From contig NZ_JALNMJ010000001.1 of the NCBI RefSeq assembly GCF_023156505.1, positions 434,001-498,000 on the forward strand: DNA of 64,000 nucleotides. Reading direction: 5' to 3'. The number at the start of each line of letters is the position of its first letter. The first letter of the stretch is position 1. The DNA is from Roseibium sediminicola (GTDB lineage Bacteria > Pseudomonadota > Alphaproteobacteria > Rhizobiales > Stappiaceae). The notes beneath the pieces were generated by a model. It worked only from the letters and a program-made list of their open reading frames with translations, was not told where the DNA came from and made no database searches. Of the stretch, positions 1-64,000 are shown piece after piece. Made by a program: the position numbers and the translations under genes.

Positions 1-846
1 AAGGCCAGCCTCCTGTCCAGGGATGAGCTCCAGGAGGAAGGCTATGGCGGCCCCGGTTTCTATGGCGGTTTGCGCATGCCCTATGGCTTTGCGCTCAATC
101 CGATGGCCTATGTTCAGGCGCTGGCCGAGCAGGTGCGCCGGGCGGGCGGCAGGATTTTCGGAAAGTCGCCGGTCACCGGCCTGACCCGGGACGGCGATCG
201 TTGGCATCTTGAAACGGAGCACGGCTTCGTGCGTGCCCGCAAGGTCGTGCTCGCCGCCAACGGCTATGCCAACGAGAACGTTCCCAAATGGCTCCATGGG
301 CGCACGATGCCGGTGATGTCGTCCATTCAGGTGACACGTCCGTTGAGCGATGCGGAACTGTCGGCGCAAGGCTGGACGACGGACACGATGGCGTCCGACA
401 CCAGGGTCCTTCTGCATTACTTCCGCCTGTTGCCGGATCGCCGTTTCCTGTTCGGCACCCGTGGCGGTGTTTTTGAAAACGCTCCGGCGCTCGCGGCTAT
501 GCAAAAACGCGCTCGCGCCGATTTCAGGGAGATGTTTCCCGCCTGGGCCGATATCGAGCCCGAATACAGTTGGCACGGCCATGTCTGCCTGTCACGCAGC
601 CTGACGCCTTTTGTCGGCGCGGTGCCAGGGCTGGACGGCGTTTATGCAGCCATGGGCTGGCATGGCAGCGGTGTTGCCATGGCGTCGATCTCAGGCGAAA
701 AGCTGGCCGGACTGATCCTGGGCAAGCTGCGCGCGCAGGACCTGCCGCTGCCCCTGCAGCGGCCATTCAGAAAATTCCCGCTGCCCGCCCTGCGCAAGCT
801 GTATCTGCAGGGCGCTTACTGGTGGTACGGATACCAGGACAGGTGA
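1..846 (+). CDS. FAD-dependent amine oxidoreductase (DAO family), 3' part
   Basis: The reading frame is open from base 1, so the N-terminal Rossmann/FAD part lies outside the window; about 281 residues remain. The visible part matches the C-terminal half of glycine/D-amino-acid oxidase-like flavoproteins of the OrdL/PuuB (gamma-glutamylputrescine oxidase) type: a segment around KVVLAANGYAN, a substrate-domain stretch with LLPDRRFLFGTRGG, and the closing FAD contact GWHGSGVAMASISGEKLAG. Such enzymes oxidise amines or amino acids with FAD in the cytoplasm. The substrate cannot be read from this fragment. It ends 5 bp before a strong GC hairpin. Confidence 0.8.
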   Translation, partial: KASLLSRDELQEEGYGGPGFYGGLRMPYGFALNPMAYVQALAEQVRRAGGRIFGKSPVTGLTRDGDRWHLETEHGFVRARKVVLAANGYANENVPKWLHGRTMPVMSSIQVTRPLSDAELSAQGWTTDTMASDTRVLLHYFRLLPDRRFLFGTRGGVFENAPALAAMQKRARADFREMFPAWADIEPEYSWHGHVCLSRSLTPFVGAVPGLDGVYAAMGWHGSGVAMASISGEKLAGLILGKLRAQDLPLPLQRPFRKFPLPALRKLYLQGAYWWYGYQDR

Positions 847-850
847 GCGT

Positions 851-886
851 GCGGCCGCGGGAGCGCCGCGGCCGCGCCGCGGCCGC
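851..886. terminator. GC-only hairpin between convergent genes
   Basis: GCGGCCGCGG (851-860) pairs perfectly with CCGCGGCCGC (866-875) across a five-base loop, and a second copy of the right arm follows at 877-886. The segment holds three NotI-type octamers in 36 bp. It lies between two convergent genes, so transcription termination is the likely role, but there is no T-tract. Confidence 0.5.
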
Positions 887-894
887 GCCACAAG

Positions 895-1290
895 TCACTT
901 CACCTTGATCACGTATTTGTCGACTACGTTCCGGACCTTGGCCGATCCGGACACATACATGTCCATGACGAAGCCGACCTTGAAGACGTCGTCACCCTTG
1001 TAGCCCTTGTCCGGCCGGTAGATCACCAGGGTGCCCTTCACGGTTTTGCCGGCGCAACGCCCGGCTTTTTCACCCAGCTGGCCACTGACCTGCTTGAAGC
1101 TGACCTTGCCGTGTTTAGGCGGCACCGTCACCTTCATCCTGGGCGGGGCGCCGGTCAAACAGCCGGGCAAGGTTGTCGCACGCGATCCGACGACGGTGGA
1201 TTTGTTCCGTGGAACGGTTTCACGGAATGTATCTGCCTGGGCATTTGAAGAAACAAACAAAACAAACAGGCACGCAAAAATAATACGCAT
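895..1290 (-). CDS. Small exported protein of unknown function
   Basis: The 131-residue protein starts with a short, clear Sec signal peptide (about residues 1-19, cleavage after SSNAQA). The mature part is basic and has two or three cysteines. It contains PPKHGKVSFKQV and a later YRPDKGYKGDDVFKV, the pattern seen in Ig-like or cadherin-like bacterial surface domains. The ATG has an AGAGG ribosome site a few bases upstream. I do not recognise a named family; periplasmic or surface location is inferred from the signal peptide. It is convergent with the amine oxidase gene and has no operon partner. Confidence 0.65.
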   Translation of the reverse strand: MRIIFACLFVLFVSSNAQADTFRETVPRNKSTVVGSRATTLPGCLTGAPPRMKVTVPPKHGKVSFKQVSGQLGEKAGRCAGKTVKGTLVIYRPDKGYKGDDVFKVGFVMDMYVSGSAKVRNVVDKYVIKVK

Positions 1291-1440
1291 TTTTTACCTC
1301 TGTAATTTTTGACGATGGGGTGTGTATTGCAGCCGGTCAATTTGCGCAAGCCTGCAGAGGCGGGAATTACCTGAGGTTTCCGACCTGTTGCTGAACAGTC
1401 CCAGGCCAAATACGCGTTGAACCTTGCCGCCGGGTCTGCT

Positions 1441-1707
1441 TAGGGTCAGGACTCATTCATTTGATCGAAATGGCGCAACAAACGGCAAAGAGTTGCAAGG
1501 AAAAGCGCGAAAAGCGGGCTTCATGCCCGGTTGAGCGGTTTGAGGGAGCAAATCAAAGCCGTTTTGCGTCCCTCCGGGATAGGGTGAATTTGCCCGGCAA
1601 CGTCGTTGCAAACCTTTGGAAGCCGGACGGTTTCCTGCAGCTTTGCGCCTAGTATCCGAACAAATTCATCCCTACCATTTCACTCAAATGAATGGGTCCT
1701 GACCCTA
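1441..1707. mobile_element. MITE-like element with about 33-bp terminal inverted repeats and TA flanks
   Basis: The left end reads TAGGGTCAGGACTCATTC and continues to about 1474. The right end (about 1675-1707) is its reverse complement with about three mismatches, ending GTCCTGACCCTA. Both ends are flanked by TA, the target duplication made by IS630/Tc1-mariner transposases. The roughly 265-bp interior has only a 63-codon frame resembling nothing, so a non-autonomous element moved in trans is likely. The 1291-1440 stretch before it holds nothing else I can identify. Confidence 0.7.
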
Positions 1708-2034
1708 GTCACCCGAATCTGAAGTTCGTCTTATTTCCCGGCACACTCGGAACGAGCTTCAGATTCAAAAGGGTGACTAGCAAGCATATGTTTCTAGTGT
1801 GGTTTTCGAATTTGAAATTCGCTTCGATGGTCGCTGCAACAATGAGTCGAATTTCAGATTCACCACACTAGTCACCCGAATCTGAAGTTCGTCTTATTTC
1901 CCGGCACACTCGGAACGAGCTTCAGATTCCAAAGGGTGACTAGCAAGCATATGTTTCTAGTGTGGTTTTCGAATTTGAAATTCGCTTCGATGGTCGCTGC
2001 AACAATGAGGCGAATTTCAAATTCACCACACTAG
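1705..2034. repeat. Two tandem 163-bp units of CTAG-bounded hairpins (A-B-A-B)
   Basis: Unit A (1705-1780 and 1868-1943) is bounded by CTAGTCACCC and GGGTGACTAG, with inner arms around GAATCTGAAGTTCG. Unit B (1794-1871 and 1957-2034) is bounded by CTAGTGTGGT and ACCACACTAG, with inner arms around CGAATTTGAAATTCG. A 13-base spacer separates A from B, and B1 shares its last CTAG with A2. The two 163-bp composites are nearly identical, so the array arose by recent tandem duplication. The same two units recur at 38405-38567 in another arrangement. The right end of the MITE abuts A1. Confidence 0.85.
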
Positions 2035-2061
2035 TGACCTTTGGGCTCCACGAGGAACGCG

Positions 2062-2700
2062 ATGACGACCAACATGAGTGACACTGTGACGATCCGGCCG
2101 GCGGAACCGCGAGATCTGCATGCGGTCTACGCAGTCTGCCTGAAAACCGGCGATGCCGGGCGGGACGCGACGGAGCAGTATGACGACCCGGATCTGATCG
2201 GCCATATCTATGCCGGGCCTTATGTTATCATGGGCGGGCTGGTTAGCTTTGTCGCCGAAGACAGCGATGGGATCGTTGGCTATGCGGTTGGCGCCGCGGA
2301 CACGCGCGGCTTTGAAGAGCAGCTCGAGCAGGACTGGTGGCCGTCTTTCCGGAAATACTATCCGGAACCGACCGGCGACCCCGCGTCCTGGACGATGGAT
2401 GAGCGCAGGATCTGGTCGATCCATCATCCTTCGCATGTGCCGGAGGAAATCGTTCAGGCCTACCCGGCGCATATTCACATGAACCTTTTGCCGCGTGCGC
2501 AAGGAAAGGGGATCGGTTCCCGGCTGCTGGAAGCCTGGCTGGCCGAAGCACGGCGATGTGGCGCCGGCGCAGTCCATGCCGGTGTCAGCGCCGTCAATTC
2601 GGCGGGGCTCGCTTTCTGGACGTCTCGCGGTTTTGAGCCGGTCGCGACTGTGCCGGATAGCGGTTCCCGCGGAACCATATGGTGCGGACGTCAAATTTAA
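2062..2700 (+). CDS. GNAT family N-acetyltransferase
   Basis: This 212-residue protein has the GNAT fold. An N-terminal TIRPAEPRDLHAVYAVC segment precedes a large insert, and the acetyl-CoA loop is HMNLLPRAQGKGIGSRLLEAW (Q/RxxGxG/A), followed by VSAVNSAGLAFWTSRGFEP. GNAT enzymes move an acetyl group from acetyl-CoA to an amine; the acceptor here is unknown. The ATG at 2062 is preferred because GAGGAA lies just upstream; an in-frame TTG at 2041 has no ribosome site. The gene starts 28 bp after the hairpin array. Confidence 0.8.
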   Translation: MTTNMSDTVTIRPAEPRDLHAVYAVCLKTGDAGRDATEQYDDPDLIGHIYAGPYVIMGGLVSFVAEDSDGIVGYAVGAADTRGFEEQLEQDWWPSFRKYYPEPTGDPASWTMDERRIWSIHHPSHVPEEIVQAYPAHIHMNLLPRAQGKGIGSRLLEAWLAEARRCGAGAVHAGVSAVNSAGLAFWTSRGFEPVATVPDSGSRGTIWCGRQI

Positions 2701-2777
2701 CCGGCAACTCTTTGCTGTGGGTCAAGGAAGGGTGTGCGGGAGTTTGCCACTCTCGCGGGAGTTGTCAGGAGGAAGCG

Positions 2778-3296
2778 ATGCCCGCAAAAACCAAGAAAGA
2801 ATTGTTGGCCCTGGCCGACAAGGAATTCGACAAGCTGCAAAGGCTGCTAGATGACATGCCGGCCATGTTGCGGCTGGAGAAGGATGCCGACGAGACGTCT
2901 CCCAAGGACATCGTCGGTCACCGTGCCCACTGGATTCAGCTGTTCCTCGGCTGGTACCACGACGGTAGGGACGGCAAGGAAGTCTTCTTTCCCGCCAAGG
3001 GCTATAAGTGGAACGAGCTGAAGCGCTACAATGCCGAGCTGAGGCAAAAACAGTCCAGCCTGTCCTGGCCGTCCGCCAGATCACTCCTGGAGACCGGTCA
3101 CGCGGAGCTGCTGGCGCTGCTGGAAAGCCTCGAGGACGAGGATCTCTATGCCGGGCCCATGAAAGGCGCCAACAATGACTGGACCGCTGGGCGTTGGGCA
3201 GAAGCCGCAGGCCCCAGCCATTATCGCTCAGCCGTGAAATATCTGCGCCAGCGAATCCGGACGTTCCAAGCCGAACGGCCGGAAAACGCCGCCTGA
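2778..3296 (+). CDS. ClbS/DfsB family four-helix bundle protein
   Basis: The 172-residue protein begins MPAKTKKELLALADKEFDKL and contains DIVGHRAHWIQLFLGWY and FFPAKGYKWNELKRYN, typical of the ClbS/DfsB (formerly DUF1706) family of DinB-like helical bundles. ClbS is a cyclopropane hydrolase protecting against colibactin; most relatives have no tested role, so function here is open. The start at 2778 follows a near-perfect AGGAGG; the frame is open further upstream but without a ribosome site. It lies 77 bp after the acetyltransferase gene. Confidence 0.75.
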   Translation: MPAKTKKELLALADKEFDKLQRLLDDMPAMLRLEKDADETSPKDIVGHRAHWIQLFLGWYHDGRDGKEVFFPAKGYKWNELKRYNAELRQKQSSLSWPSARSLLETGHAELLALLESLEDEDLYAGPMKGANNDWTAGRWAEAAGPSHYRSAVKYLRQRIRTFQAERPENAA

Positions 3297-3300
3297 ACCC

Positions 3301-4005
3301 TCAGCTCCGGTTCTTTCTCCGGACGACCGCGACATTGACTTCCCGCCAGATCTCGAAACCCAGCTTGCGGTAAAGGGCAATGGCGCCGTGATTGTCCGCA
3401 TAGGCATGCAGGAACGGCGTGTCGCCTTGTGCGCGGATGTTTGAGGCCACCTGCATGGCCAGGACCGAGGCAAGGCCGCGGCCACGGAAATCGGGATGAG
3501 TGCAAATGCCGCTCACTTCGGTGAAGCCGGTCAGGTTCAACCGCGTACCCGCCATGGCTGCGAGCCTGCCGTCGATCCTGACGCCGTAAAAAGCCCCGAG
3601 TTCCGGCGTGCGCGCGGTGAATGGACCCGGCCTGGTCAAGTCCGCCAGCGCCACCATCTCTGGAATATCGGTGTCTGTAAGCGATGAGATCTCCACGGAG
3701 GGGGACGCGGCAGCCGGCGGCCGCGTTTCGGTCATCAGGACACCGACCGCCGTGACCTCGGCCTCCAGGTCGTCGGGCAGGGCAATCCCCTCTGCCTGCA
3801 GCAGATAGACGTGATCCTCGCCCGGGCTTATCAACCCGGCCAGCTCTTCAAGGGCTTCGGGAGAATTGTCTTTCGACGCGGCGAAGGGCGAGACTGCAGG
3901 ATCGAACCGGCGGGCCAGGCTGCCGCCGTGTACAAAACCCTGTTGCCTCGTGGTTAGCGCGGACCAGACAACACGGTTCAAGACAGGTGTGACAGCATCA
4001 GGCAT
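3301..4005 (-). CDS. GNAT family N-acetyltransferase
   Basis: In this 234-residue protein the N-terminal half is variable, and the C-terminal half is a FR47/GNAT domain with GICTHPDFRGRGLASVLAM (acetyl-CoA loop RGRGLA) and YADNHGAIALYRKLGFEIW. The acceptor is unknown. The gene is the last of a three-gene operon: its start overlaps the stop of the upstream monooxygenase-like gene by 8 bp, so translation is probably coupled. It is convergent with the ClbS-like gene, 4 bp apart. Confidence 0.8.
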   Translation of the reverse strand: MPDAVTPVLNRVVWSALTTRQQGFVHGGSLARRFDPAVSPFAASKDNSPEALEELAGLISPGEDHVYLLQAEGIALPDDLEAEVTAVGVLMTETRPPAAASPSVEISSLTDTDIPEMVALADLTRPGPFTARTPELGAFYGVRIDGRLAAMAGTRLNLTGFTEVSGICTHPDFRGRGLASVLAMQVASNIRAQGDTPFLHAYADNHGAIALYRKLGFEIWREVNVAVVRRKNRS

Positions 4006-4318
4006 AGCTTCGCGTCTCCTTGAGGTCGTAGTGCTGCGAGGTCTGGTCCCACCGTTTCAGCACCTTTTGAGCGACGTCCGGAACATAGCAGCGGGCATAG
4101 TCGGGCCCCTGAAAGGCGATGATATCCTCAAGTGTGCGGAAGCTCATGATCGTGATGAATTCCACTTCCCGTTCGAGGTCCCGCCGGAGCACCTCGATCC
4201 CGAGATATCCCGGAATGGCCTTGTCCTCGATCCCCGGGATCACCTCGCTCAATAGAACCTTGCAATAGGTGTCGGCATTTTCCGGCGTGGTCCAGCCGTG
4301 CCAGATGCGCTTGATCAT
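3998..4318 (-). CDS. Antibiotic biosynthesis monooxygenase-like (ABM, dimeric alpha/beta barrel) protein
   Basis: A 106-residue protein with the pattern of small ferredoxin-like ABM/NIPSNAP proteins: MIKRIWHGWTTPENADTYCK, then GYLGIEVLRRD, EVEFITIMSFRTLEDIIAFQG and a C-terminal aromatic segment. Members include quinol or haem monooxygenases and proteins with no known reaction, so substrate is unknown. Its ATG overlaps the stop of the marR gene by four bases (ATGA), which argues for MarR control and co-translation. Confidence 0.7.
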   Translation of the reverse strand: MIKRIWHGWTTPENADTYCKVLLSEVIPGIEDKAIPGYLGIEVLRRDLEREVEFITIMSFRTLEDIIAFQGPDYARCYVPDVAQKVLKRWDQTSQHYDLKETRSYA

Positions 4319-4836
4319 GATCTTGTCTCCAGGTCTAGCGTATCCCAATCGGGCAGGGGCTGCCCTGTCTGACGTGTGCTCAGGGATTGTTCGGTCAGGG
4401 CGGCTTCCAGCTGGTCCAGCTGTTGAAGCAAGGGGCCGTCCAGACCAGCGCAGGCATCCGCGACGGCGAACGAGACCGCCGGCCAGAGCGTTGCTTTCAG
4501 GTGGTCGACAAGGTGCCGGCCCGCCTCCGTCAGGGCGACGGTGCTGACCCGGCGGTCCTGTTCCAGCGATGTCACGCTGACGAGCCCTTCCGACTTCATC
4601 TTGTTGATCATGCGGGTGATCCCCGGCTGGCTCTGGCCCAGGGCCTTGGCCAGGTCGCCGATGCTCAGCGGGCCTTGCCGGTCGAGGGCCGCCAGAACAG
4701 GATTGTGCGGCGTCGGCAGGCCGGTGCCGGCCAGCTCCCCGGCAAGGTCCTGCGTCTGCGCTTGCAGTTTTTCCCCGATCCGCTTCAGCCGGCTGCCCAA
4801 AGTGGCGTAACCAAGCGCGCGAACGACATCTTCCAT
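4315..4836 (-). CDS. MarR family transcriptional regulator
   Basis: A 173-residue winged-helix regulator. Recognition segments are GPLSIGDLAKALGQSQPGIT and the wing region SEGLVSVTSLEQDRRVSTVALTEAGR. MarR proteins are dimeric repressors released by small phenolic or drug-like ligands. The ATG at 4836 has a GAGGTG site; the frame remains open further upstream but without support. It heads the operon with the ABM and GNAT genes and is divergent from an arsR gene across 96 bp that contains matching palindromes. Confidence 0.85.
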   Translation of the reverse strand: MEDVVRALGYATLGSRLKRIGEKLQAQTQDLAGELAGTGLPTPHNPVLAALDRQGPLSIGDLAKALGQSQPGITRMINKMKSEGLVSVTSLEQDRRVSTVALTEAGRHLVDHLKATLWPAVSFAVADACAGLDGPLLQQLDQLEAALTEQSLSTRQTGQPLPDWDTLDLETRS

Positions 4837-4851
4837 CGGACACCTCATAAC

Positions 4852-4934
4852 ATAACAAGTTATATAACACGATATCAAAGAAACGGCAAGCGATGCTGGA
4901 CAGGGTTGATCAATTAATATAACTAATAGGTTAT
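4852..4934. promoter_or_regulatory. Divergent control region with two ATAAC...GTTAT palindromes
   Basis: ATAAC-AA-GTTAT lies at 4852-4863, close before marR, and ATAAC-N6-GTTAT at 4919-4934 runs into the arsR start codon. Both have identical half-sites and the region is AT-rich. They are plausible operators for the MarR or ArsR protein; which one binds is not decided by the sequence. Confidence 0.5.
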
Positions 4935-5286
4935 GGAACAGATTGGTTATACAAGTGGGCCGCCGAACCTCGATGCGGTGTTTTCCGCGCTCGCGGATCC
5001 GACGCGCCGCGCAATTCTGACGAAGCTCGCCTCCGGTGAAGCGTCGGTCAATGAACTGGCCGAGCCTTTCGACATGAGCCAGCCGGCTGTCTCGAAACAC
5101 CTCAAGGTTCTGGAGAAGGCCGGCCTGGTGACCCGCGGCACCGACCGGCAGCGCCGGCCGGCAAAACTGAACGCCGCGCCGATGCAGGACGCCGTTGCGT
5201 GGCTCGAGGAATTCAAGCGGTTCTGGACGTCAAGCTTCGATCAGCTCGACGCGCTTTTGGAAGAACTCAAAAAGGTAGATGAGTAG
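4933..5286 (+). CDS. ArsR family winged-helix regulator
   Basis: The 117-residue protein has VFSALADPTRRAILTKLASG and the helix-turn-helix MSQPAVSKHLKVLEKAGLV, standard for the ArsR/SmtB subgroup paired with SRPBCC (AHSA1) proteins. It lacks obvious metal-binding cysteines. The next gene, 9 bp downstream, encodes such an SRPBCC protein, so a two-gene operon is clear. The ribosome site before 4933 is poor and the start overlaps a candidate operator. Confidence 0.85.
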   Translation: MEQIGYTSGPPNLDAVFSALADPTRRAILTKLASGEASVNELAEPFDMSQPAVSKHLKVLEKAGLVTRGTDRQRRPAKLNAAPMQDAVAWLEEFKRFWTSSFDQLDALLEELKKVDE

Positions 5287-5295
5287 GAGTGGAAT

Positions 5296-5787
5296 ATGGC
5301 ACTGCCGGAATTTGTACTGGAAAGACGTTTCAACGCGTCGCGCGAACTGGTCTGGAGAAGCTGGACCGAAGCCGATCTGCTGGCCCGGTGGTACGGGCCG
5401 GGGGTCGAAACCGTCATTCACAAACTTGATGTCACGCCCGGCGGCCTCTGGCTGAACGAAATGAGAATGGGGGGCGGTTCGCATTACCAGCGGGTCGAAT
5501 ACACGGAAGTGATCGCGCCGGAAAAACTGGTCTGGCTGCACTCCGTCGCCGATGCCGCCTGGAACATAGCGGCCAATCCGATGATGCCCGACTGGCCGCG
5601 TGTCCTCCTGACGACTGTGACCTTCCTGGAGGAGGGGGACGAGACCGTCGTGCGGCTGGTATGGGCGCCGCATGAGGCGAGCGAGGCGGAAATCTCCTGC
5701 TTCGCAGGTGCCATCAGCGGCCTCGACAAGGGCTGGGGTAAGGGCATGGATCTTCTGGCCGAGCTGCTGGAAGAGCTGCAAGCCTGA
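5296..5787 (+). CDS. SRPBCC/AHSA1 family protein
   Basis: A 163-residue START-like protein: FVLERRFNASRELVWRSWTE, LLARWYGPG and VRLVWAPHEA are AHSA1 (Aha1 C-terminal-like) signatures. These form a helix-grip fold with a hydrophobic cavity; most bacterial members have unknown ligands. Here it is co-transcribed with the ArsR regulator. A GGAG-containing site precedes the ATG, and a bidirectional terminator hairpin follows 31 bp after the stop. Confidence 0.8.
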   Translation: MALPEFVLERRFNASRELVWRSWTEADLLARWYGPGVETVIHKLDVTPGGLWLNEMRMGGGSHYQRVEYTEVIAPEKLVWLHSVADAAWNIAANPMMPDWPRVLLTTVTFLEEGDETVVRLVWAPHEASEAEISCFAGAISGLDKGWGKGMDLLAELLEELQA

Positions 5788-5818
5788 GCGACACAATGCC
5801 GGCCGTGCTTGAAACGAA

Positions 5819-5842
5819 AAGTGCCGCCTCGCGGCGGCACTT
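5819..5842. terminator. Bidirectional terminator hairpin
   Basis: AAGTGCCGCC (5819-5828) pairs perfectly with GGCGGCACTT (5833-5842) around loop TCGC. It lies between the convergent SRPBCC and dnaJ-like genes, with an A-run on the left that becomes a U-run for the minus-strand transcript. Confidence 0.8.
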
Positions 5843-5862
5843 CAAACAGGTCTGGTCTGGGG

Positions 5863-6846
5863 TCAGTCGAATTCCGGCCCGCGCGCACGATAGGGTGTGA
5901 TTTCCTTCCAGGCCTTCATCAACGTGTCCAGCTCGTCGTCGCCATGAGGCGGCATGACGATCTGCAGCTTGACCAGAAGGTCGCCGTGGCCGCCGGTCTT
6001 GGTCGGCAGGCCCTTACCTTTCAGCCGCATGGTCTTGCCGCTCGAGGCGTTGGCCGGAACCGTCAGGTTGACCGCGCCGGACAAGGTCGGTGTCCGCACC
6101 TTGGCGCCCAGCACCGCTTCATAAAGCGTCAGCGGCAGGTCGAGGTGCAGGTCGGAGCCCTTGACCTCAAACAGCTTGTGCGGTTTGAAGCGGACCTCAA
6201 CGAGGGCATCGCCGGCCGGTCCGCCATTGTCGCCCGGATAGCCCTGACCCTTCAGCCGGATCTTCTCGCCGTCCACGACCCCTTTGGGCAAGGTGACATT
6301 GACGGTCTTGCCGCTCGGCAGGGTTACCTGCGTCTTGCCGGAATTGACGATGTCTTCAAGCGTGACCCGGGCCGTGATGTCGGCATTGGCGCCCTGGGTT
6401 TTCGGCGGCGCCTTGGCACGCGCGCCGCCAAAGCCGCCGCCGCCCGCACTGGCGCCCGGACCGGCACGGGTGCGGCCGCTGCCGAAACTGCCGAAAATGT
6501 CGTTCAGGATATCGTCGAAACTGCCGCCGCCACCGGCGCCGGAGCGCGTGCCGCGCGCACCGCCGGCAGCACCGAAATCCTCGTATCCGGTGAAGCCGTC
6601 AAAGCCGCCGGCGTGGAAGCGCGGTTTGCCTTCCGCATCGATTTCACCGCGGTCGAACTTGGCGCGCTTTTCCTTGTCACCAACAATTTCATATGCCTGG
6701 TTGGCTTCGGAAAAACGCTTCTGTGCGGTCGGATCATCCTTGTTCTGATCCGGATGGTATTTCTTGGCCAGCTTTCGAAAGGCCTTTTTGATGTCGCCCT
6801 CGCTGGCGTTTTTCGCCACCCCGAGAACGCTGTAGGGATCACGCAT
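5863..6846 (-). CDS. DnaJ-class co-chaperone without zinc finger (CbpA/DnaJ C-terminal type)
   Basis: A 327-residue protein. The J-domain covers residues 1-65, with the HPD motif at 31-33 that stimulates DnaK ATPase. A Gly/Phe-rich region (about 75-140) follows, then two DnaJ C-terminal beta domains (about 155-310). No CxxCxGxG zinc repeats are present, so it is CbpA-like rather than true DnaJ. The start at 6846 (MRDPYSVLG) is preferred over a GTG three codons upstream because a GGTGA site fits it. The gene order with a lipoprotein and pdxH is common in rhizobial relatives. Confidence 0.9.
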
Positions 6847-7043
6847 TCGTTTCACCAGGTTTCTTAGATTTTCCGGAAAAGCGCCCCGTGCGCGGCCGCT
6901 CCCGCCCTTTTTGGTGCGGCTGCAATGACGTTCGGAGCCGGCTCAACCGGACTTGTCTTCTATATCGGGATGGATAGGAAAAAATTCCAGACCTGCGCCA
7001 CCGGTTCGAAGACCCATCGGTTTTAACGGGTTTTTCTCAGTGT

Positions 7044-7520
7044 TCAAGCGTCGGAAACAGTGAGCGTGGTGACCGAGAATTTCCGTGTCACGTCCCGGCA
7101 GGCCGTGCCGTCGTAAAGCTTGATGCCGGTGATCGTGTTGGCTGTGGTGCGGAAGGTCACGCAGCCGGTCTCTGAAAGCGTGGCGGTGTCGATCCCGGAC
7201 AGGGTGCCGGAATTGCCGGAGACGGAGTTCAGCCAGGGCAGGGACAGGCCGGCTACCGCCTGCTCGCCCGTCAGGTCCTCGCTGAGGGAATCCAGATGGG
7301 CGGCAATGATGCCACGGTCGCCGTCGTTGATGTCCGAATAGGCGACGTCCGTGGCCGAAGGGATCGACCCGGTCAGCACCGTCGGAGTGTCGATATTGTT
7401 GCTGCCCATGGGAACGGAAACCTGGCTGCACCCGCTCAAGAGGGCACCCATCGTGACGATGGTTGCCGCTAGGGGGTGGATCTTGATGTGCCGGCCAGTA
7501 TATGAACGCATACGAAACAT
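7044..7520 (-). CDS. Predicted lipoprotein, RT0821/Lpp0805 surface-protein-like
   Basis: A 158-residue protein with an N-terminal hydrophobic segment ending in the lipobox LLSGC (lipidated Cys near residue 31). The mature part has low complexity, then CVTFRTTANTITGIKLYDGTACRDVTRKF, resembling the C-terminal motif of the RT0821/Lpp0805 surface-protein family. It is therefore probably an outer-membrane lipoprotein of unknown function. It is divergent from pdxH across 71 bp, where both promoters must lie. Two start codons (7520 or 7511) are possible. Confidence 0.7.
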   Translation of the reverse strand: MFRMRSYTGRHIKIHPLAATIVTMGALLSGCSQVSVPMGSNNIDTPTVLTGSIPSATDVAYSDINDGDRGIIAAHLDSLSEDLTGEQAVAGLSLPWLNSVSGNSGTLSGIDTATLSETGCVTFRTTANTITGIKLYDGTACRDVTRKFSVTTLTVSDA

Positions 7521-7591
7521 CTTCAGACAGCCCTCGCGGTCGGCATGTGAATGCCCGTTAGCAGGCCGTCGCTTCCTTCGACAGGTTACCG

Positions 7592-8227
7592 ATGACAGAC
7601 CTTAAAGATCCGCCGGAAGAGTTAACAAAAGGTGACTTCACGGAGGTTGTGAAACCATTTGATCTTTTCGCTGAATGGCTTGAAGACGCTAAGGCCGCGG
7701 AGCCCAACGATCCGAACGCGCTGTCGCTGGCGACCGTCGACGAGGACGGGCTGCCCAATGTGCGCATGGTTCTCCTGAAGGATTTCGACGAGCGCGGCTT
7801 TGTGTTTTACACAAATTTCGAAAGCGCAAAGGGACGTGAGCTGCTCAACGCCGGCAAGGCGGCGATGTGTTTCCACTGGAAATCTCTGCGCCGTCAGGTC
7901 CGGATTCGCGGGGCGGTCGTTGAAGTTTCCGGGGAAGAGGCCGACGAATACTACCGCTCGCGGCCGCGCGGCAGCCGGATCGGCGCCTGGGCCTCGAAAC
8001 AGTCTCGGCCGTTGGAAAGCCGCTTCGCGCTGGAAAAGGAAGTCGCCAAATACACCGCCAAATTCGGCATCGGCGATATTCCGCGCCCTGACCACTGGTC
8101 CGGCATGCGGCTGGAGCCGACCTCGATCGAGTTCTGGCACGACCGGCCCTTCCGCCTGCATGACCGGGTTCAGTTCACCCGGCCGTCCGCGGACCAGCCC
8201 TGGTCGAAGCTGCGGCTCTATCCCTAG
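7592..8227 (+). CDS. pdxH: Pyridoxamine 5'-phosphate oxidase
   Basis: The 211-residue protein spans a typical full-length PdxH. It has the FMN-binding stretch [32 protein letters not shown], the [11 protein letters not shown] active-site region and the C-terminal signature [12 protein letters not shown] with the final KLRLYP. The enzyme oxidises pyridoxine or pyridoxamine phosphate to pyridoxal phosphate using FMN. The stop codon is part of a short CTAG palindrome shared with the stop of the convergent corA-like gene. Confidence 0.95.
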
Positions 8228-8241
8228 GGTCCTGACCCTAG
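8224..8241. repeat. CTAG-bounded palindrome carrying both stop codons; possible MITE scar
   Basis: CTAGGGTCCTGACCCTAG forms 8-bp perfect arms around CT. Its last 15 bases are identical to the right end of the MITE at 1694-1708. Its outer TAGs serve as the stop codons of pdxH and, on the other strand, of the corA-like gene. It may be a solo terminal repeat left by a MITE, or a compact terminator. Confidence 0.5.
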
Positions 8242-9212
8242 AGCAGGCGTTTCCAGCGGAAGAACAGGAAGGTCAGCACGACCGACACAAACATCATGCC
8301 GAGAGAAAACAGGAACCCCTGTTGCCAGTCCAGTTCCGGCATATTCCTGAAATTCATGCCGTAGATCGATGCAATCAGCGTGGGCGGCAGGAAGATCAAA
8401 CCGAGGACCGTGAAGATCTTGGAGATCTGGTTCTGCTCAAGGGTGACCAGGCCGACCGTTGCATCCAGCAGGAAAGCCAGCTTGTTGTCCAGGGCGTCGC
8501 CATGCTCCTTGATGGAGTGAATGTCGCGTCCATACATCTTGCAGTCCGCGATCTGCTGTTCGTCGAGGCCGAGACGCTTGGCATTGGTCGCCATGTAAAG
8601 CAGCATACGGGACAGTCCGGTGCACACGTCATGCATCTTTGAGACATGCAGGCCGACCTGGCCAAGTTTCTTGATGGCGATCTGATAGCTTGCCGTCTTG
8701 CGGGTGTTGAGGCCGTCGCCGAACACCTCGACCGCGAGATTGTCGTAGCGCGCGGAGGCGCTTTCCATTTCATCGGCGCAGCGGTCGACGATCGTGTCCA
8801 GCATGGCAAACAGGACGGCGGGCCCCCGGTGGGCAATGGTCTTGTCGGCCTGCACCTTCTTTGACACAAGCGTGATCGATCTGGGTTCGCCATAGCGCAC
8901 GGTGACCAGCCGTTTTGAGTTGACGACGAAAGTGACGGAGGACAGTGCAGGATCGATCATCCGCGTGGCGATCGGCAGCTGGGCGGTCATGACGATCGCC
9001 CCCGGTTCCAGGTAAAGCCGTTCCGACGTTTCGATCGATGCGATCTCTTCGCGTGTCGGAATTTCCGCGCCCATCAGCTTTTCCGCTGCACGCTGCTCCT
9101 CCTGGGTCGGCGCAACAAGGTCGATCCATATGGAGGTGGCGGGCAGGGCATCGCCCGGCGCCAGTTCAACGCGCTCCAGGCCATGGACTGAAGGACAATA
9201 GGCAATGATCAT
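8238..9212 (-). CDS. corA: CorA family divalent metal ion transporter
   Basis: The start at 9212 gives 324 residues, the usual CorA size; the frame is open a further 42 codons upstream but these look non-coding. A large cytoplasmic N-terminal domain (about 1-260) is followed by two membrane helices (about 265-284 and 298-318) with the defining YGMNF motif at the periplasmic mouth, and the protein ends with the basic FFRWKRLL tail. CorA pentamers import Mg2+ or Co2+. Members of the family can also be exporters, so direction is inferred. The gene stands alone, convergent with pdxH. Confidence 0.88.
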   Translation of the reverse strand: MIIAYCPSVHGLERVELAPGDALPATSIWIDLVAPTQEEQRAAEKLMGAEIPTREEIASIETSERLYLEPGAIVMTAQLPIATRMIDPALSSVTFVVNSKRLVTVRYGEPRSITLVSKKVQADKTIAHRGPAVLFAMLDTIVDRCADEMESASARYDNLAVEVFGDGLNTRKTASYQIAIKKLGQVGLHVSKMHDVCTGLSRMLLYMATNAKRLGLDEQQIADCKMYGRDIHSIKEHGDALDNKLAFLLDATVGLVTLEQNQISKIFTVLGLIFLPPTLIASIYGMNFRNMPELDWQQGFLFSLGMMFVSVVLTFLFFRWKRLL

Positions 9213-9368
9213 TCGGGCAATCTCCGCGTGGACACGAGCTGTGCCCTTGTTGGCGGCAGTTTGCCCAAGAGACCTTGTCTCGGCAACCACTGAACGGCGC
9301 TGGCGCAGCGACGGCCCGACAATCGTCAGGTTCGTCAATTTGCAAAGGCGCGCCGCCGAAGGGGCGTC

Positions 9369-9512
9369 TTATTTGCCCTTTTTGGTCACCGTGACCGGTT
9401 TCCGGCACAGGGCCGCCGCGTTGAGCGCGGCAATGCCGACGGGCTTGTAGAGATTGACAAGTTTCGCGTCGGCCGAATTGGACTGGGTCGGGCGGTTGGT
9501 TTGCTCAGACAT
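9369..9512 (-). CDS. Small basic protein, 47 residues, unknown
   Basis: An ATG at 9512 opens a 47-codon frame whose product starts MSEQTNRPTQSNSADAKL, continues NLYKPVGIAALNAAALC and ends in a basic tail TVTKKGK. The pattern (polar N-terminus, then KPVGIAALNAA) looks like a real compact protein rather than a shadow, and no longer gene overlaps it. The ribosome site is weak (GGAC). It lies 156 bp upstream of corA on the same strand. I do not recognise a family. Confidence 0.5.
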   Translation of the reverse strand: MSEQTNRPTQSNSADAKLVNLYKPVGIAALNAAALCRKPVTVTKKGK

Positions 9513-9793
9513 TTGTCAGGTCCGTTGTTCATTTCCAGGGCCCGCACTCTGGTGATCTTGTTGAGGTGCCGCGGGCCGCGTGCATGTCGTATCCAAATGC
9601 GGCAAAGGAAGGGCAATTTTCCCCTTCAGCTGCCAATTCCTGATCTGGACGGAATAAGCATGCGCTTATCGGCCGATTTCGGCCAGTCAATTACCATAAC
9701 AGGATGTAACGAAATAGCGGCGGATTTGAAGTATTAGGGTAAGGTTTTATTTACCACTCGGGTGGGGTCGTCTTTGAGGACGTCGTTCACCGT
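9513..9793. other. Intergenic stretch, probably promoter region
   Basis: No convincing gene is present; one plus-strand frame of 78 codons shows no protein-like composition. The right half is AT-richer (around 9690-9760), fitting promoters for the genes to the left. No repeat or RNA was seen. Confidence 0.4.
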
Positions 9794-10234
9794 TCAGACA
9801 AGATAGCTTTTGGGGTCGCGCAGCGGGCGCCCGAACAGCGTCCGAAAGAAGCCGTTGCAGCAGCGTGCCAGCGTCAGCAGAAGGGTTGCCGCAATCAGGG
9901 CCAGGCCACCGAGCATGAGAAGCGAGGACAGCGGTGCTCCCAGAAGGATCATGAGACTGCCGAGCCCGGCGCCGATCACCAGAAGGGCAATGGATGTCCT
10001 CAGGTAGAGATAATGGGCTTCAAGCCAGCGCGCTCCGGGATCGGCATACCAAACGGAAAAGATGAGAGCGAGCGGGGCCAGCGCCAGGCTCGCCACCAGA
10101 ATGTGGCACAGACAGATATTGGCCGGACCGGGGCGGAACACCGTCGCCGGGAACCGGTATACGGTTCGTCGCTGTCTGCTTCTCCGGTGATCCGGCTCAC
10201 CAGCCGCCGGAAAACGGGAGCGTCGTCCGGTCAT
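9794..10234 (-). CDS. Small integral membrane protein (DUF4870-like)
   Basis: The frame codes 146 residues. The N-terminal 30 are Arg-rich and may be untranslated; a GTG at 10141 is an alternative start. The rest has three or four hydrophobic helices (HILVASLALAPLALIFSVWY, SIALLVIGAGLGSLMILLG, SLLMLGGLALIAATLLLTL) around the soluble WLEAHYLYLRT. That layout recalls small DUF4870-type membrane proteins, but the match is loose. It is divergent from the DUF1499 gene. Confidence 0.55.
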   Translation of the reverse strand: MTGRRSRFPAAGEPDHRRSRQRRTVYRFPATVFRPGPANICLCHILVASLALAPLALIFSVWYADPGARWLEAHYLYLRTSIALLVIGAGLGSLMILLGAPLSSLLMLGGLALIAATLLLTLARCCNGFFRTLFGRPLRDPKSYLV

Positions 10235-10431
10235 TCCCCACCCCGACTATCATTGGCCCTGCCCGGCCTGCGCGCGCCTGGCACGTCATATTGTCATGTC
10301 CTGTGTACATTTAGGCGTCGTCTGGCGCGGAAGTGAAGTTCATTTTTGACATTTGGGCCTGATACGAACAAACAATGAGGACGTCTGCGGCGCCTTGGCC
10401 GTCTCAGACGGTTATCGCGAGACAGGACCAG

Positions 10432-11421
10432 ATGAAGCGTTACGCCGTCTATCGTACCTCCGCGGCTCCCGCGAGCCGCAAGCTGGGCTCCATCGGCCTC
10501 GCGCTGGCGGTGATTGCGCTCCTGGCAAAACGCTTCGATCTGATCGACGCGGATGTTTTCGTCCTGTCCCTCGTGGCGGCGGCCGTTGTCGCGATGCTGG
10601 CCATGCTGCTGGCGCTTTTTGCCTTCAACCGGATCTGGACACGCGGCGGTCCCGGGGTGCCGGCGGCTTTGACAGGGACGTTTTTTGCGTTGCTGGCACT
10701 GACGCCATCGGCCTTGCTCATTGGCTTGCTGACGCTGCATCCGGGCACTCACGATTTGTCGACCGACCGCGCGCAGCCGCCGGAGATCAAGGCCGAGGTC
10801 GTGTTGACACGAACTCCCTTCCTGACCTGGCTCGACACCGCTCTTGCAAATCATGTCTGGCCGGTTGTTGCGCTGACAAAAGGCGGGGAAGAACCGGCGG
10901 AAGCTGTAAATACCGCGCGGTATCCCGATATTGTTTCAAGGCGCTACCGGATCACCACGGCACAGCTGCACGCCGCCGGTGTCAAGGCAATGGACGGTTT
11001 GAGCTGGACAATCGTGGACGAGTTGCCACCGGACCTTCTGGATGCCGCTACCCGGCTGCAGGCGCAGGGCACCTCGCAGCTGCTTGGACTGAAGACAGAC
11101 ATTGTGCTCCGGATCCAGCCCGATCCCGTCGGCGCCTTGCTGGACGTGCGCGCCCGCTCGCGCACGCCGCTGCGGGACCTGTCCGGAAACGTGGATCATA
11201 TCCGCAGCGTTTTTGCCGAGATCGACCGCGTTCTGCTGGAGACCTATGGCGATCTGGCGCGCCTTGCCGTCGATGAAAGCGATCTGGAGGACGTCGAGCT
11301 TCAGCCCGAACCGGCGGGAGAACCGCGAGATACGATTCCGCTACCGGGTTTCAAACCCTATTTCGAAGAGGAAGACGCGACCGTGCCGGATGGCGTCGAC
11401 GCGACGGACCTGGAAGGCTGA
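10432..11421 (+). CDS. DUF1499 domain membrane-associated protein
   Basis: The ATG at 10432 (MKRYAVYRTSAAPASRKLG) has an AGGA site and gives 329 residues. Three hydrophobic segments occupy about residues 18-115 (SIGLALAVIALLAKR, VLSLVAAAVVAMLAMLLALF, ALTGTFFALLALTPSALLIG). A soluble DUF1499-type domain follows, with RYRITTAQLHAAGVKAM, TDIVLRIQPD, VRARSRTPLRDLSGN and HIRSVFAEIDRVL. The family role is unknown. An acidic C-terminal tail (about 280-329) is extra. It is convergent with the MBL gene, 5 bp apart. Confidence 0.75.
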   Translation: MKRYAVYRTSAAPASRKLGSIGLALAVIALLAKRFDLIDADVFVLSLVAAAVVAMLAMLLALFAFNRIWTRGGPGVPAALTGTFFALLALTPSALLIGLLTLHPGTHDLSTDRAQPPEIKAEVVLTRTPFLTWLDTALANHVWPVVALTKGGEEPAEAVNTARYPDIVSRRYRITTAQLHAAGVKAMDGLSWTIVDELPPDLLDAATRLQAQGTSQLLGLKTDIVLRIQPDPVGALLDVRARSRTPLRDLSGNVDHIRSVFAEIDRVLLETYGDLARLAVDESDLEDVELQPEPAGEPRDTIPLPGFKPYFEEEDATVPDGVDATDLEG

Positions 11422-11426
11422 CCGGT

Positions 11427-12338
11427 TCAGTCTGACGAAACACCGCCGCGATAGCGGGCACTGAGGGTTGGCGACGGGGTCGCTGTAACCAGGCCTCGGC
11501 CGGCAAGATCTTCCAGATGCGCAAAGACGGATAGGCCCGCGGCCGGATGCAGCGTCGGGTCGACGGCGGCATAAAGAACCCGCACGATGTCCGGAATCGT
11601 TTTCTCTCCATCCTGCAGCTGTTCAAGGATCGCCTGTTCCCGTGCGAGGCGGTGCTGCTTCAGGTCGCGCACATAGGCGCGCGCGGACCGGATGACGCCG
11701 CCATGGCCAGGCAGGTAGATGTCCTCGTCCCGGCTCAGCAATGTGTCGATGGAAGCCATATAGGCACGCATGTTGCCATCGGGCGGCGCGACCACGGAGG
11801 TCGACCAGCCCATCACATGGTCGGCCGACAGCAAGTGGTCCGTCCCCTGGAGGGCAAAGCAAAGGTGATTGGCGGTATGGCCGGGTGTGGCGATGGTTTC
11901 GAGTTGACACTCGGAAGCGGAAAACACGTCGCCGTCGAAAAGCTGACGGTCAGGTCGATGATCCTTGTCGCCGCTGGCATCAAGTGGATTGATCTCGTTG
12001 TCGCCAAGCGCGCGCGCCGCTTCGTGCGGACCGCAGCCGGCAATGGGAGCTCCGGTACGCTCTTTGAGGAGACGGGCGCCGGGAGAATGGTCGATATGGG
12101 TATGCGTGACCAGGATCGCCTCGATTTCTGCACCTGAAGCGGCATTGAGAATGGCATCGATATGATCGGTTGCCGCCGGGCCCGGATCGACGCAGACCAG
12201 CCGCCGTGTTCCCAGCAGATAAGTGTTGGTGCCAAAAAAGGTGAAAGGTCCGGGATTGTTGGCCGTCAGGCGCCGGATGCCCGGAGCGACCTCGACCGCA
12301 GTGCCGTAATGTGGATCAAAAACCCGATCGTGTTTCAT
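11427..12338 (-). CDS. MBL-fold metallo-hydrolase (LACTB2-like)
   Basis: The start at 12338 gives 303 residues. The zinc motif THTHIDH sits near residue 78-84, followed by a conserved ATPGHTANHLCF and LSADHVMGW, and LPGHGGVI with the last ligand region. A C-terminal winged-helix segment (about 225-290) is typical of the LACTB2/beta-lactamase-like-2 subgroup, which hydrolyses phosphodiesters in RNA or thioesters. The substrate here is unknown. A longer start at 12422 exists but lacks family similarity. It is divergent from the next SRPBCC gene. Confidence 0.85.
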   Translation of the reverse strand: MKHDRVFDPHYGTAVEVAPGIRRLTANNPGPFTFFGTNTYLLGTRRLVCVDPGPAATDHIDAILNAASGAEIEAILVTHTHIDHSPGARLLKERTGAPIAGCGPHEAARALGDNEINPLDASGDKDHRPDRQLFDGDVFSASECQLETIATPGHTANHLCFALQGTDHLLSADHVMGWSTSVVAPPDGNMRAYMASIDTLLSRDEDIYLPGHGGVIRSARAYVRDLKQHRLAREQAILEQLQDGEKTIPDIVRVLYAAVDPTLHPAAGLSVFAHLEDLAGRGLVTATPSPTLSARYRGGVSSD

Positions 12339-12460
12339 ACCGGCCGAACCCCCTTCGTCAGTGCTGGCGCTGACGTCATGTATCTGACGTTTGAATCGGA
12401 TAGGGAAGCAGAACTTTGCCAATCCGGGGCCATCTGTGAAACAGTAGCGGGTAGGTTGAA

Positions 12461-12961
12461 ATGCGAAATGCTCGGCGAAACACGATGACCTACGAAACGG
12501 AATGCCGATTTGACACCTTGCTGGATTTGCCGCGGGAGAGGGCGTTCTCGCTGTTTGTCGACCGGCCCGATCTGTGGTGGGTGTCGCCGTTCAGGGTACC
12601 GGGCGGCGACGCATTGGAGGTCGGCATCGAACCTTTTGCCGGTGGAGCCTGCTATGAGATCGACGGCGCGGGCCGGCGTATCTGGGGCACGGTTCTGTCC
12701 ATTGAACCTCCGCTTTATGTGCGCTTGGCCTGGCAGGTGACGCAGGATGGCGAAGAAGTCGCCGACCCCGGCACCGCCAGCCGCCTGATGGTGAATTTCA
12801 GGGAAGCGGGTGGGGCAACCCGGTTGGAAATCCTCCATGACGAATTCCTGCGGCATGGCGAAGCCGGTGCCGACTATCTTGCCCGCATGTGCTCGCCCGA
12901 GGGCTGGCCGCGTATTCTCGATAAGCTGAAATCTGCGGCGCGGCGACGGGATTGGCGCTGA
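12461..12961 (+). CDS. SRPBCC/AHSA1 family protein
   Basis: A protein of up to 166 residues (158 if the second ATG at 12485 is used). The helix-grip fold pattern is RFDTLLDLPRERAFSLFVD, WWVSPFRVPGG, IWGTVLSIEPPLYVRLAWQV and GWPRILDKLK. It belongs with the AHSA1-type lipid- or ligand-binding proteins, a second such protein in the window beside the one at 5296, but without a linked ArsR gene. The ribosome site (TAGGTT) fits the first ATG slightly better. Confidence 0.7.
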   Translation: MRNARRNTMTYETECRFDTLLDLPRERAFSLFVDRPDLWWVSPFRVPGGDALEVGIEPFAGGACYEIDGAGRRIWGTVLSIEPPLYVRLAWQVTQDGEEVADPGTASRLMVNFREAGGATRLEILHDEFLRHGEAGADYLARMCSPEGWPRILDKLKSAARRRDWR

Positions 12962-12985
12962 GGTTTGCTGCCCATGAGCTGCTGC

Positions 12986-13085
12986 AAAAAAAAGCGACTA
13001 TTGTCGCCTGGATGACATGCTTCTCATGCTAGAGGATGTCATCCAAAATGCTCGGTTTTCCCTGTTTCGGCCTTGCGCAATTACT
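12986..13085 (-). ncRNA. Possible small RNA, minus strand, upstream of phoR
   Basis: On the minus strand a TTGGCG/TATTTC promoter pair with 17-base spacing (13122-13117 and 13099-13094) is followed by an imperfect 12-bp hairpin (13045-13036 with 13018-13009). A GCGAC-AATA-GTCGC stem (13007-12994) then runs straight into eight Us. No minus-strand protein gene lies here, so a short transcript ending at this terminator is a reasonable guess. The stem is only 5 bp, and the larger palindrome could instead be a regulator site for phoR. Confidence 0.3.
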
Positions 13086-13150
13086 AAGGCGTCGAAATAG
13101 TACTCGCAGATTTAGACGCCAACCGCCGACCTCAGCCCACGCATGTATCC

Positions 13151-14506
13151 ATGACACAATCGCAATCGCCCCTCGACCAGTCAGCTGATGTTCAGCCGAC
13201 TGCCTCGCCGTTGACGCGCCTCGGTGAAGCGCGGTGGGTGCTGCTTGCCGCCTTGTGCGCGTCGGCGGCGGCTGTTGTCCTCTATGACGTGCCGATTGGA
13301 CCCGCGGTCGGATTTCTCGTGGTGGTAGCCCTGACCGCAGGATTCATCCCGCGCCGGGCCGCCAGCCGGCGGTTCAAGCTGAATGCGCAGCGAGACATCC
13401 GCCGAATGTGGCCAGGCACCGGAATGAAGGTGACTGTGGACGCCTTGCCGACACCATGTTTCGTTGCCGACGGGCGAGGTATCACGCGCTATATCAACAG
13501 GCAGGCGCTGGAGACCTATAAGGGCGTGAAGCCTGGCGATCCGCTGTCCTTTTCGTTGCGGGCGCCGTCGCTGCTGGAAGCGTTCGACCGGGTCTGCGCC
13601 ACGGGCGAGGCCGAACGGATCAGCTGGATTGAAAAGGTGCCGACTGAAACCTGGTACGAAGCCCATCTGGCGCCGATCTATATGCCGGGCAACGCGGGCC
13701 AGGAACGCACGCCCAGCCTGCCGGATTTTATTCTGGTGGTGATCCAGGACCTGACCGAGAACCGCCGTCTGGAGCGCATGCGCACGGACTTTGTCGCCAA
13801 TGCCAGCCACGAATTGCGCACCCCGCTGGCGTCGCTCACCGGGTTCATCGAAACTCTTCAAGGGCCGGCACGCAACGATCCGGAAGCGCAGGACCGGTTC
13901 CTGACCATCATGCTGGATCAGGCCGGCCGCATGCGCCGTCTCATCGATGACATCCTGTCCCTGTCGCGAATCGAACTGAAAGCTCATGTCCGCCCGGCGA
14001 ACACGGTCGACCTGACGGAGATCATCCGGCACACGGCGGACGCGCTGTCGCCCCTGTCCGCGGACATGGGGGTCGAAGTCCGTCTCCGGATTCCCGACAC
14101 GCCGGTCCGCATAAAGGGCGATCGCGATGAACTCATTCAGGTCATTGAAAACCTGATTGAGAACGCACTCAAATATGGCCATAGCGGCGAATATGTCGAT
14201 GTCACCCTGAGCGAATTGTCCGACAGCCAGGACGCGCCGGCCTGGCAACTCGCGGTGCGGGATTATGGTGAAGGTATTCCGCCGGAGCATCTGCCGCGCC
14301 TGACCGAACGGTTCTACCGCGTCGACGTTGAATCAAGCCGGGCCATGAAAGGCACAGGGCTGGGTCTGGCCATCGTCAAGCACATCCTGACAAGGCACCG
14401 CGGGCGCATGGAGGTTGAGAGTGATCCGGGCAAGGGGGCCACGTTCAAGGTCAACCTGCCAGCGCTTGAGAACACCCAGGGTCTTCCGGAAAAGATCTCG
14501 GCCTGA
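13151..14506 (+). CDS. phoR: Phosphate regulon sensor histidine kinase PhoR
   Basis: A 451-residue kinase. Two membrane helices (about 25-70) are followed by a PAS-like domain (about 95-205, with DALPTPCFVADGRG), then HisKA with NASHELRTPLASLTGF (phospho-His near 220) and a HATPase with NLIENALKYG (N box near 334), DYGEGIP and GTGLGLAIVKHI (G box near 401). This is the PhoR layout, and the position ahead of pst-phoU-phoB supports it. PhoR senses Pi through PstSCAB/PhoU and phosphorylates PhoB. No good ribosome site precedes the ATG. Confidence 0.92.
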   Translation: MTQSQSPLDQSADVQPTASPLTRLGEARWVLLAALCASAAAVVLYDVPIGPAVGFLVVVALTAGFIPRRAASRRFKLNAQRDIRRMWPGTGMKVTVDALPTPCFVADGRGITRYINRQALETYKGVKPGDPLSFSLRAPSLLEAFDRVCATGEAERISWIEKVPTETWYEAHLAPIYMPGNAGQERTPSLPDFILVVIQDLTENRRLERMRTDFVANASHELRTPLASLTGFIETLQGPARNDPEAQDRFLTIMLDQAGRMRRLIDDILSLSRIELKAHVRPANTVDLTEIIRHTADALSPLSADMGVEVRLRIPDTPVRIKGDRDELIQVIENLIENALKYGHSGEYVDVTLSELSDSQDAPAWQLAVRDYGEGIPPEHLPRLTERFYRVDVESSRAMKGTGLGLAIVKHILTRHRGRMEVESDPGKGATFKVNLPALENTQGLPEKISA

Positions 14507-14566
14507 GGTCGGGTGTCTGTTTCGTTGATATGGCCCACCTTGACCGGGGCATGCTCTAACGCGCAA

Positions 14567-14584
14567 CTGTCGTAAAGCTGAGAC
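14567..14584 (+). promoter_or_regulatory. Candidate Pho box before the first pstS
   Basis: CTGTCGTAAAGCTGAGAC follows the Pho box plan of two 7-base repeats (CTGTCGT, CTGAGAC) four bases apart. It lies 92 bp before the first pstS start, in the phoR-pstS gap. The second repeat is degenerate. Confidence 0.5.
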
Positions 14585-14676
14585 CGGGCGCTGATATCCG
14601 AAGGTCATTCGGATCCGCGCTTCCGGCTCGTCCCGATTATTGCCGGGGCGAGCGGCTTGATTTTAGGAGAATTGAC

Positions 14677-15675
14677 GTGTCCAAAACACTGACTTGCCGC
14701 GCCCTGCTTGGCGGACTTTTGTGTCTGACCGCCTGGTCCGCCGAGGCACGCGACCGGCTGCTCATCGTCGGTTCCTCCACCGTATTTCCCTTCGCGACCG
14801 CCGTTGCCGAAAAGGTCGGGGCGGACGGCATGAAATATCCGATCGTGGAATCGACCGGATCGGGAGGCGGTTTTGAACTCTTCTGCAGGGGAACGGGCGA
14901 CATCACGCCCGATATCACCAACGCCTCACGGCGCATGAAACCTTCGGAATTGGAGACCTGCCGCGCCAATGGCGTCACGCCGGTCGAGGTGAAAATCGGT
15001 TATGATGGCATCGTGCTCGCCAATTCGAGGGAAGGGCCGAAATTCAGCCTGACGCTGGAACAGATCTTTGAAGCGCTTGCGGAAAAACTGCCGGGTAGCG
15101 GCGGTATTGCAGACAACACGCACGCCTCCTGGTCGGACATCGAAGCATCGCTGCCGGCTGAAAAGATCGAGGTGCTCGGACCGCCGCCGACATCGGGCAC
15201 GCGCGACGCCTTTGAGGAACTGGTCATGGAGGAGGGCTGCAAGGCGGTTGGCGGCCTTGAGACGGATCAGTGCACGCGGATGCGCCATGACGGCAGTTTT
15301 GTCGAGGCCGGGGAGAATGACGACTTGATTGTCGGCGCGCTCAAGGCAAGCCCGGTCACGGTCGGCATTTTCGGCTATTCGTTCCTGAAACGGAACATGG
15401 ACGAGATCCAGAGCGTCGGCGTCAACGGGGTGGAGCCAACCTTTGAGAACATCTCCTCTGGCGCCTATCCGGTTTCCAGGCCGCTGTTCTTCTACATCAA
15501 GAAAGAACATGTCGGCCTGATCCCGGGTCTCGAGGCCTACGTGTCAGCCTTTACCAGCGAAGAAGCCTGGGGTGACGACGGCTATCTTGCCGCCAAAGGA
15601 CTGATTCCGCTCGCACCCGAAACCCGCACGCAGCAGGCGATAGAAGCCCGGTCCTTGACCGCCTTGCAATTGTGA
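14677..15675 (+). CDS. Phosphate ABC transporter substrate-binding protein, first copy
   Basis: A GTG start with a perfect AGGAG site gives 332 residues. A signal peptide (about 1-24) precedes RDRLLIVGSSTVFPFATAVAEKVG, the PstS phosphate-loop region, and VESTGSGGGFELFC, TNASRRMK, IGYDGIVLANS and PPTSGTRDAFEELV, all matching alphaproteobacterial PstS. It is a clear paralogue of the next gene but more diverged, and has ordinary codon use. It may bind phosphate with another affinity or serve another sensor role; binding itself is inferred from family. Confidence 0.88.
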   Translation: MSKTLTCRALLGGLLCLTAWSAEARDRLLIVGSSTVFPFATAVAEKVGADGMKYPIVESTGSGGGFELFCRGTGDITPDITNASRRMKPSELETCRANGVTPVEVKIGYDGIVLANSREGPKFSLTLEQIFEALAEKLPGSGGIADNTHASWSDIEASLPAEKIEVLGPPPTSGTRDAFEELVMEEGCKAVGGLETDQCTRMRHDGSFVEAGENDDLIVGALKASPVTVGIFGYSFLKRNMDEIQSVGVNGVEPTFENISSGAYPVSRPLFFYIKKEHVGLIPGLEAYVSAFTSEEAWGDDGYLAAKGLIPLAPETRTQQAIEARSLTALQL

Positions 15676-15902
15676 GGATTGTGAGCCGGAAAAATGCAGG
15701 CCTTGCTACAACCGATTGAGACCGCAGCGAAATGACATCGGCTGGTGACCAGGATCGCATGCATCCTATTAATGCGTCCTGTCATCTTTACGGGTGAGTC
15801 CAATGCGCGACGTTCGGACCCTCAACTGACACGTATTTACGGAAGTTCGCGACACAAAAGAGTCAAGAATGGAAAAAACTTCAATCATTTCAATAAGTTA
15901 AA

Positions 15903-15942
15903 TTGTCACAAAACTGAAAAACAACTGTCATAGAACTCTCAT
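15903..15942 (+). promoter_or_regulatory. Double Pho box before the main pstS
   Basis: Four 7-base repeats sit at exact 11-base spacing: TTGTCAC (15903), CTGAAAA (15914), CTGTCAT (15925) and CTCTCAT (15936), each followed by four bases. The pair at 15925-15942 is close to the Pho box consensus. PhoB-P should bind here and activate pstS, whose start is 88 bp downstream. The rest of the 15676-16029 gap shows nothing further. Confidence 0.85.
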
Positions 15943-16029
15943 CCACGGAGCCTAGGTTCCCGGCATCGCTCGTGCAGTTCAAGGCACGGTGATCATCTAG
16001 AAACCTTGACATTCAAAGGGAGTGGTCAA

Positions 16030-17067
16030 GTGAAATTTACGACCCTCGTTAGCGCAACTGCCCTGGCCGTTGCTTCCACTGCATTCGTTGGCGCAGCCCA
16101 GGCTCGCGACCAGGTCCAAGTTGCTGGTTCCTCCACGGTTCTGCCGTACGCTTCCATCGTTGCTGAAGCTTTCGGTGAAAACACCGACTTCCCGACCCCG
16201 GTTGTTGAGTCCGGCGGTTCCTCCGCCGGCCTGAAGCGCTTCTGTGAAGGTGTTGGCGAAAACACCATCGACGTTGCCAATGCTTCCCGCAAGATCCGCG
16301 AAAAGGAAATCAAGGCTTGTGCCGAAGCCGGCGTGAAGGACATCATCGAAGTCCGCATCGGTTATGACGGCATCGTCTTCGCTTCCCAGAAAGACGGCCC
16401 GGCTTTCACTGCTTTCCAGCCGGAAGACGTCTTCAACGCCCTCGGCGCCAAGGTTTTGGTTGACGGCAAGATCGTCGACAACCCGTACAACAACTGGGCC
16501 GAATTCAACGCTGATCTGCCGGACGTTGGCATTGCTGCCTTCATCCCGGGCACCAAGCACGGCACCCGTGAAGTGTTCGAAGAAAAAGTTCTGGCTGTTG
16601 GCTGTGAAAAAACCGGTGCCCTGCAGGCGATGATCGACAGCGGCATGTCCGAAGACGACGCTGAAGACGCTTGCATCGACGTCCGCGCCGACGGCAAGTC
16701 CACCGACATCGACGGTGACTACACCGAGACCCTGGCGCGCATCGACAGCAACCCGAACGGCATCGGCGTCTTCGGTCTGGCGTTCTACGAGAACAACCAG
16801 GACAAGCTGAAAGTCGCCACCATGGGCGGTATCGCTCCGTCCACCGCGACCATCGCTTCCGGCGAATATCCGGTTTCCCGTCCGCTGTACTTCTACATCA
16901 AGAAGGCACATATCGGCGTGATCCCGGGCCTGAAAGAATACGCTCAGTTCTTCATTGCTGACGAAATCGCCGGTCCGCAGGGCCCGCTGGCCCAGTACGG
17001 CCTGGTTTCCGACCCGGAGCTGGCTGCTGTCCAGGCTTCCGTCGAAGCTGAAGAAACCATGAAGTAA
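16030..17067 (+). CDS. pstS: Phosphate ABC transporter periplasmic phosphate-binding protein PstS
   Basis: A GTG at 16030, preceded by AGGGAG, gives 345 residues. The signal peptide ends FVGAAQA near residue 25. The mature start QVQVAGSSTVLPYA, then VVESGGSSAGLKRFC, RIGYDGIVFAS and GTKHGTREVFEEKV, form the Pi-binding cleft. Codons are strongly biased toward GCT/GTT/GGT/GAA forms, unlike all neighbours, which fits very high expression under phosphate starvation. It is followed by a terminator before pstC, so it should be made in excess of the membrane components. Confidence 0.95.
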   Translation: MKFTTLVSATALAVASTAFVGAAQARDQVQVAGSSTVLPYASIVAEAFGENTDFPTPVVESGGSSAGLKRFCEGVGENTIDVANASRKIREKEIKACAEAGVKDIIEVRIGYDGIVFASQKDGPAFTAFQPEDVFNALGAKVLVDGKIVDNPYNNWAEFNADLPDVGIAAFIPGTKHGTREVFEEKVLAVGCEKTGALQAMIDSGMSEDDAEDACIDVRADGKSTDIDGDYTETLARIDSNPNGIGVFGLAFYENNQDKLKVATMGGIAPSTATIASGEYPVSRPLYFYIKKAHIGVIPGLKEYAQFFIADEIAGPQGPLAQYGLVSDPELAAVQASVEAEETMK

Positions 17068-17088
17068 TCGAGCCCAGGCTCGTTTCGA

Positions 17089-17115
17089 GGGGCGGCTTTC
17101 CCGCCGCCCCTTTTT
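17089..17115 (+). terminator. Rho-independent terminator after pstS
   Basis: GGGGCGGC (17089-17096) pairs with GCCGCCCC (17103-17110) and is followed by TTTTT. As pstC follows at 17150 with no other obvious promoter, partial read-through probably sets the pstS to pstCAB ratio. Confidence 0.85.
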
Positions 17116-17149
17116 CATTTCCGGACAGTATTATTCCTCGGGGGACCAC

Positions 17150-18622
17150 ATGTCCTTGTTCTGGCTCATAGTGATCGTGCTCGCCATTGCCGTGGCTGGC
17201 TACGTTGTCGGGCGCGCGCGTGCCTTGGCCAGCGCCGGAGGAGACATGCGGATCCTGCATTCTCTTCCTTCTTATTACGGCTCGAACGTGGCGATGAAGA
17301 CCGCGGTGCCGGCCTTTCTGATCCTTGTTGTCTGGCTGCTGGCGCAGCCTTTTTACATTAATGGCACAGTTTCCCAGATGATCCCCGAGTCCGCGGTCGG
17401 CGAAGGTTCGTCGCTCGGACTGGTGATGGCCGAGGTGCGCCGCGCGGCGACCGGCCTCGACAACGCGGTTGCCAGCGGTCAGATGACCGATGATTTCGCC
17501 CGCAATGCACGAGCCGATTTCAACGACATCACAGCGCGCCTGAAAGACGCCGGCCAGATCGTCACCTCGCAGATCACCCAACCGGTGATGCGCGCGGCGC
17601 AGAGCTATCGGATCATGGTGTCGACGGGCAACCTGATCATGTCCATCGTGGTGATCCTGGCCGCGATCGCCGGCGGCCTCTGGGGGCTGCGCGAAACCAA
17701 CAAGGACTTCCGGGCCCGCAACACGGTTGAAAAGGGCGTGCGCTTCATTCTGATTGCCGCCGCCTCGATCGCCATCCTGACCACCATCGGCATTGTGCTG
17801 TCGCTGGTCTTCAACACGGTCGAGTTCTTCCGGCTGTATCCGGCGACGGACTTCTTCTTCGGCACCACCTGGTCGCCGAGCTTCTCGGGCCGCGGCGGCT
17901 CTTCCGAACTGGGCATTATCCCGCTGCTCTGGGGCACCTTCTACATCTCGATCGTGGCGCTGATCGTGGCTGTGCCGATCGGCCTCTTCGCCGCAGTTTA
18001 CCTGTCCGAATATGCCAGTCCGAAAGTGCGTGCGGTGGCCAAGCCGCTGCTCGAGATCCTGGCCGGCATCCCGACCATCGTCTACGGTCTGTTCGCTCTC
18101 CTGACCGTCGGGCCGCTGCTCCTGTCCGTGTTCGGTGACGGCGGCCTCGGCATTATGAAAGCCGGCACGGCCGTGATGACCGCGGGCCTCGTCATGGGCA
18201 TCATGCTGATCCCGTTCGTGAGCTCGCTCTCCGACGACATCATCAACGCGGTGCCGCAAGCCATGCGCGACGGCTCCTACGGCCTCGGCGCAACCAAATC
18301 CGAAACCGTCAAGCAGGTCATTCTGCCGGCGGCGCTTCCGGGCATTGTCGGCGCCATCCTGCTGGCCGCCTCGCGCGCCATCGGCGAGACCATGATCGTG
18401 GTACTGGGCGCCGGTGCGGCCGCGCGCCTCAGCCTCAACCCTTTCGAAGCCATGACGACGGTGACGGCCAAGATCGTCAGTCAGCTGACCGGCGATGCCG
18501 ACTTTGCCTCGCCTGTCGCGCTGGTCGCCTTTGCCCTGGGCATGACCCTGTTCGTGGTTACCCTCGGTCTCAACATCGTCGCGCTCTACATCGTGCGCAG
18601 GTACCGGGAGCAGTATGACTGA
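17150..18622 (+). CDS. pstC: Phosphate ABC transporter permease PstC
   Basis: The 490-residue protein is longer than E. coli PstC (319) because of an N-terminal extension with two helices and a periplasmic region, a form common in alphaproteobacteria. The permease core has IPLLWGTFYISIVALIVAVP, EILAGIPTIVYG and the EAA loop around DGSYGLGATKSETVKQVILP, which contacts PstB. Its stop overlaps the pstA start by one base (TGATG), so the two are translationally coupled. Confidence 0.95.
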   Translation: MSLFWLIVIVLAIAVAGYVVGRARALASAGGDMRILHSLPSYYGSNVAMKTAVPAFLILVVWLLAQPFYINGTVSQMIPESAVGEGSSLGLVMAEVRRAATGLDNAVASGQMTDDFARNARADFNDITARLKDAGQIVTSQITQPVMRAAQSYRIMVSTGNLIMSIVVILAAIAGGLWGLRETNKDFRARNTVEKGVRFILIAAASIAILTTIGIVLSLVFNTVEFFRLYPATDFFFGTTWSPSFSGRGGSSELGIIPLLWGTFYISIVALIVAVPIGLFAAVYLSEYASPKVRAVAKPLLEILAGIPTIVYGLFALLTVGPLLLSVFGDGGLGIMKAGTAVMTAGLVMGIMLIPFVSSLSDDIINAVPQAMRDGSYGLGATKSETVKQVILPAALPGIVGAILLAASRAIGETMIVVLGAGAAARLSLNPFEAMTTVTAKIVSQLTGDADFASPVALVAFALGMTLFVVTLGLNIVALYIVRRYREQYD

Positions 18623-19971
18623 TGACCGACACAACGCTTTCTCCCATAACGTCCGAAACGCCCTCCGGTGCACCGGCCAAATCGAAGTCGCTCTATGCCA
18701 TCGACGATTTGACCCGCAAGCGCAACGCCGCTGAAAAACGCTTCAAGGCTTATGGCATCGGAGCCATTGCCATCGGACTGTTCTTCCTGGTGGTGCTCGC
18801 GGTGTCGATCATCTCCGAGGGCATTCCGGCCTTCACCAAAACCGTGGTTTCGGTGGATTTCACCCTGACCCAGGAACAGTTCGACGAAGCCGAAGGCACG
18901 CTTTTCAAGACCAAGGCTTATGAAGGGATCTTCGTCAACGCGCTTCAGGGACAGCTTGAGGCCAGCGGTGTCAGCGTGCCGTTCGACAATGCCACCATCG
19001 AGCGCATCGTCGGCAAGCCGGGCGGCACCATTCGCGAATTTTTCCAGGCCAACCCGGACAAGCTTGGCGAGCCGGTGCAGTTCGAACTGGCGGCCTCTTC
19101 CAGGGTCGATGGCTACATGAACGGTCGCGTCACCCGCGAAAACATGACCGACAGCCGCTTCCTGATGAAGGCCGACCTCGATCTGGTCGACAAGCTGACG
19201 GAATCCGGCATCATCAAAACGGTGTTCAACTGGAACTTCATCACCGGAGCGGATTCCGGTGTGGACAACCCGGGTGGTGCCGGCATCGGTGCCTCGGTCG
19301 TCGGCTCGTTCTTCATGATGCTGGTGGTGCTGTTCCTGGCGCTGCCGATCGGCGTCGCCGCCTCCATCTACCTGGAGGAGTTCGCGCCGCAGAACAAACT
19401 CACCGACCTGATCGAGGTGAACATTTCCAACCTGGCCGCGGTTCCGTCCATCGTGTTCGGTATTCTCGGTCTGGCGGTGTTCATCCAGTTCATGCATCTG
19501 CCGCAATCGGCACCGCTGGTCGGCGGTCTGGTGCTGACGCTGATGACCCTGCCGACGATCATCATCTCGACCCGCGCCTCGCTGAAGGCGGTGCCGCCGA
19601 GCATTCGTGACGCGGCTCTCGGTGTCGGCGCCTCCAAGATGCAGGCGATCTTCCACCACGTGCTGCCCCTTGCAATGCCCGGCATCCTGACCGGCACCAT
19701 CATCGGCCTGGCCCAGGCGCTCGGCGAAACCGCACCGCTGTTGCTGATCGGCATGGTCGGCTTCGTGGCCCGCGGTTATCCGGACGGCGTTGTCTCGGGC
19801 TTCGTCGACCCGAACTCGGCCATGCCGGCACAGATCTACACTTGGGCAGCCCGCGCGGACTATGCCTTCTACGAAAAAGCCTGGGGTGGGATCATCGTCC
19901 TTCTGGTGTTCCTCCTCACCATGAATATTCTCGCGGTCATCCTGCGCCGCAGATTTGAACGCCGCTGGTAA
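18622..19971 (+). CDS. pstA: Phosphate ABC transporter permease PstA
   Basis: A 449-residue permease, also with a long N-terminal extension (helix near 45-70, then about 180 residues of periplasmic domain) compared with E. coli PstA (296). The core has [56 protein letters not shown] and the EAA loop [21 protein letters not shown]. It pairs with PstC to form the membrane channel. An 11-bp gap separates it from pstB. Confidence 0.95.
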
Positions 19972-19982
19972 GGGATGTACCG

Positions 19983-20780
19983 ATGAACCAGATGCTCAAT
20001 ACTGAACGGGCCAATAACATGACCGACAGCAAGATTTCCGCCAATAAGGTGCAGGTCTATTATGGCGATACCCACGCCATCAAGGACGTGGACATCGAAA
20101 TTCAGCCGCGCTCGGTTACCGCCTTCATCGGTCCGTCCGGCTGCGGCAAGTCGACCTTCCTGCGGACGCTCAACCGCATGAACGACACCATCGACATTTG
20201 CCGTGTCGAGGGTTCGATCAAGATCGACGGCGAAGACATCTACGATCCGAAGGTCGATCCGGTGCAGCTGCGCGCCAAGGTCGGCATGGTGTTCCAGAAG
20301 CCGAACCCGTTCCCGAAGTCGATCTACGACAACATCGCTTATGGCCCGCGCATTCACGGTCTGGCCAGGAGCAAGTCCGATCTCGACGACATCGTCGCGT
20401 CCAGCCTGCAGAAGGCCGGTCTCTGGGAAGAAGTGAAGAACCGGCTCGATGAGCCGGGCACCGGCATGTCCGGCGGTCAGCAGCAGCGTCTGTGTATCGC
20501 TCGCGCGATTGCCGTCAGCCCGGAAGTCATCCTGATGGATGAGCCTTGTTCGGCTCTCGACCCGATCGCGACCGCCAAGGTGGAAGAATTGATCGACGAA
20601 CTGCGTGAGAACTACACGATCGTGATCGTGACGCACTCCATGCAGCAGGCGGCCCGCGTGTCGCAGCGCACGGCCTTCTTCCATCTCGGCATTCTGGTTG
20701 AGGAAGGTCCGACCGAGGACATCTTTACCAATCCGAAAGACAAGCGTACGCAGGACTACATCACTGGCCGCTTCGGCTAA
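19983..20780 (+). CDS. pstB: Phosphate ABC transporter ATPase PstB
   Basis: A 265-residue ATPase with Walker [10 protein letters not shown] (about 50-58), signature SGGQQQR (near 163), Walker [14 protein letters not shown] (near 183) and the switch His in [14 protein letters not shown]. It powers phosphate import through PstCA. The ATG at 19983 has AAGGGAT upstream; an internal ATG at 20019 would also give a complete enzyme. Confidence 0.97.
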
Positions 20781-20811
20781 GCGATTATCCGAATTCTGAA
20801 GGGGACACGGG

Positions 20812-21507
20812 ATGTCTGAACATACAGTCTCGGCATACGACGAGGAACTGACGGCCATGGCCGGCAAGATCGCCGAAATGGGCGGTCTGGCGGAAAAAGC
20901 CTTCGCCGATGCCGTTCACGCATTGGTGTCGCAGGACCTGGACCTGGCGAAATCCACCATTGCGAACGACGTGCGTCTGGATGCGCTGCATCACGAGGTC
21001 GAGGTCAAGCTGATCGAGATCATCGCCCGCCGCCAGCCGATGGGCCAGGACCTGCGCGAAGTCACCGCAGCAACCCGCATCGCCAACGACCTGGAGCGGG
21101 TCGGTGACCTGGCCAAGAACGTTGCCAAGCGCGTGATTGCCATCGACAGCGACCTGCAGTCCAAGAAGCTTGCCATCGGTGTGGAACACATGACCGAACT
21201 GGCACTGGCCCAGCTGAAGCAGGTTCTGGACGCCTACACGCGCAAGGACGCGGAAGCCGCCCGCCGGGTGCAGGAAGCCGACGCGGAAGTGGATGCGATC
21301 TATACGTCGCTGTTCCGCGAGCTCCTGACCTACATGATGGAAGATCCGCGCGTCATCACCCAGTGTGTGCATCTTCTGTTCTGTGCCAAGAACATTGAGC
21401 GCATTGGCGACCACGCGACCAACATCGCCGAGAACGTCTACTACATGGTGACGGGTGAGCGACTGCCGGAAGAGCGTGCCAAGGTTGACGAAACCGGTGC
21501 TGTGTAA
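20812..21507 (+). CDS. phoU: Phosphate signalling protein PhoU
   Basis: A 231-residue all-helical protein with the duplicated three-helix PhoU fold; each half carries the metal-binding pattern seen in LREVTAATRIANDLERVGDL and CVHLLFCAKNIERIGDHATN. PhoU couples PstB activity to PhoR and keeps the regulon off when phosphate is plentiful. An AAGGGG site precedes the ATG, and the gene lies 31 bp after pstB in the same operon. Confidence 0.96.
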   Translation: MSEHTVSAYDEELTAMAGKIAEMGGLAEKAFADAVHALVSQDLDLAKSTIANDVRLDALHHEVEVKLIEIIARRQPMGQDLREVTAATRIANDLERVGDLAKNVAKRVIAIDSDLQSKKLAIGVEHMTELALAQLKQVLDAYTRKDAEAARRVQEADAEVDAIYTSLFRELLTYMMEDPRVITQCVHLLFCAKNIERIGDHATNIAENVYYMVTGERLPEERAKVDETGAV

Positions 21508-21591
21508 CCGCTGACGATTTCCGCGGAAGAGATCCGGCCGGCGCGGATCGACTAGAGACTTGTGCCGGCTGCTGTAATTGGAGCGAGACGT

Positions 21592-22290
21592 ATGCCGAAG
21601 GTGCTCATCGTTGAAGACGAAGAACCGCTCAGCCTTCTGTTAAGATACAATTTGGAAGCCGAGGGATACGCGGTTGAATCGTGTGTCCGCGGGGATGAAG
21701 CCGAGATCCGCCTGCGCGAAAGTCTGCCGGATCTGTTGCTGCTCGACTGGATGCTGCCGGGCCTGTCCGGTATCGAACTCTGCCGCCGTCTGCGCGCCCG
21801 GGAAGACACCGAGCGCCTGCCGGTGATCATGCTGACCGCGCGTGGCGAAGAGGCGGAACGGATCCGCGGCCTGTCCACCGGTGCCGACGACTATGTCGTC
21901 AAGCCGTTCTCCGTTCCGGAACTGATGGCCCGCGTGCGCGCCATCCTGCGCCGGGCGAGCCCGGAAGTGGTCTCGACCATGCTGCGGTCCGGCGACATCG
22001 AACTGGACCGGGAAACTCACCGCGTCCGGCGCAACACCAAGGAAATCCACCTGGGGCCGACCGAGTTTCGCTTGCTGGAGTTCCTGATGACGTCGCCGGG
22101 CCGGGTGTTCTCGCGCGAGCAGCTGCTCGACGGTGTCTGGGGTCATGATGTCTATGTCGACGAGCGCACCGTCGACGTCCATGTCGGCCGCCTGCGCAAG
22201 GCCCTCAACAAGGGCAAGGCCAAGGACCCAATCCGCACCGTTCGCGGTGCCGGCTATGCGTTCAACGACCAGTTCACGGCAACCGCCTGA
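21592..22290 (+). CDS. phoB: Phosphate regulon response regulator PhoB
   Basis: A 232-residue OmpR-class regulator: receiver domain with acidic cluster EDEE (8-11), phospho-Asp 52 in LLLLDWMLPG and Lys in YVVKPFS, then the winged helix with LGPTEFRLLEFLMTSPGRVF and DERTVDVHVGRLRKALNKG. The start at 21592 (MPKVLIVED) with GGAG upstream is chosen over an in-frame ATG ten codons earlier. It activates genes with Pho boxes, here both pstS copies. A terminator follows at 22315. Confidence 0.96.
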   Translation: MPKVLIVEDEEPLSLLLRYNLEAEGYAVESCVRGDEAEIRLRESLPDLLLLDWMLPGLSGIELCRRLRAREDTERLPVIMLTARGEEAERIRGLSTGADDYVVKPFSVPELMARVRAILRRASPEVVSTMLRSGDIELDRETHRVRRNTKEIHLGPTEFRLLEFLMTSPGRVFSREQLLDGVWGHDVYVDERTVDVHVGRLRKALNKGKAKDPIRTVRGAGYAFNDQFTATA

Positions 22291-22314
22291 GAAGTGACCA
22301 CATTGACTGGAAAG

Positions 22315-22337
22315 AGCCCGCCACTGGCGGGCTTTTT
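22315..22337 (+). terminator. Rho-independent terminator after phoB
   Basis: AGCCCGCC (22315-22322), loop ACT, GGCGGGCT (22326-22333), then T-run to 22337. It closes the pst-pho transcription unit. Confidence 0.9.
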
Positions 22338-22350
22338 GGTATTTACACGA

Positions 22351-22498
22351 CCTTTCCATCGTCATCCCGGCCAAGCGCAGCGCGAGCCGGAACCGGGGAG
22401 CCCAAAGTGGCCGCTGGTACTCTGATGTACCTTCGCAAGATCTCGGCTCCCCGATCCCGGATCTCCGCTTCGCTGCGTCCGGGATGACGATGGAAAGG
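22351..22498. repeat. Long imperfect palindrome, interspersed repeat copy 1
   Basis: The outer 20 bases (22351-22370, CCTTTCCATCGTCATCCCGG) are perfectly repeated in reverse complement at 22479-22498. Inside, the arms continue imperfectly (CCAAGCGCAGCGCGAGCCGG versus CCGGATCTCCGCTTCGCTGC) and an inner pair GGGGAGCC/GGCTCCCC frames a variable middle. Related copies lie at 34585, 61429 and in part at 33520. Confidence 0.8.
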
Positions 22499-22622
22499 CT
22501 TGGACCTGGACGCCACTTCCAACTTCGTCATTGCCGGCTAACAAGGCTTTGCCTCGTGGAAGGGAAACGGCATGACGATGGTGGTAACAGCAGATTCCGG
22601 TCGCTGAATTCCTGGAATGAAA

Positions 22623-22646
22623 AAAGCCCGCCGGTTGGCGGGCTTT
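22623..22646. terminator. Bidirectional terminator after gcrA
   Basis: AAAGCCCGCC (22623-22632), loop GGTT, GGCGGGCTTT (22637-22646), with A and T runs at both sides. It lies 26 bp past the gcrA stop. The stem core is the same as that of the phoB terminator. Confidence 0.85.
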
Positions 22647-22672
22647 AAAAGGGGGAACTCGGCTTGTATTGG

Positions 22673-23203
22673 TCAGCCGGCCTGGGCGATGACCTTGCGG
22701 TCGCGGCGGCGGTCGGCGACCGGCTGGTAGGCGATCTTGCAGTGATGGGCGCAATAGGGCACGCCGGCATCGGAATTGCGGCCGCAGAAATAGAAGTCGT
22801 CGGTTGCCGGATCGCCGATCGGCCATTTGCAGGTCCGCTCGGTCAGCGTCAGGATCGAGGCGCGCTGGGAGATCGGCACCAGATCCGCGATCGGCTCGAC
22901 CTGCGGCTTGGCCTGGACCACCGGAGCCGGTGCGATGTCGGCTTTGAGCGCCGTCGCGCCAATGCTCTGCGGCTGCTGGCTTGGCTTCTTGGGCGCGGCA
23001 CTGGCCGGCGCGGCGGTCCGCGGCCGGCGCGGCTTAGCGCTGGACGAGGAGGTCTTGGCACGACCGGACAGGCCCAGGCGGTGCACCTTGCCGATCACAG
23101 CGTTGCGGGTGACGCCACCCAGCTCGCCAGCGATCTGGCTCGCGCTCAGACCTTCGCCCCAGAGCTTTTTGAGAAGCTCGACCCGTTCGTTTGTCCAACT
23201 CAT
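22673..23203 (-). CDS. gcrA: GcrA cell cycle regulator
   Basis: A 176-residue protein. The N-terminal helix-turn-helix (residues 2-48, SWTNERVELLKKLWGEGLSA and RNAVIGKVHRLGLSGRA) is the GcrA signature; a Pro/Ala/Lys-rich linker follows (about 50-115), then a C-terminal Cys/His domain with CKWPIGDP, FYFCGR and YCAHHCKIAYQP that binds sigma-70. GcrA works with CcrM methylation (GANTC) to time cell-cycle genes in alphaproteobacteria. GGGTG precedes the ATG. Confidence 0.95.
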   Translation of the reverse strand: MSWTNERVELLKKLWGEGLSASQIAGELGGVTRNAVIGKVHRLGLSGRAKTSSSSAKPRRPRTAAPASAAPKKPSQQPQSIGATALKADIAPAPVVQAKPQVEPIADLVPISQRASILTLTERTCKWPIGDPATDDFYFCGRNSDAGVPYCAHHCKIAYQPVADRRRDRKVIAQAG

Positions 23204-23481
23204 TGCCGCACCCTTTAATTTGACCGCCCTGCAGCCATTAACCCCGTGTTAAGCATGCGCGTGCACGCCTAAGTATGGCATATCTAGTGCCTCTAAGTGA
23301 TTTGCCGCACGAGATCTCGTGTTCGATGTCCCAGAGGTTACAATAACGTTAATTTATCAGGCAACCGTTTGACCCAAACCAGTTGGGGATGAAGGGACTT
23401 TTCCCCAAATAAGCGAGGCTATTGAGAATTTTACGAAATTCGCTCCGGGGCCGCTCATATATGTCTTGTGCGCCATTTCCA

Positions 23482-23546
23482 TTGACAGTCCATGGTGGGG
23501 CCGGTGTATAAGAAAACCGCTGCGTGCCGCCCGATGAGGCGGCACG
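23482..23546 (+). promoter_or_regulatory. Candidate argD promoter and leader hairpin
   Basis: TTGACA (23482-23487) lies 17 bases before TGTATA (23505-23510), or 19 before TATAAG. Just downstream CGTGCCGCC (23523-23531) pairs perfectly with GGCGGCACG (23538-23546), followed by TTGCGTTTTGG. The hairpin falls inside the leader, 95 bp before the argD start, so attenuation is possible. The remainder of the 23204-23641 gap shows no gene. Confidence 0.5.
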
Positions 23547-23641
23547 TTGCGTTTTGGCCCAATGGCACCTTTAACGGTTGCCTGCTCCGCGTCAGGGTGA
23601 CGTCGGGGCGTTTGGGCGTTCTTGAGGAGATCAACGAGGTT

Positions 23642-24841
23642 ATGTCCGCGACGGCACTATTCGGAAATTACGCAAGATCGAACCTGTCTTTCGATCACGG
23701 GGAAGGCGTCTGGCTGGTAACGGCAGACGGCCGACGATTCCTCGATTGCGGTTCCGGTATCGCGGTCAATTCCCTCGGCCATAGCCACCCGCATCTGGTG
23801 AAAGCTCTTCAGGAGCAGGCCGCCAAGCTCTGGCACACGTCCAACCTGCACCAGATCCCGGAAGGCGAGCGGCTGGCACAGCGGCTTTGCGAGGCGACCT
23901 TCGCCGAGAAAGTGCTGTTCGTGAACTCCGGCGCCGAAGCCATGGAAGCCGCGATCAAATGCGCGCGCCGCTACCACTATGACAACGGTCAGCCGGAACG
24001 CTTCCATATCATCACCTTTGAAGGTGCTTTCCACGGCCGGACCATCGCGACCATCGCGGCCGGCGGCCAGGCGAAGTATCTGGAAGGTTTCGGCCCGAAG
24101 GCGCCCGGTTTCGATCAGGTGCCGGCCAATGATCTGGACGCGCTGAAGGCGGCCATCGGTCCGCAGACTGCCGCGATCTGCCTGGAGCCGATCCAGGGCG
24201 AAGGCGGCATCCGCGAGATCCCGACCGAATTCCTGCGCGCCGTGCGCAAGCTCTGCGATGACAACGGCCTTCTGCTGATCTTTGACGAGATCCAGACCGG
24301 TGTCGGCCGCACGGGCAAGCTGTTCGCCCATCAATGGACCGGTGTTGCGCCGGACCTGATGGCGATCGCCAAGGGCATTGGTGGCGGCTTCCCGATGGGC
24401 GCCTGCCTTGCGACCGCCGAGACGGCTGCCGCGCTGTCGCCCGGCACCCATGGCACGACCTTCGGCGGCAACCCGCTGGCAATGGCCGTCGGCAACGCCG
24501 TTCTGGACGTGGTCCTGGCGGACGGCTTCCTGGAAGAGGTTCAGCGCAAGGGCCTCAGCTTCAAGCAGAAGCTGGCCGGTCTTGTCGACAGCCATCCGAC
24601 GGTTCTCGGCGAAGTGCGCGGCAACGGCCTGATGCTTGGCCTGAAATGCGTTGTGCCGGCGGCGGATTATGTCGCCGCCGCCCGCGAGGCAGGCCTCCTG
24701 GCCGTGCCGGCCGGCGACAATGTGGTGCGCGTCATGCCGCCGCTGACCATGAACGAAGATGAAATTGCCCTCGCCGTCGAGCGCCTGGAACAGGCGGCCC
24801 GGACGGTCGAGGCCAACTTGGTGGAAGGAGCGGCCGGATGA
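23642..24841 (+). CDS. argD: Acetylornithine aminotransferase
   Basis: A 399-residue class III PLP aminotransferase: [78 protein letters not shown] and the PLP-Lys segment [15 protein letters not shown] (Lys near 244). It converts N-acetylglutamate semialdehyde to N-acetylornithine in arginine synthesis. The start at 23642 follows GAGG; the open frame extends 50 codons upstream over the leader hairpin and is not used. Its last codons overlap argF by four bases. Confidence 0.94.
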
Positions 24842-25767
24842 CCGCTAACGGATCCTACCGGAATTTTCTGGACCTGACCGATTTCGAAGGCGACGACCTG
24901 CGCGAGATCCTGGAAACCAGCCGCAAGATCAAGGCCGGCCGCAACGGCGTTCGCCGCGGCGAGGGGCCGCTGGCCGGCAAGGTGCTGGCGATGATCTTCG
25001 AACAGCCCTCGACCCGTACGCGCATTTCCTTCGATGTCGGCATGCGCGAGCTCGGCGGCGAGACCTTGATGCTGACCGGCGCGGAAATGCAGCTCGGCCG
25101 TGGCGAGACCATCGCCGACACGGCGCGTGTCCTGTCCCGCTTTGTCGATGCCATCATGATCCGCATTCTCGATCACAACGAGCTGCGGGAGCTGGCCGAG
25201 GCCGCGACGGTTCCGGTGATCAACGGCCTGACCAAGCTGTCGCATCCGTGCCAGATCATGGCCGACCTCCTGACGTTCGAGGAGCATCGCGGCTCGATCG
25301 CCGGCAAGAGCGTCGCCTGGACCGGTGACAGCAACAACGTTCTGGCCTCCTGGATCCATGCGGCGCCGCGGTTCGACTTCGAACTGCGCATCGCCACGCC
25401 CGGCGAACTGGCACCGCCGCAGGAGCTGATCGACGCTGCCCGCGCCAAGGGTGGTTCCATTAAGGTCACGACAGACCCATATGAGGCCGTCAAGGGGACC
25501 GACTGTGTCGTCACCGACTGCTGGGTGTCTATGGGAGACGATGACACGGAGACGCGTCACAATCTCCTGAGCGCCTATCAGGTCAATGAGCGGCTGATGG
25601 CGGAAGCGAACGGCGATGCGCTGTTTATGCACTGCCTGCCGGCCCACCGGGGTGAGGAAGTCACCTCGGAAGTCATGGACGGTCCCAATTCCGTTGTGTT
25701 TGACGAGGCCGAAAACCGGCTCCATGCCCAAAAGGGCATCCTGGCCTGGTGTTTCGGCGCAGCTTAA
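24838..25767 (+). CDS. argF: Ornithine carbamoyltransferase
   Basis: A 309-residue enzyme with the carbamoyl-phosphate motif STRTRIS (about 58-64), the [12 protein letters not shown] segment, [13 protein letters not shown], and the ornithine/active-site motif [12 protein letters not shown] (near 264). It makes citrulline from ornithine and carbamoyl phosphate. It is coupled to argD by an ATGA overlap and followed by hslO after 12 bp. Confidence 0.96.
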
Positions 25768-25779
25768 GGCGGAGCCATC

Positions 25780-26757
25780 GTGGCACTGAATCTTGATGAC
25801 CTGGGCATCACGCCTGCCGGGCTGGATGCTGTCCGGCCCTTTGCCGTGGAAGCCCTCGACGTGCGCGGCCGAGCGGTCGCGCTCGGTCCTGTTCTGGAAA
25901 ACATTCTCGACCGGCACGACTACCCGGAGCCGGTTTCCCGCCTGCTTGCGGAGGCCATCGTCCTGACCAGCCTGCTCGGCACGTCGCTGAAATTCGACGG
26001 CCGCTTCACGTTGCAGACCCAGACCGATGGCCCGGTGTCCATGCTGGTGGTGGATTTCGCCACCCCCGACGCCATCCGCGCCTGTGCCACCTTCGACAGG
26101 GAAATGGTGGAGGAACTGATGGCCGGCGGCAAGGCGACCCAGGAGGTGCTCCTGGGCCGCGGCCATCTGGCGATGACCATCGACCAGGGACGCCACATGC
26201 AGCGCTACCAGGGGCTGGTGGAGCTGGACGGCATCTCAATGGAAGAGGTGGCCCGGCGCTATTTCGAGCGCTCCGAGCAGATCCCGACCGAGGTGCGTCT
26301 CGGTGTCGGCGAATTGTTCACGCGTCAGGAAGGCGAGGGACCAAACAAATCCTGGACCGCAGGCGGCGTCCTGATCCAGTTCCTGCCCGAAGCACCGGAG
26401 CGCATGAAGCAGGCCGACATCGACCCGGGCGACGCGCCGGAAGGCGTTTCGCCGCATGAGATCGACGAGGACGATGCCTGGGTGGAAGCCAAGGTGCTGG
26501 TCGATACTATCAAGGATGTTGAACTGACGGACCCGGAAGTCAGTGTGGAAATGCTGCTGTTCCGCCTGTTCCATGAGCGCGGTGTGCGCCTCTTCGAGCC
26601 CCAGCCGCTCGCGGACAAATGCAGCTGCTCGCGCGACAAGATCGAGGGTGTTCTGGCCGGTTTCAGCGCTGAGGAAATCGAACACATGACGGTCGACGGC
26701 AAGATTGTCGTCACCTGCGAATTCTGCAGCAGCCGTTACGACTTCGACGCATCCTGA
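25780..26757 (+). CDS. hslO: Redox-regulated chaperone Hsp33
   Basis: A GTG start with GGCGGAG gives 325 residues. The N-terminal holdase domain has VLTSLLGTSLKFDGRFTLQT and the stretch from GRGHLAMTID to QGLVEL, and the C-terminus carries the zinc/redox switch CSCSRDKIEGVL and CEFCSSRYDFD (CxC and CxxC). Oxidation of these cysteines releases zinc and activates the chaperone. The argF-hslO linkage is typical of rhizobial genomes. Confidence 0.95.
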   Translation: MALNLDDLGITPAGLDAVRPFAVEALDVRGRAVALGPVLENILDRHDYPEPVSRLLAEAIVLTSLLGTSLKFDGRFTLQTQTDGPVSMLVVDFATPDAIRACATFDREMVEELMAGGKATQEVLLGRGHLAMTIDQGRHMQRYQGLVELDGISMEEVARRYFERSEQIPTEVRLGVGELFTRQEGEGPNKSWTAGGVLIQFLPEAPERMKQADIDPGDAPEGVSPHEIDEDDAWVEAKVLVDTIKDVELTDPEVSVEMLLFRLFHERGVRLFEPQPLADKCSCSRDKIEGVLAGFSAEEIEHMTVDGKIVVTCEFCSSRYDFDAS

Positions 26758-26948
26758 GTGTCTCACCTGTCTGATTGACAGTCTCCTGGTAACCGGAGGT
26801 CGCGGCAGCGGCCTTCGGACACATTCTGTTACAACTTTCGGCGTGCCAGGAATTGCCTTCAAAGGTAAGCCGGGCTTGAATTTTGCAGTGCAAAGTAAAT
26901 CTAATGCTCGTGCGCGCAAGAAACAGCCCAAGGCCCTGGTGAGCAGAT

Positions 26949-28352
26949 ATGTTGCAGTCCCTTCAGAAAGATCCCGGAAAACAGCCCGTCTCCGAAGTGC
27001 TGCCGCCGGAAGGCAAAGTGGCGCAACGCGTCCGCGGCCGCTGGACGCTGCTATTGAAGGCGCTGCTGCAGATGCTGATCGCGTTCGCCATCCTGTTCGG
27101 CGCGGTGAAGGGCATGAACGTCCTGATCGCTTCCAAGCCCGAGGTGCCCAAGCGCCCGATCCAGGAAAAGAGCTACGCCGTAGAAACGCTCAACCTTGCC
27201 GCCGCCGACCATGCTCCGACCATCAATGTCTACGGCGAGACCACCGCCGGGCGGGAAGTCGAGCTGCGCTCGCTGGTCGCCGGCGAGGTGGTTGAGGTGC
27301 ATCCGGATCTCAAGGCCGGCGGTGCGGTCAAACAGGGCGAGGTTCTGGTCGCCATCGACCGGTTCGACTATGAGGGTGCCGTGACCGAGGCCGAGGCCAA
27401 TCTTGCCGAAGCCCGCGCTGGACTGGTGGAGAGCGAGGGCGGGGTAAAACTTCAAAAGGGCAATGTCGTCCGGGCACAGGAACAGCTGGAGTTTGCCCAG
27501 AGGGATCTGGAACGCGCCGAGGAACTGCTCGGCAAGGGCGCGGTCACCGAGCGCACGCTCGACGACCGCAAGCTGATCGTGTCGCAGCGCCGCCAGACCC
27601 TGGAACAGGCCCAGAATTCGCTGGCCCTTGAAGAAGCCCGGGTCGACCAGCAGAAAGCCGCGATCAAGCGGCTGGAATGGCGGCTGCAGAATGCGCAGCG
27701 CCAGTTGGAGAATACCATTCTGACGGCCCCGTTCGACGCGATCGTGCGCTCTGAATCCGCCGAACTCGGCCGGCTGGTCAGCATCAACGACGCCATCGTC
27801 TCGCTCTATAGCAGCGATGCGTTCGAGGTCCGCTTCACGCTCTCCGATAACCAGTATGGCCGCCTGCTTGCGGAAACTGGCACGGTGGTCGGCCGGCCGG
27901 TCAACGTGACTTGGTATCTCGGCAACGAGCCAGTCATCTATCCGGCGACTGTCACCCGCATCGGCGCTGATGTCGCCAGCAATCGCGGCGGTGTCGAGGT
28001 GATCGCTCGGATCGACGGCAAGGCAACCAGCATTCCGCTCCGGCCCGGCGCCTTTGTCGAAGTGTCGCTGGCGGACCGCAGCTACGCACAGAGCTACCGC
28101 ATTCCGGAAACCGCCTATTATGGCGACGGCACGGTCTTCGTGGTTGAGAACAGCCGTCTCCAGCCGCGCAAGGTGACCTCGCTTGCCATTGATGACGGCT
28201 GGCTTCTGGTCACGGGTGCCTTGAAGGACGGCGATGTGCTTCTGACCACCCGGATTCCCGAGGCCGGGGCGGGCTTGCTCGTGAAGGATGTCGTCGAAGC
28301 GCAGGCAGGCGCCAACAACCCGGATGCCCAAAACGCGGGTAATGGCCAGTGA
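26949..28352 (+). CDS. RND efflux periplasmic adaptor (membrane fusion protein)
   Basis: A 467-residue HlyD/AcrA-type adaptor. A membrane anchor (about 37-58) is followed by a lipoyl half (TINVYGETTAGREVELRSLV), a long alpha-hairpin with coiled-coil character (about 145-245), the second lipoyl half (NTILTAPFDAIVRSESAELG) and a beta-barrel (YSSDAFEVRFTLSDNQYG). It joins the RND pump encoded next to an outer-membrane channel, which is not in this window. The 191 bp before it contain no gene. Confidence 0.9.
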   Translation: MLQSLQKDPGKQPVSEVLPPEGKVAQRVRGRWTLLLKALLQMLIAFAILFGAVKGMNVLIASKPEVPKRPIQEKSYAVETLNLAAADHAPTINVYGETTAGREVELRSLVAGEVVEVHPDLKAGGAVKQGEVLVAIDRFDYEGAVTEAEANLAEARAGLVESEGGVKLQKGNVVRAQEQLEFAQRDLERAEELLGKGAVTERTLDDRKLIVSQRRQTLEQAQNSLALEEARVDQQKAAIKRLEWRLQNAQRQLENTILTAPFDAIVRSESAELGRLVSINDAIVSLYSSDAFEVRFTLSDNQYGRLLAETGTVVGRPVNVTWYLGNEPVIYPATVTRIGADVASNRGGVEVIARIDGKATSIPLRPGAFVEVSLADRSYAQSYRIPETAYYGDGTVFVVENSRLQPRKVTSLAIDDGWLLVTGALKDGDVLLTTRIPEAGAGLLVKDVVEAQAGANNPDAQNAGNGQ

Positions 28353-28366
28353 GGGAACGTTCCGAA

Positions 28367-31300
28367 ATGACCGCCAACCGGTCCCGCAGCTTTCTGGAGC
28401 TGATCGTCCGTCACGCAAATGCCGCCAACTTGATCATGGCGGCCATGGTGCTCTTCGGCGCTTATGGCTTTGCCAAGCTCAACACCCAGTTCTTTCCGAC
28501 GATCAAGACCGACCGGATCTCCGTCTCGATCTCCTGGTCAGGCGCGAGCGCGGAGGATGTCGCCGCCAACATCCTGGAGGTGATCGAACCGGAGCTGCGC
28601 TTCACCGACGGCCTCGACGAGATCGTCTCCTATGCCCGCGAGGGCAGCGCCTCGGTGCAGATGGAATTCGTCGAAGGCACCAACATGCAGCAGGCCCTGT
28701 CCGACGTGGAACAGGCCGTTGCCGGCGTCACAACGTTGCCGTTGGATTCCGAAACACCGGTGGTGTCCGCCTCGACCTTCACCGACCGTGTTGCGACCCT
28801 GGCCCTGCGCGGGCCCTTTACTGAGCGGGCGCTCAAGATCTTCGCAAGGCAGATCCGCGACGATCTTCTGGCGCGCGGCATCGACAAGGTCGAACTTTAT
28901 GGCTACCGCTCGCCGGAATACCTGGTCGAGATCCCCGAGCGCGAGCTGCGCCGTCTCGACCTCACCATCGCCGATGTCGCCAGCCAGATCGCGGGCAACA
29001 CAGTCGACCTGCCCGCGGGCAATCTCGACGGAGCCGTCGAACGGCAGATCCGGGCCCTGTCGGAAGAGCGCTCTCCGGATGCCGTCGGACGGGTCGAGGT
29101 GAAATCCTATGCGTCGGGTGAAAAAACGCTGGTCAAGGATATCGGCAACGTCAGCCGCGACTTCGATTCAAGCGAGAACCAGGGGTTTTCCGGTGGTGAC
29201 CGGGCCGTGGAACTGCAGATCCTGCGGACGGAAAACACCGACACCATCAAGGCCGCGAAGATCGTCGACGACTATCTGTCGGAAGCCATTCCCCAGCTGC
29301 CGCAATCCCTGGAGATCGTCAAATACGATGTCAGCGCGGACCTGGTCGAAGGCCGCATCTCGCTCCTGATCGAAAACGGCCTCACCGGCCTTGTGCTGGT
29401 TGTCGGCATCCTGTTCCTGTTCCTGAACGCCCGGATCGCCCTCTGGGTCGCTGCCGGCATCCCGGTGGCGATGATGGCGACGATCGGCATCATGTGGCTG
29501 ATGGGCGAGAGCATCAACATGATCTCCCTGTTTGCGCTGATCATGATGCTCGGCGTGATCGTCGACGATGCCATCGTGGTCGGTGAACACACCGCGACGC
29601 GCCAGAGCCTGGGCGATACGCCGGACGATGCGGCGGTCAACGGGGCGACCACCATGCTGGCGCCGGTCTTTGCCGCCAGTCTGACGACCATTGCCGCCTT
29701 TCTGCCAATCCTGCTGGTCAGCGACGTGCTCGGCCAGATCATGGGCACGCTGCCGGTCGTGGTGGTGGCTGTGGTGATCGCGTCGCTGCTCGAGTGTTTC
29801 CTGGTGCTGCCGGGCCATCTTTCCCATGCGCTCGACAGCCGGCCGGGCTGGAGCTGGTGGCGGGTGGTGTTCGTGGCCGGCGTGCCAGCCATCTTCTTGA
29901 GCAGCCTTGTAGCCCAGCCGGACATGTCCGTGCCACCTTATCTCGACCTGATCGACGACCCGCTGCGGTCTCTGCGGGACAGTGCCGGCGCGGTTGTGTT
30001 CGAGATCGTGGTGGTCGTTGTCTGTTTCCTGCTCGCGTTGGCCCTGGAAACACTGCTGATGGCCCTGCGCCGGTCCAAACGGCGCCGCGGCGCCTATGAG
30101 CGGCCGAGCTGGTTCCGTCGCTCCTTCGATGCAGGTTTCAACTGGATGCGCGATTTCCCCTTCCGCGGATTTGTCAAAGCCGCCGTCACCTGGCGCTACG
30201 TGACGCTGGCGCTTGCGATTGCCTCCATGATCCTGGCGGTCGGGCTGGTGCGCGGCGGCCGTGTCGGCTTCACCTTCTTCCCCTCGCCGGAATCGGAAAA
30301 CCTGACGGCGGCGATCTATTTCCATGCCGGCATTCCGGAGGATCAGGCGATTGAGGGCATCCTGCGGGTCGAAACGGCCTTGACCGAGACCGAGCGGAAC
30401 CTCACCGAGGGCACGGATCAGAAACTGGTGCTGGCCACCTATGCCACGCTCGGCAAGGCCGGAAACAACCGGGGCGACAACGTCGCCAACATCAAGGTAC
30501 AGCTCAGCCCCTCCGAGGCCCGCACGGTCCGCACACCGGAAATCGTCCGGGCCTGGCGCGAAGCTTTGCCGTCCATTCCCGGCACCGCCCGGATTGCCAT
30601 TGCCGAACGCCGCGGCGGACCTCCGGGCCGCGACCTCGACATCCGCCTGACCGGTGCGCCGCTCAATGAGCTGAAGGCCGCCGCCCAGGAACTGCAGCAG
30701 GAGCTCTCCGGCTTCCCGGGTACCAGCGGCGTGGAGGACGATCTGCCCTATGGCAAGCCGGAGCTGGTGGTCGAATTGACCCCGCGCGGCCGCGCGCTTG
30801 GCTTCACGGTGGAAACCGCCGCCCGCCAGATCCGCAACGCCTTTGAGGGCAACATCGCCCGCCGTTTCGCCGAAGGCGACGAGGAAGTCACGGTTCGGGT
30901 GAAACAGGTGTTCGACCAGGACGGCACGGCGGCTTTGCGCCAGCTGTCGCTGAAAACGCCAGCCGGCGAATTCGTGCCGCTGTCCGAGGTGGTCCGGCTG
31001 ACGGACGATCAGGGTTTCTCGGTGATCCTGCGCCGGGACGGCCGCACGGTTGTCACCGTGGTCGCCGATGTCGACAGCACCGTCACCTCAAACACCCAGA
31101 TCATCGCCGAGCTGAACAAGGCTTTCCTGCCGGAGCTGGCCGAGCGCTACGGCCTCGATTATTCCTTCGCCGGCAGGGCCGAGGAACAGTCGACCGCCTT
31201 TTCCGATCTCATGATCGGCGGGATCCTGGCCGTCATCGGCATCTACATCATCCTGGCGGCGATCTTTGCCAGCTATTCCCGGCCGCTGGCGGTGATGTCG

Positions 31301-31759
31301 ATCATTCCCTTCGGCATCGTCGGTGCGATTGTCGGCCATTACCTGATGGGCTTCAACCTGACCATTCTCAGCATGATCGGGCTGCTCGGCCTTGCGGGCA
31401 TCCTGGTCAACGATTCCATCATTCTGGTGGCGCGGTTCGAGGAGCGCCTGGCGGCCGGCGAGGATCTCGATACCGCGGCGGTCGGTTCCAGCTGCGACCG
31501 CCTGCGCGCCGTGCTGCTGACATCGCTGACGACCATCGGCGGCTTGCTGCCCCTGATGTTCGAGACCAGCCTTCAGGCCCAGTTCCTGCTGCCGATGGCA
31601 ATCACTATCGTGTTCGGTCTGGGAACCGCCACCGTGCTGGTGCTCGTGCTGGTGCCTGCCTTGATCAAGATCGGCGACGATCTCGGCGGCCTGGTCAGGA
31701 TGCGCCACCGGCCGCACGCACCAACTGCGTCCGGGCGCGACCTGACACCGGCCGAGTGA
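28367..31759 (+). CDS. RND family efflux permease (HAE1-like)
   Basis: A 1130-residue inner-membrane pump with 12 predicted helices and two large periplasmic loops. The membrane motif LGVIVDDAIVVGEHTATR has the paired Asp of the proton relay; LGLAGILVNDSIILVARFEE is the symmetric copy. The first ATG after the adaptor stop is at 28367; a GTG at 28349 overlapping that stop is an alternative. An extra hydrophobic and charged insert lies near residues 490-590. Export of drugs or lipophiles is likely, substrate unknown. The stop directly abuts that of the next gene. Confidence 0.92.
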   Translation: MTANRSRSFLELIVRHANAANLIMAAMVLFGAYGFAKLNTQFFPTIKTDRISVSISWSGASAEDVAANILEVIEPELRFTDGLDEIVSYAREGSASVQMEFVEGTNMQQALSDVEQAVAGVTTLPLDSETPVVSASTFTDRVATLALRGPFTERALKIFARQIRDDLLARGIDKVELYGYRSPEYLVEIPERELRRLDLTIADVASQIAGNTVDLPAGNLDGAVERQIRALSEERSPDAVGRVEVKSYASGEKTLVKDIGNVSRDFDSSENQGFSGGDRAVELQILRTENTDTIKAAKIVDDYLSEAIPQLPQSLEIVKYDVSADLVEGRISLLIENGLTGLVLVVGILFLFLNARIALWVAAGIPVAMMATIGIMWLMGESINMISLFALIMMLGVIVDDAIVVGEHTATRQSLGDTPDDAAVNGATTMLAPVFAASLTTIAAFLPILLVSDVLGQIMGTLPVVVVAVVIASLLECFLVLPGHLSHALDSRPGWSWWRVVFVAGVPAIFLSSLVAQPDMSVPPYLDLIDDPLRSLRDSAGAVVFEIVVVVVCFLLALALETLLMALRRSKRRRGAYERPSWFRRSFDAGFNWMRDFPFRGFVKAAVTWRYVTLALAIASMILAVGLVRGGRVGFTFFPSPESENLTAAIYFHAGIPEDQAIEGILRVETALTETERNLTEGTDQKLVLATYATLGKAGNNRGDNVANIKVQLSPSEARTVRTPEIVRAWREALPSIPGTARIAIAERRGGPPGRDLDIRLTGAPLNELKAAAQELQQELSGFPGTSGVEDDLPYGKPELVVELTPRGRALGFTVETAARQIRNAFEGNIARRFAEGDEEVTVRVKQVFDQDGTAALRQLSLKTPAGEFVPLSEVVRLTDDQGFSVILRRDGRTVVTVVADVDSTVTSNTQIIAELNKAFLPELAERYGLDYSFAGRAEEQSTAFSDLMIGGILAVIGIYIILAAIFASYSRPLAVMSIIPFGIVGAIVGHYLMGFNLTILSMIGLLGLAGILVNDSIILVARFEERLAAGEDLDTAAVGSSCDRLRAVLLTSLTTIGGLLPLMFETSLQAQFLLPMAITIVFGLGTATVLVLVLVPALIKIGDDLGGLVRMRHRPHAPTASGRDLTPAE

Positions 31760-32401
31760 TCAGAGGGGCCTGGAAAAGGCGGCCGTTGCTGTGGCCGCCT
31801 GCCGGATATTGCCGTCGAGGGTTGCCGGCGACTTGCCGCGCGGGCCGAAATCGTGGTTGCCGTCTTCCAGATACGTGATCGCGACATGGCCGGGCAGGGT
31901 GATCGCGTCGAGCTCCGCCTGGGTACCGAACGGGTCGCGGTCGCCCTGCAGCACCAAAACCGGCCTTTTGGCTTCTTCCAGAGGCGCGAGGCGCCACTCG
32001 GCGTCCGCCTTGCCGGTCGGATGGAACGGATAGCCGAAACAGGCAACGCCTCTCACGCGGCCGGGCAGGGAACCGCCGCCGGCAAGCATCGCTGCGACCC
32101 GGCCACCCATCGACTTGCCCCCGACCAGCAACGGGCCGTCAACGTCTTTCATCAGCGCCTGCAAAGCCGTCTGGAACTCTCCGATCAGCTTGTCGGCCTT
32201 CGGTGGCGGCTTTTTCGGTCCGCCAGTGCGCCGGCCCGCCATATAGGCGAATTCGAACCGGGCGACCGCGATCCCTTCGGCCGCCAGCGCGGCCGCCAGC
32301 TTTTCCATGAAAGTGGAATCCATCGGCGCGCCGGCGCCGTGGGCCAGGAGAAGCGTGGCCGTCGGATCGGTGTCGGGGCGGGTCCAGAGAAAGTCGGTCA
32401 T
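31760..32401 (-). CDS. Alpha/beta hydrolase (KANL3/Tex30-like, dienelactone hydrolase type)
   Basis: A 213-residue hydrolase: LLLAHGAGAPMDSTFMEKLA (oxyanion region), the nucleophile elbow GGKSMGG (Ser 97), acid in LQGDRDPFG (Asp 154 or 156) and His 183 in GNHDFGP. This matches the YcjY/Tex30 group of small hydrolases with unknown substrates. The start at 32401 gives a normal length; the frame runs open upstream across the next promoter. Its stop and the stop of the RND gene touch with no spacer. Confidence 0.82.
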   Translation of the reverse strand: MTDFLWTRPDTDPTATLLLAHGAGAPMDSTFMEKLAAALAAEGIAVARFEFAYMAGRRTGGPKKPPPKADKLIGEFQTALQALMKDVDGPLLVGGKSMGGRVAAMLAGGGSLPGRVRGVACFGYPFHPTGKADAEWRLAPLEEAKRPVLVLQGDRDPFGTQAELDAITLPGHVAITYLEDGNHDFGPRGKSPATLDGNIRQAATATAAFSRPL

Positions 32402-32527
32402 GGTGATGTGATCTGTCGCAGCGGCAAGAGGTGTATAGAAGGATAGGATCTGCCCTATAGAGCCGCGTTCCTCATGGCAAGCGGCTTCGTCCCTCTGGGA
32501 CGATAAAGACCTGGACGACAAAACGGA

Positions 32528-33376
32528 ATGTTTGACGAGATCGACATCAACACGCTGCGCATGGCCTGCTTCGGCGGCGTCTTTCTGGCGATGGCGCTCA
32601 TGGAAGTCTGGCTGCCGCGCCGGGGCCTGAAAAGCAGTCGTCTGAAACGCTGGCCGACCAATTGGGGTTTCATCCTGCTTGACGCGCTGCTGGTGCGGCT
32701 GATCTTTCCGATCGGTGGCGTCGGTCTCGCGCTTCTGGCGCAGGACAAGGGTTGGGGCCTGTTCGGCCTTTTGGGCTGGTCGGGTATTGTGGTCGGACTG
32801 TTGGCCTTCCTGGTGCTCGATCTTGCCGTCTGGTTCCAGCATCTTGCCTCTCACAAGATCCCGCTTTTCTGGCGCGTCCACCGGGTCCACCACGCCGACA
32901 GCGAGGTCGACGCAACGACGGCGCTGCGCTTCCATCCGATCGAGATCCTGCTCTCCTTCGTCTGGAAGGGCGCGGTCATTGTTGCGCTCGGCGGACCCTG
33001 GGAAGCAGTGCTGCTCTTCGAGATCGTCCTCAACGGTTCAGCCGTTTTCAGCCACGCCAACCTGAAGATCCCGGAGCGCGCCGACCGCCTGTTGCGGTGG
33101 CTGGTGGTCACCCCGGACATGCACCGCATCCACCATTCGGTGCTCCGCCGCGAGACCGACAGCAACTACGGCTTTTACCTCTCCGTCTGGGATCGTCTCT
33201 TCGGCACCTACACCGAGGACCCGGAACAGGGCCACGAGACCATGGAAATCGGCCTCGGCCCGTCGCTCACCCCAAGGGCGCATTCCTTCCCCTTCAGCCT
33301 GGCGATCCCGTTTGTGACGACGCATGAGCAGAAGCGGGGGGAAAAGCATGGGGAGGCGCCGGCCCAGGAGCGCTGA
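32528..33376 (+). CDS. Sterol desaturase / fatty acid hydroxylase family membrane protein
   Basis: A 282-residue protein with four or five membrane helices and the histidine clusters of the di-iron hydroxylase family: HLASH (near 110), HRVHH (near 119) and HRIHHS (near 200), plus SNYGFYLSVWDRLFGTY near the end. These enzymes hydroxylate or desaturate lipids at the membrane. The lipid is unknown. It is divergent from the hydrolase gene and ends in a polar tail. Confidence 0.88.
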   Translation: MFDEIDINTLRMACFGGVFLAMALMEVWLPRRGLKSSRLKRWPTNWGFILLDALLVRLIFPIGGVGLALLAQDKGWGLFGLLGWSGIVVGLLAFLVLDLAVWFQHLASHKIPLFWRVHRVHHADSEVDATTALRFHPIEILLSFVWKGAVIVALGGPWEAVLLFEIVLNGSAVFSHANLKIPERADRLLRWLVVTPDMHRIHHSVLRRETDSNYGFYLSVWDRLFGTYTEDPEQGHETMEIGLGPSLTPRAHSFPFSLAIPFVTTHEQKRGEKHGEAPAQER

Positions 33377-33431
33377 AGCGTTCGTCAATTACAAACGCCT
33401 GGGTGTTTGCGCGGCGGTGCCACCAGCATCT

Positions 33432-33580
33432 CCCTCCCCCTTGTGGGGAGGGACCAAAGTGTCCCCCAATCTATGAGGACACCCGGCTTGTGTTGCCTGT
33501 TGCGTTGGGCGTGAATGGCAGCTCTGGGGAGTAGGCCCCGGATCTGCGCTGCACTGATCCAGGGTGACACCGGAAAGGGG
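33432..33580. repeat. Intergenic hairpin and partial interspersed repeat
   Basis: TCCCTCCCC (33432-33440) pairs perfectly with GGGGAGGGA (33446-33454), a short hairpin often seen in rhizobial intergenic DNA. From about 33520 a half-copy of the long palindromic repeat follows (CCCCGGATCTGCGCTGCACT and CAGGGTGACAC). The block separates two convergent genes and may terminate both. Confidence 0.6.
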
Positions 33581-33586
33581 CGCGCC

Positions 33587-34453
33587 TCAATAAAAACTCA
33601 GCGGAAAATAGCGCAGATAGAGTTCGCGGTAGATGCCCTTCTGGTGCAATTGGCGCAGGGCATAGGTGAGCGCGGCGGCGCGTTCCGGGTCGTCGGGGCG
33701 GGTGGCGATCGCCATGCCCTCGTCGAAATAGCCGGGCTCCAGCCATGGCCCGCCCGCAAAGGCGCAACAGCCGTCCGCCCCATCGCTCGGCAGCCAGAAG
33801 GACAAGCTGAGGCCATCGCCGAAATGGGCGTCCACCTGACCGGCCTTGACGGCCTCGCGCGCCTCCTGCGGGGTCTCATAGCCGGTGATCTCGGCTTCCG
33901 GCCAGAACCGCTCGGCAAAGGCCTGGTAGCGCGAATCTTCAACGACTGCGACCTTCAGACCTTTTAACGCCTGTTCGTCGAACTCCGCGGCCTTGTCCGC
34001 CGGGACCACAAAGCGCGCGGGCAGTTTCAGGTAGTCTTCGGTGAAGTTGAGCCCCTTGCCGGCGGCCTTCGCGCGGGACAGTCCGGCGATGATGGCGTCG
34101 CCCTCCTCCTCGTCAAGCGCGGGCAACAGGATGTCGAACAGCTTGATGCGCAGCGCGCAGGAACTGCCGAGTTCCTGGCAGAGCGCACGGGCCAGATCCA
34201 CATTGAACCCGGTCAGTCGGCCCTGCGGATCGCGAAAGACGAAGGGCGGGTAGTTGTCGATCGCCAGGAACTGGATCTTGTCCGGAATGGTGGTCGGCCG
34301 GTCATGCACCGCCTTCGGATCCCAGAAATTGGGCACGCGGATCTCCGGATCCTGTGCGGAGGCAGGCAGCGCGCAGAGCGTGGCCACGCCAAACGCCAGG
34401 AGCCCGGCGGTCAGCCGGCGGAGAGGTTCGAAGAGAGGCAGTGAAAGTGGCAC
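33587..34453 (-). CDS. Periplasmic solute-binding protein (PBP2, amino-acid type)
   Basis: A 288-residue protein with a signal peptide (about 1-33, ending ALPASA). The family 3 pattern is FLAIDNYPPFVFRDPQGRLTGFNVDLARALC, LKGLKVAVVEDSRYQAFAE, GQVDAHFGDG and a late ALRQLHQKGIYREL. Such proteins bind polar amino acids or similar ligands for ABC uptake or signalling. No permease or ATPase genes are next to it, so it may serve a distant transporter. It stands alone between two repeats. Confidence 0.85.
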   Translation of the reverse strand: MPLSLPLFEPLRRLTAGLLAFGVATLCALPASAQDPEIRVPNFWDPKAVHDRPTTIPDKIQFLAIDNYPPFVFRDPQGRLTGFNVDLARALCQELGSSCALRIKLFDILLPALDEEEGDAIIAGLSRAKAAGKGLNFTEDYLKLPARFVVPADKAAEFDEQALKGLKVAVVEDSRYQAFAERFWPEAEITGYETPQEAREAVKAGQVDAHFGDGLSLSFWLPSDGADGCCAFAGGPWLEPGYFDEGMAIATRPDDPERAAALTYALRQLHQKGIYRELYLRYFPLSFY

Positions 34454-34584
34454 GCGGCCGTCCCGTTCCGTATCAAGTCATGGCCGGCGGAATAAGCCGG
34501 GAATCATGAGGAGCAGAGTATCGTGAACCAGACGCCTTTGTCAGCCTGCTCTTTGGCACAGGGCAAGAGACCGCGCCACTAACA

Positions 34585-34742
34585 CGGATGTCTCCCCGGA
34601 CAAGCGCAGCGTAGATCCGGGGCCTACTCGCTGCTCGGCTTGCTGAAGCAACAGCGTTATTGCCGGAAGTGCAACAGTGTTCGTCAGCGCTCTGGAAACG
34701 AGTGGGCCCCGGGTCTCGCTCCGCTCGCCCGGGGTGACACGC
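34585..34742. repeat. Long imperfect palindrome, interspersed repeat copy 2
   Basis: The left arm (from GTCTCCCCGGACAAGCGCAG to GGGGCCTACTCG) and right arm (from CGAGTGGGCCCCGGGTCTCG to CCCGGGGTGACAC) are imperfect reverse complements about 45 bases long around a variable centre. It resembles the copies at 22351 and 61429. The rest of the 34454-34771 gap holds nothing else recognisable. Confidence 0.7.
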
Positions 34743-34771
34743 AGAGACGGTTAACCCATTGGTGTGAGTGA

Positions 34772-35221
34772 CTACACTTCGATCTCCGGATCATACGACC
34801 TGAGCACAACTATCGTATCGAAACCCTTGATCTCCTCGGCGTAGAAATGCCGCTCGGTGAAGGCCGCATAGGCTTCCATGGAGGCGCATTCGATGGTCAG
34901 GACCAGGTCTGCCTTGCCGGTGACGTGGTAGAGCTTCTTGACCTCCGGCAGTCTCAAAAGCTTTTCGCGGGCCCTGGCGTTCCGCTCCGGCTGGCCGCGC
35001 ACCATTTCCAGCATGGCAAGCAACGTCACCGTGGTGCCTGTCACCTCCGGGGCCAGGACGGCGATTTCCTTCCGGATGGCGCCGATCTCCCGGAGCCGCT
35101 GCACCCGGCGCAGGCACGCTGCCGGCGACAGGCCGACTTTTTCCGACAGCTCCTTGCCGGTCTGGCGCGCATCCAGGCTGAGAAGCCGCAGCAGCTGATG
35201 ATCGAAGTCGTCGAGATCCAT
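34772..35221 (-). CDS. Lrp/AsnC family transcriptional regulator
   Basis: A 149-residue regulator: MDLDDFDHQLLRLLSLDARQ, the HTH in ELSEKVGLSPAACLRRVQRL, and a RAM/ligand domain with VKKLYHVTGKADLVLTIECA. Lrp-type proteins are octameric regulators responding to amino acids. The start at 35221 has GGAG upstream; the open frame continues further but without similarity. It is divergent from a DUF1127 gene, 145 bp apart. Confidence 0.9.
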   Translation of the reverse strand: MDLDDFDHQLLRLLSLDARQTGKELSEKVGLSPAACLRRVQRLREIGAIRKEIAVLAPEVTGTTVTLLAMLEMVRGQPERNARAREKLLRLPEVKKLYHVTGKADLVLTIECASMEAYAAFTERHFYAEEIKGFDTIVVLRSYDPEIEV

Positions 35222-35366
35222 GTGTGCTTTCTCCAGCTGATTGATAAGAGAAATTATCGAATAATAGAAAATATTGCGACCAAATAACTTCATGGAGCGA
35301 AAGTCGCGCGCAATTCGCAATGCTGGTGCGTAGGCTTGTTTCATCGATCCTCGAAGGAGCAAGACC

Positions 35367-35591
35367 ATGAGCGACCAGATCCTGCCCACCTACCTTTCTG
35401 GGCCAAAACAAGTGGCTCAATTCAATCTCTTGCGAGTGGCGTGGAGAGCTTGGCGAGGTGTGTTCGCCCGGCTGCGCCGCCACCGCGACCGCGCGCATCT
35501 GGCCGAACTGCCGGATTATCTACTGGAGGATGTCGGCCTGACGCGGACGGACCTACCCGTCGTGTTGCCGGTGAAAGAGGAGTGGCGATGA
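35367..35591 (+). CDS. DUF1127 domain small protein
   Basis: A 74-residue protein whose C-terminal half carries the DUF1127 pattern: an Arg-rich helix FARLRRHRDRAHLAELPDYL then LEDVGLTRTDL. Small DUF1127 (YjiS-like) proteins bind RNA or affect phosphate and stress responses in alphaproteobacteria, but most are untested. A perfect AAGGAG precedes the ATG. Confidence 0.85.
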   Translation: MSDQILPTYLSGPKQVAQFNLLRVAWRAWRGVFARLRRHRDRAHLAELPDYLLEDVGLTRTDLPVVLPVKEEWR

Positions 35592-35943
35592 ACGGGGCAA
35601 ATGGTCTGGGCGCTGTCGAAGCGGTTTGATCCGTAAAACAATTGCCGCCAATTTGAGCTCAACACCTTATTTGGTCTCCTGACAGTGCTCAGCTTGTTTT
35701 GATGGTTATGTTGCTTCGGCGTAAACCACCGGATGGCGACTGGTCATCGCTTCGATCTCTGCTCCCTTTTTTAAGGATCGCGATTGGATGACTGCCCCAT
35801 TGCGTTAATCCTTGTGCCGAACCACTGGTACGAAGGCGGTGGTTGTCCTGTCCGCCTTGAGTGTGCTTAATGCATGCGCCGTTTGTGAAACTGACGGATG
35901 TCGATAGGCGGGATCAACCGGCAGTGCGTTGGGGGCGCATTGA
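35592..35943. other. Gene-free stretch before the response regulator
   Basis: No supported gene, repeat or RNA. A 29-codon frame at 35701-35790 lacks a ribosome site. The promoter of the downstream response regulator probably lies here, but no clear box was found. Confidence 0.4.
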
Positions 35944-36594
35944 ATGAACAAGAAGGTATTATTGGTCGACGACCATCAGATGGTGCTGGATGGTCTGGCC
36001 AATCTGATCGTGTCGGAAATGCCGGACATTGACATCAAGACATCGGCCGACCCGATCGAGTTTCTGGAAACGCTGACACCGAACTCGGATATTGCGCTCG
36101 TCGTGACCGACCTGTTCATGCTGAAGATGAATGGGCTCGCTTTTGCATCCGCAATTCGCGACCGAGCTTCGGACCTGCCCGTTCTGCTGCTGTCGGGCGT
36201 GGAAGAAGACCTGACGGAAGAGGCAATTCTGTCTTCCGGCGCGAGCGGGTTTGTCTCCAAGAAAGTCGGGCACAAAGCCTTGTTCGAGGGGATGAGGGCG
36301 GCCATGGACGGCAAGACCTACATCAACGGCAAGGTGTCCGAGCGGCCTTCGGCGTCCGCGGTCCGCAGCCTTGAAAGAGCAAACGGCGAAAGCTTCCGGT
36401 ACCCCAAACTCAGCGAGCGGCAGGTTGAGGTTCTGAAACTGATTGCGGCCGGAGAATCGAACAGGGATATTTCGGATCAGTTGATGATCAGCGAGAACAC
36501 CGTGAAGAGCCACATCAAGATCCTGTTCTCGGAGCTCGGGGTCAACAAGCGGGCTGCCTGCGTGCGTCAGGCAAGGGTCTTCGGACTGATCTGA
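35944..36594 (+). CDS. LuxR/NarL family response regulator
   Basis: A 216-residue protein: receiver domain with acidic DDHQ (about 8-11), phospho-Asp in LVVTDLFMLKMNG (near 59) and Lys in GFVSKKVG; then a LuxR helix-turn-helix, SERQVEVLKLIAAGESNRDI and ENTVKSHIKILFSELGVNKR. It is convergent with a hybrid histidine kinase whose stop is 15 bp away, so the two may form one signalling pair despite opposite strands. The input signal is unknown. Confidence 0.9.
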   Translation: MNKKVLLVDDHQMVLDGLANLIVSEMPDIDIKTSADPIEFLETLTPNSDIALVVTDLFMLKMNGLAFASAIRDRASDLPVLLLSGVEEDLTEEAILSSGASGFVSKKVGHKALFEGMRAAMDGKTYINGKVSERPSASAVRSLERANGESFRYPKLSERQVEVLKLIAAGESNRDISDQLMISENTVKSHIKILFSELGVNKRAACVRQARVFGLI

Positions 36595-36609
36595 AGTCCT
36601 GTCTGCCGG

Positions 36610-38361
36610 TCAGGGACAATTTCTGCGATGCAGGGTCTTCTCCAGAACCTGGCGCAGACGCGCGGGCTCGACCGGCTTCTTGAGGAAGACCACGCCGACG
36701 GGCAGGGTAAGGTTTTCCTCGCCGCCAAGATCGCCGCTCATCAGCAATGCCGGTGTTTCCTCGTTCACCTCGTCGCGCAGTGCAAGGATCAGGTCGACGC
36801 CGCTTTCACCCTCGCCAAGTCTCTTGTCGACAATGAAGAGGCACGGATCGGTGGCGGTTTCGCTCAGAAGGCGTATTGCTTCCCTGGTACCGGTGGCCGA
36901 AATGACCTGGCATCCCCACAGCGTCAACAACCCGCCCATGCCGCTCAGGACGGCCGCCTGATCATCGACCAGAACGACCAGCGGTGCGCCTTCGAATTTT
37001 TCACTGCCCGCAGACGAAGCCGGAGAGGCGGTGTTGGTGGCCGGTGCCGCCTTCAACGCCAAACGGAAGGTACTGCCTTTTCCGGGTTCGGACACAAGCG
37101 AGACACCGACATCGAGCAACTGGGCCAGGCGGCGGACGATGGAAAGGCCCAGTCCGAAGCCGGAGGCTGTCTCCGTGCCTCGGCCCTGAAGCTGCACATA
37201 TTCGTCAAAGATGGCGTCCTGCTTGTCCACCGGAATGCCCGGACCGTTATCGGCCACCTCAATTGTTGCGATGCCGCCGGCGTGACGGACAATCAGGGAG
37301 ACGGCCCCTCCGGCCGGCGTGTACTTGATTGCGTTTGAAAGAAGATTGCGGACGATCCGGGTCAGGAGGACCGGGTCGGTGATGGCCTGGACATTGTCGA
37401 TATCCGTGGTCAGGGAAATCGACTTCGTGGTGGTCAGGGCGTCGAATTCGGCCGCCAGTGCCTCGAAGTCCGGCTTCAGGACAAACACCTTCAGATCCGG
37501 GATGACGGAGCCGCTGTCCAGGCGGTTGATCTCGACCAGGCCCCTGAGCAGCTCGACCTGTCCGCGCCAGCTGTTTTCAATGCGCTCCAGAAGATCCAGG
37601 GCGTCCGGATCGGTGAGCTTGTCCCGCAACAGATGCAGGAAATAACCCTGCGCATGAAGCGGCTGCGACAGGTCGTGGCTCGTGGCGGCGAGAAACCGTG
37701 TCTTTTCCTCGTGGATCTTCTGGATCGTGTCCTTCTGGCTGACCACCTCCGCCATCAGCGCCTTGGTGGTCTCCGCGCTAGAGGCTTCGCGGCTGTTGGA
37801 TTCGGAACGCGCGCTGGTGATCATGCCGAAAGCGAAATAGACGAAGGATCCGATGCCGACCGCGCGGTAGGGCCAGTCCGCCGTCGCCAGGACATATGTT
37901 CCGAATGGCAGAAGGCAGCAGATTGCCAGCGCCACGAAGGCCGGCCTGTAGACCGCGCCCGGAAGCATGCCGCCGAGCGTGATGCTGAAGACGATCAGGG
38001 TGCCGATGAAGACCCTGAAATCGGATGCGGGATCGAACAGGTAGATCGCGTTGGCGCTCCAGGTCAGGCCCGTAAGGCAGGTGACCGCGATGTGCCCTTT
38101 GAGGAAGGTGCGGACATTTTCCGCACGGATCCCCGATTTGGCGGCCTGCGTATTGTAGACATAGGTCACCAGGACCAGAAGGCTCGCGGTGCCGAACCAG
38201 ATGGCAGCTTCAGATTTCAGGTTCTGGAAGAACAGCATCACAGCACTGTTCGCGATGATGATCTCGACGAACAGGCAGGATGTGATCACGCCCGCCTTCA
38301 GCTGCTGGGCCTGGGCAATCAGGAACGACAGCTGGTCAGGTGTATCAGACCGCTTCAGCAT
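36610..38361 (-). CDS. Hybrid sensor histidine kinase / response regulator
   Basis: A 583-residue protein. About six membrane helices (residues 20-185) precede a short coiled coil, then HisKA with FLAATSHDLSQPLHAQGYFL (phospho-His near 230), HATPase with NLLSNAIKYTP, DNGPGIP and GFGLGLSIVRR, and a C-terminal receiver with VVLVDDQAAV and phospho-Asp in LFIVDKRLGEGESG. The membrane sensor has no known ligand domain. The HDLSQPLHA box is the variant found in many hybrid kinases paired with LuxR regulators. Confidence 0.9.
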   Translation of the reverse strand: MLKRSDTPDQLSFLIAQAQQLKAGVITSCLFVEIIIANSAVMLFFQNLKSEAAIWFGTASLLVLVTYVYNTQAAKSGIRAENVRTFLKGHIAVTCLTGLTWSANAIYLFDPASDFRVFIGTLIVFSITLGGMLPGAVYRPAFVALAICCLLPFGTYVLATADWPYRAVGIGSFVYFAFGMITSARSESNSREASSAETTKALMAEVVSQKDTIQKIHEEKTRFLAATSHDLSQPLHAQGYFLHLLRDKLTDPDALDLLERIENSWRGQVELLRGLVEINRLDSGSVIPDLKVFVLKPDFEALAAEFDALTTTKSISLTTDIDNVQAITDPVLLTRIVRNLLSNAIKYTPAGGAVSLIVRHAGGIATIEVADNGPGIPVDKQDAIFDEYVQLQGRGTETASGFGLGLSIVRRLAQLLDVGVSLVSEPGKGSTFRLALKAAPATNTASPASSAGSEKFEGAPLVVLVDDQAAVLSGMGGLLTLWGCQVISATGTREAIRLLSETATDPCLFIVDKRLGEGESGVDLILALRDEVNEETPALLMSGDLGGEENLTLPVGVVFLKKPVEPARLRQVLEKTLHRRNCP

Positions 38362-38404
38362 GCGTTTCCGTTGGCCTTATATGGATTGTCAATCTGCCCC
38401 CACC

Positions 38405-38567
38405 CTGGTGTGGTGAATTTGAAATACGGCTTATCATTGCAGCACCCGCCGTGGCGTATTTCAAATTCGAAAACCACACTAGAAGCATACATTTACTAGT
38501 CACCCGAAACTGAAGTTCGTTCAGAGCCTGCCGGACAATGAGACGAACTTCAGTTTCGGGTGACTAG
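38405..38567. repeat. CTAG-bounded hairpins, second cluster (B then A)
   Basis: A B unit in inverted orientation (about 38405-38482, ending TTCGAAAACCACACTAG) is followed after 13 bases by an A unit (38496-38567) that starts CTAGTCACCCGAAACTGAAG. The A arms are perfect over 25 bases (38496-38520 with 38543-38567), with a 22-base loop. Loops differ from those at 1705-2034 while arms are conserved, including matched changes in both arms (GAATC to GAAAC), which indicates selection for pairing. Confidence 0.85.
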
Positions 38568-38946
38568 CCTGAATTCAATATTCTGAAAAACCGCCGGGCG
38601 AAAGACACGTTATACGGGAACGATTAGAAGTTAAATCTATCTTTGATTGAATTTACCAAGAATCCAGTGAGATAATTTTAGGTGAATTTGGGTGGTTCAA
38701 GCCACCCGAATGGGTGATTGCGGCATTATACTTTTGAGAATACGAATAAATTTAAGGAAAAATTTTATTTCTCCACTGGAGGCGATTTTTCCGACGGGGG
38801 AAGATTGGTCCGATTGAGGCGATTGGGCCGGAAAACCTTTGCAATACGAATGATTTTGGTCTGGTGCTTCCTGCGCCGGAACGGGAGCTTTTGTGCTGTG
38901 AAACATCCTGTCGGACGTCGTCATCCCGGTCTCAAGGGAGCGCAGC
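38568..38946. other. AT-rich leader region of the giant protein gene
   Basis: There is no gene. The left half (38570-38770) is markedly AT-rich and has a small GGGTGG/CCACCC hairpin (38690-38707). It probably contains the promoter and a long 5' leader for the large gene, which has AAGGGAG before its ATG. Confidence 0.4.
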
Positions 38947-41900
38947 ATGTCTGACAGCAACAACATTCTGACCAACGGCGATTTCGAAGCAACAGGCGCC
39001 GACGACGCGACTGGCGCGGTCGATCACGGCACCTGGTTCACCGCCGAAGCCATCGAAGGCTGGCAAGCGACGGAAGGCCTGATTGAAATTCAGGACGCCT
39101 CGAGTGGAGGCCGCGGCACCCCGGTGGATGAGACAGGCATTCTGGCTTCCGGGTCCGTTCTGGAGCTTGACAGTTACGATTACCAGTCCAGGTGCTGGCG
39201 TGCGGACGGCCGCGAGGCGGACAGCACGGTTTCCCAGAGTTTCACCCTTGAGGAGGCAAGCAGCTTCGCCCTCGGTTTCAGCTACGCCGCCAATTGCAGC
39301 ACGCGGACCAGCGATTTCTCCGTCACCATCACCGACGAAGACGGAAACGTTGTTTTCTTCCAGGAGTTTTCCGCCAGGGAAGGCAATCTCGAAGTGGCGT
39401 GGCAGCGCTTCGAGGCCAATCTGGACCTCGATGCTGGAACCTATTCGCTGTCCTTCTCGTCAGCCCAATACGAAGACCGGGATACTGTCGGAGCCCTGAT
39501 CGACAATGTCAGTCTGGTGGACACGGCACCGCAGGCGGAAAACGACTCCTATACGCTCGATCTCGGCGAAACCGAAGTCCTGGACGTCACTGCCGTCATG
39601 GGCACTGAGACGGAAAGCGTCACCGTCCTCGATGAGGATTTTTCCGGCACCCGGCATCTGAAACGTCTCGACACGGTTGCCTCCAGCGATCTGGCCGCCG
39701 TTGACGGCAAGGCGTTCTCCAACGCCTGCGCGGACGGTGTTCTGCTGTTCGAACCGGTCGACATGACCGGCCTTGAAGCCGGTACGTTGTCTTTCGTCAT
39801 CGATTCCGATCCGACCTGCTGGGCCAGCTTCGAAGCGTCCGGCAGCCGCTTCGGTGACTATGTACGTGTCGAGATCAGTATCGATGGCGGCGAGTTCATT
39901 CTGCTCGACCTGTTTTCGGTTCCCGAATCCGAAGAGGGACTTGCAGGGCGGCTGCAGACATTTGTCGGCAGCCTGACGGGCCAGACCTTCAGCTCGGACG
40001 GTGCCACGCTCTCCTACGCCCTTCCCGAGGGCGCCGGGTCTGTCCAGCTTCGTTTCGTCACCGACTTCTCGCAATTCGGCGAGATCGTGACCTTCGACGA
40101 TGTTCTGATCCAGGGCGAACAGACGGTCGAAACAGGCTACGAGAGCGGATTGCTGGCGAACGACACGGACGGCAACGGCGAGGCGCTGGAAATCGTCTCC
40201 GCCGAGGGTGTCGACCTCTTCGGTTCTATCGAGCAGGATGTGACCGTTTTCGAGGAAAATTTCGACGACGCCAAACGCAACCTTGAAAAGCTTGAGACGG
40301 TTGAAGACAGCGACCTGCACGGCGTCGACGGGGCAGCCCGGACCACCAACCGCTCCGGTGGCGAGCTTGAATTCGCCGAGGTTGACATTACCGGTCTCGA
40401 CAACGAGATCTTCTCGTTTTCCCTGAATGCGGATCTTCTCGGATGTCAGCGGTTCGAATCCTATGGCTGGGCACGGGACTTCGTCGAGGTTCAGGTCCGC
40501 TTTGACGACGGTTCCTACCGGACCATCGATGTGTTCGACGTCGAGTGGCGGGGCGGTCAGCAGGTCTTTGTCGGCCGGGAGAGCGGACAGGAAGTTGCCG
40601 TGTCGGACGGGTTTGTTGCCCTGTCCTACGATCTGGCCGCACTGGCGGGGGACGCGGAGACGGCTCAGATCCGTCTGATCGCGGAGGCCTCTTCTCATGG
40701 CGAGATCTTCGAGGTCGACGACGTGTCGCTGGCCGGAACCTTCACACAGCGGACGGGCGATGGCATCGCGACGATCACGCTGGACAGCGGCGCCATCGTG
40801 ACGATCAAGTCCGACGGCAGCTTCAGCTACAACGCCAACGGCCAGTTCGCCTATCTGGCAGAAGGCGAAGAGACCACCGACACGTTCAGCTACACGGTTC
40901 AGGACGCCAGCGGCAACACGGACACGGCAACCGTCACCATCAATCTCGTCGGCACGAATGAAGATCCGGTGATCGGTCTGGCGGATGTCAGCGGCGCCGT
41001 GACGGAAATCGCCGACGGTGCTGCGGGTGAAAACACGGCGCAGCTTTCCGACAGCGGCACCATCGCCTTTTCGGATGTCGACCTGATCGACACCCACTCG
41101 GTCACCGTGACACCGGTCTCGGCCACCGACAGCCTGCTCGGCTCTGTGGCGGCACGCGGAACGCTGTCCGCCGTCGTCTCGGATGCGGCAACTGGAGATG
41201 GTGCAGGCGAGATCACCTGGACCTTCGAGGTCGCAGACAGTGCGGTTGACGACCTGGCCGAGGGCGAGGTGATCACACAGGTCTATACGGTTACGGTCGA
41301 TGACGGCCAGGGCGGCTCCGCTTCGAAGACGGTCACGATATCGCTGACCGGCACCAATGACAGCCCGGTCATCACCACAGCCACCGGCGCGAATGAAGGC
41401 GCTGTCACCGAAGCCGGGGACACGGGCGTTCCGGGAACCCCGGTGGCCACGGGCACGCTGACCTCGTCCGACGTCGACACGGGCGCGACGGCCACCTGGT
41501 CTGGCGATGCCGCCGGCACTTACGGCTCGTTCAGCATCGATCCGGCGACCGGTGTTTGGACCTACACGCTGGACAATGCGGACGGCGATACTGACGCGCT
41601 GGCTGCGGGCGAGACCGTCACAGAAACTTTCACCGCGACCGTTATCGACGACTTAGGGGCGACTGCGACCCAGGTTGTCACCGTCACCATCACCGGCACG
41701 AACGACAGCCCGGTCATCACCACAGCCACCGGCGCGAATGAAGGCGCTGTTGTCGAAGCGGGGGACACGGGCGTTCCGGGAACCCCGGTTGCCACGGGCA
41801 CGCTAACCTCGTCCGACGTCGACACGGGCGCGACCGCAACCTGGTCCGGCGATGCCGCCGGCACTTACGGCTCGTTCAGCATCGATCCGGCGACCGGTGT

Positions 41901-44900
41901 TTGGGCCTACACGCTGGACAATGCCGACGGTGACACCGACGCGCTGGTCGTGGGCGAAACCGTCACGGAGACGTTCACAGCGACCGTTACCGACGACTTC
42001 GGGGCGACTGCGACCCAGGTTGTCACCGTCACCGTTACTGGTACGAACGATGCCCCGGTCATTGATGCGGCAGCTTCCGATCTTAGCGGGACGGTTGTCG
42101 AGGACAGCGCTGAAACTCTTTCCGACACCGGAACCATATCCTTCTCGGATGTTGATACAACGGACCTCCAGTCCGCGTCACGCGCGCTTGTATCCGTCAC
42201 AGGTGACCTGGGACCGATCACGGCCGCACAGGCCCTGACCTTCCTGAGCCTGTCCGGTTTGTCGACAAGCGCGTTTGCGCAGGACAGTTCCGTAGACTGG
42301 ACCTTCTCGGCCGACAATGCCCTGTTCGATCATCTCGGCTGCGATGAAGAGCTGGTTTTCACTTACGAAATTGCCGTTTCCGATGCCGAGGGCGCGGACA
42401 CCGTTCAGGTCAGCGTGACCGTGACCGGCACCAACGACCTGCCGCGCGTCAGCGGCAATGTGGATGGCGGGACCACGCACGAGGATGCATCTCCCGTCAC
42501 CGTCGATCTTCTAGCAAATGCCAGCGACGCGGAAGGGGACGATCTGGGCGTAGCCAATGTCGCGGTGACGTCCTCGGACGGCCGCACCGTTGTCGTCCAG
42601 TCGGTCGACGTATCCACGGGCGAGATCAGCATCGATCCGTCACAGTTCAACGATCTGGCCGCTGGTGAACAGGCCACGCTGACGATTGCCTACGATGTGA
42701 TCGAGGAAGACCGCGCCTATGACGACACGGCTGCCGGCGAGGCCCTCGACAATGCCGGCACGTTCTTCATCGCGGACAACGACACCGGGTCTATCATTCG
42801 GGTCAAGCGGTCTTCCGCAATTGTCACGCACCAGCAGGCCATCAATGCCGCAGGCGTGACAGATGGCAGTGTCGTCTTGGTTGACGACAATTCGCGGGGT
42901 CTTGGTGTCTCCGCGGGAACCGTTGTCGACGGTGTATTTGCCATCGGTGATGCCTCGGCCATTCAATCGATGACCAATTTCACCGGCACGGTCGGGCTGG
43001 ATCCCAACAACGTGCCCCCTACCTACGCGTTCTACGAGGGCACACTGGCGGATTCGACGCTGACGATCGCGATCCCGCGCGACGGCGGCGATTGCGGCGA
43101 TGCCACCCACACCTTCGTCTTCACCGGATTTGATCAGGCGGCGCCGGGAATTCAGCCCGCATTCGACGCGCTTGCTGTCAATGTCTCTCCTGAACCGGTG
43201 CCGGCCACCGCAACCCTCGTGATCGAGGGCCGCAACGACGGACCGGTCGCGGTCAATGATGACAACGCCGACGACGTCCTCGTCGAACAGGGTTTTGGGG
43301 TTGCCGGCGACGACACGGCCTCCGGCAATGTCATCGCCAATGACAGCGATGAAGATCTGTCGGATGTGCTTTCGGTGACGAGGGTGAATTCCGGCACGGG
43401 AGAGCCCGGCTCGGATATGGCTGTCGACGCGACGACGGTCCAGATCGTCCTCGGGCGCTACGGTTCTCTGGCCATTCAGGCGGACGGAAGCTGGGACTAC
43501 ACGCTGGACAATCTGGATCCGGACACCGAAGCGTTGGCAGACGGTGAAACCGCATTCGAAGTCTTCACCTACACGGTCTCCGACGGTAACGGAGGCGAGG
43601 ATACGGCGACTCTGACGCTGGAAATCAGTGGGTCTGGAGACAATGTTGCCCCTGTTGCCAATGACGACAGCTTTACGGTCGCCGAAGACACGCCCGCGAC
43701 CCTGGATCTCCTCGGCAACGACACCGACGGCAACAACGTCCCTGTCGTGACGCAAACGCTGTCCGTGGTTTCCATCAACGGTCAGGCGGCAACGGCCGGC
43801 GCAACGATCGCGACCGACCACGGCACGATCACAATCGGCGCCGGTGGCGCCATGACCTACGTGCCGGACCTCAACTACAACGGTGCCGACAGCTTTACCT
43901 ATATTGCCAGCGACGGGCTGGAGGACAGCGGTGAGGCGACCGTCACGCTGGATGTCGCCGCGGTCAATGACACACCGATTGCGGTCGATGACACCTTCGC
44001 GGGCGATGAAGACACGGCAATCACCGGCAATGTCCTTGCAAATGACAGCGACGTTGACGGCGACAGCCTGACCGTTACCACGGGGACCTTTGCGACGTCC
44101 GACGGCGGCAGTGTCACGATTGCCGAAAATGGCGATTTCACCTACACGCCGGCACCGGATTTCTCCGGTGCGGCCACCTTCGACTACACCGTCTCCGACG
44201 GCAATGGCGGCACCGCGTCGGGTTCGGTCACGCTCAACGTCGATGCGGTCGCCGACGCGCCCGTGATCGAAGTGCCTGGCGGCACCGGTGAATTGCAGGC
44301 AGAGCAGCGCGCCAATACCTATACGCTAAGCACCCAGTATTTTTCGGAAGTCACCACGCTCGCCGATGGCGGTCATGTCGTGACCTGGGCGTCGTCCGGT
44401 CAGGATGGATCCGGGACGGGTATTTATGCCCAACGATATGCAGCCGACGGATCGGCTGCCGGATCGGAATTCCGCGTCAACACCACCACGACTTCCACAC
44501 AGCAATACGCGAGTACGACCGATCTTGGCGATGGCGGGTTTGTCGTTGTCTGGTCATCCGGCGAGCAGGACGGCAGCAGCTATGGCGTCTTCGGTCAACG
44601 TTTTGACGCTGACGGGAATCCTGCCGGTTCCGAGTTCCAAATCAACACCTACACCAACAGCACGCAGTATCTGCCGAACGTCGCAACGCTCGCCGATGGC
44701 GGGTTCGTCGTCAACTGGAACTCCTCCGGCCAGGATGGGTCCAGCTACGGAATTTTCGCACAGCGATACGATGTCTACGGCGACCCGGTCGGTACCGAGT
44801 TCAAGGTCAACACAGTTACATCTGGCTACCAGTTTAACGATGGCCATATCAACAAGAACATTGCCGGTCTCGCGGATGGCGGCTTTGTCATTTCTTGGCA

Positions 44901-47094
44901 GGATAACAATAGCCGAGACGGGTCCGGCTATGCGGTCTTCGCCCAGCAATACGATGCGGACGGAAACACCGTAGGGGCTGAGTTTCAGGTCAACACCTAC
45001 ACGACAAACAATCAACTCTATGCCAATGTCGCGGCGCTCACCGACGGCGGATACGTCATCACCTGGTCGTCTAATGGTCAGGATGGAAGTGCCTATGGTG
45101 TCTTCGGACAGCGTTACGATGCTTCGGGAAATGCCGTCGGCTCAGAGTTCCAGGTCAACACGACCACGGGCAGCACCCAGTATTTTGGCGGCGTTACGGG
45201 TCTCGCAAGTGGCGGCTTTGTGGTGATCTGGGACAGTCGTGTGGCCGATGGCTCCGGTTACGGCGTCGTGGCGCAGGAATTCGACGCTGCCGGCAACAAG
45301 GTCGGCGGGGAAGTTCTGATCAATACCACGACGGCTAATGACCAGCGATATTCCAGCATCGACGCCCGGCCGGATGGCGGATATGTCGTGACATGGTCGG
45401 ACAATAGCGCCGACGGTTCGGGCTGGGGTGTCTTTGTCCGCGCGGCGGCCGGCAGCGGCGCCTCGGGCGATGAGGACACGGATATCGCCCTCGATGTTTC
45501 AGCAGCACTCACGGACACCGACGGGTCGGAAACCCTGTCGGATATCACGATCTCCGGTGTGCCGGACGGCGCCGTGCTTTCGGCCGGAACCGATAACAAC
45601 GATGGCACCTGGACAGTGACCCAGGCCCAGTTGAGCGGCCTGACACTTCGGGCCGCGGAGAACTGGAACGGGTCGTTTGACCTGACAGTCTCGGTAACGT
45701 CGACGGAGACATCAAACGGCGACACGGCGACAAGCACCCAAACATTCACGGTGACGGTCAATCCGGTCAACGATGGCCCGGTTGCCAATGACGACGGCGG
45801 CATTGCAGCTCAGGAGGACGTGCCGCTGACGATCGCGGCAGAAGACCTTCTGGCGAATGACACCGACGCGGACATCGCGACAAACGGCCAGAGCCTGTCG
45901 ATTTCCTCCGTCTCCAACGCCGTCAACGGCAGTGTAAGCCTCGATGTCAATGGCGATGTCGTCTTCACGCCCGACGCGAACTTTTTCGGAGAAACCTCGT
46001 TCGACTACACGGTGTCGGACGGAAACGGGGGGAGCTCCACGGCAACCGCCACGATCGATGTGGCACCGGTCAACGATGCACCGGTGATCGATCTGGCCGC
46101 TTCCGATCTGACGGAAGAGGTCACGGCCGGGTTCAGGCTTTCGGGCAGTTTCGACGCCACTGACTTCCTCGCCGCGTTCGATACCTCAAGGGGCACGGCC
46201 TCGGTCGTCACCGTCAATGGCCTGGAGGCGCTCCGGGTTCAGGTGAATTCGGAAAGCCAGCGCAATCCGCACACGTTCCTGGAAATCGTCGAAGCCGGGG
46301 TCCTTCAGTCGGACGACAAGATCAGCCTGACCGTCGAAGGTCAGGTCACCCGCACGGGTGGCGATCAGGATATCTTCTTCGGTCTGACCGATGGTAGGGG
46401 CCAGGTCTCCTATTTCAGTGTCAATGGCGCTTCGGGACGGCTTTATGCCGGCGACCTGGAGACAGATGCTCAACCCGGGGATTCCGTCCAGAATGGCGCG
46501 ATCACGTCCAACGCTGTCAATCTCAGCGGGGGACAGAACAACAGTTTCCGGCTCGAGATCGTTCTGGATGGAGAAAACGACACGATCTCGATCTTCAGAA
46601 GCAACGGTGCTCTCGTTGGCACCTTCGACGGGTACAGCGCTGCCGGGGACCCTGCCGATCAGACCAACGCCCTCGACCCGTCTCTCGGCCTGAAACTGTT
46701 CCTGGCCAGCGACAACACGACTGAAACCAACTACTTCGTCGGCCTTGATTACGAGATGGAGATCATCCGTTCGGGCACGGTCGCATTTGACGATATCGAT
46801 GTCACCGACACCCATAGCGCGGCCGTGGCATCTGTGACGGTTACAGGCGACAACGGCCTGCTGAACCCGTCGGATGCCTTCGACTTCCTCGATCTGGAAG
46901 CCGTCGATCAGAGTGCCGATACGGTGGACTGGAACTTCGATATGTCCGATCCGGCCCTTGCGAATGTTCTGGAGGGGCTCGGCGCCGGCGAAAGCCTGAT
47001 CTTCGACTACCAGATCCAGATCACGGATGCGGCCGGGGCAACGGACACCGAGAGCCTGAGGATCACGCTCAATGGAGACGACTTCTTCGCCTGA
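38947..47094 (+). CDS. Giant VCBS/cadherin-repeat surface or secreted protein (2715 residues)
   Basis: There is no Sec signal peptide. A jelly-roll-like N-domain (about 1-196) is followed by two homologous modules of about 170 residues (near 223-392 and 432-598), each with a Cys and a closing DDV loop. VCBS/cadherin-like repeats follow (about 600-1160 and 1430-1770), two of them nearly identical 115-residue copies. Seven propeller-like repeats of about 55 residues come next (1782-2168; DGGFVVVWSSG, DGSSYGVFGQRFDADG), then cadherin-like repeats (2172-2382), a LamG-like domain (2385-2615) and a last VCBS-like unit. It ends GDDFFA, an acidic-hydrophobic tail seen in type I secretion substrates. 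Calcium binding, adhesion and type I export are inferred; no secretion genes or RTX nonapeptides are visible. Confidence 0.85.
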   Translation: MSDSNNILTNGDFEATGADDATGAVDHGTWFTAEAIEGWQATEGLIEIQDASSGGRGTPVDETGILASGSVLELDSYDYQSRCWRADGREADSTVSQSFTLEEASSFALGFSYAANCSTRTSDFSVTITDEDGNVVFFQEFSAREGNLEVAWQRFEANLDLDAGTYSLSFSSAQYEDRDTVGALIDNVSLVDTAPQAENDSYTLDLGETEVLDVTAVMGTETESVTVLDEDFSGTRHLKRLDTVASSDLAAVDGKAFSNACADGVLLFEPVDMTGLEAGTLSFVIDSDPTCWASFEASGSRFGDYVRVEISIDGGEFILLDLFSVPESEEGLAGRLQTFVGSLTGQTFSSDGATLSYALPEGAGSVQLRFVTDFSQFGEIVTFDDVLIQGEQTVETGYESGLLANDTDGNGEALEIVSAEGVDLFGSIEQDVTVFEENFDDAKRNLEKLETVEDSDLHGVDGAARTTNRSGGELEFAEVDITGLDNEIFSFSLNADLLGCQRFESYGWARDFVEVQVRFDDGSYRTIDVFDVEWRGGQQVFVGRESGQEVAVSDGFVALSYDLAALAGDAETAQIRLIAEASSHGEIFEVDDVSLAGTFTQRTGDGIATITLDSGAIVTIKSDGSFSYNANGQFAYLAEGEETTDTFSYTVQDASGNTDTATVTINLVGTNEDPVIGLADVSGAVTEIADGAAGENTAQLSDSGTIAFSDVDLIDTHSVTVTPVSATDSLLGSVAARGTLSAVVSDAATGDGAGEITWTFEVADSAVDDLAEGEVITQVYTVTVDDGQGGSASKTVTISLTGTNDSPVITTATGANEGAVTEAGDTGVPGTPVATGTLTSSDVDTGATATWSGDAAGTYGSFSIDPATGVWTYTLDNADGDTDALAAGETVTETFTATVIDDLGATATQVVTVTITGTNDSPVITTATGANEGAVVEAGDTGVPGTPVATGTLTSSDVDTGATATWSGDAAGTYGSFSIDPATGVWAYTLDNADGDTDALVVGETVTETFTATVTDDFGATATQVVTVTVTGTNDAPVIDAAASDLSGTVVEDSAETLSDTGTISFSDVDTTDLQSASRALVSVTGDLGPITAAQALTFLSLSGLSTSAFAQDSSVDWTFSADNALFDHLGCDEELVFTYEIAVSDAEGADTVQVSVTVTGTNDLPRVSGNVDGGTTHEDASPVTVDLLANASDAEGDDLGVANVAVTSSDGRTVVVQSVDVSTGEISIDPSQFNDLAAGEQATLTIAYDVIEEDRAYDDTAAGEALDNAGTFFIADNDTGSIIRVKRSSAIVTHQQAINAAGVTDGSVVLVDDNSRGLGVSAGTVVDGVFAIGDASAIQSMTNFTGTVGLDPNNVPPTYAFYEGTLADSTLTIAIPRDGGDCGDATHTFVFTGFDQAAPGIQPAFDALAVNVSPEPVPATATLVIEGRNDGPVAVNDDNADDVLVEQGFGVAGDDTASGNVIANDSDEDLSDVLSVTRVNSGTGEPGSDMAVDATTVQIVLGRYGSLAIQADGSWDYTLDNLDPDTEALADGETAFEVFTYTVSDGNGGEDTATLTLEISGSGDNVAPVANDDSFTVAEDTPATLDLLGNDTDGNNVPVVTQTLSVVSINGQAATAGATIATDHGTITIGAGGAMTYVPDLNYNGADSFTYIASDGLEDSGEATVTLDVAAVNDTPIAVDDTFAGDEDTAITGNVLANDSDVDGDSLTVTTGTFATSDGGSVTIAENGDFTYTPAPDFSGAATFDYTVSDGNGGTASGSVTLNVDAVADAPVIEVPGGTGELQAEQRANTYTLSTQYFSEVTTLADGGHVVTWASSGQDGSGTGIYAQRYAADGSAAGSEFRVNTTTTSTQQYASTTDLGDGGFVVVWSSGEQDGSSYGVFGQRFDADGNPAGSEFQINTYTNSTQYLPNVATLADGGFVVNWNSSGQDGSSYGIFAQRYDVYGDPVGTEFKVNTVTSGYQFNDGHINKNIAGLADGGFVISWQDNNSRDGSGYAVFAQQYDADGNTVGAEFQVNTYTTNNQLYANVAALTDGGYVITWSSNGQDGSAYGVFGQRYDASGNAVGSEFQVNTTTGSTQYFGGVTGLASGGFVVIWDSRVADGSGYGVVAQEFDAAGNKVGGEVLINTTTANDQRYSSIDARPDGGYVVTWSDNSADGSGWGVFVRAAAGSGASGDEDTDIALDVSAALTDTDGSETLSDITISGVPDGAVLSAGTDNNDGTWTVTQAQLSGLTLRAAENWNGSFDLTVSVTSTETSNGDTATSTQTFTVTVNPVNDGPVANDDGGIAAQEDVPLTIAAEDLLANDTDADIATNGQSLSISSVSNAVNGSVSLDVNGDVVFTPDANFFGETSFDYTVSDGNGGSSTATATIDVAPVNDAPVIDLAASDLTEEVTAGFRLSGSFDATDFLAAFDTSRGTASVVTVNGLEALRVQVNSESQRNPHTFLEIVEAGVLQSDDKISLTVEGQVTRTGGDQDIFFGLTDGRGQVSYFSVNGASGRLYAGDLETDAQPGDSVQNGAITSNAVNLSGGQNNSFRLEIVLDGENDTISIFRSNGALVGTFDGYSAAGDPADQTNALDPSLGLKLFLASDNTTETNYFVGLDYEMEIIRSGTVAFDDIDVTDTHSAAVASVTVTGDNGLLNPSDAFDFLDLEAVDQSADTVDWNFDMSDPALANVLEGLGAGESLIFDYQIQITDAAGATDTESLRITLNGDDFFA
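41361..42050 (+). repeat. Near-identical 345-bp tandem repeat inside the giant gene
   Basis: Copy 1 spans 41361-41705 and copy 2 spans 41706-42050; each encodes 115 residues of a VCBS domain (start SPVITTATGANEGAV). The first two thirds differ by only scattered bases, pointing to recent duplication or gene conversion and a site where repeat number could vary. Confidence 0.85.
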
Positions 47095-47219
47095 TAGGCC
47101 AGAAGCCTCGCCAATTCCCCAGGGAGACACCGCCACTTGGCCTTGTCTCCCCCGGGGTAGGTGTACAAATCGGAGACATGGTTGACACTTTGGCATGTGT
47201 TTCGCCGCGGGAGGTGTTC

Positions 47220-47273
47220 ATGCCATGGCAGGAGACGTCGACCATGGAAGAACGAGAAGAGTTTGTGCGCTGA
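47220..47273 (+). pseudogene. IS481 family transposase remnant (N-terminal 17 residues)
   Basis: The frame reads MPWQETSTMEEREEFVR then TGA. This is the well-known N-terminus of IS481-type transposases. After the stop the same frame continues ACLDGVNRRES and similarity is lost. The bases before it (GTACAAATCGGAGACATGGTTGACACTTT) match the style of IS481 left ends. Most of the element is gone. Confidence 0.75.
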
Positions 47274-47339
47274 GCGTGTCTGGATGGTGTTAACCGGCGC
47301 GAGTCATTCGGTGAAGACCCATCGCTCACAACGGCCTGG

Positions 47340-47700
47340 ACTGACCATGACCGGCACCCCGGCAATTCCACACTTAGGCTTGAGACTCATGACAAGTAAC
47401 GCAAGGTTGCTGCGAGGCAGAGGGACGAGGGGAATTCCAAGCTTTGCGGTCATAGCGAGTTGCGACCCTGCGAAACTCCTCTCAATGACGTTTCTGCCCT
47501 TGTAAGGGTACAGCGAGAAACAGTTTTCCATTTGCGTGTTTTGTGGGGCGTTGTTGGCAGAGAACCGCGCCTCGACGTTTCGGTGGATCCGGTCACTGTC
47601 GAAGCCTTTGTCGCCATGGAGAACGCCATTTGCCGGAACAAGTGGTAGGAGTGCCTCTGCTCCGATGAAGTCGGAGACGTTGGCTCCCCTCAGGTGGAAG
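47340..47700 (-). pseudogene. IS5 family transposase remnant
   Basis: The minus strand encodes GANVSDFIGAEALLPLVP, HGDKGFDSDRIHRNVEARFS and YKGRNVIER, the DDE transposase C-terminal half of IS5/IS427 elements. The conserved RRVATRYDR follows, but in a different frame (around 47450), with the usual linking residues missing, so a deletion with frameshift has broken it. It sits between the two IS481 fragments. Confidence 0.75.
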
Positions 47701-47775
47701 CTGCCCGACCTGAGACATGGGTGACAAAACGTTCCGGACACATAGGTAACACTTTCCGTTTTTCGGAAGGTGTCG

Positions 47776-47916
47776 ATGCCGTGGCAAGAGGTGTCCAAAG
47801 TGGAGGAACGTCTTCGTTTCATCGCCCGTCTTCTTGATGGAGAAGGCATGAATTCGGTTAATCGTGATTTCGGTATTTCCCGCAAGACCGGCTATAATAT
47901 CGGGCGCCGTTGTTGA
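47776..47916 (+). pseudogene. IS481 family transposase remnant (N-terminal 46 residues)
   Basis: The product begins MPWQEVSKVEERLRFIARLL and continues to the helix-turn-helix RDFGISRKTGYNI, then diverges and stops. An IS481-type end (TCCGGACACATAGGTAACAC) lies about 50 bp upstream. It derives from a different IS481 element than the fragment at 47220, as their N-termini differ. Confidence 0.8.
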
Positions 47917-48269
47917 CGTTAGGCGTGGGACGTGCATTGCGACCGATCGCGCGGGGCGGTATCGCAAGTGGCGCTTCCGCCTTCTCCTTCAGCTTGTCGA
48001 TATGGGTGTGACATGCTATAAGTTGAATTTTATACTTGACTATAACTTACGCCTATCGGGCACACAGCGTATGCGATCGCTATCTTGATAGATGGTTCGC
48101 AGCTGCTCATTGAAGGGGGGGAGCGGCAGAGTGATCTCGGCGCAATTGCCGCCAAGAATGTGGCGGGTCGCTGACCACAAAACCTGCAGGCAATTGACGA
48201 AGACGGTTAGTTCACAGTCTCCTTCGATGTCGCTTTATTACTTTCATTTTTAATTCTAGGCCTTATTTC
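47917..48269. other. Junction DNA after IS remnants
   Basis: No intact gene. A short frame around 48071-48171 reads AILIDGSQLLIEGG and stops. The GC content falls towards 48200. This is probably scrambled mobile-element debris at the border of the AT-richer gene that follows. Confidence 0.4.
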
Positions 48270-50171
48270 ATGACTAATATTGAAGCCTCGGAAGATAGTT
48301 TTAGTCGAGCAAACAGTTTCTATATTTTGATGTGGTTGGTGACATCCTTGGTGTTGTTGACTGCCTTTCTCGATTTTCGATCCTATCACCGTGAAGTAAA
48401 TACGAATGACCACCTAATCGATTTCTACTCCGGTTTTGAACGTGACGCGGTCACTGTGGCAAAAATTATTAGAACGGCAGTTTATTTATTGCCGAACTAC
48501 CAAAATGAAAAAGGTGGAGTTGAGACAATTCGAAAACTTCGAAGCTCAATCATTAAGAAACATATTTGGCTCGATGAAAACCTGCTTAAGGTGACATCGA
48601 AAATGCCGAATGATAAGAGAATAGAAATCAATACTTCGATCAACTACATGTGGCGGATGTTGTTGTTAAACGATGCTGTTGACCCTGATGGAAGCATCAT
48701 CCCGTCTGAACCCTCCCTTCTTCTCGCCGAGCATGAGGCTGGCAGCTATCTCGTTAGTGAAAAGATTGAAGATTTGCGGATCGAGGACGCAGCGCGTTAC
48801 TTGTGGCTTAGCACACTCGATTTGCCGAGATGGTCGGAAGTCTTGACTAAGCACATTAACGCACTGAAAAAAGGTTCTGTTTTGGACGACTTTGGGTCGG
48901 ACTTGGCGGGTGTTTCAGCTGATGTCCAATCCATGGAACACAAAAGGTTGCGGCAATTCGCTGAAAAAATCTGGAAAAAATGGATAAGCTCGGCCTCGCG
49001 CGGCAATGCCAATACCGCACTCGAGGAACAGGAAATTCAGCGGCGGGTGTCGCTTACGCTCGCACAAACCAGCGTTTATTTGAAGGAAGCTTATCAAAAA
49101 CAAGCTCAGCTGCACTTGAGAGCGGGTGGTCAGGCGAGCGAACTTGAGTTGCCGGTGATCTCCGTTTCGCTTCAATTGAGGGATGCCGTTCTGATTGCAC
49201 CGTGGATACTCGTTTTTTGCACACTTGCAATCGCCATTTATACAAGTCGAGCAATTCGATACGCGCCGAAAATCGTGTCCAAGGACACAGTTGTCGGGAA
49301 TGTGCCGAGTTTTTATGCCTTCTACGGATTTAACAAGGTGATTGGCATAGGCGTTGCGATCATTTTGTTATTGTCGCCACCACTGCTGCTTGGTTTTGCA
49401 GTGCCGTTGTTGTTGGCCGTTGTTATTGAGGGTTGGGTTTGGCAAATAGCCTTCTATTTTGGCGGCATCGTGCTCGCAATGTTTCTGGTGCTTGTCACGC
49501 TTGCGCAAATACCAAGCGTTTTGAGCTTGATTGACAAGGGAATCATAATTCAGGCTTTGCCATTGCAGCCGTTCCCCTACCTGGGCTGGCGCATGCCTGA
49601 CGATTCAGATCCGGCAACAGCTGTTTCTGCTGAGACAACACACGTCGATGTTGTTCCGCCGCAGTTTCGAGGGTGTTGGAAGCACGCCCTCAAATCGGGT
49701 CGGCCCCATTATTTGCGGCTACTGGCTGACGGGAGGTTTTTTCTCTCGAGCGGCAAGCAGCAATTTGCAATCAGCAACGACGGTACCAAATTTGACTGGG
49801 GGGAGAGCATCTGGTCACGAAAGTCAGGCTCCGACCAGTCGCTCATTGGTGACTGGGTTCTTGACACGGACGAGTTCACCTTCAGAAGCGATAATACAAC
49901 AACGTACCGAATAGCCTTCCACGATATTCCCGGATTGCTGGACACGTTTGGCAACAAAACTTCCGGAGACCTAGTCTATTGGGAACAGCGGGCCCAGATT
50001 GTGGCTGTCGCCGCCAATAGTCAGGGAAGCTTTGTTTTCACCGCGCATTCCCAATTCGGAGGCACCCACACCTTCACGCTTCAGATGAAAAAACGTCAGA
50101 TGGTTCTTACCAACGCAATTGGCGACGTCTTCAAATATGACGCCGTCGATTGCGACAAGGTTGAACAATGA
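48270..50171 (+). CDS. Orphan 633-residue membrane protein with C-terminal beta-rich domain
   Basis: I do not recognise it. One helix near residues 17-36 is followed by about 265 mostly helical, charged residues, then three hydrophobic segments near 305-327, 354-382 and 385-413. A C-terminal part (about 462-633) has short beta-type strands with regular turns (RPHYLRLLADGRFFLSSG, IGDWVLDTDEFTFRSDN, GGTHTFTLQMKKRQM), suggesting a lipocalin- or barrel-like fold. Codon use is clearly AT-richer than its neighbours. It lies between IS debris and a tRNA gene, and its stop is 6 bp from the tRNA 3' end, so horizontal transfer is likely. The ribosome site is weak. Confidence 0.75.
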   Translation: MTNIEASEDSFSRANSFYILMWLVTSLVLLTAFLDFRSYHREVNTNDHLIDFYSGFERDAVTVAKIIRTAVYLLPNYQNEKGGVETIRKLRSSIIKKHIWLDENLLKVTSKMPNDKRIEINTSINYMWRMLLLNDAVDPDGSIIPSEPSLLLAEHEAGSYLVSEKIEDLRIEDAARYLWLSTLDLPRWSEVLTKHINALKKGSVLDDFGSDLAGVSADVQSMEHKRLRQFAEKIWKKWISSASRGNANTALEEQEIQRRVSLTLAQTSVYLKEAYQKQAQLHLRAGGQASELELPVISVSLQLRDAVLIAPWILVFCTLAIAIYTSRAIRYAPKIVSKDTVVGNVPSFYAFYGFNKVIGIGVAIILLLSPPLLLGFAVPLLLAVVIEGWVWQIAFYFGGIVLAMFLVLVTLAQIPSVLSLIDKGIIIQALPLQPFPYLGWRMPDDSDPATAVSAETTHVDVVPPQFRGCWKHALKSGRPHYLRLLADGRFFLSSGKQQFAISNDGTKFDWGESIWSRKSGSDQSLIGDWVLDTDEFTFRSDNTTTYRIAFHDIPGLLDTFGNKTSGDLVYWEQRAQIVAVAANSQGSFVFTAHSQFGGTHTFTLQMKKRQMVLTNAIGDVFKYDAVDCDKVEQ

Positions 50172-50177
50172 ATTCTC

Positions 50178-50251
50178 TGGAGCGGGTGAGGGGAATCGAA
50201 CCCCCGTCTTAAGCTTGGGAAGCTTCTGCTCTACCATTGAGCTACACCCGC
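50178..50251 (-). tRNA. tRNA-Gly (anticodon CCC)
   Basis: Read on the minus strand it starts GCGGGTGTAGCTCAATGGTA, has an anticodon stem GAAGC/GCTTC around loop TTCCCAA (anticodon CCC, reads GGG), the T-arm GGGGGTTCGATTCCCC, acceptor pairing CACCCGC, discriminator T and an encoded CCA. It is 74 bases long. Its 3' end faces the AT-rich orphan gene. Confidence 0.97.
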
Positions 50252-50434
50252 TTGGCGGCCCGTGCCGGACCGTTCAAGCTTTCTGCGCTGAAGTGCCGGG
50301 CCTGTCAAGCGGACGCCGCCGGGGATGATTGCTTTTCCCGCACCGCCTGATCTTGCACTGCGGCACGGAAATCGCCATGTTCCGCCCGGCGCGGCGTGAA
50401 GCCGCGTTTTTAAAGGAAAAGTCGGGTCGGTTAC

Positions 50435-51235
50435 ATGCGAAATCAGGTCAAGGCGCTGGTCACCTCGCGCAAGTGGGAATTCTGCATCATCGGGATCATC
50501 GTCCTGAATGCGGTGACACTGGGGCTGGAGACCAGTCCAGCGGCGATGAGCGAATTTGGCGGTTTCCTGATGCTGGTCGATCGCACGATCCTCGGCATCT
50601 TCGTGGTCGAGCTGGTGCTGCGGCTCTATGCACATGGCCCGAAATTCTTCCGCGATCCCTGGAGCGTGTTCGATTTCCTGATCGTCGCGATCTCCTTGAT
50701 GCCGGCGACCGGCAATCTCTCCGTTCTGCGCTCGCTCAGGATCCTGCGTGTGCTGCGGCTCATCTCAGTGGTGCCCTCGCTTCGGCGCGTCATTGGCGGG
50801 CTGATCGCCGCCCTGCCGGGCATGGGCTCGATCGTCGTGCTGATGGCACTGGTCTTTTATGTCTTTGCCGTCATGGCGACCAAGCTGTTCGGCGCGGCCT
50901 TCCCGGAATGGTTCGGCGATCTCGGCGCCTCGCTCTATACGCTGTTCCAGATCATGACCCTGGAAAGCTGGTCCATGGGCATCGTCCGGCCGGTGATGGA
51001 GGTCTATCCGCTTTCCTGGCTGTTCTTCGTGCCCTTCATCCTGTGTACCGCCTTCACGGTGCTGAACCTCTTCATCGGTATCATCGTCTCGGCGATGCAG
51101 GAGGAGCACGACGCGGAAGCCGACGCCAACCGCCAGGCCATCCACGACGACACCGGCCTGATCCTGGAAGAGGTCAAGGCGCTCCGGGCGGAACTCAGGG
51201 AGTTGAAGGCGGAGGTCGGCCGCGAGCAGGCGTGA
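50435..51235 (+). CDS. Bacterial voltage-gated sodium channel (BacNav) ion transporter
   Basis: A 266-residue, six-helix channel subunit. The S4 voltage sensor is RSLRILRVLRLISVVPSLRR, with Arg every third residue. The pore loop carries the sodium filter TLESWSM (about 176-182), exactly the BacNav filter (LESW), and S6 is followed by a C-terminal coiled coil (EEVKALRAELRELKAEVG). Four subunits form one channel. Known members come mostly from marine and alkaliphilic bacteria; roles in motility and pH balance are proposed. The gene is alone, 183 bp from tRNA-Gly. Confidence 0.93.
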   Translation: MRNQVKALVTSRKWEFCIIGIIVLNAVTLGLETSPAAMSEFGGFLMLVDRTILGIFVVELVLRLYAHGPKFFRDPWSVFDFLIVAISLMPATGNLSVLRSLRILRVLRLISVVPSLRRVIGGLIAALPGMGSIVVLMALVFYVFAVMATKLFGAAFPEWFGDLGASLYTLFQIMTLESWSMGIVRPVMEVYPLSWLFFVPFILCTAFTVLNLFIGIIVSAMQEEHDAEADANRQAIHDDTGLILEEVKALRAELRELKAEVGREQA

Positions 51236-51319
51236 GGCGTTTGTGTATCGGGTGCAGGCCTTATTGCGATATGCCCGTCATCATGCTGTGGCGCTTTGTG
51301 AGCTCGGCTGAGCAAGTGG

Positions 51320-51443
51320 CCGATCCTTCGAGACAGCGCTGACGCGCTTCCTCAGGATGACGCAGAAGAAGTGGCAAATCACAAGATCGCGACACGTTCA
51401 GCGTCATCCTGAGGAGCCGCGCAGCGGCGTCTCGAAGGATCGG
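51320..51443. repeat. Interspersed palindromic repeat of the CCTTCGAGAC/CTCAGGATGA type
   Basis: The left arm (CCGATCCTTCGAGACAGCGC to CCTCAGGATGACG) and right arm (CGTCATCCTGAGGAGCCGCG to CTCGAAGGATCGG) are imperfect reverse complements about 43 bases long around a variable centre. This type is common between genes in alphaproteobacteria. It separates the convergent channel and YigZ genes. Confidence 0.75.
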
Positions 51444-51452
51444 CCCCACGCC

Positions 51453-52001
51453 CTAAAGCGCCGCCAGCACCTCTTCCGGCCCTTCCACTGTCAGGGTGAC
51501 GCCGTCTTCCGTGTAGTCCCGCGCAATCACGCTGAGGCCCAGGGTCTCGACCCGCCGTTCCAGCTCCGAGCCGGAAGCGAAATCAGCGCTGACCGTCTTC
51601 GTCAGGATCTTTTGAAACGGCACGAGTTTCGCGTTGGCGATGGCGTCCTGCGCAGCGCCGGAATAGGCGCGGGCGAGGCCGCCGCCGCCAAGTTTGGTGC
51701 CGCCGAAATAGCGCACGATCAGAACGGCGCAATTGATCAGGTCCGCGCCCTGCAGCACGCGTAAAGTGGGCATGCCGGAGGTGCCGGCCGGTTCGCCGTC
51801 ATCCTTGCCGCTTTCCTCGATCCGGTCGTCGTCAAGCAGGCGCCGGTGGGCGGTGACGATGTGATTGGCCTTCTTGTGTTCTTTCCGCAACTCTTCCAGA
51901 CGCTGCTCGAAGAGATCGATCGGCACCAGATGCGCCAGGAAACGCGACTTCCGGTCTTCCAGAAAGCCTTCAAATTCGCGGGTGATCGTTTTCAGTGACA
52001 T
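51453..52001 (-). CDS. YigZ/IMPACT family protein
   Basis: A 182-residue protein: FLEDRKSRFLAHL, ANHIVTAHRRLL, GTSGMPTLRVLQ and VRYFGGTKLGGGGLARAYSG form the IMPACT N-terminal domain signature; a ferredoxin-like C-terminal domain follows (DUF1949 type). YigZ proteins may bind RNA or regulate translation factors; function is unclear. Its gene lies 7 bp downstream of dcd on the same strand. Confidence 0.9.
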   Translation of the reverse strand: MSLKTITREFEGFLEDRKSRFLAHLVPIDLFEQRLEELRKEHKKANHIVTAHRRLLDDDRIEESGKDDGEPAGTSGMPTLRVLQGADLINCAVLIVRYFGGTKLGGGGLARAYSGAAQDAIANAKLVPFQKILTKTVSADFASGSELERRVETLGLSVIARDYTEDGVTLTVEGPEEVLAAL

Positions 52002-52008
52002 GTCCGGA

Positions 52009-53160
52009 TCAGGCGGGCGCCCGGAAATGTTTCGACAGTTTCAGCGCCTGGCCCTGGTAGTTGGAGCCGATGCCTTCGCCATAAAGCCGCTCGGGGCGTT
52101 CGGCCATATGCTCATAGACAAGCCGGCCAATGGTCTGGCCGTGTTCGACAATGAACGGCACGTCGTGGGAGCGGACCTCCAGGACGGCCCTGGAGCCGAC
52201 GCCGCCGGCGCCCGCATGGCCGAATCCCGGATCGAAGAAGCCGGCATAATGCACGCGGAACTCGCCGACCAGCGGGTCGAACGGCACCATCTCGGCGGCA
52301 TAGTCCGGCGGCACATGCACCGCTTCCTGGCTGACCAGGATGTAGAATGCGTCCGGATCGAGGATCAGTTCGGCGCGCTGGCGGCGGTAGATCGGTTCCC
52401 AGAAATCGAGCACGTCCTGGGCGCCGACCTTGTCGACATCGATCAGGCCGGAATGCTGCTTGGCACGGTAGCCGATCAGGCTGTTTGGGCCGGTGCCTTC
52501 CAGGTCGATGGAAAGTTGCACGCCATTGCCGATGCGGCCGTTGCCGCCGCTCATCAAGGTGTGGGCCTTGTGGACCTCTTCCAGCGTCGCGTCGGGAATG
52601 AGCGACTGGCCGCGGCGGAAACGGATCTGGCTGAGGCGTGAGCCGGAGCGGACCAGGATCGGGAAGGTCAGTGGCGAGATTTCCGCATAAAGCGGGCCGG
52701 AATAGCCGGCCGGAATGGTGTCGAAGGCAAGGCCGTTGTCGGTGATGACGCGGGTGAAGACATCGAGCCGGCCGGTGGAGCTTTTCGGATTGGCGGTCGC
52801 GGAAATGTCGGACGCAAGGGCAAGGCTTTCCTGCAGGGGCACGATATAGACACAGCCGGTCTCCAGGACCGCGCCCTCGGAGAGATCTACCGTGTGCAGC
52901 TTCAGCTGCTCCAGCCGGTCGGCGACCTTGATCTGCGGTCCGGGCAGGAAGCTGGCGCGCACCCGGTAGGCCACCTGGCCGAGACGCAGGTCTAGGCTGG
53001 CGGGCTGCACCTGGCCTTCCACCGGGGGGAGGGCGGCGGCGATTTCGCCGGCTGCGAACATGGCGTGGATGATCCGCTCGGGCAGGATGCCCTCGGCCTG
53101 CAAAGATGCGCTTCCGTTCAAGACCTGCCCCGCTGTCACATTCATCGAGTTTTCCCGCAT
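52009..53160 (-). CDS. dcd: dCTP deaminase, large two-domain alphaproteobacterial form
   Basis: The product has 383 residues, about twice the E. coli Dcd (193), because the trimeric dUTPase-like fold is duplicated. The N-half has QVQPASLDLRLG, TANPKSSTGRLDVFTRV and IPAGYSGPLYAEISP; the C-half has RVHYAGFFDPGFG and RAVLEVRSHDVPFIVEHGQ. It deaminates dCTP to dUTP for thymidylate synthesis. The start at 53160 has AGGAC upstream; a second ATG lies five codons later. It is divergent from the riboswitch-metZ unit. Confidence 0.92.
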   Translation of the reverse strand: MRENSMNVTAGQVLNGSASLQAEGILPERIIHAMFAAGEIAAALPPVEGQVQPASLDLRLGQVAYRVRASFLPGPQIKVADRLEQLKLHTVDLSEGAVLETGCVYIVPLQESLALASDISATANPKSSTGRLDVFTRVITDNGLAFDTIPAGYSGPLYAEISPLTFPILVRSGSRLSQIRFRRGQSLIPDATLEEVHKAHTLMSGGNGRIGNGVQLSIDLEGTGPNSLIGYRAKQHSGLIDVDKVGAQDVLDFWEPIYRRQRAELILDPDAFYILVSQEAVHVPPDYAAEMVPFDPLVGEFRVHYAGFFDPGFGHAGAGGVGSRAVLEVRSHDVPFIVEHGQTIGRLVYEHMAERPERLYGEGIGSNYQGQALKLSKHFRAPA

Positions 53161-53280
53161 TTGTCTGTCCTAACGTCCTTAACGGATGCGGCGCGCCGCG
53201 CCAACCGGCTTTGCGCCCGGCAAGCCGTTTTCGCCAAAGAAGATTGACCGGCGTGGCGTTATCCCGTAGGAGAGGGGCAC

Positions 53281-53340
53281 TTCGTGGTGATTTGGGCCGG
53301 CCGGCTTGCAGCCACGTTAAACAAGTTGCTAAAAAGGCCG
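53281..53340 (+). promoter_or_regulatory. SAM-II riboswitch (metA motif) upstream of metZ
   Basis: CGTGG (53283-53287) pairs with CCACG (53312-53316) as P1; between them GTGATTTG and GGCTTGCAG, and after them GTTAAACAAG, GCTAAAAA and GGCCG for the pseudoknot, all reproduce the SAM-II consensus order. Such riboswitches bind S-adenosylmethionine in alphaproteobacteria upstream of metA, metX or metZ. A terminator follows directly. Confidence 0.92.
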
Positions 53341-53345
53341 GAGGT

Positions 53346-53376
53346 GCAAACCCCGGTCTTGAGGCTGGGGTTTTTT
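53346..53376 (+). terminator. Terminator linked to the SAM-II riboswitch
   Basis: GCAAACCCC (53346-53354) pairs with GGGGTTT (53367-53373), followed by a T-run to 53376. It lies 18 bp before the metZ start, so SAM binding could switch termination as well as ribosome access. Confidence 0.7.
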
Positions 53377-53394
53377 GCGTTTGGAGCATGGAAG

Positions 53395-54594
53395 ATGACT
53401 GAGACCACCAAGACCGGAAACAAGAACTGGCGTCCCGCAACCAATCTGGTCCATGGCGGCACCATGCGCTCGCCCTTCGGTGAGACCTCCGAAACCATCT
53501 ATCTGACGCAGGGCTTCACCTATGCCGGTGCCGAGGCCGCCGAGGCGCGCTTCAACGGCGACGACCCGGGTTATGTCTATTCCCGCTATGCCAATCCGAC
53601 GGTCACCATGTTCGAGGACCGGATCAAGGCGCTGGAAGGCGCGGAGGCCGCGCGCGGCACCGCCAGCGGCATGGCGGCCGTCAACCTGGCGCTGATGGCG
53701 TCCGTGAAGGCGGGCGATCATGTCATCGCCGCCAAGGCGCTGTTTGGCTCCTGCCGCTATATCTGCGAGACCCTGCTGCCGCGTTTCGGTGTCGAGAGCA
53801 CCCTGGTGGACGGCACCGACATCGACCAGTGGAAGGCAGCCGTGCGCCCGAACACCAGGGCGCTGTTCCTGGAAAGCCCGACCAACCCGACGCTGGAAGT
53901 GATCGACATTGCCGCGGTTGCCGACATTGCCAAGGAAGCCGGTGCGCGTCTGATCGTCGACAATGTCTTTGCCACCCCGCTTTACCAGTCGCCACTGCAG
54001 CTCGGCGCCGACGTGGTCGTCTATTCCGCCACCAAGCACATTGACGGCCAGGGCCGCTGTCTTGGCGGCGTGGTGTTGTCGGACGAGGAATGGATCAACG
54101 ACGAGGTGATGCCGTTCATCAAGCATACCGGTCCGCATATGAGCCCGTTCAGCGCCTGGGTGCTGCTGAAGGGCCTGGAAACCCTGCCGCTGCGTGTTGC
54201 ACGCCAGAGCGAAACCGCCGGCCAGATCGCCGATTTTCTCGCCGGCCAGTCCAAGGTGTCGCGCCTGATCTATCCGGGCCGCGCCGACCATCCGCAGGCC
54301 GATGTGGTCGCGCGCCAGATGCGCGGCGGCTCAACCATGCTGGCGTTTGAAATCGACGGCGGCAAGGAGGCAGCCTTCCGCTTCACCAATGCGCTCGAGG
54401 TCATCAAGATCTCCAACAACCTGGGCGATGCCAAGAGCCTGATCACCCATCCGGCGACCACGACCCACCAGTCGATCGGCGAAGAAGCGCGCGCCGAACT
54501 CGACATCACCGACGGCATCCTGCGCCTGTCGATCGGCCTGGAAGATCCGCTGGATCTGCTGGAGGATGTCGAACAGGCACTCGGCGCGGTCTGA
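53395..54594 (+). CDS. metZ: O-succinylhomoserine sulfhydrylase
   Basis: A 399-residue Cys/Met-metabolism PLP enzyme: NLVHGGTMRSPFGETSETIY, YVYSRYANPTVTMFEDRI, PTNPTLEVIDI and the PLP-Lys segment VVYSATKHIDGQGRCLGG (Lys near 214), ending with IGLEDPLDLLEDVEQAL. It replaces succinate of O-succinylhomoserine with sulfide to give homocysteine. The start at 53395 follows GGAG after the terminator; the longer open frame crosses the riboswitch and is not coding. Confidence 0.94.
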   Translation: MTETTKTGNKNWRPATNLVHGGTMRSPFGETSETIYLTQGFTYAGAEAAEARFNGDDPGYVYSRYANPTVTMFEDRIKALEGAEAARGTASGMAAVNLALMASVKAGDHVIAAKALFGSCRYICETLLPRFGVESTLVDGTDIDQWKAAVRPNTRALFLESPTNPTLEVIDIAAVADIAKEAGARLIVDNVFATPLYQSPLQLGADVVVYSATKHIDGQGRCLGGVVLSDEEWINDEVMPFIKHTGPHMSPFSAWVLLKGLETLPLRVARQSETAGQIADFLAGQSKVSRLIYPGRADHPQADVVARQMRGGSTMLAFEIDGGKEAAFRFTNALEVIKISNNLGDAKSLITHPATTTHQSIGEEARAELDITDGILRLSIGLEDPLDLLEDVEQALGAV

Positions 54595-54624
54595 CGGACC
54601 AGAATAGCTCCAATCTGGTGAAGA

Positions 54625-54648
54625 CCCCGGCCCGCGTGCCGGGGTTTT
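54625..54648. terminator. Terminator after metZ
   Basis: CCCCGGC (54625-54631), loop CCGCGT, GCCGGGG (54638-54644), then TTTT. Its T-tract overlaps the stop codon of the convergent lysE-type gene. Confidence 0.85.
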
Positions 54649-55258
54649 ATTTGGCAAAGGCGAGAATGCCCGCAGCGCCCATCAGGGCTGTGCCGCTGAT
54701 CCGGTTCAAAAGCATGGGACGGGAGCGCAGAAAGCCAAGGGCCGCGCGGGCGCTGCTGGCGTAGAGCATGACAAAGGTGAAATCCAGCGCCGCCATGGTC
54801 GGGCACATCACCAGGAGCTGGGATGCCAGATCCGCTTGCGGGTCGATGAATTGCGGAAAGAAGGCGGTGAAGAAGAGCAGGGCTTTCGGATTGCCGAAGG
54901 CAACCAGGAAACCCGACAGGAACAGCCGGGCCGGATGCGACGAAGACACGGGTGCGGTCTCAAGTGAAGCGCCGGGGGCCCCGCGCAGCATGCGCAGGCT
55001 CATATAGACCAAAACCAGGACACCGCCCCATTTCAAAAGCTGAAACGCCAGAACCGAGCTGGCGATCAGGACGCCAAGGCCGATGGCCACCAGCAGCATC
55101 TGGATCAGGTTCGCGCTGATGTCGCCGAGCGCCGTGAACAGGGTCTTTCGGGATCCGAAGCGCAGGGCATGCACCATGCCCAGCAATATGCTGGGGCCTG
55201 GGCTCATGGTCAGGATCAGGGAAGCGGCTATGAAGGCCAGATAGGCTTCGAGGGTCAT
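54647..55258 (-). CDS. LysE/RhtB family amino acid exporter
   Basis: A 203-residue, six-helix exporter: FIAASLILTMSPGPSILLGM with the family SPGP motif, SRKTLFTALGDISANLIQML, LVAFGNPKALLFFTAFFPQF and a final helix. RhtB-type proteins export amino acids such as threonine, homoserine or lysine; the substrate is not given by sequence. It is divergent from a LysR gene sharing a 14-bp inverted repeat, so the LysR protein probably controls it. Confidence 0.9.
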   Translation of the reverse strand: MTLEAYLAFIAASLILTMSPGPSILLGMVHALRFGSRKTLFTALGDISANLIQMLLVAIGLGVLIASSVLAFQLLKWGGVLVLVYMSLRMLRGAPGASLETAPVSSSHPARLFLSGFLVAFGNPKALLFFTAFFPQFIDPQADLASQLLVMCPTMAALDFTFVMLYASSARAALGFLRSRPMLLNRISGTALMGAAGILAFAK

Positions 55259-55305
55259 GTCGGCGGGACTGCTTTTGAAAAGGGATGACAGATGAGGAGC
55301 GACCT

Positions 55306-55356
55306 TTCATAACTATGAGAAATGATTCACATATGGAAATAACTCATGGTTATGAA
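55306..55356. promoter_or_regulatory. Inverted repeat between lysE- and lysR-type genes
   Basis: TTCATAACTATGAG (55306-55319) and CTCATGGTTATGAA (55343-55356) are reverse complements with one mismatch, 23 bases apart. The right arm covers the lysR start codons, so binding there would block both promoter and translation start. It is the likely LysR operator. Confidence 0.65.
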
Positions 55357-56248
55357 GCCTGCTTCAGACAGACCGGATATTCCGCTGAGCATTGCCCGGG
55401 CCCTGGACCTGATAGGCACCACCGGAAGCGTATCGGAAGCGGCGAAAAGGCTCGGTGTCACCCAGCCGGCGATCAGCAAGGGCATTGCGCAACTGGAGGC
55501 GCGATTTGGTGTGAACCTCGTGCGGCGCGGCTCCCGGCCGTTGACGCTGACCGAGGAAGGCGAGGCGCTTGCTCGCTATGCGCGCCAGGAGGACTTGGCG
55601 CGGCAAGTAACGCTCGGCGCGCTGGAAGACGCCCGGCACAATCGCAGCGGCACGGTGCGGCTCGGCTCCTTTGGCTCGTCTGCCTCGTTCCATATTCTGC
55701 CGAAGACCCTGGCGGCTTTTGCCGGCAAATACCCAGGGATCGCCGTCGAGGTGCTGGAATTTCCGGACGAGGAACTTCGCAAAGCGCTGGAAGACGGCAT
55801 CGTTGATATGGCGATCCTGTCGGTCGAACAGGAGGAAAACCTGGAGATCGTGCCGATCACGTCGGACAAGCTGGTCGCGCTGGTGCCCTTGACGGATCCG
55901 CTCGGCGGCAAGTCTCTCCTGACGGCGCCCGATCTCGCGGGAAGGCCTTTCATTCTGACCAAGGGCGGCAGCGGGCCGCTTGTGGAGCGCTGGTTCGCGC
56001 AGGCCGGGGTCGCCCCCAACATCGCGCATACGATCCTGCAGGTGAACTCGATTGTGGCGCTGGTGCAGGCAGGGCTCGGTGTTTCGATCATGGCGGAGCT
56101 GGCGCTGCCGGATGTCAGCGGCAAATGCCGGGTCCTGCCTTTGGACCCTGTGGCACCGCGCGTGATTGGCTGGGCGAGGACCGGCAAGACCTTCAAGTCC
56201 AATGCCGCCGAAACCTTCTGGAAGTTCTGCGGCCGCTTCACGCCGTGA
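55346..56248 (+). CDS. LysR family transcriptional regulator
   Basis: A 300-residue regulator with the HTH SVSEAAKRLGVTQPAISKGI, and a periplasmic-binding-like effector domain (about 90-295; GTVRLGSFGSSASFHILPKT, EFPDEELRKALEDGIVDMAI, VNSIVALVQAGLGVSIM). Two ATGs (55346 and 55352) both fall in the inverted repeat. It probably controls the divergent exporter and itself. Confidence 0.9.
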   Translation: MVMKPASDRPDIPLSIARALDLIGTTGSVSEAAKRLGVTQPAISKGIAQLEARFGVNLVRRGSRPLTLTEEGEALARYARQEDLARQVTLGALEDARHNRSGTVRLGSFGSSASFHILPKTLAAFAGKYPGIAVEVLEFPDEELRKALEDGIVDMAILSVEQEENLEIVPITSDKLVALVPLTDPLGGKSLLTAPDLAGRPFILTKGGSGPLVERWFAQAGVAPNIAHTILQVNSIVALVQAGLGVSIMAELALPDVSGKCRVLPLDPVAPRVIGWARTGKTFKSNAAETFWKFCGRFTP

Positions 56249-56260
56249 CGGCGCCGCCGC

Positions 56261-56923
56261 TCAAGGCTCTTGCAGTGCCTTGATGCCGATCAGAACGCGA
56301 GCGCCCGCGGAGACAAAGCAGATGGCGGCAAACCCCCAGGCAAGCGCTGGGAACCAGCCGGGCAGCAGTGCCATCAGGAGAAAGAGCGCGATGGTCTCCG
56401 TGCCCTCGGCCAGACCGCCGATGTAATAGAGCGACTTCGATCCTTGTTCCGTCGTCGAGAGCCGGTTCTTTTCCGCCATGATGGCAAAAGCGAGAAAGGC
56501 CGAACCGTTGGCATAGAAGCTGGCAAGCAGGGCTGCGGCGGCCAGCGCATTGGCCGCGGGGTTCTGCAGGGCAAAGGCCAGCGGAATGGCACCGTAGAAG
56601 AAGAAGTCGAGGGTGATGTCGAGATAACCGCCGAGATCGGTCTTGCGGGTCGCCCGCGCAACGGCACCGTCGAGACCGTCAGCGATGCGGTTGAGCGCGA
56701 TCAGCACAAGGCCGATTAGGGAATATCCGGCCGCAATCGCAATCGCGGCGCAGAGCCCGATGGCAAAGCCGGTCAGGGTCACCGTGTTCGGTCCGATACC
56801 GGCATCGGCCAAAACCCGGCCCATGCGGTTGAGCGGTGGGTCGATCAGGGGGCGCAGGCGGGCATCGAGCACGGATTGGGAACCTGTTTTTAAGTGATTT
56901 CGCGCCCTACATGCAAAATCCAT
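56261..56923 (-). CDS. CDP-alcohol phosphatidyltransferase family protein
   Basis: A 220-residue membrane enzyme with the full CDP-OH-P motif, DGLDGAVARATRKTDLGGYL continuing to DITLD (about residues 82-106), and five or six helices. These enzymes transfer phosphatidyl groups to an alcohol to make phospholipids. The alcohol is unknown. The start codon at 56923 has a poor ribosome site; a GTG at 56872 is possible. Confidence 0.85.
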   Translation of the reverse strand: MDFACRARNHLKTGSQSVLDARLRPLIDPPLNRMGRVLADAGIGPNTVTLTGFAIGLCAAIAIAAGYSLIGLVLIALNRIADGLDGAVARATRKTDLGGYLDITLDFFFYGAIPLAFALQNPAANALAAAALLASFYANGSAFLAFAIMAEKNRLSTTEQGSKSLYYIGGLAEGTETIALFLLMALLPGWFPALAWGFAAICFVSAGARVLIGIKALQEP

Positions 56924-57013
56924 CCGGAAATCACAAGCAAGTCCCTTTCACGCTTGTGTCATTCGCCCTATAAGCGCCTCCGGAACCGAAGCCTGAAGGC
57001 AAAAGGAACAAAC

Positions 57014-57415
57014 GTGTCGGGCAGTTACAGCGCCATCACCGAAGGGATCGAAGTCTCGGTCGAGCCGTTTTATTTGGATGATGAATCGCGGCCGGAAGCG
57101 GGCGAGTTCATCTGGGCCTATATGGTCGAGATCCATAATGGCGGCGATGAACCGGTGCAGTTGAAGACCCGCTACTGGCAGATCACCGACGCGATCGGGC
57201 GCCAGGAAGAGGTTAGCGGCGAAGGCGTCGTCGGAGAGCAACCGGTGATCGAGCCGGGCGAAACCTACGAATATTCCTCGCATTGCCCGCTTGCGACGGA
57301 CAGCGGGATCATGGCCGGGTTCTTCTCCATGGAGCGCCCGGACGGGTCGTTGTTCGATGTCACGATCCCGGCGTTCTCCCTGGATCTGCCGGACGCGATC
57401 CACAGCCTCAACTGA
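57014..57415 (+). CDS. apaG: ApaG protein
   Basis: A GTG with AAGGA upstream gives 133 residues: AITEGIEVSVEPFYLDDESR, FIWAYMVEIHNGGDEPVQLK, RYWQITDAIGRQEEVSGEGV, VIEPGETYEYSSHCPL and MAGFFSMERPDGSLFDV, matching ApaG over its length. It is an Ig-like fold protein linked with diadenosine-tetraphosphate and metal homeostasis; the exact role is unresolved. Confidence 0.95.
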   Translation: MSGSYSAITEGIEVSVEPFYLDDESRPEAGEFIWAYMVEIHNGGDEPVQLKTRYWQITDAIGRQEEVSGEGVVGEQPVIEPGETYEYSSHCPLATDSGIMAGFFSMERPDGSLFDVTIPAFSLDLPDAIHSLN

Positions 57416-57430
57416 CGGAAGCTGTCGGGG

Positions 57431-57835
57431 TCAGATGCTTATGAGCCCGCCGGCAAAGCCGAGCAGGAGCCACAGGATCCATTTGCGCCGGTTGAACGCC
57501 ACCAGGAGCGACACGGCCAGAGCCGCAAAGATCAGATAAAGCGCATGTCCGGCAAAGCCGGTGCCCAGAACCAGGGCGAACAGATCCGGGTCACGGTCCT
57601 TGGCGAGATGGAAATGGTGTTCGGCGAACATCACCAGCGAGTCCGCCGCAAGTCCGCACAGGAAGCCGGCAAAGGCAATCAGCATGCGGTGGCCCCAGTT
57701 GACGGGCTTCGGACCCCGGCGCACCTGAATTTGCCGCATGGCCACCGGCTGATGACGCCGGTAAGGGGGCTGCTGCCGGCGGCGCCTCAACGGATAACGG
57801 ACACTGCCTTGTTCCCCGAAAGCCTGACTGTTCAT
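57431..57835 (-). CDS. Membrane protein of unknown function
   Basis: The ATG at 57835 gives 134 residues. A basic N-terminus (Arg/Gln-rich, about 1-45) precedes three hydrophobic segments (MLIAFAGFLCGLAADSLVMF, LVLGTGFAGHALYLIFAALA, ILWLLLGFAGGLI) with a short HHFHLAKDRDPD loop. No family is recognised. A longer start at 57907 is possible. It is convergent with apaG, 15 bp apart. Confidence 0.6.
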   Translation of the reverse strand: MNSQAFGEQGSVRYPLRRRRQQPPYRRHQPVAMRQIQVRRGPKPVNWGHRMLIAFAGFLCGLAADSLVMFAEHHFHLAKDRDPDLFALVLGTGFAGHALYLIFAALAVSLLVAFNRRKWILWLLLGFAGGLISI

Positions 57836-57983
57836 GCGCGTTCCCGCTGCTGTAAAACTTGAGGCAGGCTCGCAGCTCTTCCGCGCGATCGCTCCCCGTT
57901 CCCTCAAACGGTCTTACGGGTCCGGGATTTAGGGAAGGGAAAACAAATTCGGTGCAATTTGAACGATCTGAGGACGTTGCCGG

Positions 57984-59039
57984 TCAACCGGCTTGTCCGG
58001 CCCGGTCCAGGATCCAGCTCGTCAGGGTGTCCAGCGCTCCCGGCGCATAAGCCTTCCGGCCAAGCAGCGCAAAGGCAAGCTTGCTCCAGGCCGGCATGTC
58101 GCCTGCGGTCTGCTGGTTGAAAAGAGCTGTTCTCAAAAGCGCGTGGCTGCCGCCCTCGATCACCAGATTACGATTGGCATCGTTCCGGCCGCCCAGAATT
58201 TCCCGGTAGCGGTCGGAATTATAGGCCGGGTCGACATTGAGGTCTCCACTGCCATGCAACGTCAGAACGGGCGCTGAAATGCGCTGGAGGCTGGCGCTGG
58301 AATCGGCATGGGCGTTTTTCCGGACAAAAGCAAAGCGCGCTTCGGACATCGGTGCGCCGTTCGAGTGATCGGCCAGGTAGGCCTCATAGGTATAACCGTC
58401 CGACAACAGCTTTTCGTTGCCGGCGTCGTCGTCCGCCAGCGTTGCCTCGATCGTCTTGATATCCGCTCCGGCCAGTTCCAGTCTGCGCTTGGTATAGTAC
58501 CTGCCCTGGTGCAGCCAGTTGACCGCTCCGCCGATGATCACGAAGAAATCGGCTTCCGCAGGCGCCTCTGCCAGGATGGGCACCACCCAGCCACCCTGCG
58601 AAAAGCCGACAAATCCTGTGCGCGAGGACTGGAACTCAGGTTGGGCCTTCACGGCATCCAATGCGGCTGCCGCCAGTCCGGCCCGATCCTCCATGGAAAA
58701 GGAGAGCCAGTCGCCGCTGCTCTCGCCAACGCCCGGCTTGTCCCAACTGTAGACGGCGATGCCATTGTCCAGAAGCTCACTGATCAAAGGCATGTAGCCG
58801 CCGCCGGAATAACGGTCGGCGGGGCCGTCGCCATGGACCAGCAACACGACGGGCGGATTGTCGGCCTCCGGCAAATGCAGCGTTCCGGCAACCGTGGCAT
58901 CGCCAAAGAAAAAGGAGAGTGGCCGCGTCCTGTATTCGGAAAAGTCGAAATCCCGCAGTCCCAGGAAGGCCAACAACAACAGGGCAAGCACAACGAGGAT
59001 CGTTGTCCCGGTCCAGACAAGAACCCGTCTGCGTTTCAA
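57984..59039 (-). CDS. Alpha/beta hydrolase (serine aminopeptidase S33-like)
   Basis: A 351-residue protein with an N-terminal membrane anchor (about 9-29). The hydrolase has VVLLVHGDGPADR (oxyanion), SWDKPGVGESSG, the nucleophile elbow GFSQGG, acid in HGSGDLNVD and His in GGSHALL, so the triad is complete. It probably acts on the periplasmic side as an esterase or peptidase; substrate unknown. It follows the TerB gene by 18 bp and is likely co-transcribed. Confidence 0.82.
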   Translation of the reverse strand: MKRRRVLVWTGTTILVVLALLLLAFLGLRDFDFSEYRTRPLSFFFGDATVAGTLHLPEADNPPVVLLVHGDGPADRYSGGGYMPLISELLDNGIAVYSWDKPGVGESSGDWLSFSMEDRAGLAAAALDAVKAQPEFQSSRTGFVGFSQGGWVVPILAEAPAEADFFVIIGGAVNWLHQGRYYTKRRLELAGADIKTIEATLADDDAGNEKLLSDGYTYEAYLADHSNGAPMSEARFAFVRKNAHADSSASLQRISAPVLTLHGSGDLNVDPAYNSDRYREILGGRNDANRNLVIEGGSHALLRTALFNQQTAGDMPAWSKLAFALLGRKAYAPGALDTLTSWILDRAGQAG

Positions 59040-59057
59040 GGGATGCTCTCCCCGAGA

Positions 59058-59477
59058 TCAGGCGGGACGATGACGGGCGATGGCGCTGCGCTCGATAGCG
59101 GCGATGGTCAGCTTGTCGAGGCGGAACCGGTCACGCAGAAGCTGCAGAATGCGCAGCTCTTCCTGCTCGACATGAAGATCCGCGGCAGCGACTTCAACAG
59201 CCAGCGCATAGGCGGTGTCATAGAGCTTGTGCGGCAGGATATCGCCGACCAGTTCGAGCACGAGCTGCAGGCCGTTGTCTTCCTGAAGAATGTCGCCGCA
59301 GCGCTGGGCGGCAGGGATGATCCGGCTGCCGTCATAACCCTGGAAGACGGGCAGCATCTTGACCACGTCGCCGATCGTGGCCAGTTCCTTGTCGGTCATT
59401 TCATTGTCCGACGCCGAAACGATGACCATCACGTAGATGAGGGCTTCCTGAACGCTGATCGGCTCATTCATAGACAC
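59058..59477 (-). CDS. TerB family (tellurite resistance-like) protein
   Basis: A 139-residue all-helical protein: ALIYVMVIVSASDNEMTDKE with acidic residues that bind metal in TerB folds, and a second pseudo-repeat VEVAAADLHVEQEELRILQ. TerB-like domains occur in stress and membrane-associated complexes; tellurite resistance is not implied. A GTG start at 59477 has the best spaced GGAG; the ATG two codons later is possible. Confidence 0.8.
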   Translation of the reverse strand: MSMNEPISVQEALIYVMVIVSASDNEMTDKELATIGDVVKMLPVFQGYDGSRIIPAAQRCGDILQEDNGLQLVLELVGDILPHKLYDTAYALAVEVAAADLHVEQEELRILQLLRDRFRLDKLTIAAIERSAIARHRPA

Positions 59478-59688
59478 TATTCATTCTCCAGTGGCGCCGG
59501 TTTCAAAGGCAAAGTGAAGGCCCGGTGTATCGGGTTGGCGGGAAAGCTTCAAGTCATGGTCTTTCGACATGTGATTGCACATGCTTGCGGCTTGATCTAG
59601 TGTCGCGCCGCAGCAAACGGCAGGAGCACACAAAAACCTGCCTGTGCAGCGATCCATCCATCCAAATGAACAGAACAGACCTTAAAAA

Positions 59689-61347
59689 ATGACCGACCAA
59701 TCCCTGCCTACGCTTGACCTTTCGCAAGAGTTTGTCGAGGCGGCCCGGAAATCGAAAGCCTGGCCGTTCGAAGAAGCGCGAAAACTGGTCAAACGCGTCG
59801 AGAAACGGGATTCGGACAAACCGGTTCTGTTCGAAACGGGTTATGGCCCGTCAGGCCTGCCGCATATCGGAACCTTCGGCGAAGTGCTGCGCACGACCAT
59901 GGTGCGCACGGCCTTTCGCCTGCTCACCGAAGACAAGATCCCGACGCGGCTGCTGAGCTTTTCCGACGATATGGACGGCATGCGCAAGATCCCGGAAAAC
60001 GTTCCGGACCGGGCCGCGCTGGAGCCGTATCTGCAGATGCCGCTCAGCGCCGTGCCGAACCCGTTCGGCGGCGATTACGAGAGCTTTGCCGCGCATAACA
60101 ATGCCATGCTGTGCCGCTTCCTCGATACGTTCGGCTTCGACTACGAGTTCGCCAGCGCGACCGAATACTACAAGGCCGGCAAATTCGACGACGTCCTCAT
60201 CAAGGCGACCGAGAAGTACCAGAAGATCATGGATGTGATGCTGCCGACCCTCGGCGAGGAGCGTCAGGCGACCTATTCGCCGTTCCTGCCGATCTCGCCG
60301 AGCTCCGGCCGCGTGCTTTACGTGCCGATGAAGGACGTCAATGCAAAGGACGGCACGATCACCTTTGAGGACGAAACCGGCGAGGACATCACGCTGCCGG
60401 TGACCGGCGGCAAGGTGAAGCTGCAGTGGAAGCCGGACTTCGGCATGCGCTGGGCGGCGCTCGACGTCGATTTCGAGATGTTCGGCAAGGACCACATGAC
60501 CAATGCGCCGATCTACGACAAGATCTGCAACATTCTGGGCGGCAAGGCACCGGAACACTATGTCTACGAGCTGTTCCTGGACGACAAGGGCGAGAAGATC
60601 TCCAAGTCGAAGGGCAACGGCCTGACCATCGACGAGTGGCTGACCTATGCCTCGCCGGAAAGCCTGGCGCTGTACAATTACCAGAAGCCGAAAACGGCGA
60701 AGAAGCTCTATTTCGACGTCATCCCGAAGGCGGTGGACGAGTATTTCACCTTCGTCCAGAAATACGAGCAGATGCCGGTCGAGCAGAAGCTGCAGAACCC
60801 GGCCTGGCACATCCATTCGGGCAATATCCCGAAGATCGACATGCCGGTTCCGTTTGCCATGCTCTTGAACCTGGTGTCCGCTTCCAACGCGGACAGCAAG
60901 GACGTGCTCTGGGCGTTCATTTCGCGTTATGCACCGGGCGTGACCGCCGCAACCCATCCGGAACTGGATGCCCTTGTGGGCTATGCGATCCGCTATTTCG
61001 ACGATTTCGTCAAACCGACCAAGTCCTTCAAGACGCCGGACGAGGTCGAGCGGACCGCGCTGGAGCAGCTGGACCGGCAACTGGCCGCACTGCCGGCGGA
61101 TGCAGACGGCGCGGCGATCCAGGACGCGGTTCTGGACGTGGCCCGTGCCATCGAGCGCTACCAGGATCCGAACAAGAAGGGCCCCGATGGCGGTCCCGGA
61201 GTATCGGTCGCCTGGTTCTCCGCGCTCTACCAGCTGCTGCTGGGCCAGGAAAAGGGCCCGCGCTTCGGCTCCTTCGTCGCGCTTTATGGCGTTGCCGAGA
61301 CCCGCGAGATGATCCGCAAGGCGCTGGCCGGCGAACTGGCGGCCTGA
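59689..61347 (+). CDS. lysK: Lysyl-tRNA synthetase, class I
   Basis: A 552-residue class I synthetase, the archaeal-type LysRS found in many alphaproteobacteria: signature [12 protein letters not shown] (HIGH variant, His 59), zinc-less core, and [11 protein letters not shown] (KMSKS variant near 304). It charges tRNA-Lys in the cytoplasm. The start lacks a strong ribosome site. A terminator follows at 61369. The 211 bp before it hold no other gene. Confidence 0.95.
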
Positions 61348-61368
61348 ACGGACGCAAATCCTTGAAGG

Positions 61369-61397
61369 AAAAGGCGGCGCAATTTGCGCCGCCTTTT
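61369..61397 (+). terminator. Rho-independent terminator after lysK
   Basis: AAAAGGCGGCGC (61369-61380), loop AATTT, GCGCCGCCTTTT (61386-61397): a perfect 12-bp stem with T-tract. Confidence 0.9.
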
Positions 61398-61428
61398 CTT
61401 TACGACAAATGCACTTCTTCGCCGCCGA

Positions 61429-61556
61429 CTTCCCGGCCAAGCGAAGCGCGAGCCGGGACCGGGGTGCCAGAAACCAATGTTAGATATTCCATTTCCATGG
61501 AGAGGACACGGCTCCCCGGTCCCGGATCTCCGTTGCACTGCGTCCGGGACGACGAT
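61429..61556. repeat. Long imperfect palindrome, interspersed repeat copy 3
   Basis: The left arm CTTCCCGGCCAAGCGAAGCG and what follows, and the right arm from TCCCGGATCTCCGTTGCACT to GTCCGGGACGACG, match the copy at 22351 in sequence and plan, with a different centre. It lies between the convergent lysK and proC-like genes. Confidence 0.75.
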
Positions 61557-61628
61557 CGATAGCGTTGGCAAATAAGCTGCGTCGAGCGCCGCCTCTTTAA
61601 ATCGTGCAGATCAATGGGAGGTTGCCGC

Positions 61629-62432
61629 TCAATCCCCGCCCGCAATAGTGCGCACGCGTGCGGTGCTGGCCTCGAAGCCCTCGGCGATCAGGCGCGGCAG
61701 GTCCAGCTCCTGCATCCTGACCAGTCCGCTTGCCGTCGTTCCGGCGTAGTCGATCATTTCTTTGACCCGGTCTTCGGGGGAAATCGCATCCGCGGACATG
61801 ATCTGGCCCGAGGCCAGAAACAGCTGCTTGACCGCCCTGACGGCAATCTCCGGCGCGACGCCATTGGCAAGCGCGTAACGCACCATGGCGTCGGCGAAGA
61901 AGGCCGCGAAGCCCGGCACCGGTCCGGTGAGGGCGGTGAAGACCTCGATCTGGCGTTCGTCCTGGACCTCGTCCGAAAGGCCGCAGGCGGACAATAGGGT
62001 GTTGACAGCCTCTCGGTCCGGGCCGGGCAGGCCGTCAGGCGCGGTCCAGGGCGAATAGGCCAGCCGCTGGCGCGCCGCCGGGCTCGACATGGCGCGGATG
62101 ACCCGGCTTGACCCCGTCAGATCGGAGAGCGCTTCAAGCGAAACACCCGCCATCACGGAGAAAACCAGTTTGCCCCGCGCTTCGATACGGACTGACTCAA
62201 TGAGGGCCGGCGGCACCGACAGCACGATGATGTCGCAGGCGTCGGCGAGCGCCTGATTGCTGTTTGTGAAGGTGATGTCCGGCCAGGTGTCGAAACCGGC
62301 ACTGTTGCCGGTCCGGTTCGAGATCCACAGACTGTCCGGGGCCAGGCAGCCGCTTTCCAGCCAGGCGGTCGCCATCGCGCTGCCGAGCTGGCCGGTGCCG
62401 CCGATGATGCCGAGGGTCTTTTTCAGAGACAT
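61629..62432 (-). CDS. Pyrroline-5-carboxylate reductase (ProC)-like protein
   Basis: A 267-residue protein: NAD(P) fold GIIGGTGQLGSAMATAWL, VLSVPPALIESV, then a helical dimer domain with FTALTGPVPGFAAFFADAM and DYAGTTASGLVRMQELDLPR, all ProC landmarks. The usual VRAMPNTPA is replaced by VIRAMSSPAARQRLAYSPW, so substrate binding differs from standard ProC. It may reduce another imine or be a regulatory paralogue. Confidence 0.75.
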   Translation of the reverse strand: MSLKKTLGIIGGTGQLGSAMATAWLESGCLAPDSLWISNRTGNSAGFDTWPDITFTNSNQALADACDIIVLSVPPALIESVRIEARGKLVFSVMAGVSLEALSDLTGSSRVIRAMSSPAARQRLAYSPWTAPDGLPGPDREAVNTLLSACGLSDEVQDERQIEVFTALTGPVPGFAAFFADAMVRYALANGVAPEIAVRAVKQLFLASGQIMSADAISPEDRVKEMIDYAGTTASGLVRMQELDLPRLIAEGFEASTARVRTIAGGD

Positions 62433-62531
62433 GAAAAACTCCGGAGATCATTGCTGTGAACTCCGGAGCCTAGCGGGGACAAACTGGACTGTCACGCGGG
62501 TTGGAACGAACCCTGATGGCCGGATAGCATC

Positions 62532-64000
62532 CTATTTGTGTTCGTCGAAGAACTGCACACCGGCCTTCGTGCCTTCCACCCAGATGACATGGCCAAGGCG
62601 TTCCCTGCCTTCATAACGCACGCAGACCGTTTGCCCTGTTTTGAGGCCGGAAACGCCTTTGAGGCCGACACCGGTGCCGGACAGGTTTTCAAGCGTGACA
62701 GACTGGGTTTTGCCTTCGACCTGGATTTCCGCCCTGGTTTCCATGTCCTGGCGCGGCGATCTGCGGGCCTCCGCGTCCTTGAGTTCCTGTTCCATGGCGG
62801 CCGCAAGGTCCTGCAGACCTTTCAGCACCTTTGTGCTGGCCTTTTCCAGGTCCACCAGCGCAACGAAGGCCTCCGTGGTGTTGCCTTGTTCGGCCGCGCT
62901 CAGCGCGCGGTGACCGGCATCGTGGACGTCCTTGTGGGGAGCAACGAGGTTCTTGAACGCCGAATGCGCCCGGATCTTCTCGTTCTTGATGTTGTCATAC
63001 CACTTTCCAAGACGGCAGTGATGGTGGTCCGGCATGGCCGTTGAGGCCCAGTCGTCATGGCCGGTAACCGTGTCGACGACCCGCTTCTTGAAGAGCACGT
63101 GATCGATGCGCGCCATTTCGATCAGGGACCTGTCGGAATCGGCGTCGAAGAAGGTTTTTGCAGAGCCGCTGAAGCTGTCGTTGCTCTTCTTCAGAACCTT
63201 CTGCATGCTGCCGAGCTGCTCGTCCGTGTTCCGGTTGGAGTCCGCCACATTTGCGACATTGCGCGCAATCTCGTGGCTGGCTTCTTTCTGCTGGTGCAGG
63301 ATCTCCGTGATCTGGGTGACGCGGTCGGAGACATTTCCGACCATGCCGTCGATGGACTGCATGATTTCATTGGCGGCCGTGATCGCGTCCTCGCCGTTTT
63401 GAACCGCACCTTCCGAACTTTGAATGGCGGTCTGGATGGTTTCCATGCCTGCCGACAGGGCTTCGATCCGCTGCGCAATATCCTCGGTTGCCTTGCCGGT
63501 CTGCGAAGCCAGTGTCTTGACCTCGGAGGCCACAACAGCGAAGCCCCTGCCGGCTTCCCCCGCGCGGGCGGCTTCGATGGTTGCGTTCAGGGCCAGGAGG
63601 TTTGTCTGGTCGGCGATCGACTGGATGACCGACAGGAATTCGCTGATCTGGGAGGCGGCTTCGCTGAGGTCGGCCAGGCTCTGAGAAGTCTGCCGGGACG
63701 TCGACGAAATGTCACCGATGGCCTTGGAGACGGCCGACATCTTGTCGAGCCCGTCCTTCGCGGCGGCGTTGGTGTGATTGGCTTCCTCGGCGGCGCCTTC
63801 GCTGTTCTCGGAAATCTGCCCGATGGAGGCGACAAGCTGGTCGGCGGCCGCTGAAATCGACTGGCCGTTTGCGTTGGCTTCCTGCGTGTTCCGCGACAAC
63901 AGGGCCATCGACATGACGATCTCGTTGAGTTCGCTGATCGTGTTGGCGGTCGTGCGCAGATTGTTGAGATCGATGGTCTCGCGCTTTTCCAGCTCCTCCA
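62532..64000 (-). CDS. Chemoreceptor signalling protein with CZB and PilZ domains, 3' part
   Basis: The frame remains open to the right edge, so the N-terminus is missing; about 489 residues are seen. A methyl-accepting signalling coiled coil (hairpin tip [20 protein letters not shown]) is followed by a CZB zinc-binding domain ([31 protein letters not shown]) and a C-terminal PilZ domain with RRSPR (RxxxR) and NLSGTGVG (NxSxxG). CZB senses zinc or hypochlorite, PilZ binds cyclic di-GMP, and the coiled coil signals to CheA. No membrane segment is in the visible part. Confidence 0.9.

Follow-up and report, generated by a model that had tools for sequence, protein, structure and literature searches.

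A two-hairpin intergenic repeat of Roseibium sediminicola with the features of a non-autonomous IS630-family transposon

Hairpins bounded by CTAG lie at two places, 1705-2034 and 38405-38567, in the window analyzed here (64,000 nucleotides of Roseibium sediminicola contig NZ_JALNMJ010000001.1), raising the question of what kind of repeat they form and how it spreads. An earlier note on this DNA had described two partner hairpins, A and B, as a REP/BIME-like family that could be mobilized in trans or processed as RNA. We therefore examined the architecture of these sequences, their copies in R. sediminicola and related bacteria, their insertion sites and ends, and the pairing of their arms.

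Architecture, copies and genomic setting

Both hairpins were present at these places, and A and B are halves of one element rather than separate partner units. Its 167 bp are non-coding and run from hairpin A (76 nt) through a 13-nt spacer to hairpin B (78 nt). On the plus strand, copy 1 occupies 1705..1871 (A 1705-1780, spacer 1781-1793, B 1794-1871) and copy 2 occupies 1868..2034 (A 1868-1943, spacer 1944-1956, B 1957-2034), the CTAG at 1868-1871 being common to the two. Copy 3 is inverted, at 38405..38567 on the minus strand (A 38496-38567, spacer 38483-38495, B 38405-38482), and what had been read there as a different order is the same A-spacer-B order on that strand. Separate mobility of A and B finds no support, since all 36 full-length places in R. 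sediminicola read A-spacer-B. The halves are also alike in sequence: in the family consensus strings, the outer 28 nt of reverse-complemented B agree with A at 20 positions.

Copy 3 is 81% identical to copy 1, with an A whose inner arm is without the 4 extra nt, and reads as an older, diverged member. Its outer B end is CTGG/CCAG, so that the claim of CTAG at all unit ends held for copies 1 and 2 and failed here. Copies 1 and 2 are 98% identical over the 163-nt repeat that had been called an exact tandem duplication. Relative to the consensus of 30 R. sediminicola copies, the B hairpin of copy 1 has two changes of its own, while copy 2 carries a variant that is shared with three other loci (L011, L015 and L022) and absent from copy 1. 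Because the variants differ, two separate insertions fit better than a local duplication, and the apparent tandem would most simply represent two insertions into one CTAG, although gene conversion could also be involved.

The family also extends far beyond two loci. Using blastn against the 6.35 Mb draft assembly of R. sediminicola (62 contigs), we found 36 full-length copies, i.e., with at least 166 of the 167 query positions matched, plus one lacking most of B. Eight of 30 aligned copies were identical to their consensus, and the ends were abrupt; a B remnant (L037) and a short match (L038) yielded nothing informative. When genes around the copies were predicted with a simple codon-score script, 34 of 35 loci lay outside predicted genes, often just past a stop codon. 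The neighboring genes ran in the same direction at 20 of these loci, converged at seven and diverged at five, with one side unknown at two and one copy inside a gene. Clustering of neighbors for a recurrent gene gave no candidate, open frames that extend through the element having confounded it.

Beyond R. sediminicola, a covariance model built from 26 sequences matched 27 of 45 genomes of the genus at E <= 0.01, in a search whose strict filters may miss weak matches. A 23-nt pattern from the A arm gave 50 stretches in named genomes (Stappia, Hongsoonwoonella, Roseibium, Martelella, a 'Rhodobacterales' strain, a Parvularcula bin and a few others) and no match among viral contigs. Nineteen plasmid records matched the element, nine of them over at least 80% of its length, all from Roseibium or Labrenzia. 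One Roseibium genome (G013) had single hairpins of 72-74 nt in which the outer ends of A and B are joined; by eye they are of two kinds (L240-L242 with L248, and L244-L247), and four of them passed a strict pattern. These may be minis that are themselves mobile, or may have arisen by locus-by-locus deletions between direct repeats.

Several copies share their surroundings. Six copies in one genome (G060; L157, L158, L160, L164, L167 and L168) have near-identical flanks, with ggtccacc before the first CTAG and tggtggga after the last, and represent either one site of another repeat hit repeatedly or a larger repeat carrying the element. The flanks of L042, L044 and L073 are common to three species (G004, G007 and G001), which is an old insertion kept at one place; the feet of A at this locus read TTGG/CCAA in two species and CTAG/CTAG in the third.

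The element also keeps company with other repeats. The non-coding repeat 'X' (1441..1708, minus strand) is not part of the element, and its end supplies the CTAG occupied by copy 1. It is about 265 bp long, with ends GGGTCAGGACCCATT and TA/CTAG flanks, and has about 20 near full-length matches in R. sediminicola; five element copies sit exactly at its end (in the window and at L005, L006, L011 and L033). Repeat 'Y' is about 280 bp long, with ends GGGTCTGTGGACAATTAGG, CTAG flanks and about 13 near full-length matches in R. sediminicola; the element lies at its end at L016, L019, L023, L025 and L030, and inside it at L035. A CTAG-flanked stretch of about 800 bp on R. sediminicola contig C13 (L151, 1471-2272), with ends GGCCGTGTGGACG and a DDE_Tnp_1 match, may be related to the driver of 'Y', since its ends resemble those of 'Y'. 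Elsewhere in the window, a 2715-aa open frame with many cadherin/Ig-like domains lies just beyond copy 3 (38947-47094, plus strand), and a SAM-alpha riboswitch scored 80.9 bits at 53274-53353 (plus strand).

Insertion sites and terminal sequences

To look for empty sites, 16 R. sediminicola copies were queried as joined flanks; at least four loci matched across the junction, four were examined, and three of these had an empty site in relatives. At L024, a relative (G017) has a single 4-mer, CTTG, and no element; at L022, another (G044) has a single TTAA and no element; and at L021, G017 retains three letters of the 4-mer and no element, which six further relatives also lack. At the fourth, L012, the relative aligned poorly at the junction. 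Among L001-L030, the outer 4-mer was CTAG on the left in 29 of 30 copies and on the right in 28 of 30. Across all 4-mers read (128 outer per side and 120 inner, with L010 and L035 omitted), the outermost base was the only one to deviate in 17 of 63 outer 4-mers vs. 3 of 62 inner ones (p = 0.001), an excess expected if that base belongs to the flank and TA is the duplicated target. These deviations and the empty sites fit duplication of TA, although CTAG on both sides cannot directly separate a 2-bp from a 4-bp duplication; TA is a likely candidate for the target-site duplication of the element. In the window, the presumed duplicated TA, inferred from the outermost-base deviations, stands within the CTAG that opens copy 1 on its left (1706..1707, no strand assigned), and the remaining presumed copies at 1869-1870 and 2032-2033, at the ends of copies 1 and 2. 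CTAG occurs at 28 of the window's 1008 TA sites, and about ten of these 28 are part of the elements. IS630-family elements are described in PMC2170065 as inserting at TA with duplication, and the title of a reference cited there names a preference of IS630 for CTAG.

With G as its first letter and C as its last, the unit leaves a complete CTAG on either side when it enters one, and a TAG stop codon at that place is rebuilt. Insertion would thus be mild, in that a gene ending in cTAG keeps its stop. At nine R. sediminicola loci the predicted stop codon comes from the element's terminal CTAG, and in the R. algicola record NZ_CP019631.1 an annotated SDR gene also ends within it.

The outer end of A resembled IS630 ends from Martelella, Rhizobium, Sphingobium and one Roseibium genome. 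Two of the 50 A-pattern matches were not the element: the Martelella stretch L122 and the Sphingomonas stretch L132 are ends of IS630-family insertion sequences, in both of which an IS630 transposase frame runs into the A-like outer arm. Over 28 nt, the family consensus of this end agreed with L122 at 28 positions (partly by construction, as L122 was found with a pattern taken from A), with L350 at 26, with L132 and L299 at 25 each, and with L301 at 23. The last is a CTAG-bounded insertion sequence of a genus genome, G051, found by its protein and not by its ends. The L122 end matched 457 plasmid records, and 'IS630 family transposase' stood in 13 of the 15 records listed. The transposase of Martelella sp. 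AD-3 (P0001) scored 283.9 bits with the NCBIfam IS630 model and matched Pfam DDE_3; in the genus, P0001 had matches in 5 of 45 genomes, full-length at 84% identity in G051, at 49-55% in G019, and as fragments or weak matches in G049, G047 and G054. For the outer end of B, 23 of 28 nt agreed with an IS630 insertion sequence of Azotobacter (L313), with an identical tip, GTGTGGTGAAT, that stands at both ends of L313; the L313 transposase is 52% identical to the Martelella one, and the B-end match comes from this one insertion sequence.

L298, L299, L301, L350 and L313 share outer ends and CTAG/TA flanks with the element. They differ from it in being autonomous and about 1.2 kb long (1166 bp between and including the CTAGs for L299, from R. 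johnstonii), with simple terminal repeats that have no inner hairpin arms. The annotated IS630 transposase gene of L298 and of L299 stops within the CTAG of the flank (position 1500), the target site completing its TAG stop codon.

Short and non-coding, with many near-identical dispersed copies and IS630-like terminal repeats, the element has the features of a MITE, and we consider it highly probable, judging from these sequences, that it is a non-autonomous transposon of the IS630 (Tc1/mariner-like) family. We infer the following mode of mobilization. An IS630-type transposase acting in trans would cut both outer ends, at TA/GTCACC... of A and ...CACAC/TA of B, and the excised unit would be pasted into a TA, mostly within CTAG, with duplication of TA. 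The outer arm of each half would be the true terminal repeat, and the inner arm an inverted copy, usually with about 4 extra nt between the tip and the subterminal part; inner arms would be ends that cannot be cut. Mobilization in trans, as the earlier note had suggested, is probable.

Some observations sit less easily with a MITE. The main weakness is that no IS630 transposase was found in the R. sediminicola genome: the 62-contig draft gave no DDE_3 match and no P0001 match, despite its nearly identical copies. MITEs usually share their genome with a cognate transposase, but not every host must carry one; here the driver may have disappeared from the genome, may be hidden in a gap of the assembly or may be more distantly related. 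Counting further against this assignment, the tips of the element differ (GTCACC vs. GTGTGG), and unequal tips are unusual for one transposase. Finally, the common centre described below is not explained by end-driven transposition alone. An IS5-type driver was also considered and rejected: PF01609 had nine matches in R. sediminicola, no A- or B-like end occurred in the fetched stretches, and L151, although CTAG-flanked, has ends other than the element's.

Pairing of the arms and the shared centre

As single-stranded DNA, copy 2 folded at -47 kcal/mol, compared to -16.6 (sd 3.1) for 200 shuffles (z = -9.9). Over 26 sequences, 92.5% of 1289 cells held standard pairs. The arms covaried, as the earlier note had it: 17 of 50 pairs changed on both sides, against a mean of 7.8 in shuffles that ignore relatedness, with none of 500 shuffles as high. 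In 94 copies from outside R. sediminicola, conservation was lowest in the loops (0.69-0.75), and reached 0.87-0.94 in the arms and 0.87 in the spacer. Among 120 distinct sequences, half-changes were divided equally between G.U (139) and A.C (136), a pattern that speaks against selection acting on a single, fixed strand of RNA.

The pairing could instead be a by-product, if template switching at replication copies one arm onto the other; covariation would then need no function. This explanation has a good deal in its favor, and we lean only somewhat against it. Traces of such copying are visible: the outer A arm of L044 has gained the inner arm's TTTT, the extra nt of the inner arm have been lost in L041 and in copy 3, L032 has its B hairpin inverted, and the B loop is lost in L033, L053 and L060. 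The equality of G.U and A.C half-changes points the same way, and since arm-on-arm copying can be seen, part of the covariation can arise without function. What speaks against template switching is that the mostly 4-nt offset of the inner arm, which copying should erase, recurs with unrelated arms, and that hairpins flank the centre on both sides at most loci selected by the centre alone.

These loci came from a search with the inner CTAG-13nt-CTAG only, allowing up to two mismatches, which found the centre in 21 of 297 genomes of the order, R. sediminicola included, representing 15 of 122 genera (the reversed control gave one match). A similar pattern was found in 7 of 385 genomes drawn from the class, again including R. 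sediminicola (control, 0). We fetched 39 centre loci from outside R. sediminicola and left out one at an edge; at 33 of the remaining 38, both sides formed hairpins (z < -3, 60 composition shuffles), while at the other five one side passed and the other fell between -1.5 and -3.0. At 19 loci with other arms, the inner arms agreed with the R. sediminicola type at 56% and 61% and the centre at 89%, a value that is biased, 18 of the 19 having been found through the centre itself. The kinds of arm included TCACCCGAATCTGAAG, TGGTCCGATTCCGACATTTGC, TGTTCCGTTTCAGACATTTGC, TGTGATGATCGAGAAATTCGC and TGTCCTGAATCTGAAGTTCG. By eye, two kinds resemble the ends of an insertion sequence on a viral contig (L311), whose transposase is 62% identical to P0001. 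Arm type TGGTCCGATTCCGACATTTGC (TGGTCC) had no plasmid match annotated as IS630, several of the records being unannotated, and the Sphingobium plasmid stretch fetched for it (L349) reads as another, related two-hairpin element, with a 12-nt spacer and without a P0001-like frame; arm type TGTGATGATCG had no plasmid record covering 80% of the query. Of 145 distinct segments, those that missed the fit cut-off were dropped, many since the script misplaced the outer arm; among the hairpins retained, the inner arm showed the 4-nt offset in 17 of 22 for A and in 27 of 38 for B.

The element probably moves in an ordinary way, but a two-hairpin body with a centre common to many related bacteria is unusual. 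Conceivably, though we remain doubtful, these elements form an alphaproteobacterial superfamily with a fixed and selected chassis, CTAG-hairpin-CTAG-13nt-CTAG-hairpin-CTAG, with centre CAARTNTATGTTT and about 4 extra nt per inner arm, on which arms have been swapped wholesale to resemble different IS630 lineages. The near-palindromic centre CAARTNTATGTTT would then be read by a host or transposase factor, and the paired, offset inner pseudo-ends would block internal cutting or help synapsis.

Comparison with known repeats

No description of this element was found among the papers listed by full-text searches of the open-access literature. RUP of Streptococcus pneumoniae, as presented in PMC2229807 and PMC3049150, is likewise short and non-coding, with IS630-like ends, TA targets and proposed movement in trans. 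It differs in being 107 bp long, in having terminal repeats that pair with each other rather than two hairpins and a spacer, and in having a related insertion sequence (IS630-Spn1) in the same species. The palindromic rhizobial repeats RIME, AB/C and Sm of Sinorhizobium, compared by description, and Br-REP1/2 of Bradyrhizobium are intergenic as well (PMC2573895, PMC5082802); by eye, the Br-REP consensus given in PMC5082802 is unlike the element's arms.

Similar in plan are the CIR (CcrM-associated intergenic repeats) of Caulobacter, Brucella and other alphaproteobacteria, compared by description only: sections 4 and 7 of PMC2229807 give them two arms, a linker, TA termini, intergenic positions and an unexplained mobility. 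The element could accordingly be a CIR kept for its GANTC methylation sites, and A does hold two or more GANTC in 94 of 128 copies. We nevertheless regard this as unlikely. GANTC lies at the terminal loop in CIR and in the stems here (by eye); it is present in A of 106 of 128 copies and in B of only 4 of 128, and one sublineage reads GAAAC at its position. Moreover, CIR are about 110 bp long, compared to 167 bp, and have no known terminal repeat or driver.

It is less probable still that the hairpins are kept for a role in RNA, as a terminator, mRNA stabilizer, RNase III site or small RNA, even though the fold is strong and 34 of the 35 R. sediminicola loci lie outside predicted genes, often just past a stop. 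The processing as RNA proposed before was not borne out by any sign of a strand-specific function. G.U half-changes were not in excess over A.C, a comparison in which averaging over orientations could hide a strand signal; neighboring genes took every orientation at the 35 loci; and the window's element had no Rfam match at gathering score. One copy contained a sub-threshold match to a miRNA model (29.2 bits vs. 70), and a sub-threshold sRNA match lay outside the element.

The REP/BIME-like character ascribed to the family held as far as dispersed, paired hairpins with covarying arms; neither a restriction to two loci nor a lack of covariation, which would have told against the earlier note, was observed. 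Linkage to RAYT found no support, and the ends are IS630-type. Like REP/BIME/REPIN with RAYT, the element consists of paired, inverted palindromic units that are dispersed and intergenic; by the definition in PMC3733652, it differs in having CTAG at the hairpin feet with no GTAG or CGTC tag, and its hairpins measure 76-78 nt rather than 20-40 bp. A REP/BIME (REPIN) mode of movement, in which a RAYT or a tyrosine transposase of the IS200/IS605 type would carry the element as single-stranded DNA and an inner CTAG guide would pair with the outer CTAG, is very improbable: notwithstanding the paired inverted palindromes, the conserved tetranucleotide at the hairpin foot and the joint change of outer and inner 4-mers in some copies (TTGG/TTGG in L042 and L073, CTCG/CTCG in L045), Y1_Tnp (PF01797) had no match in R. 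sediminicola (the control matched in 5 of 14 genomes) and occurred in 4 of 45 genus genomes, among the 27 element-bearing ones only in G047, with an internal stop, while guide pairing itself was dropped since outer 4-mers deviate at either end of the element, for the most part in their outermost base.

For the non-autonomous IS630-family transposon that we favor, an IS630 transposase would be a testable driver, with defined ends, for a two-hairpin intergenic repeat of Hyphomicrobiales. This raises the question of whether other two-arm repeats such as CIR, the mobility of which was left open in the review, move likewise. If the chassis is selected, it would represent a new design rule for non-autonomous transposons, in which ends can be exchanged while the double hairpin and the 13-nt centre are kept, and the element would be a parasite made for switching the transposase that drives it.
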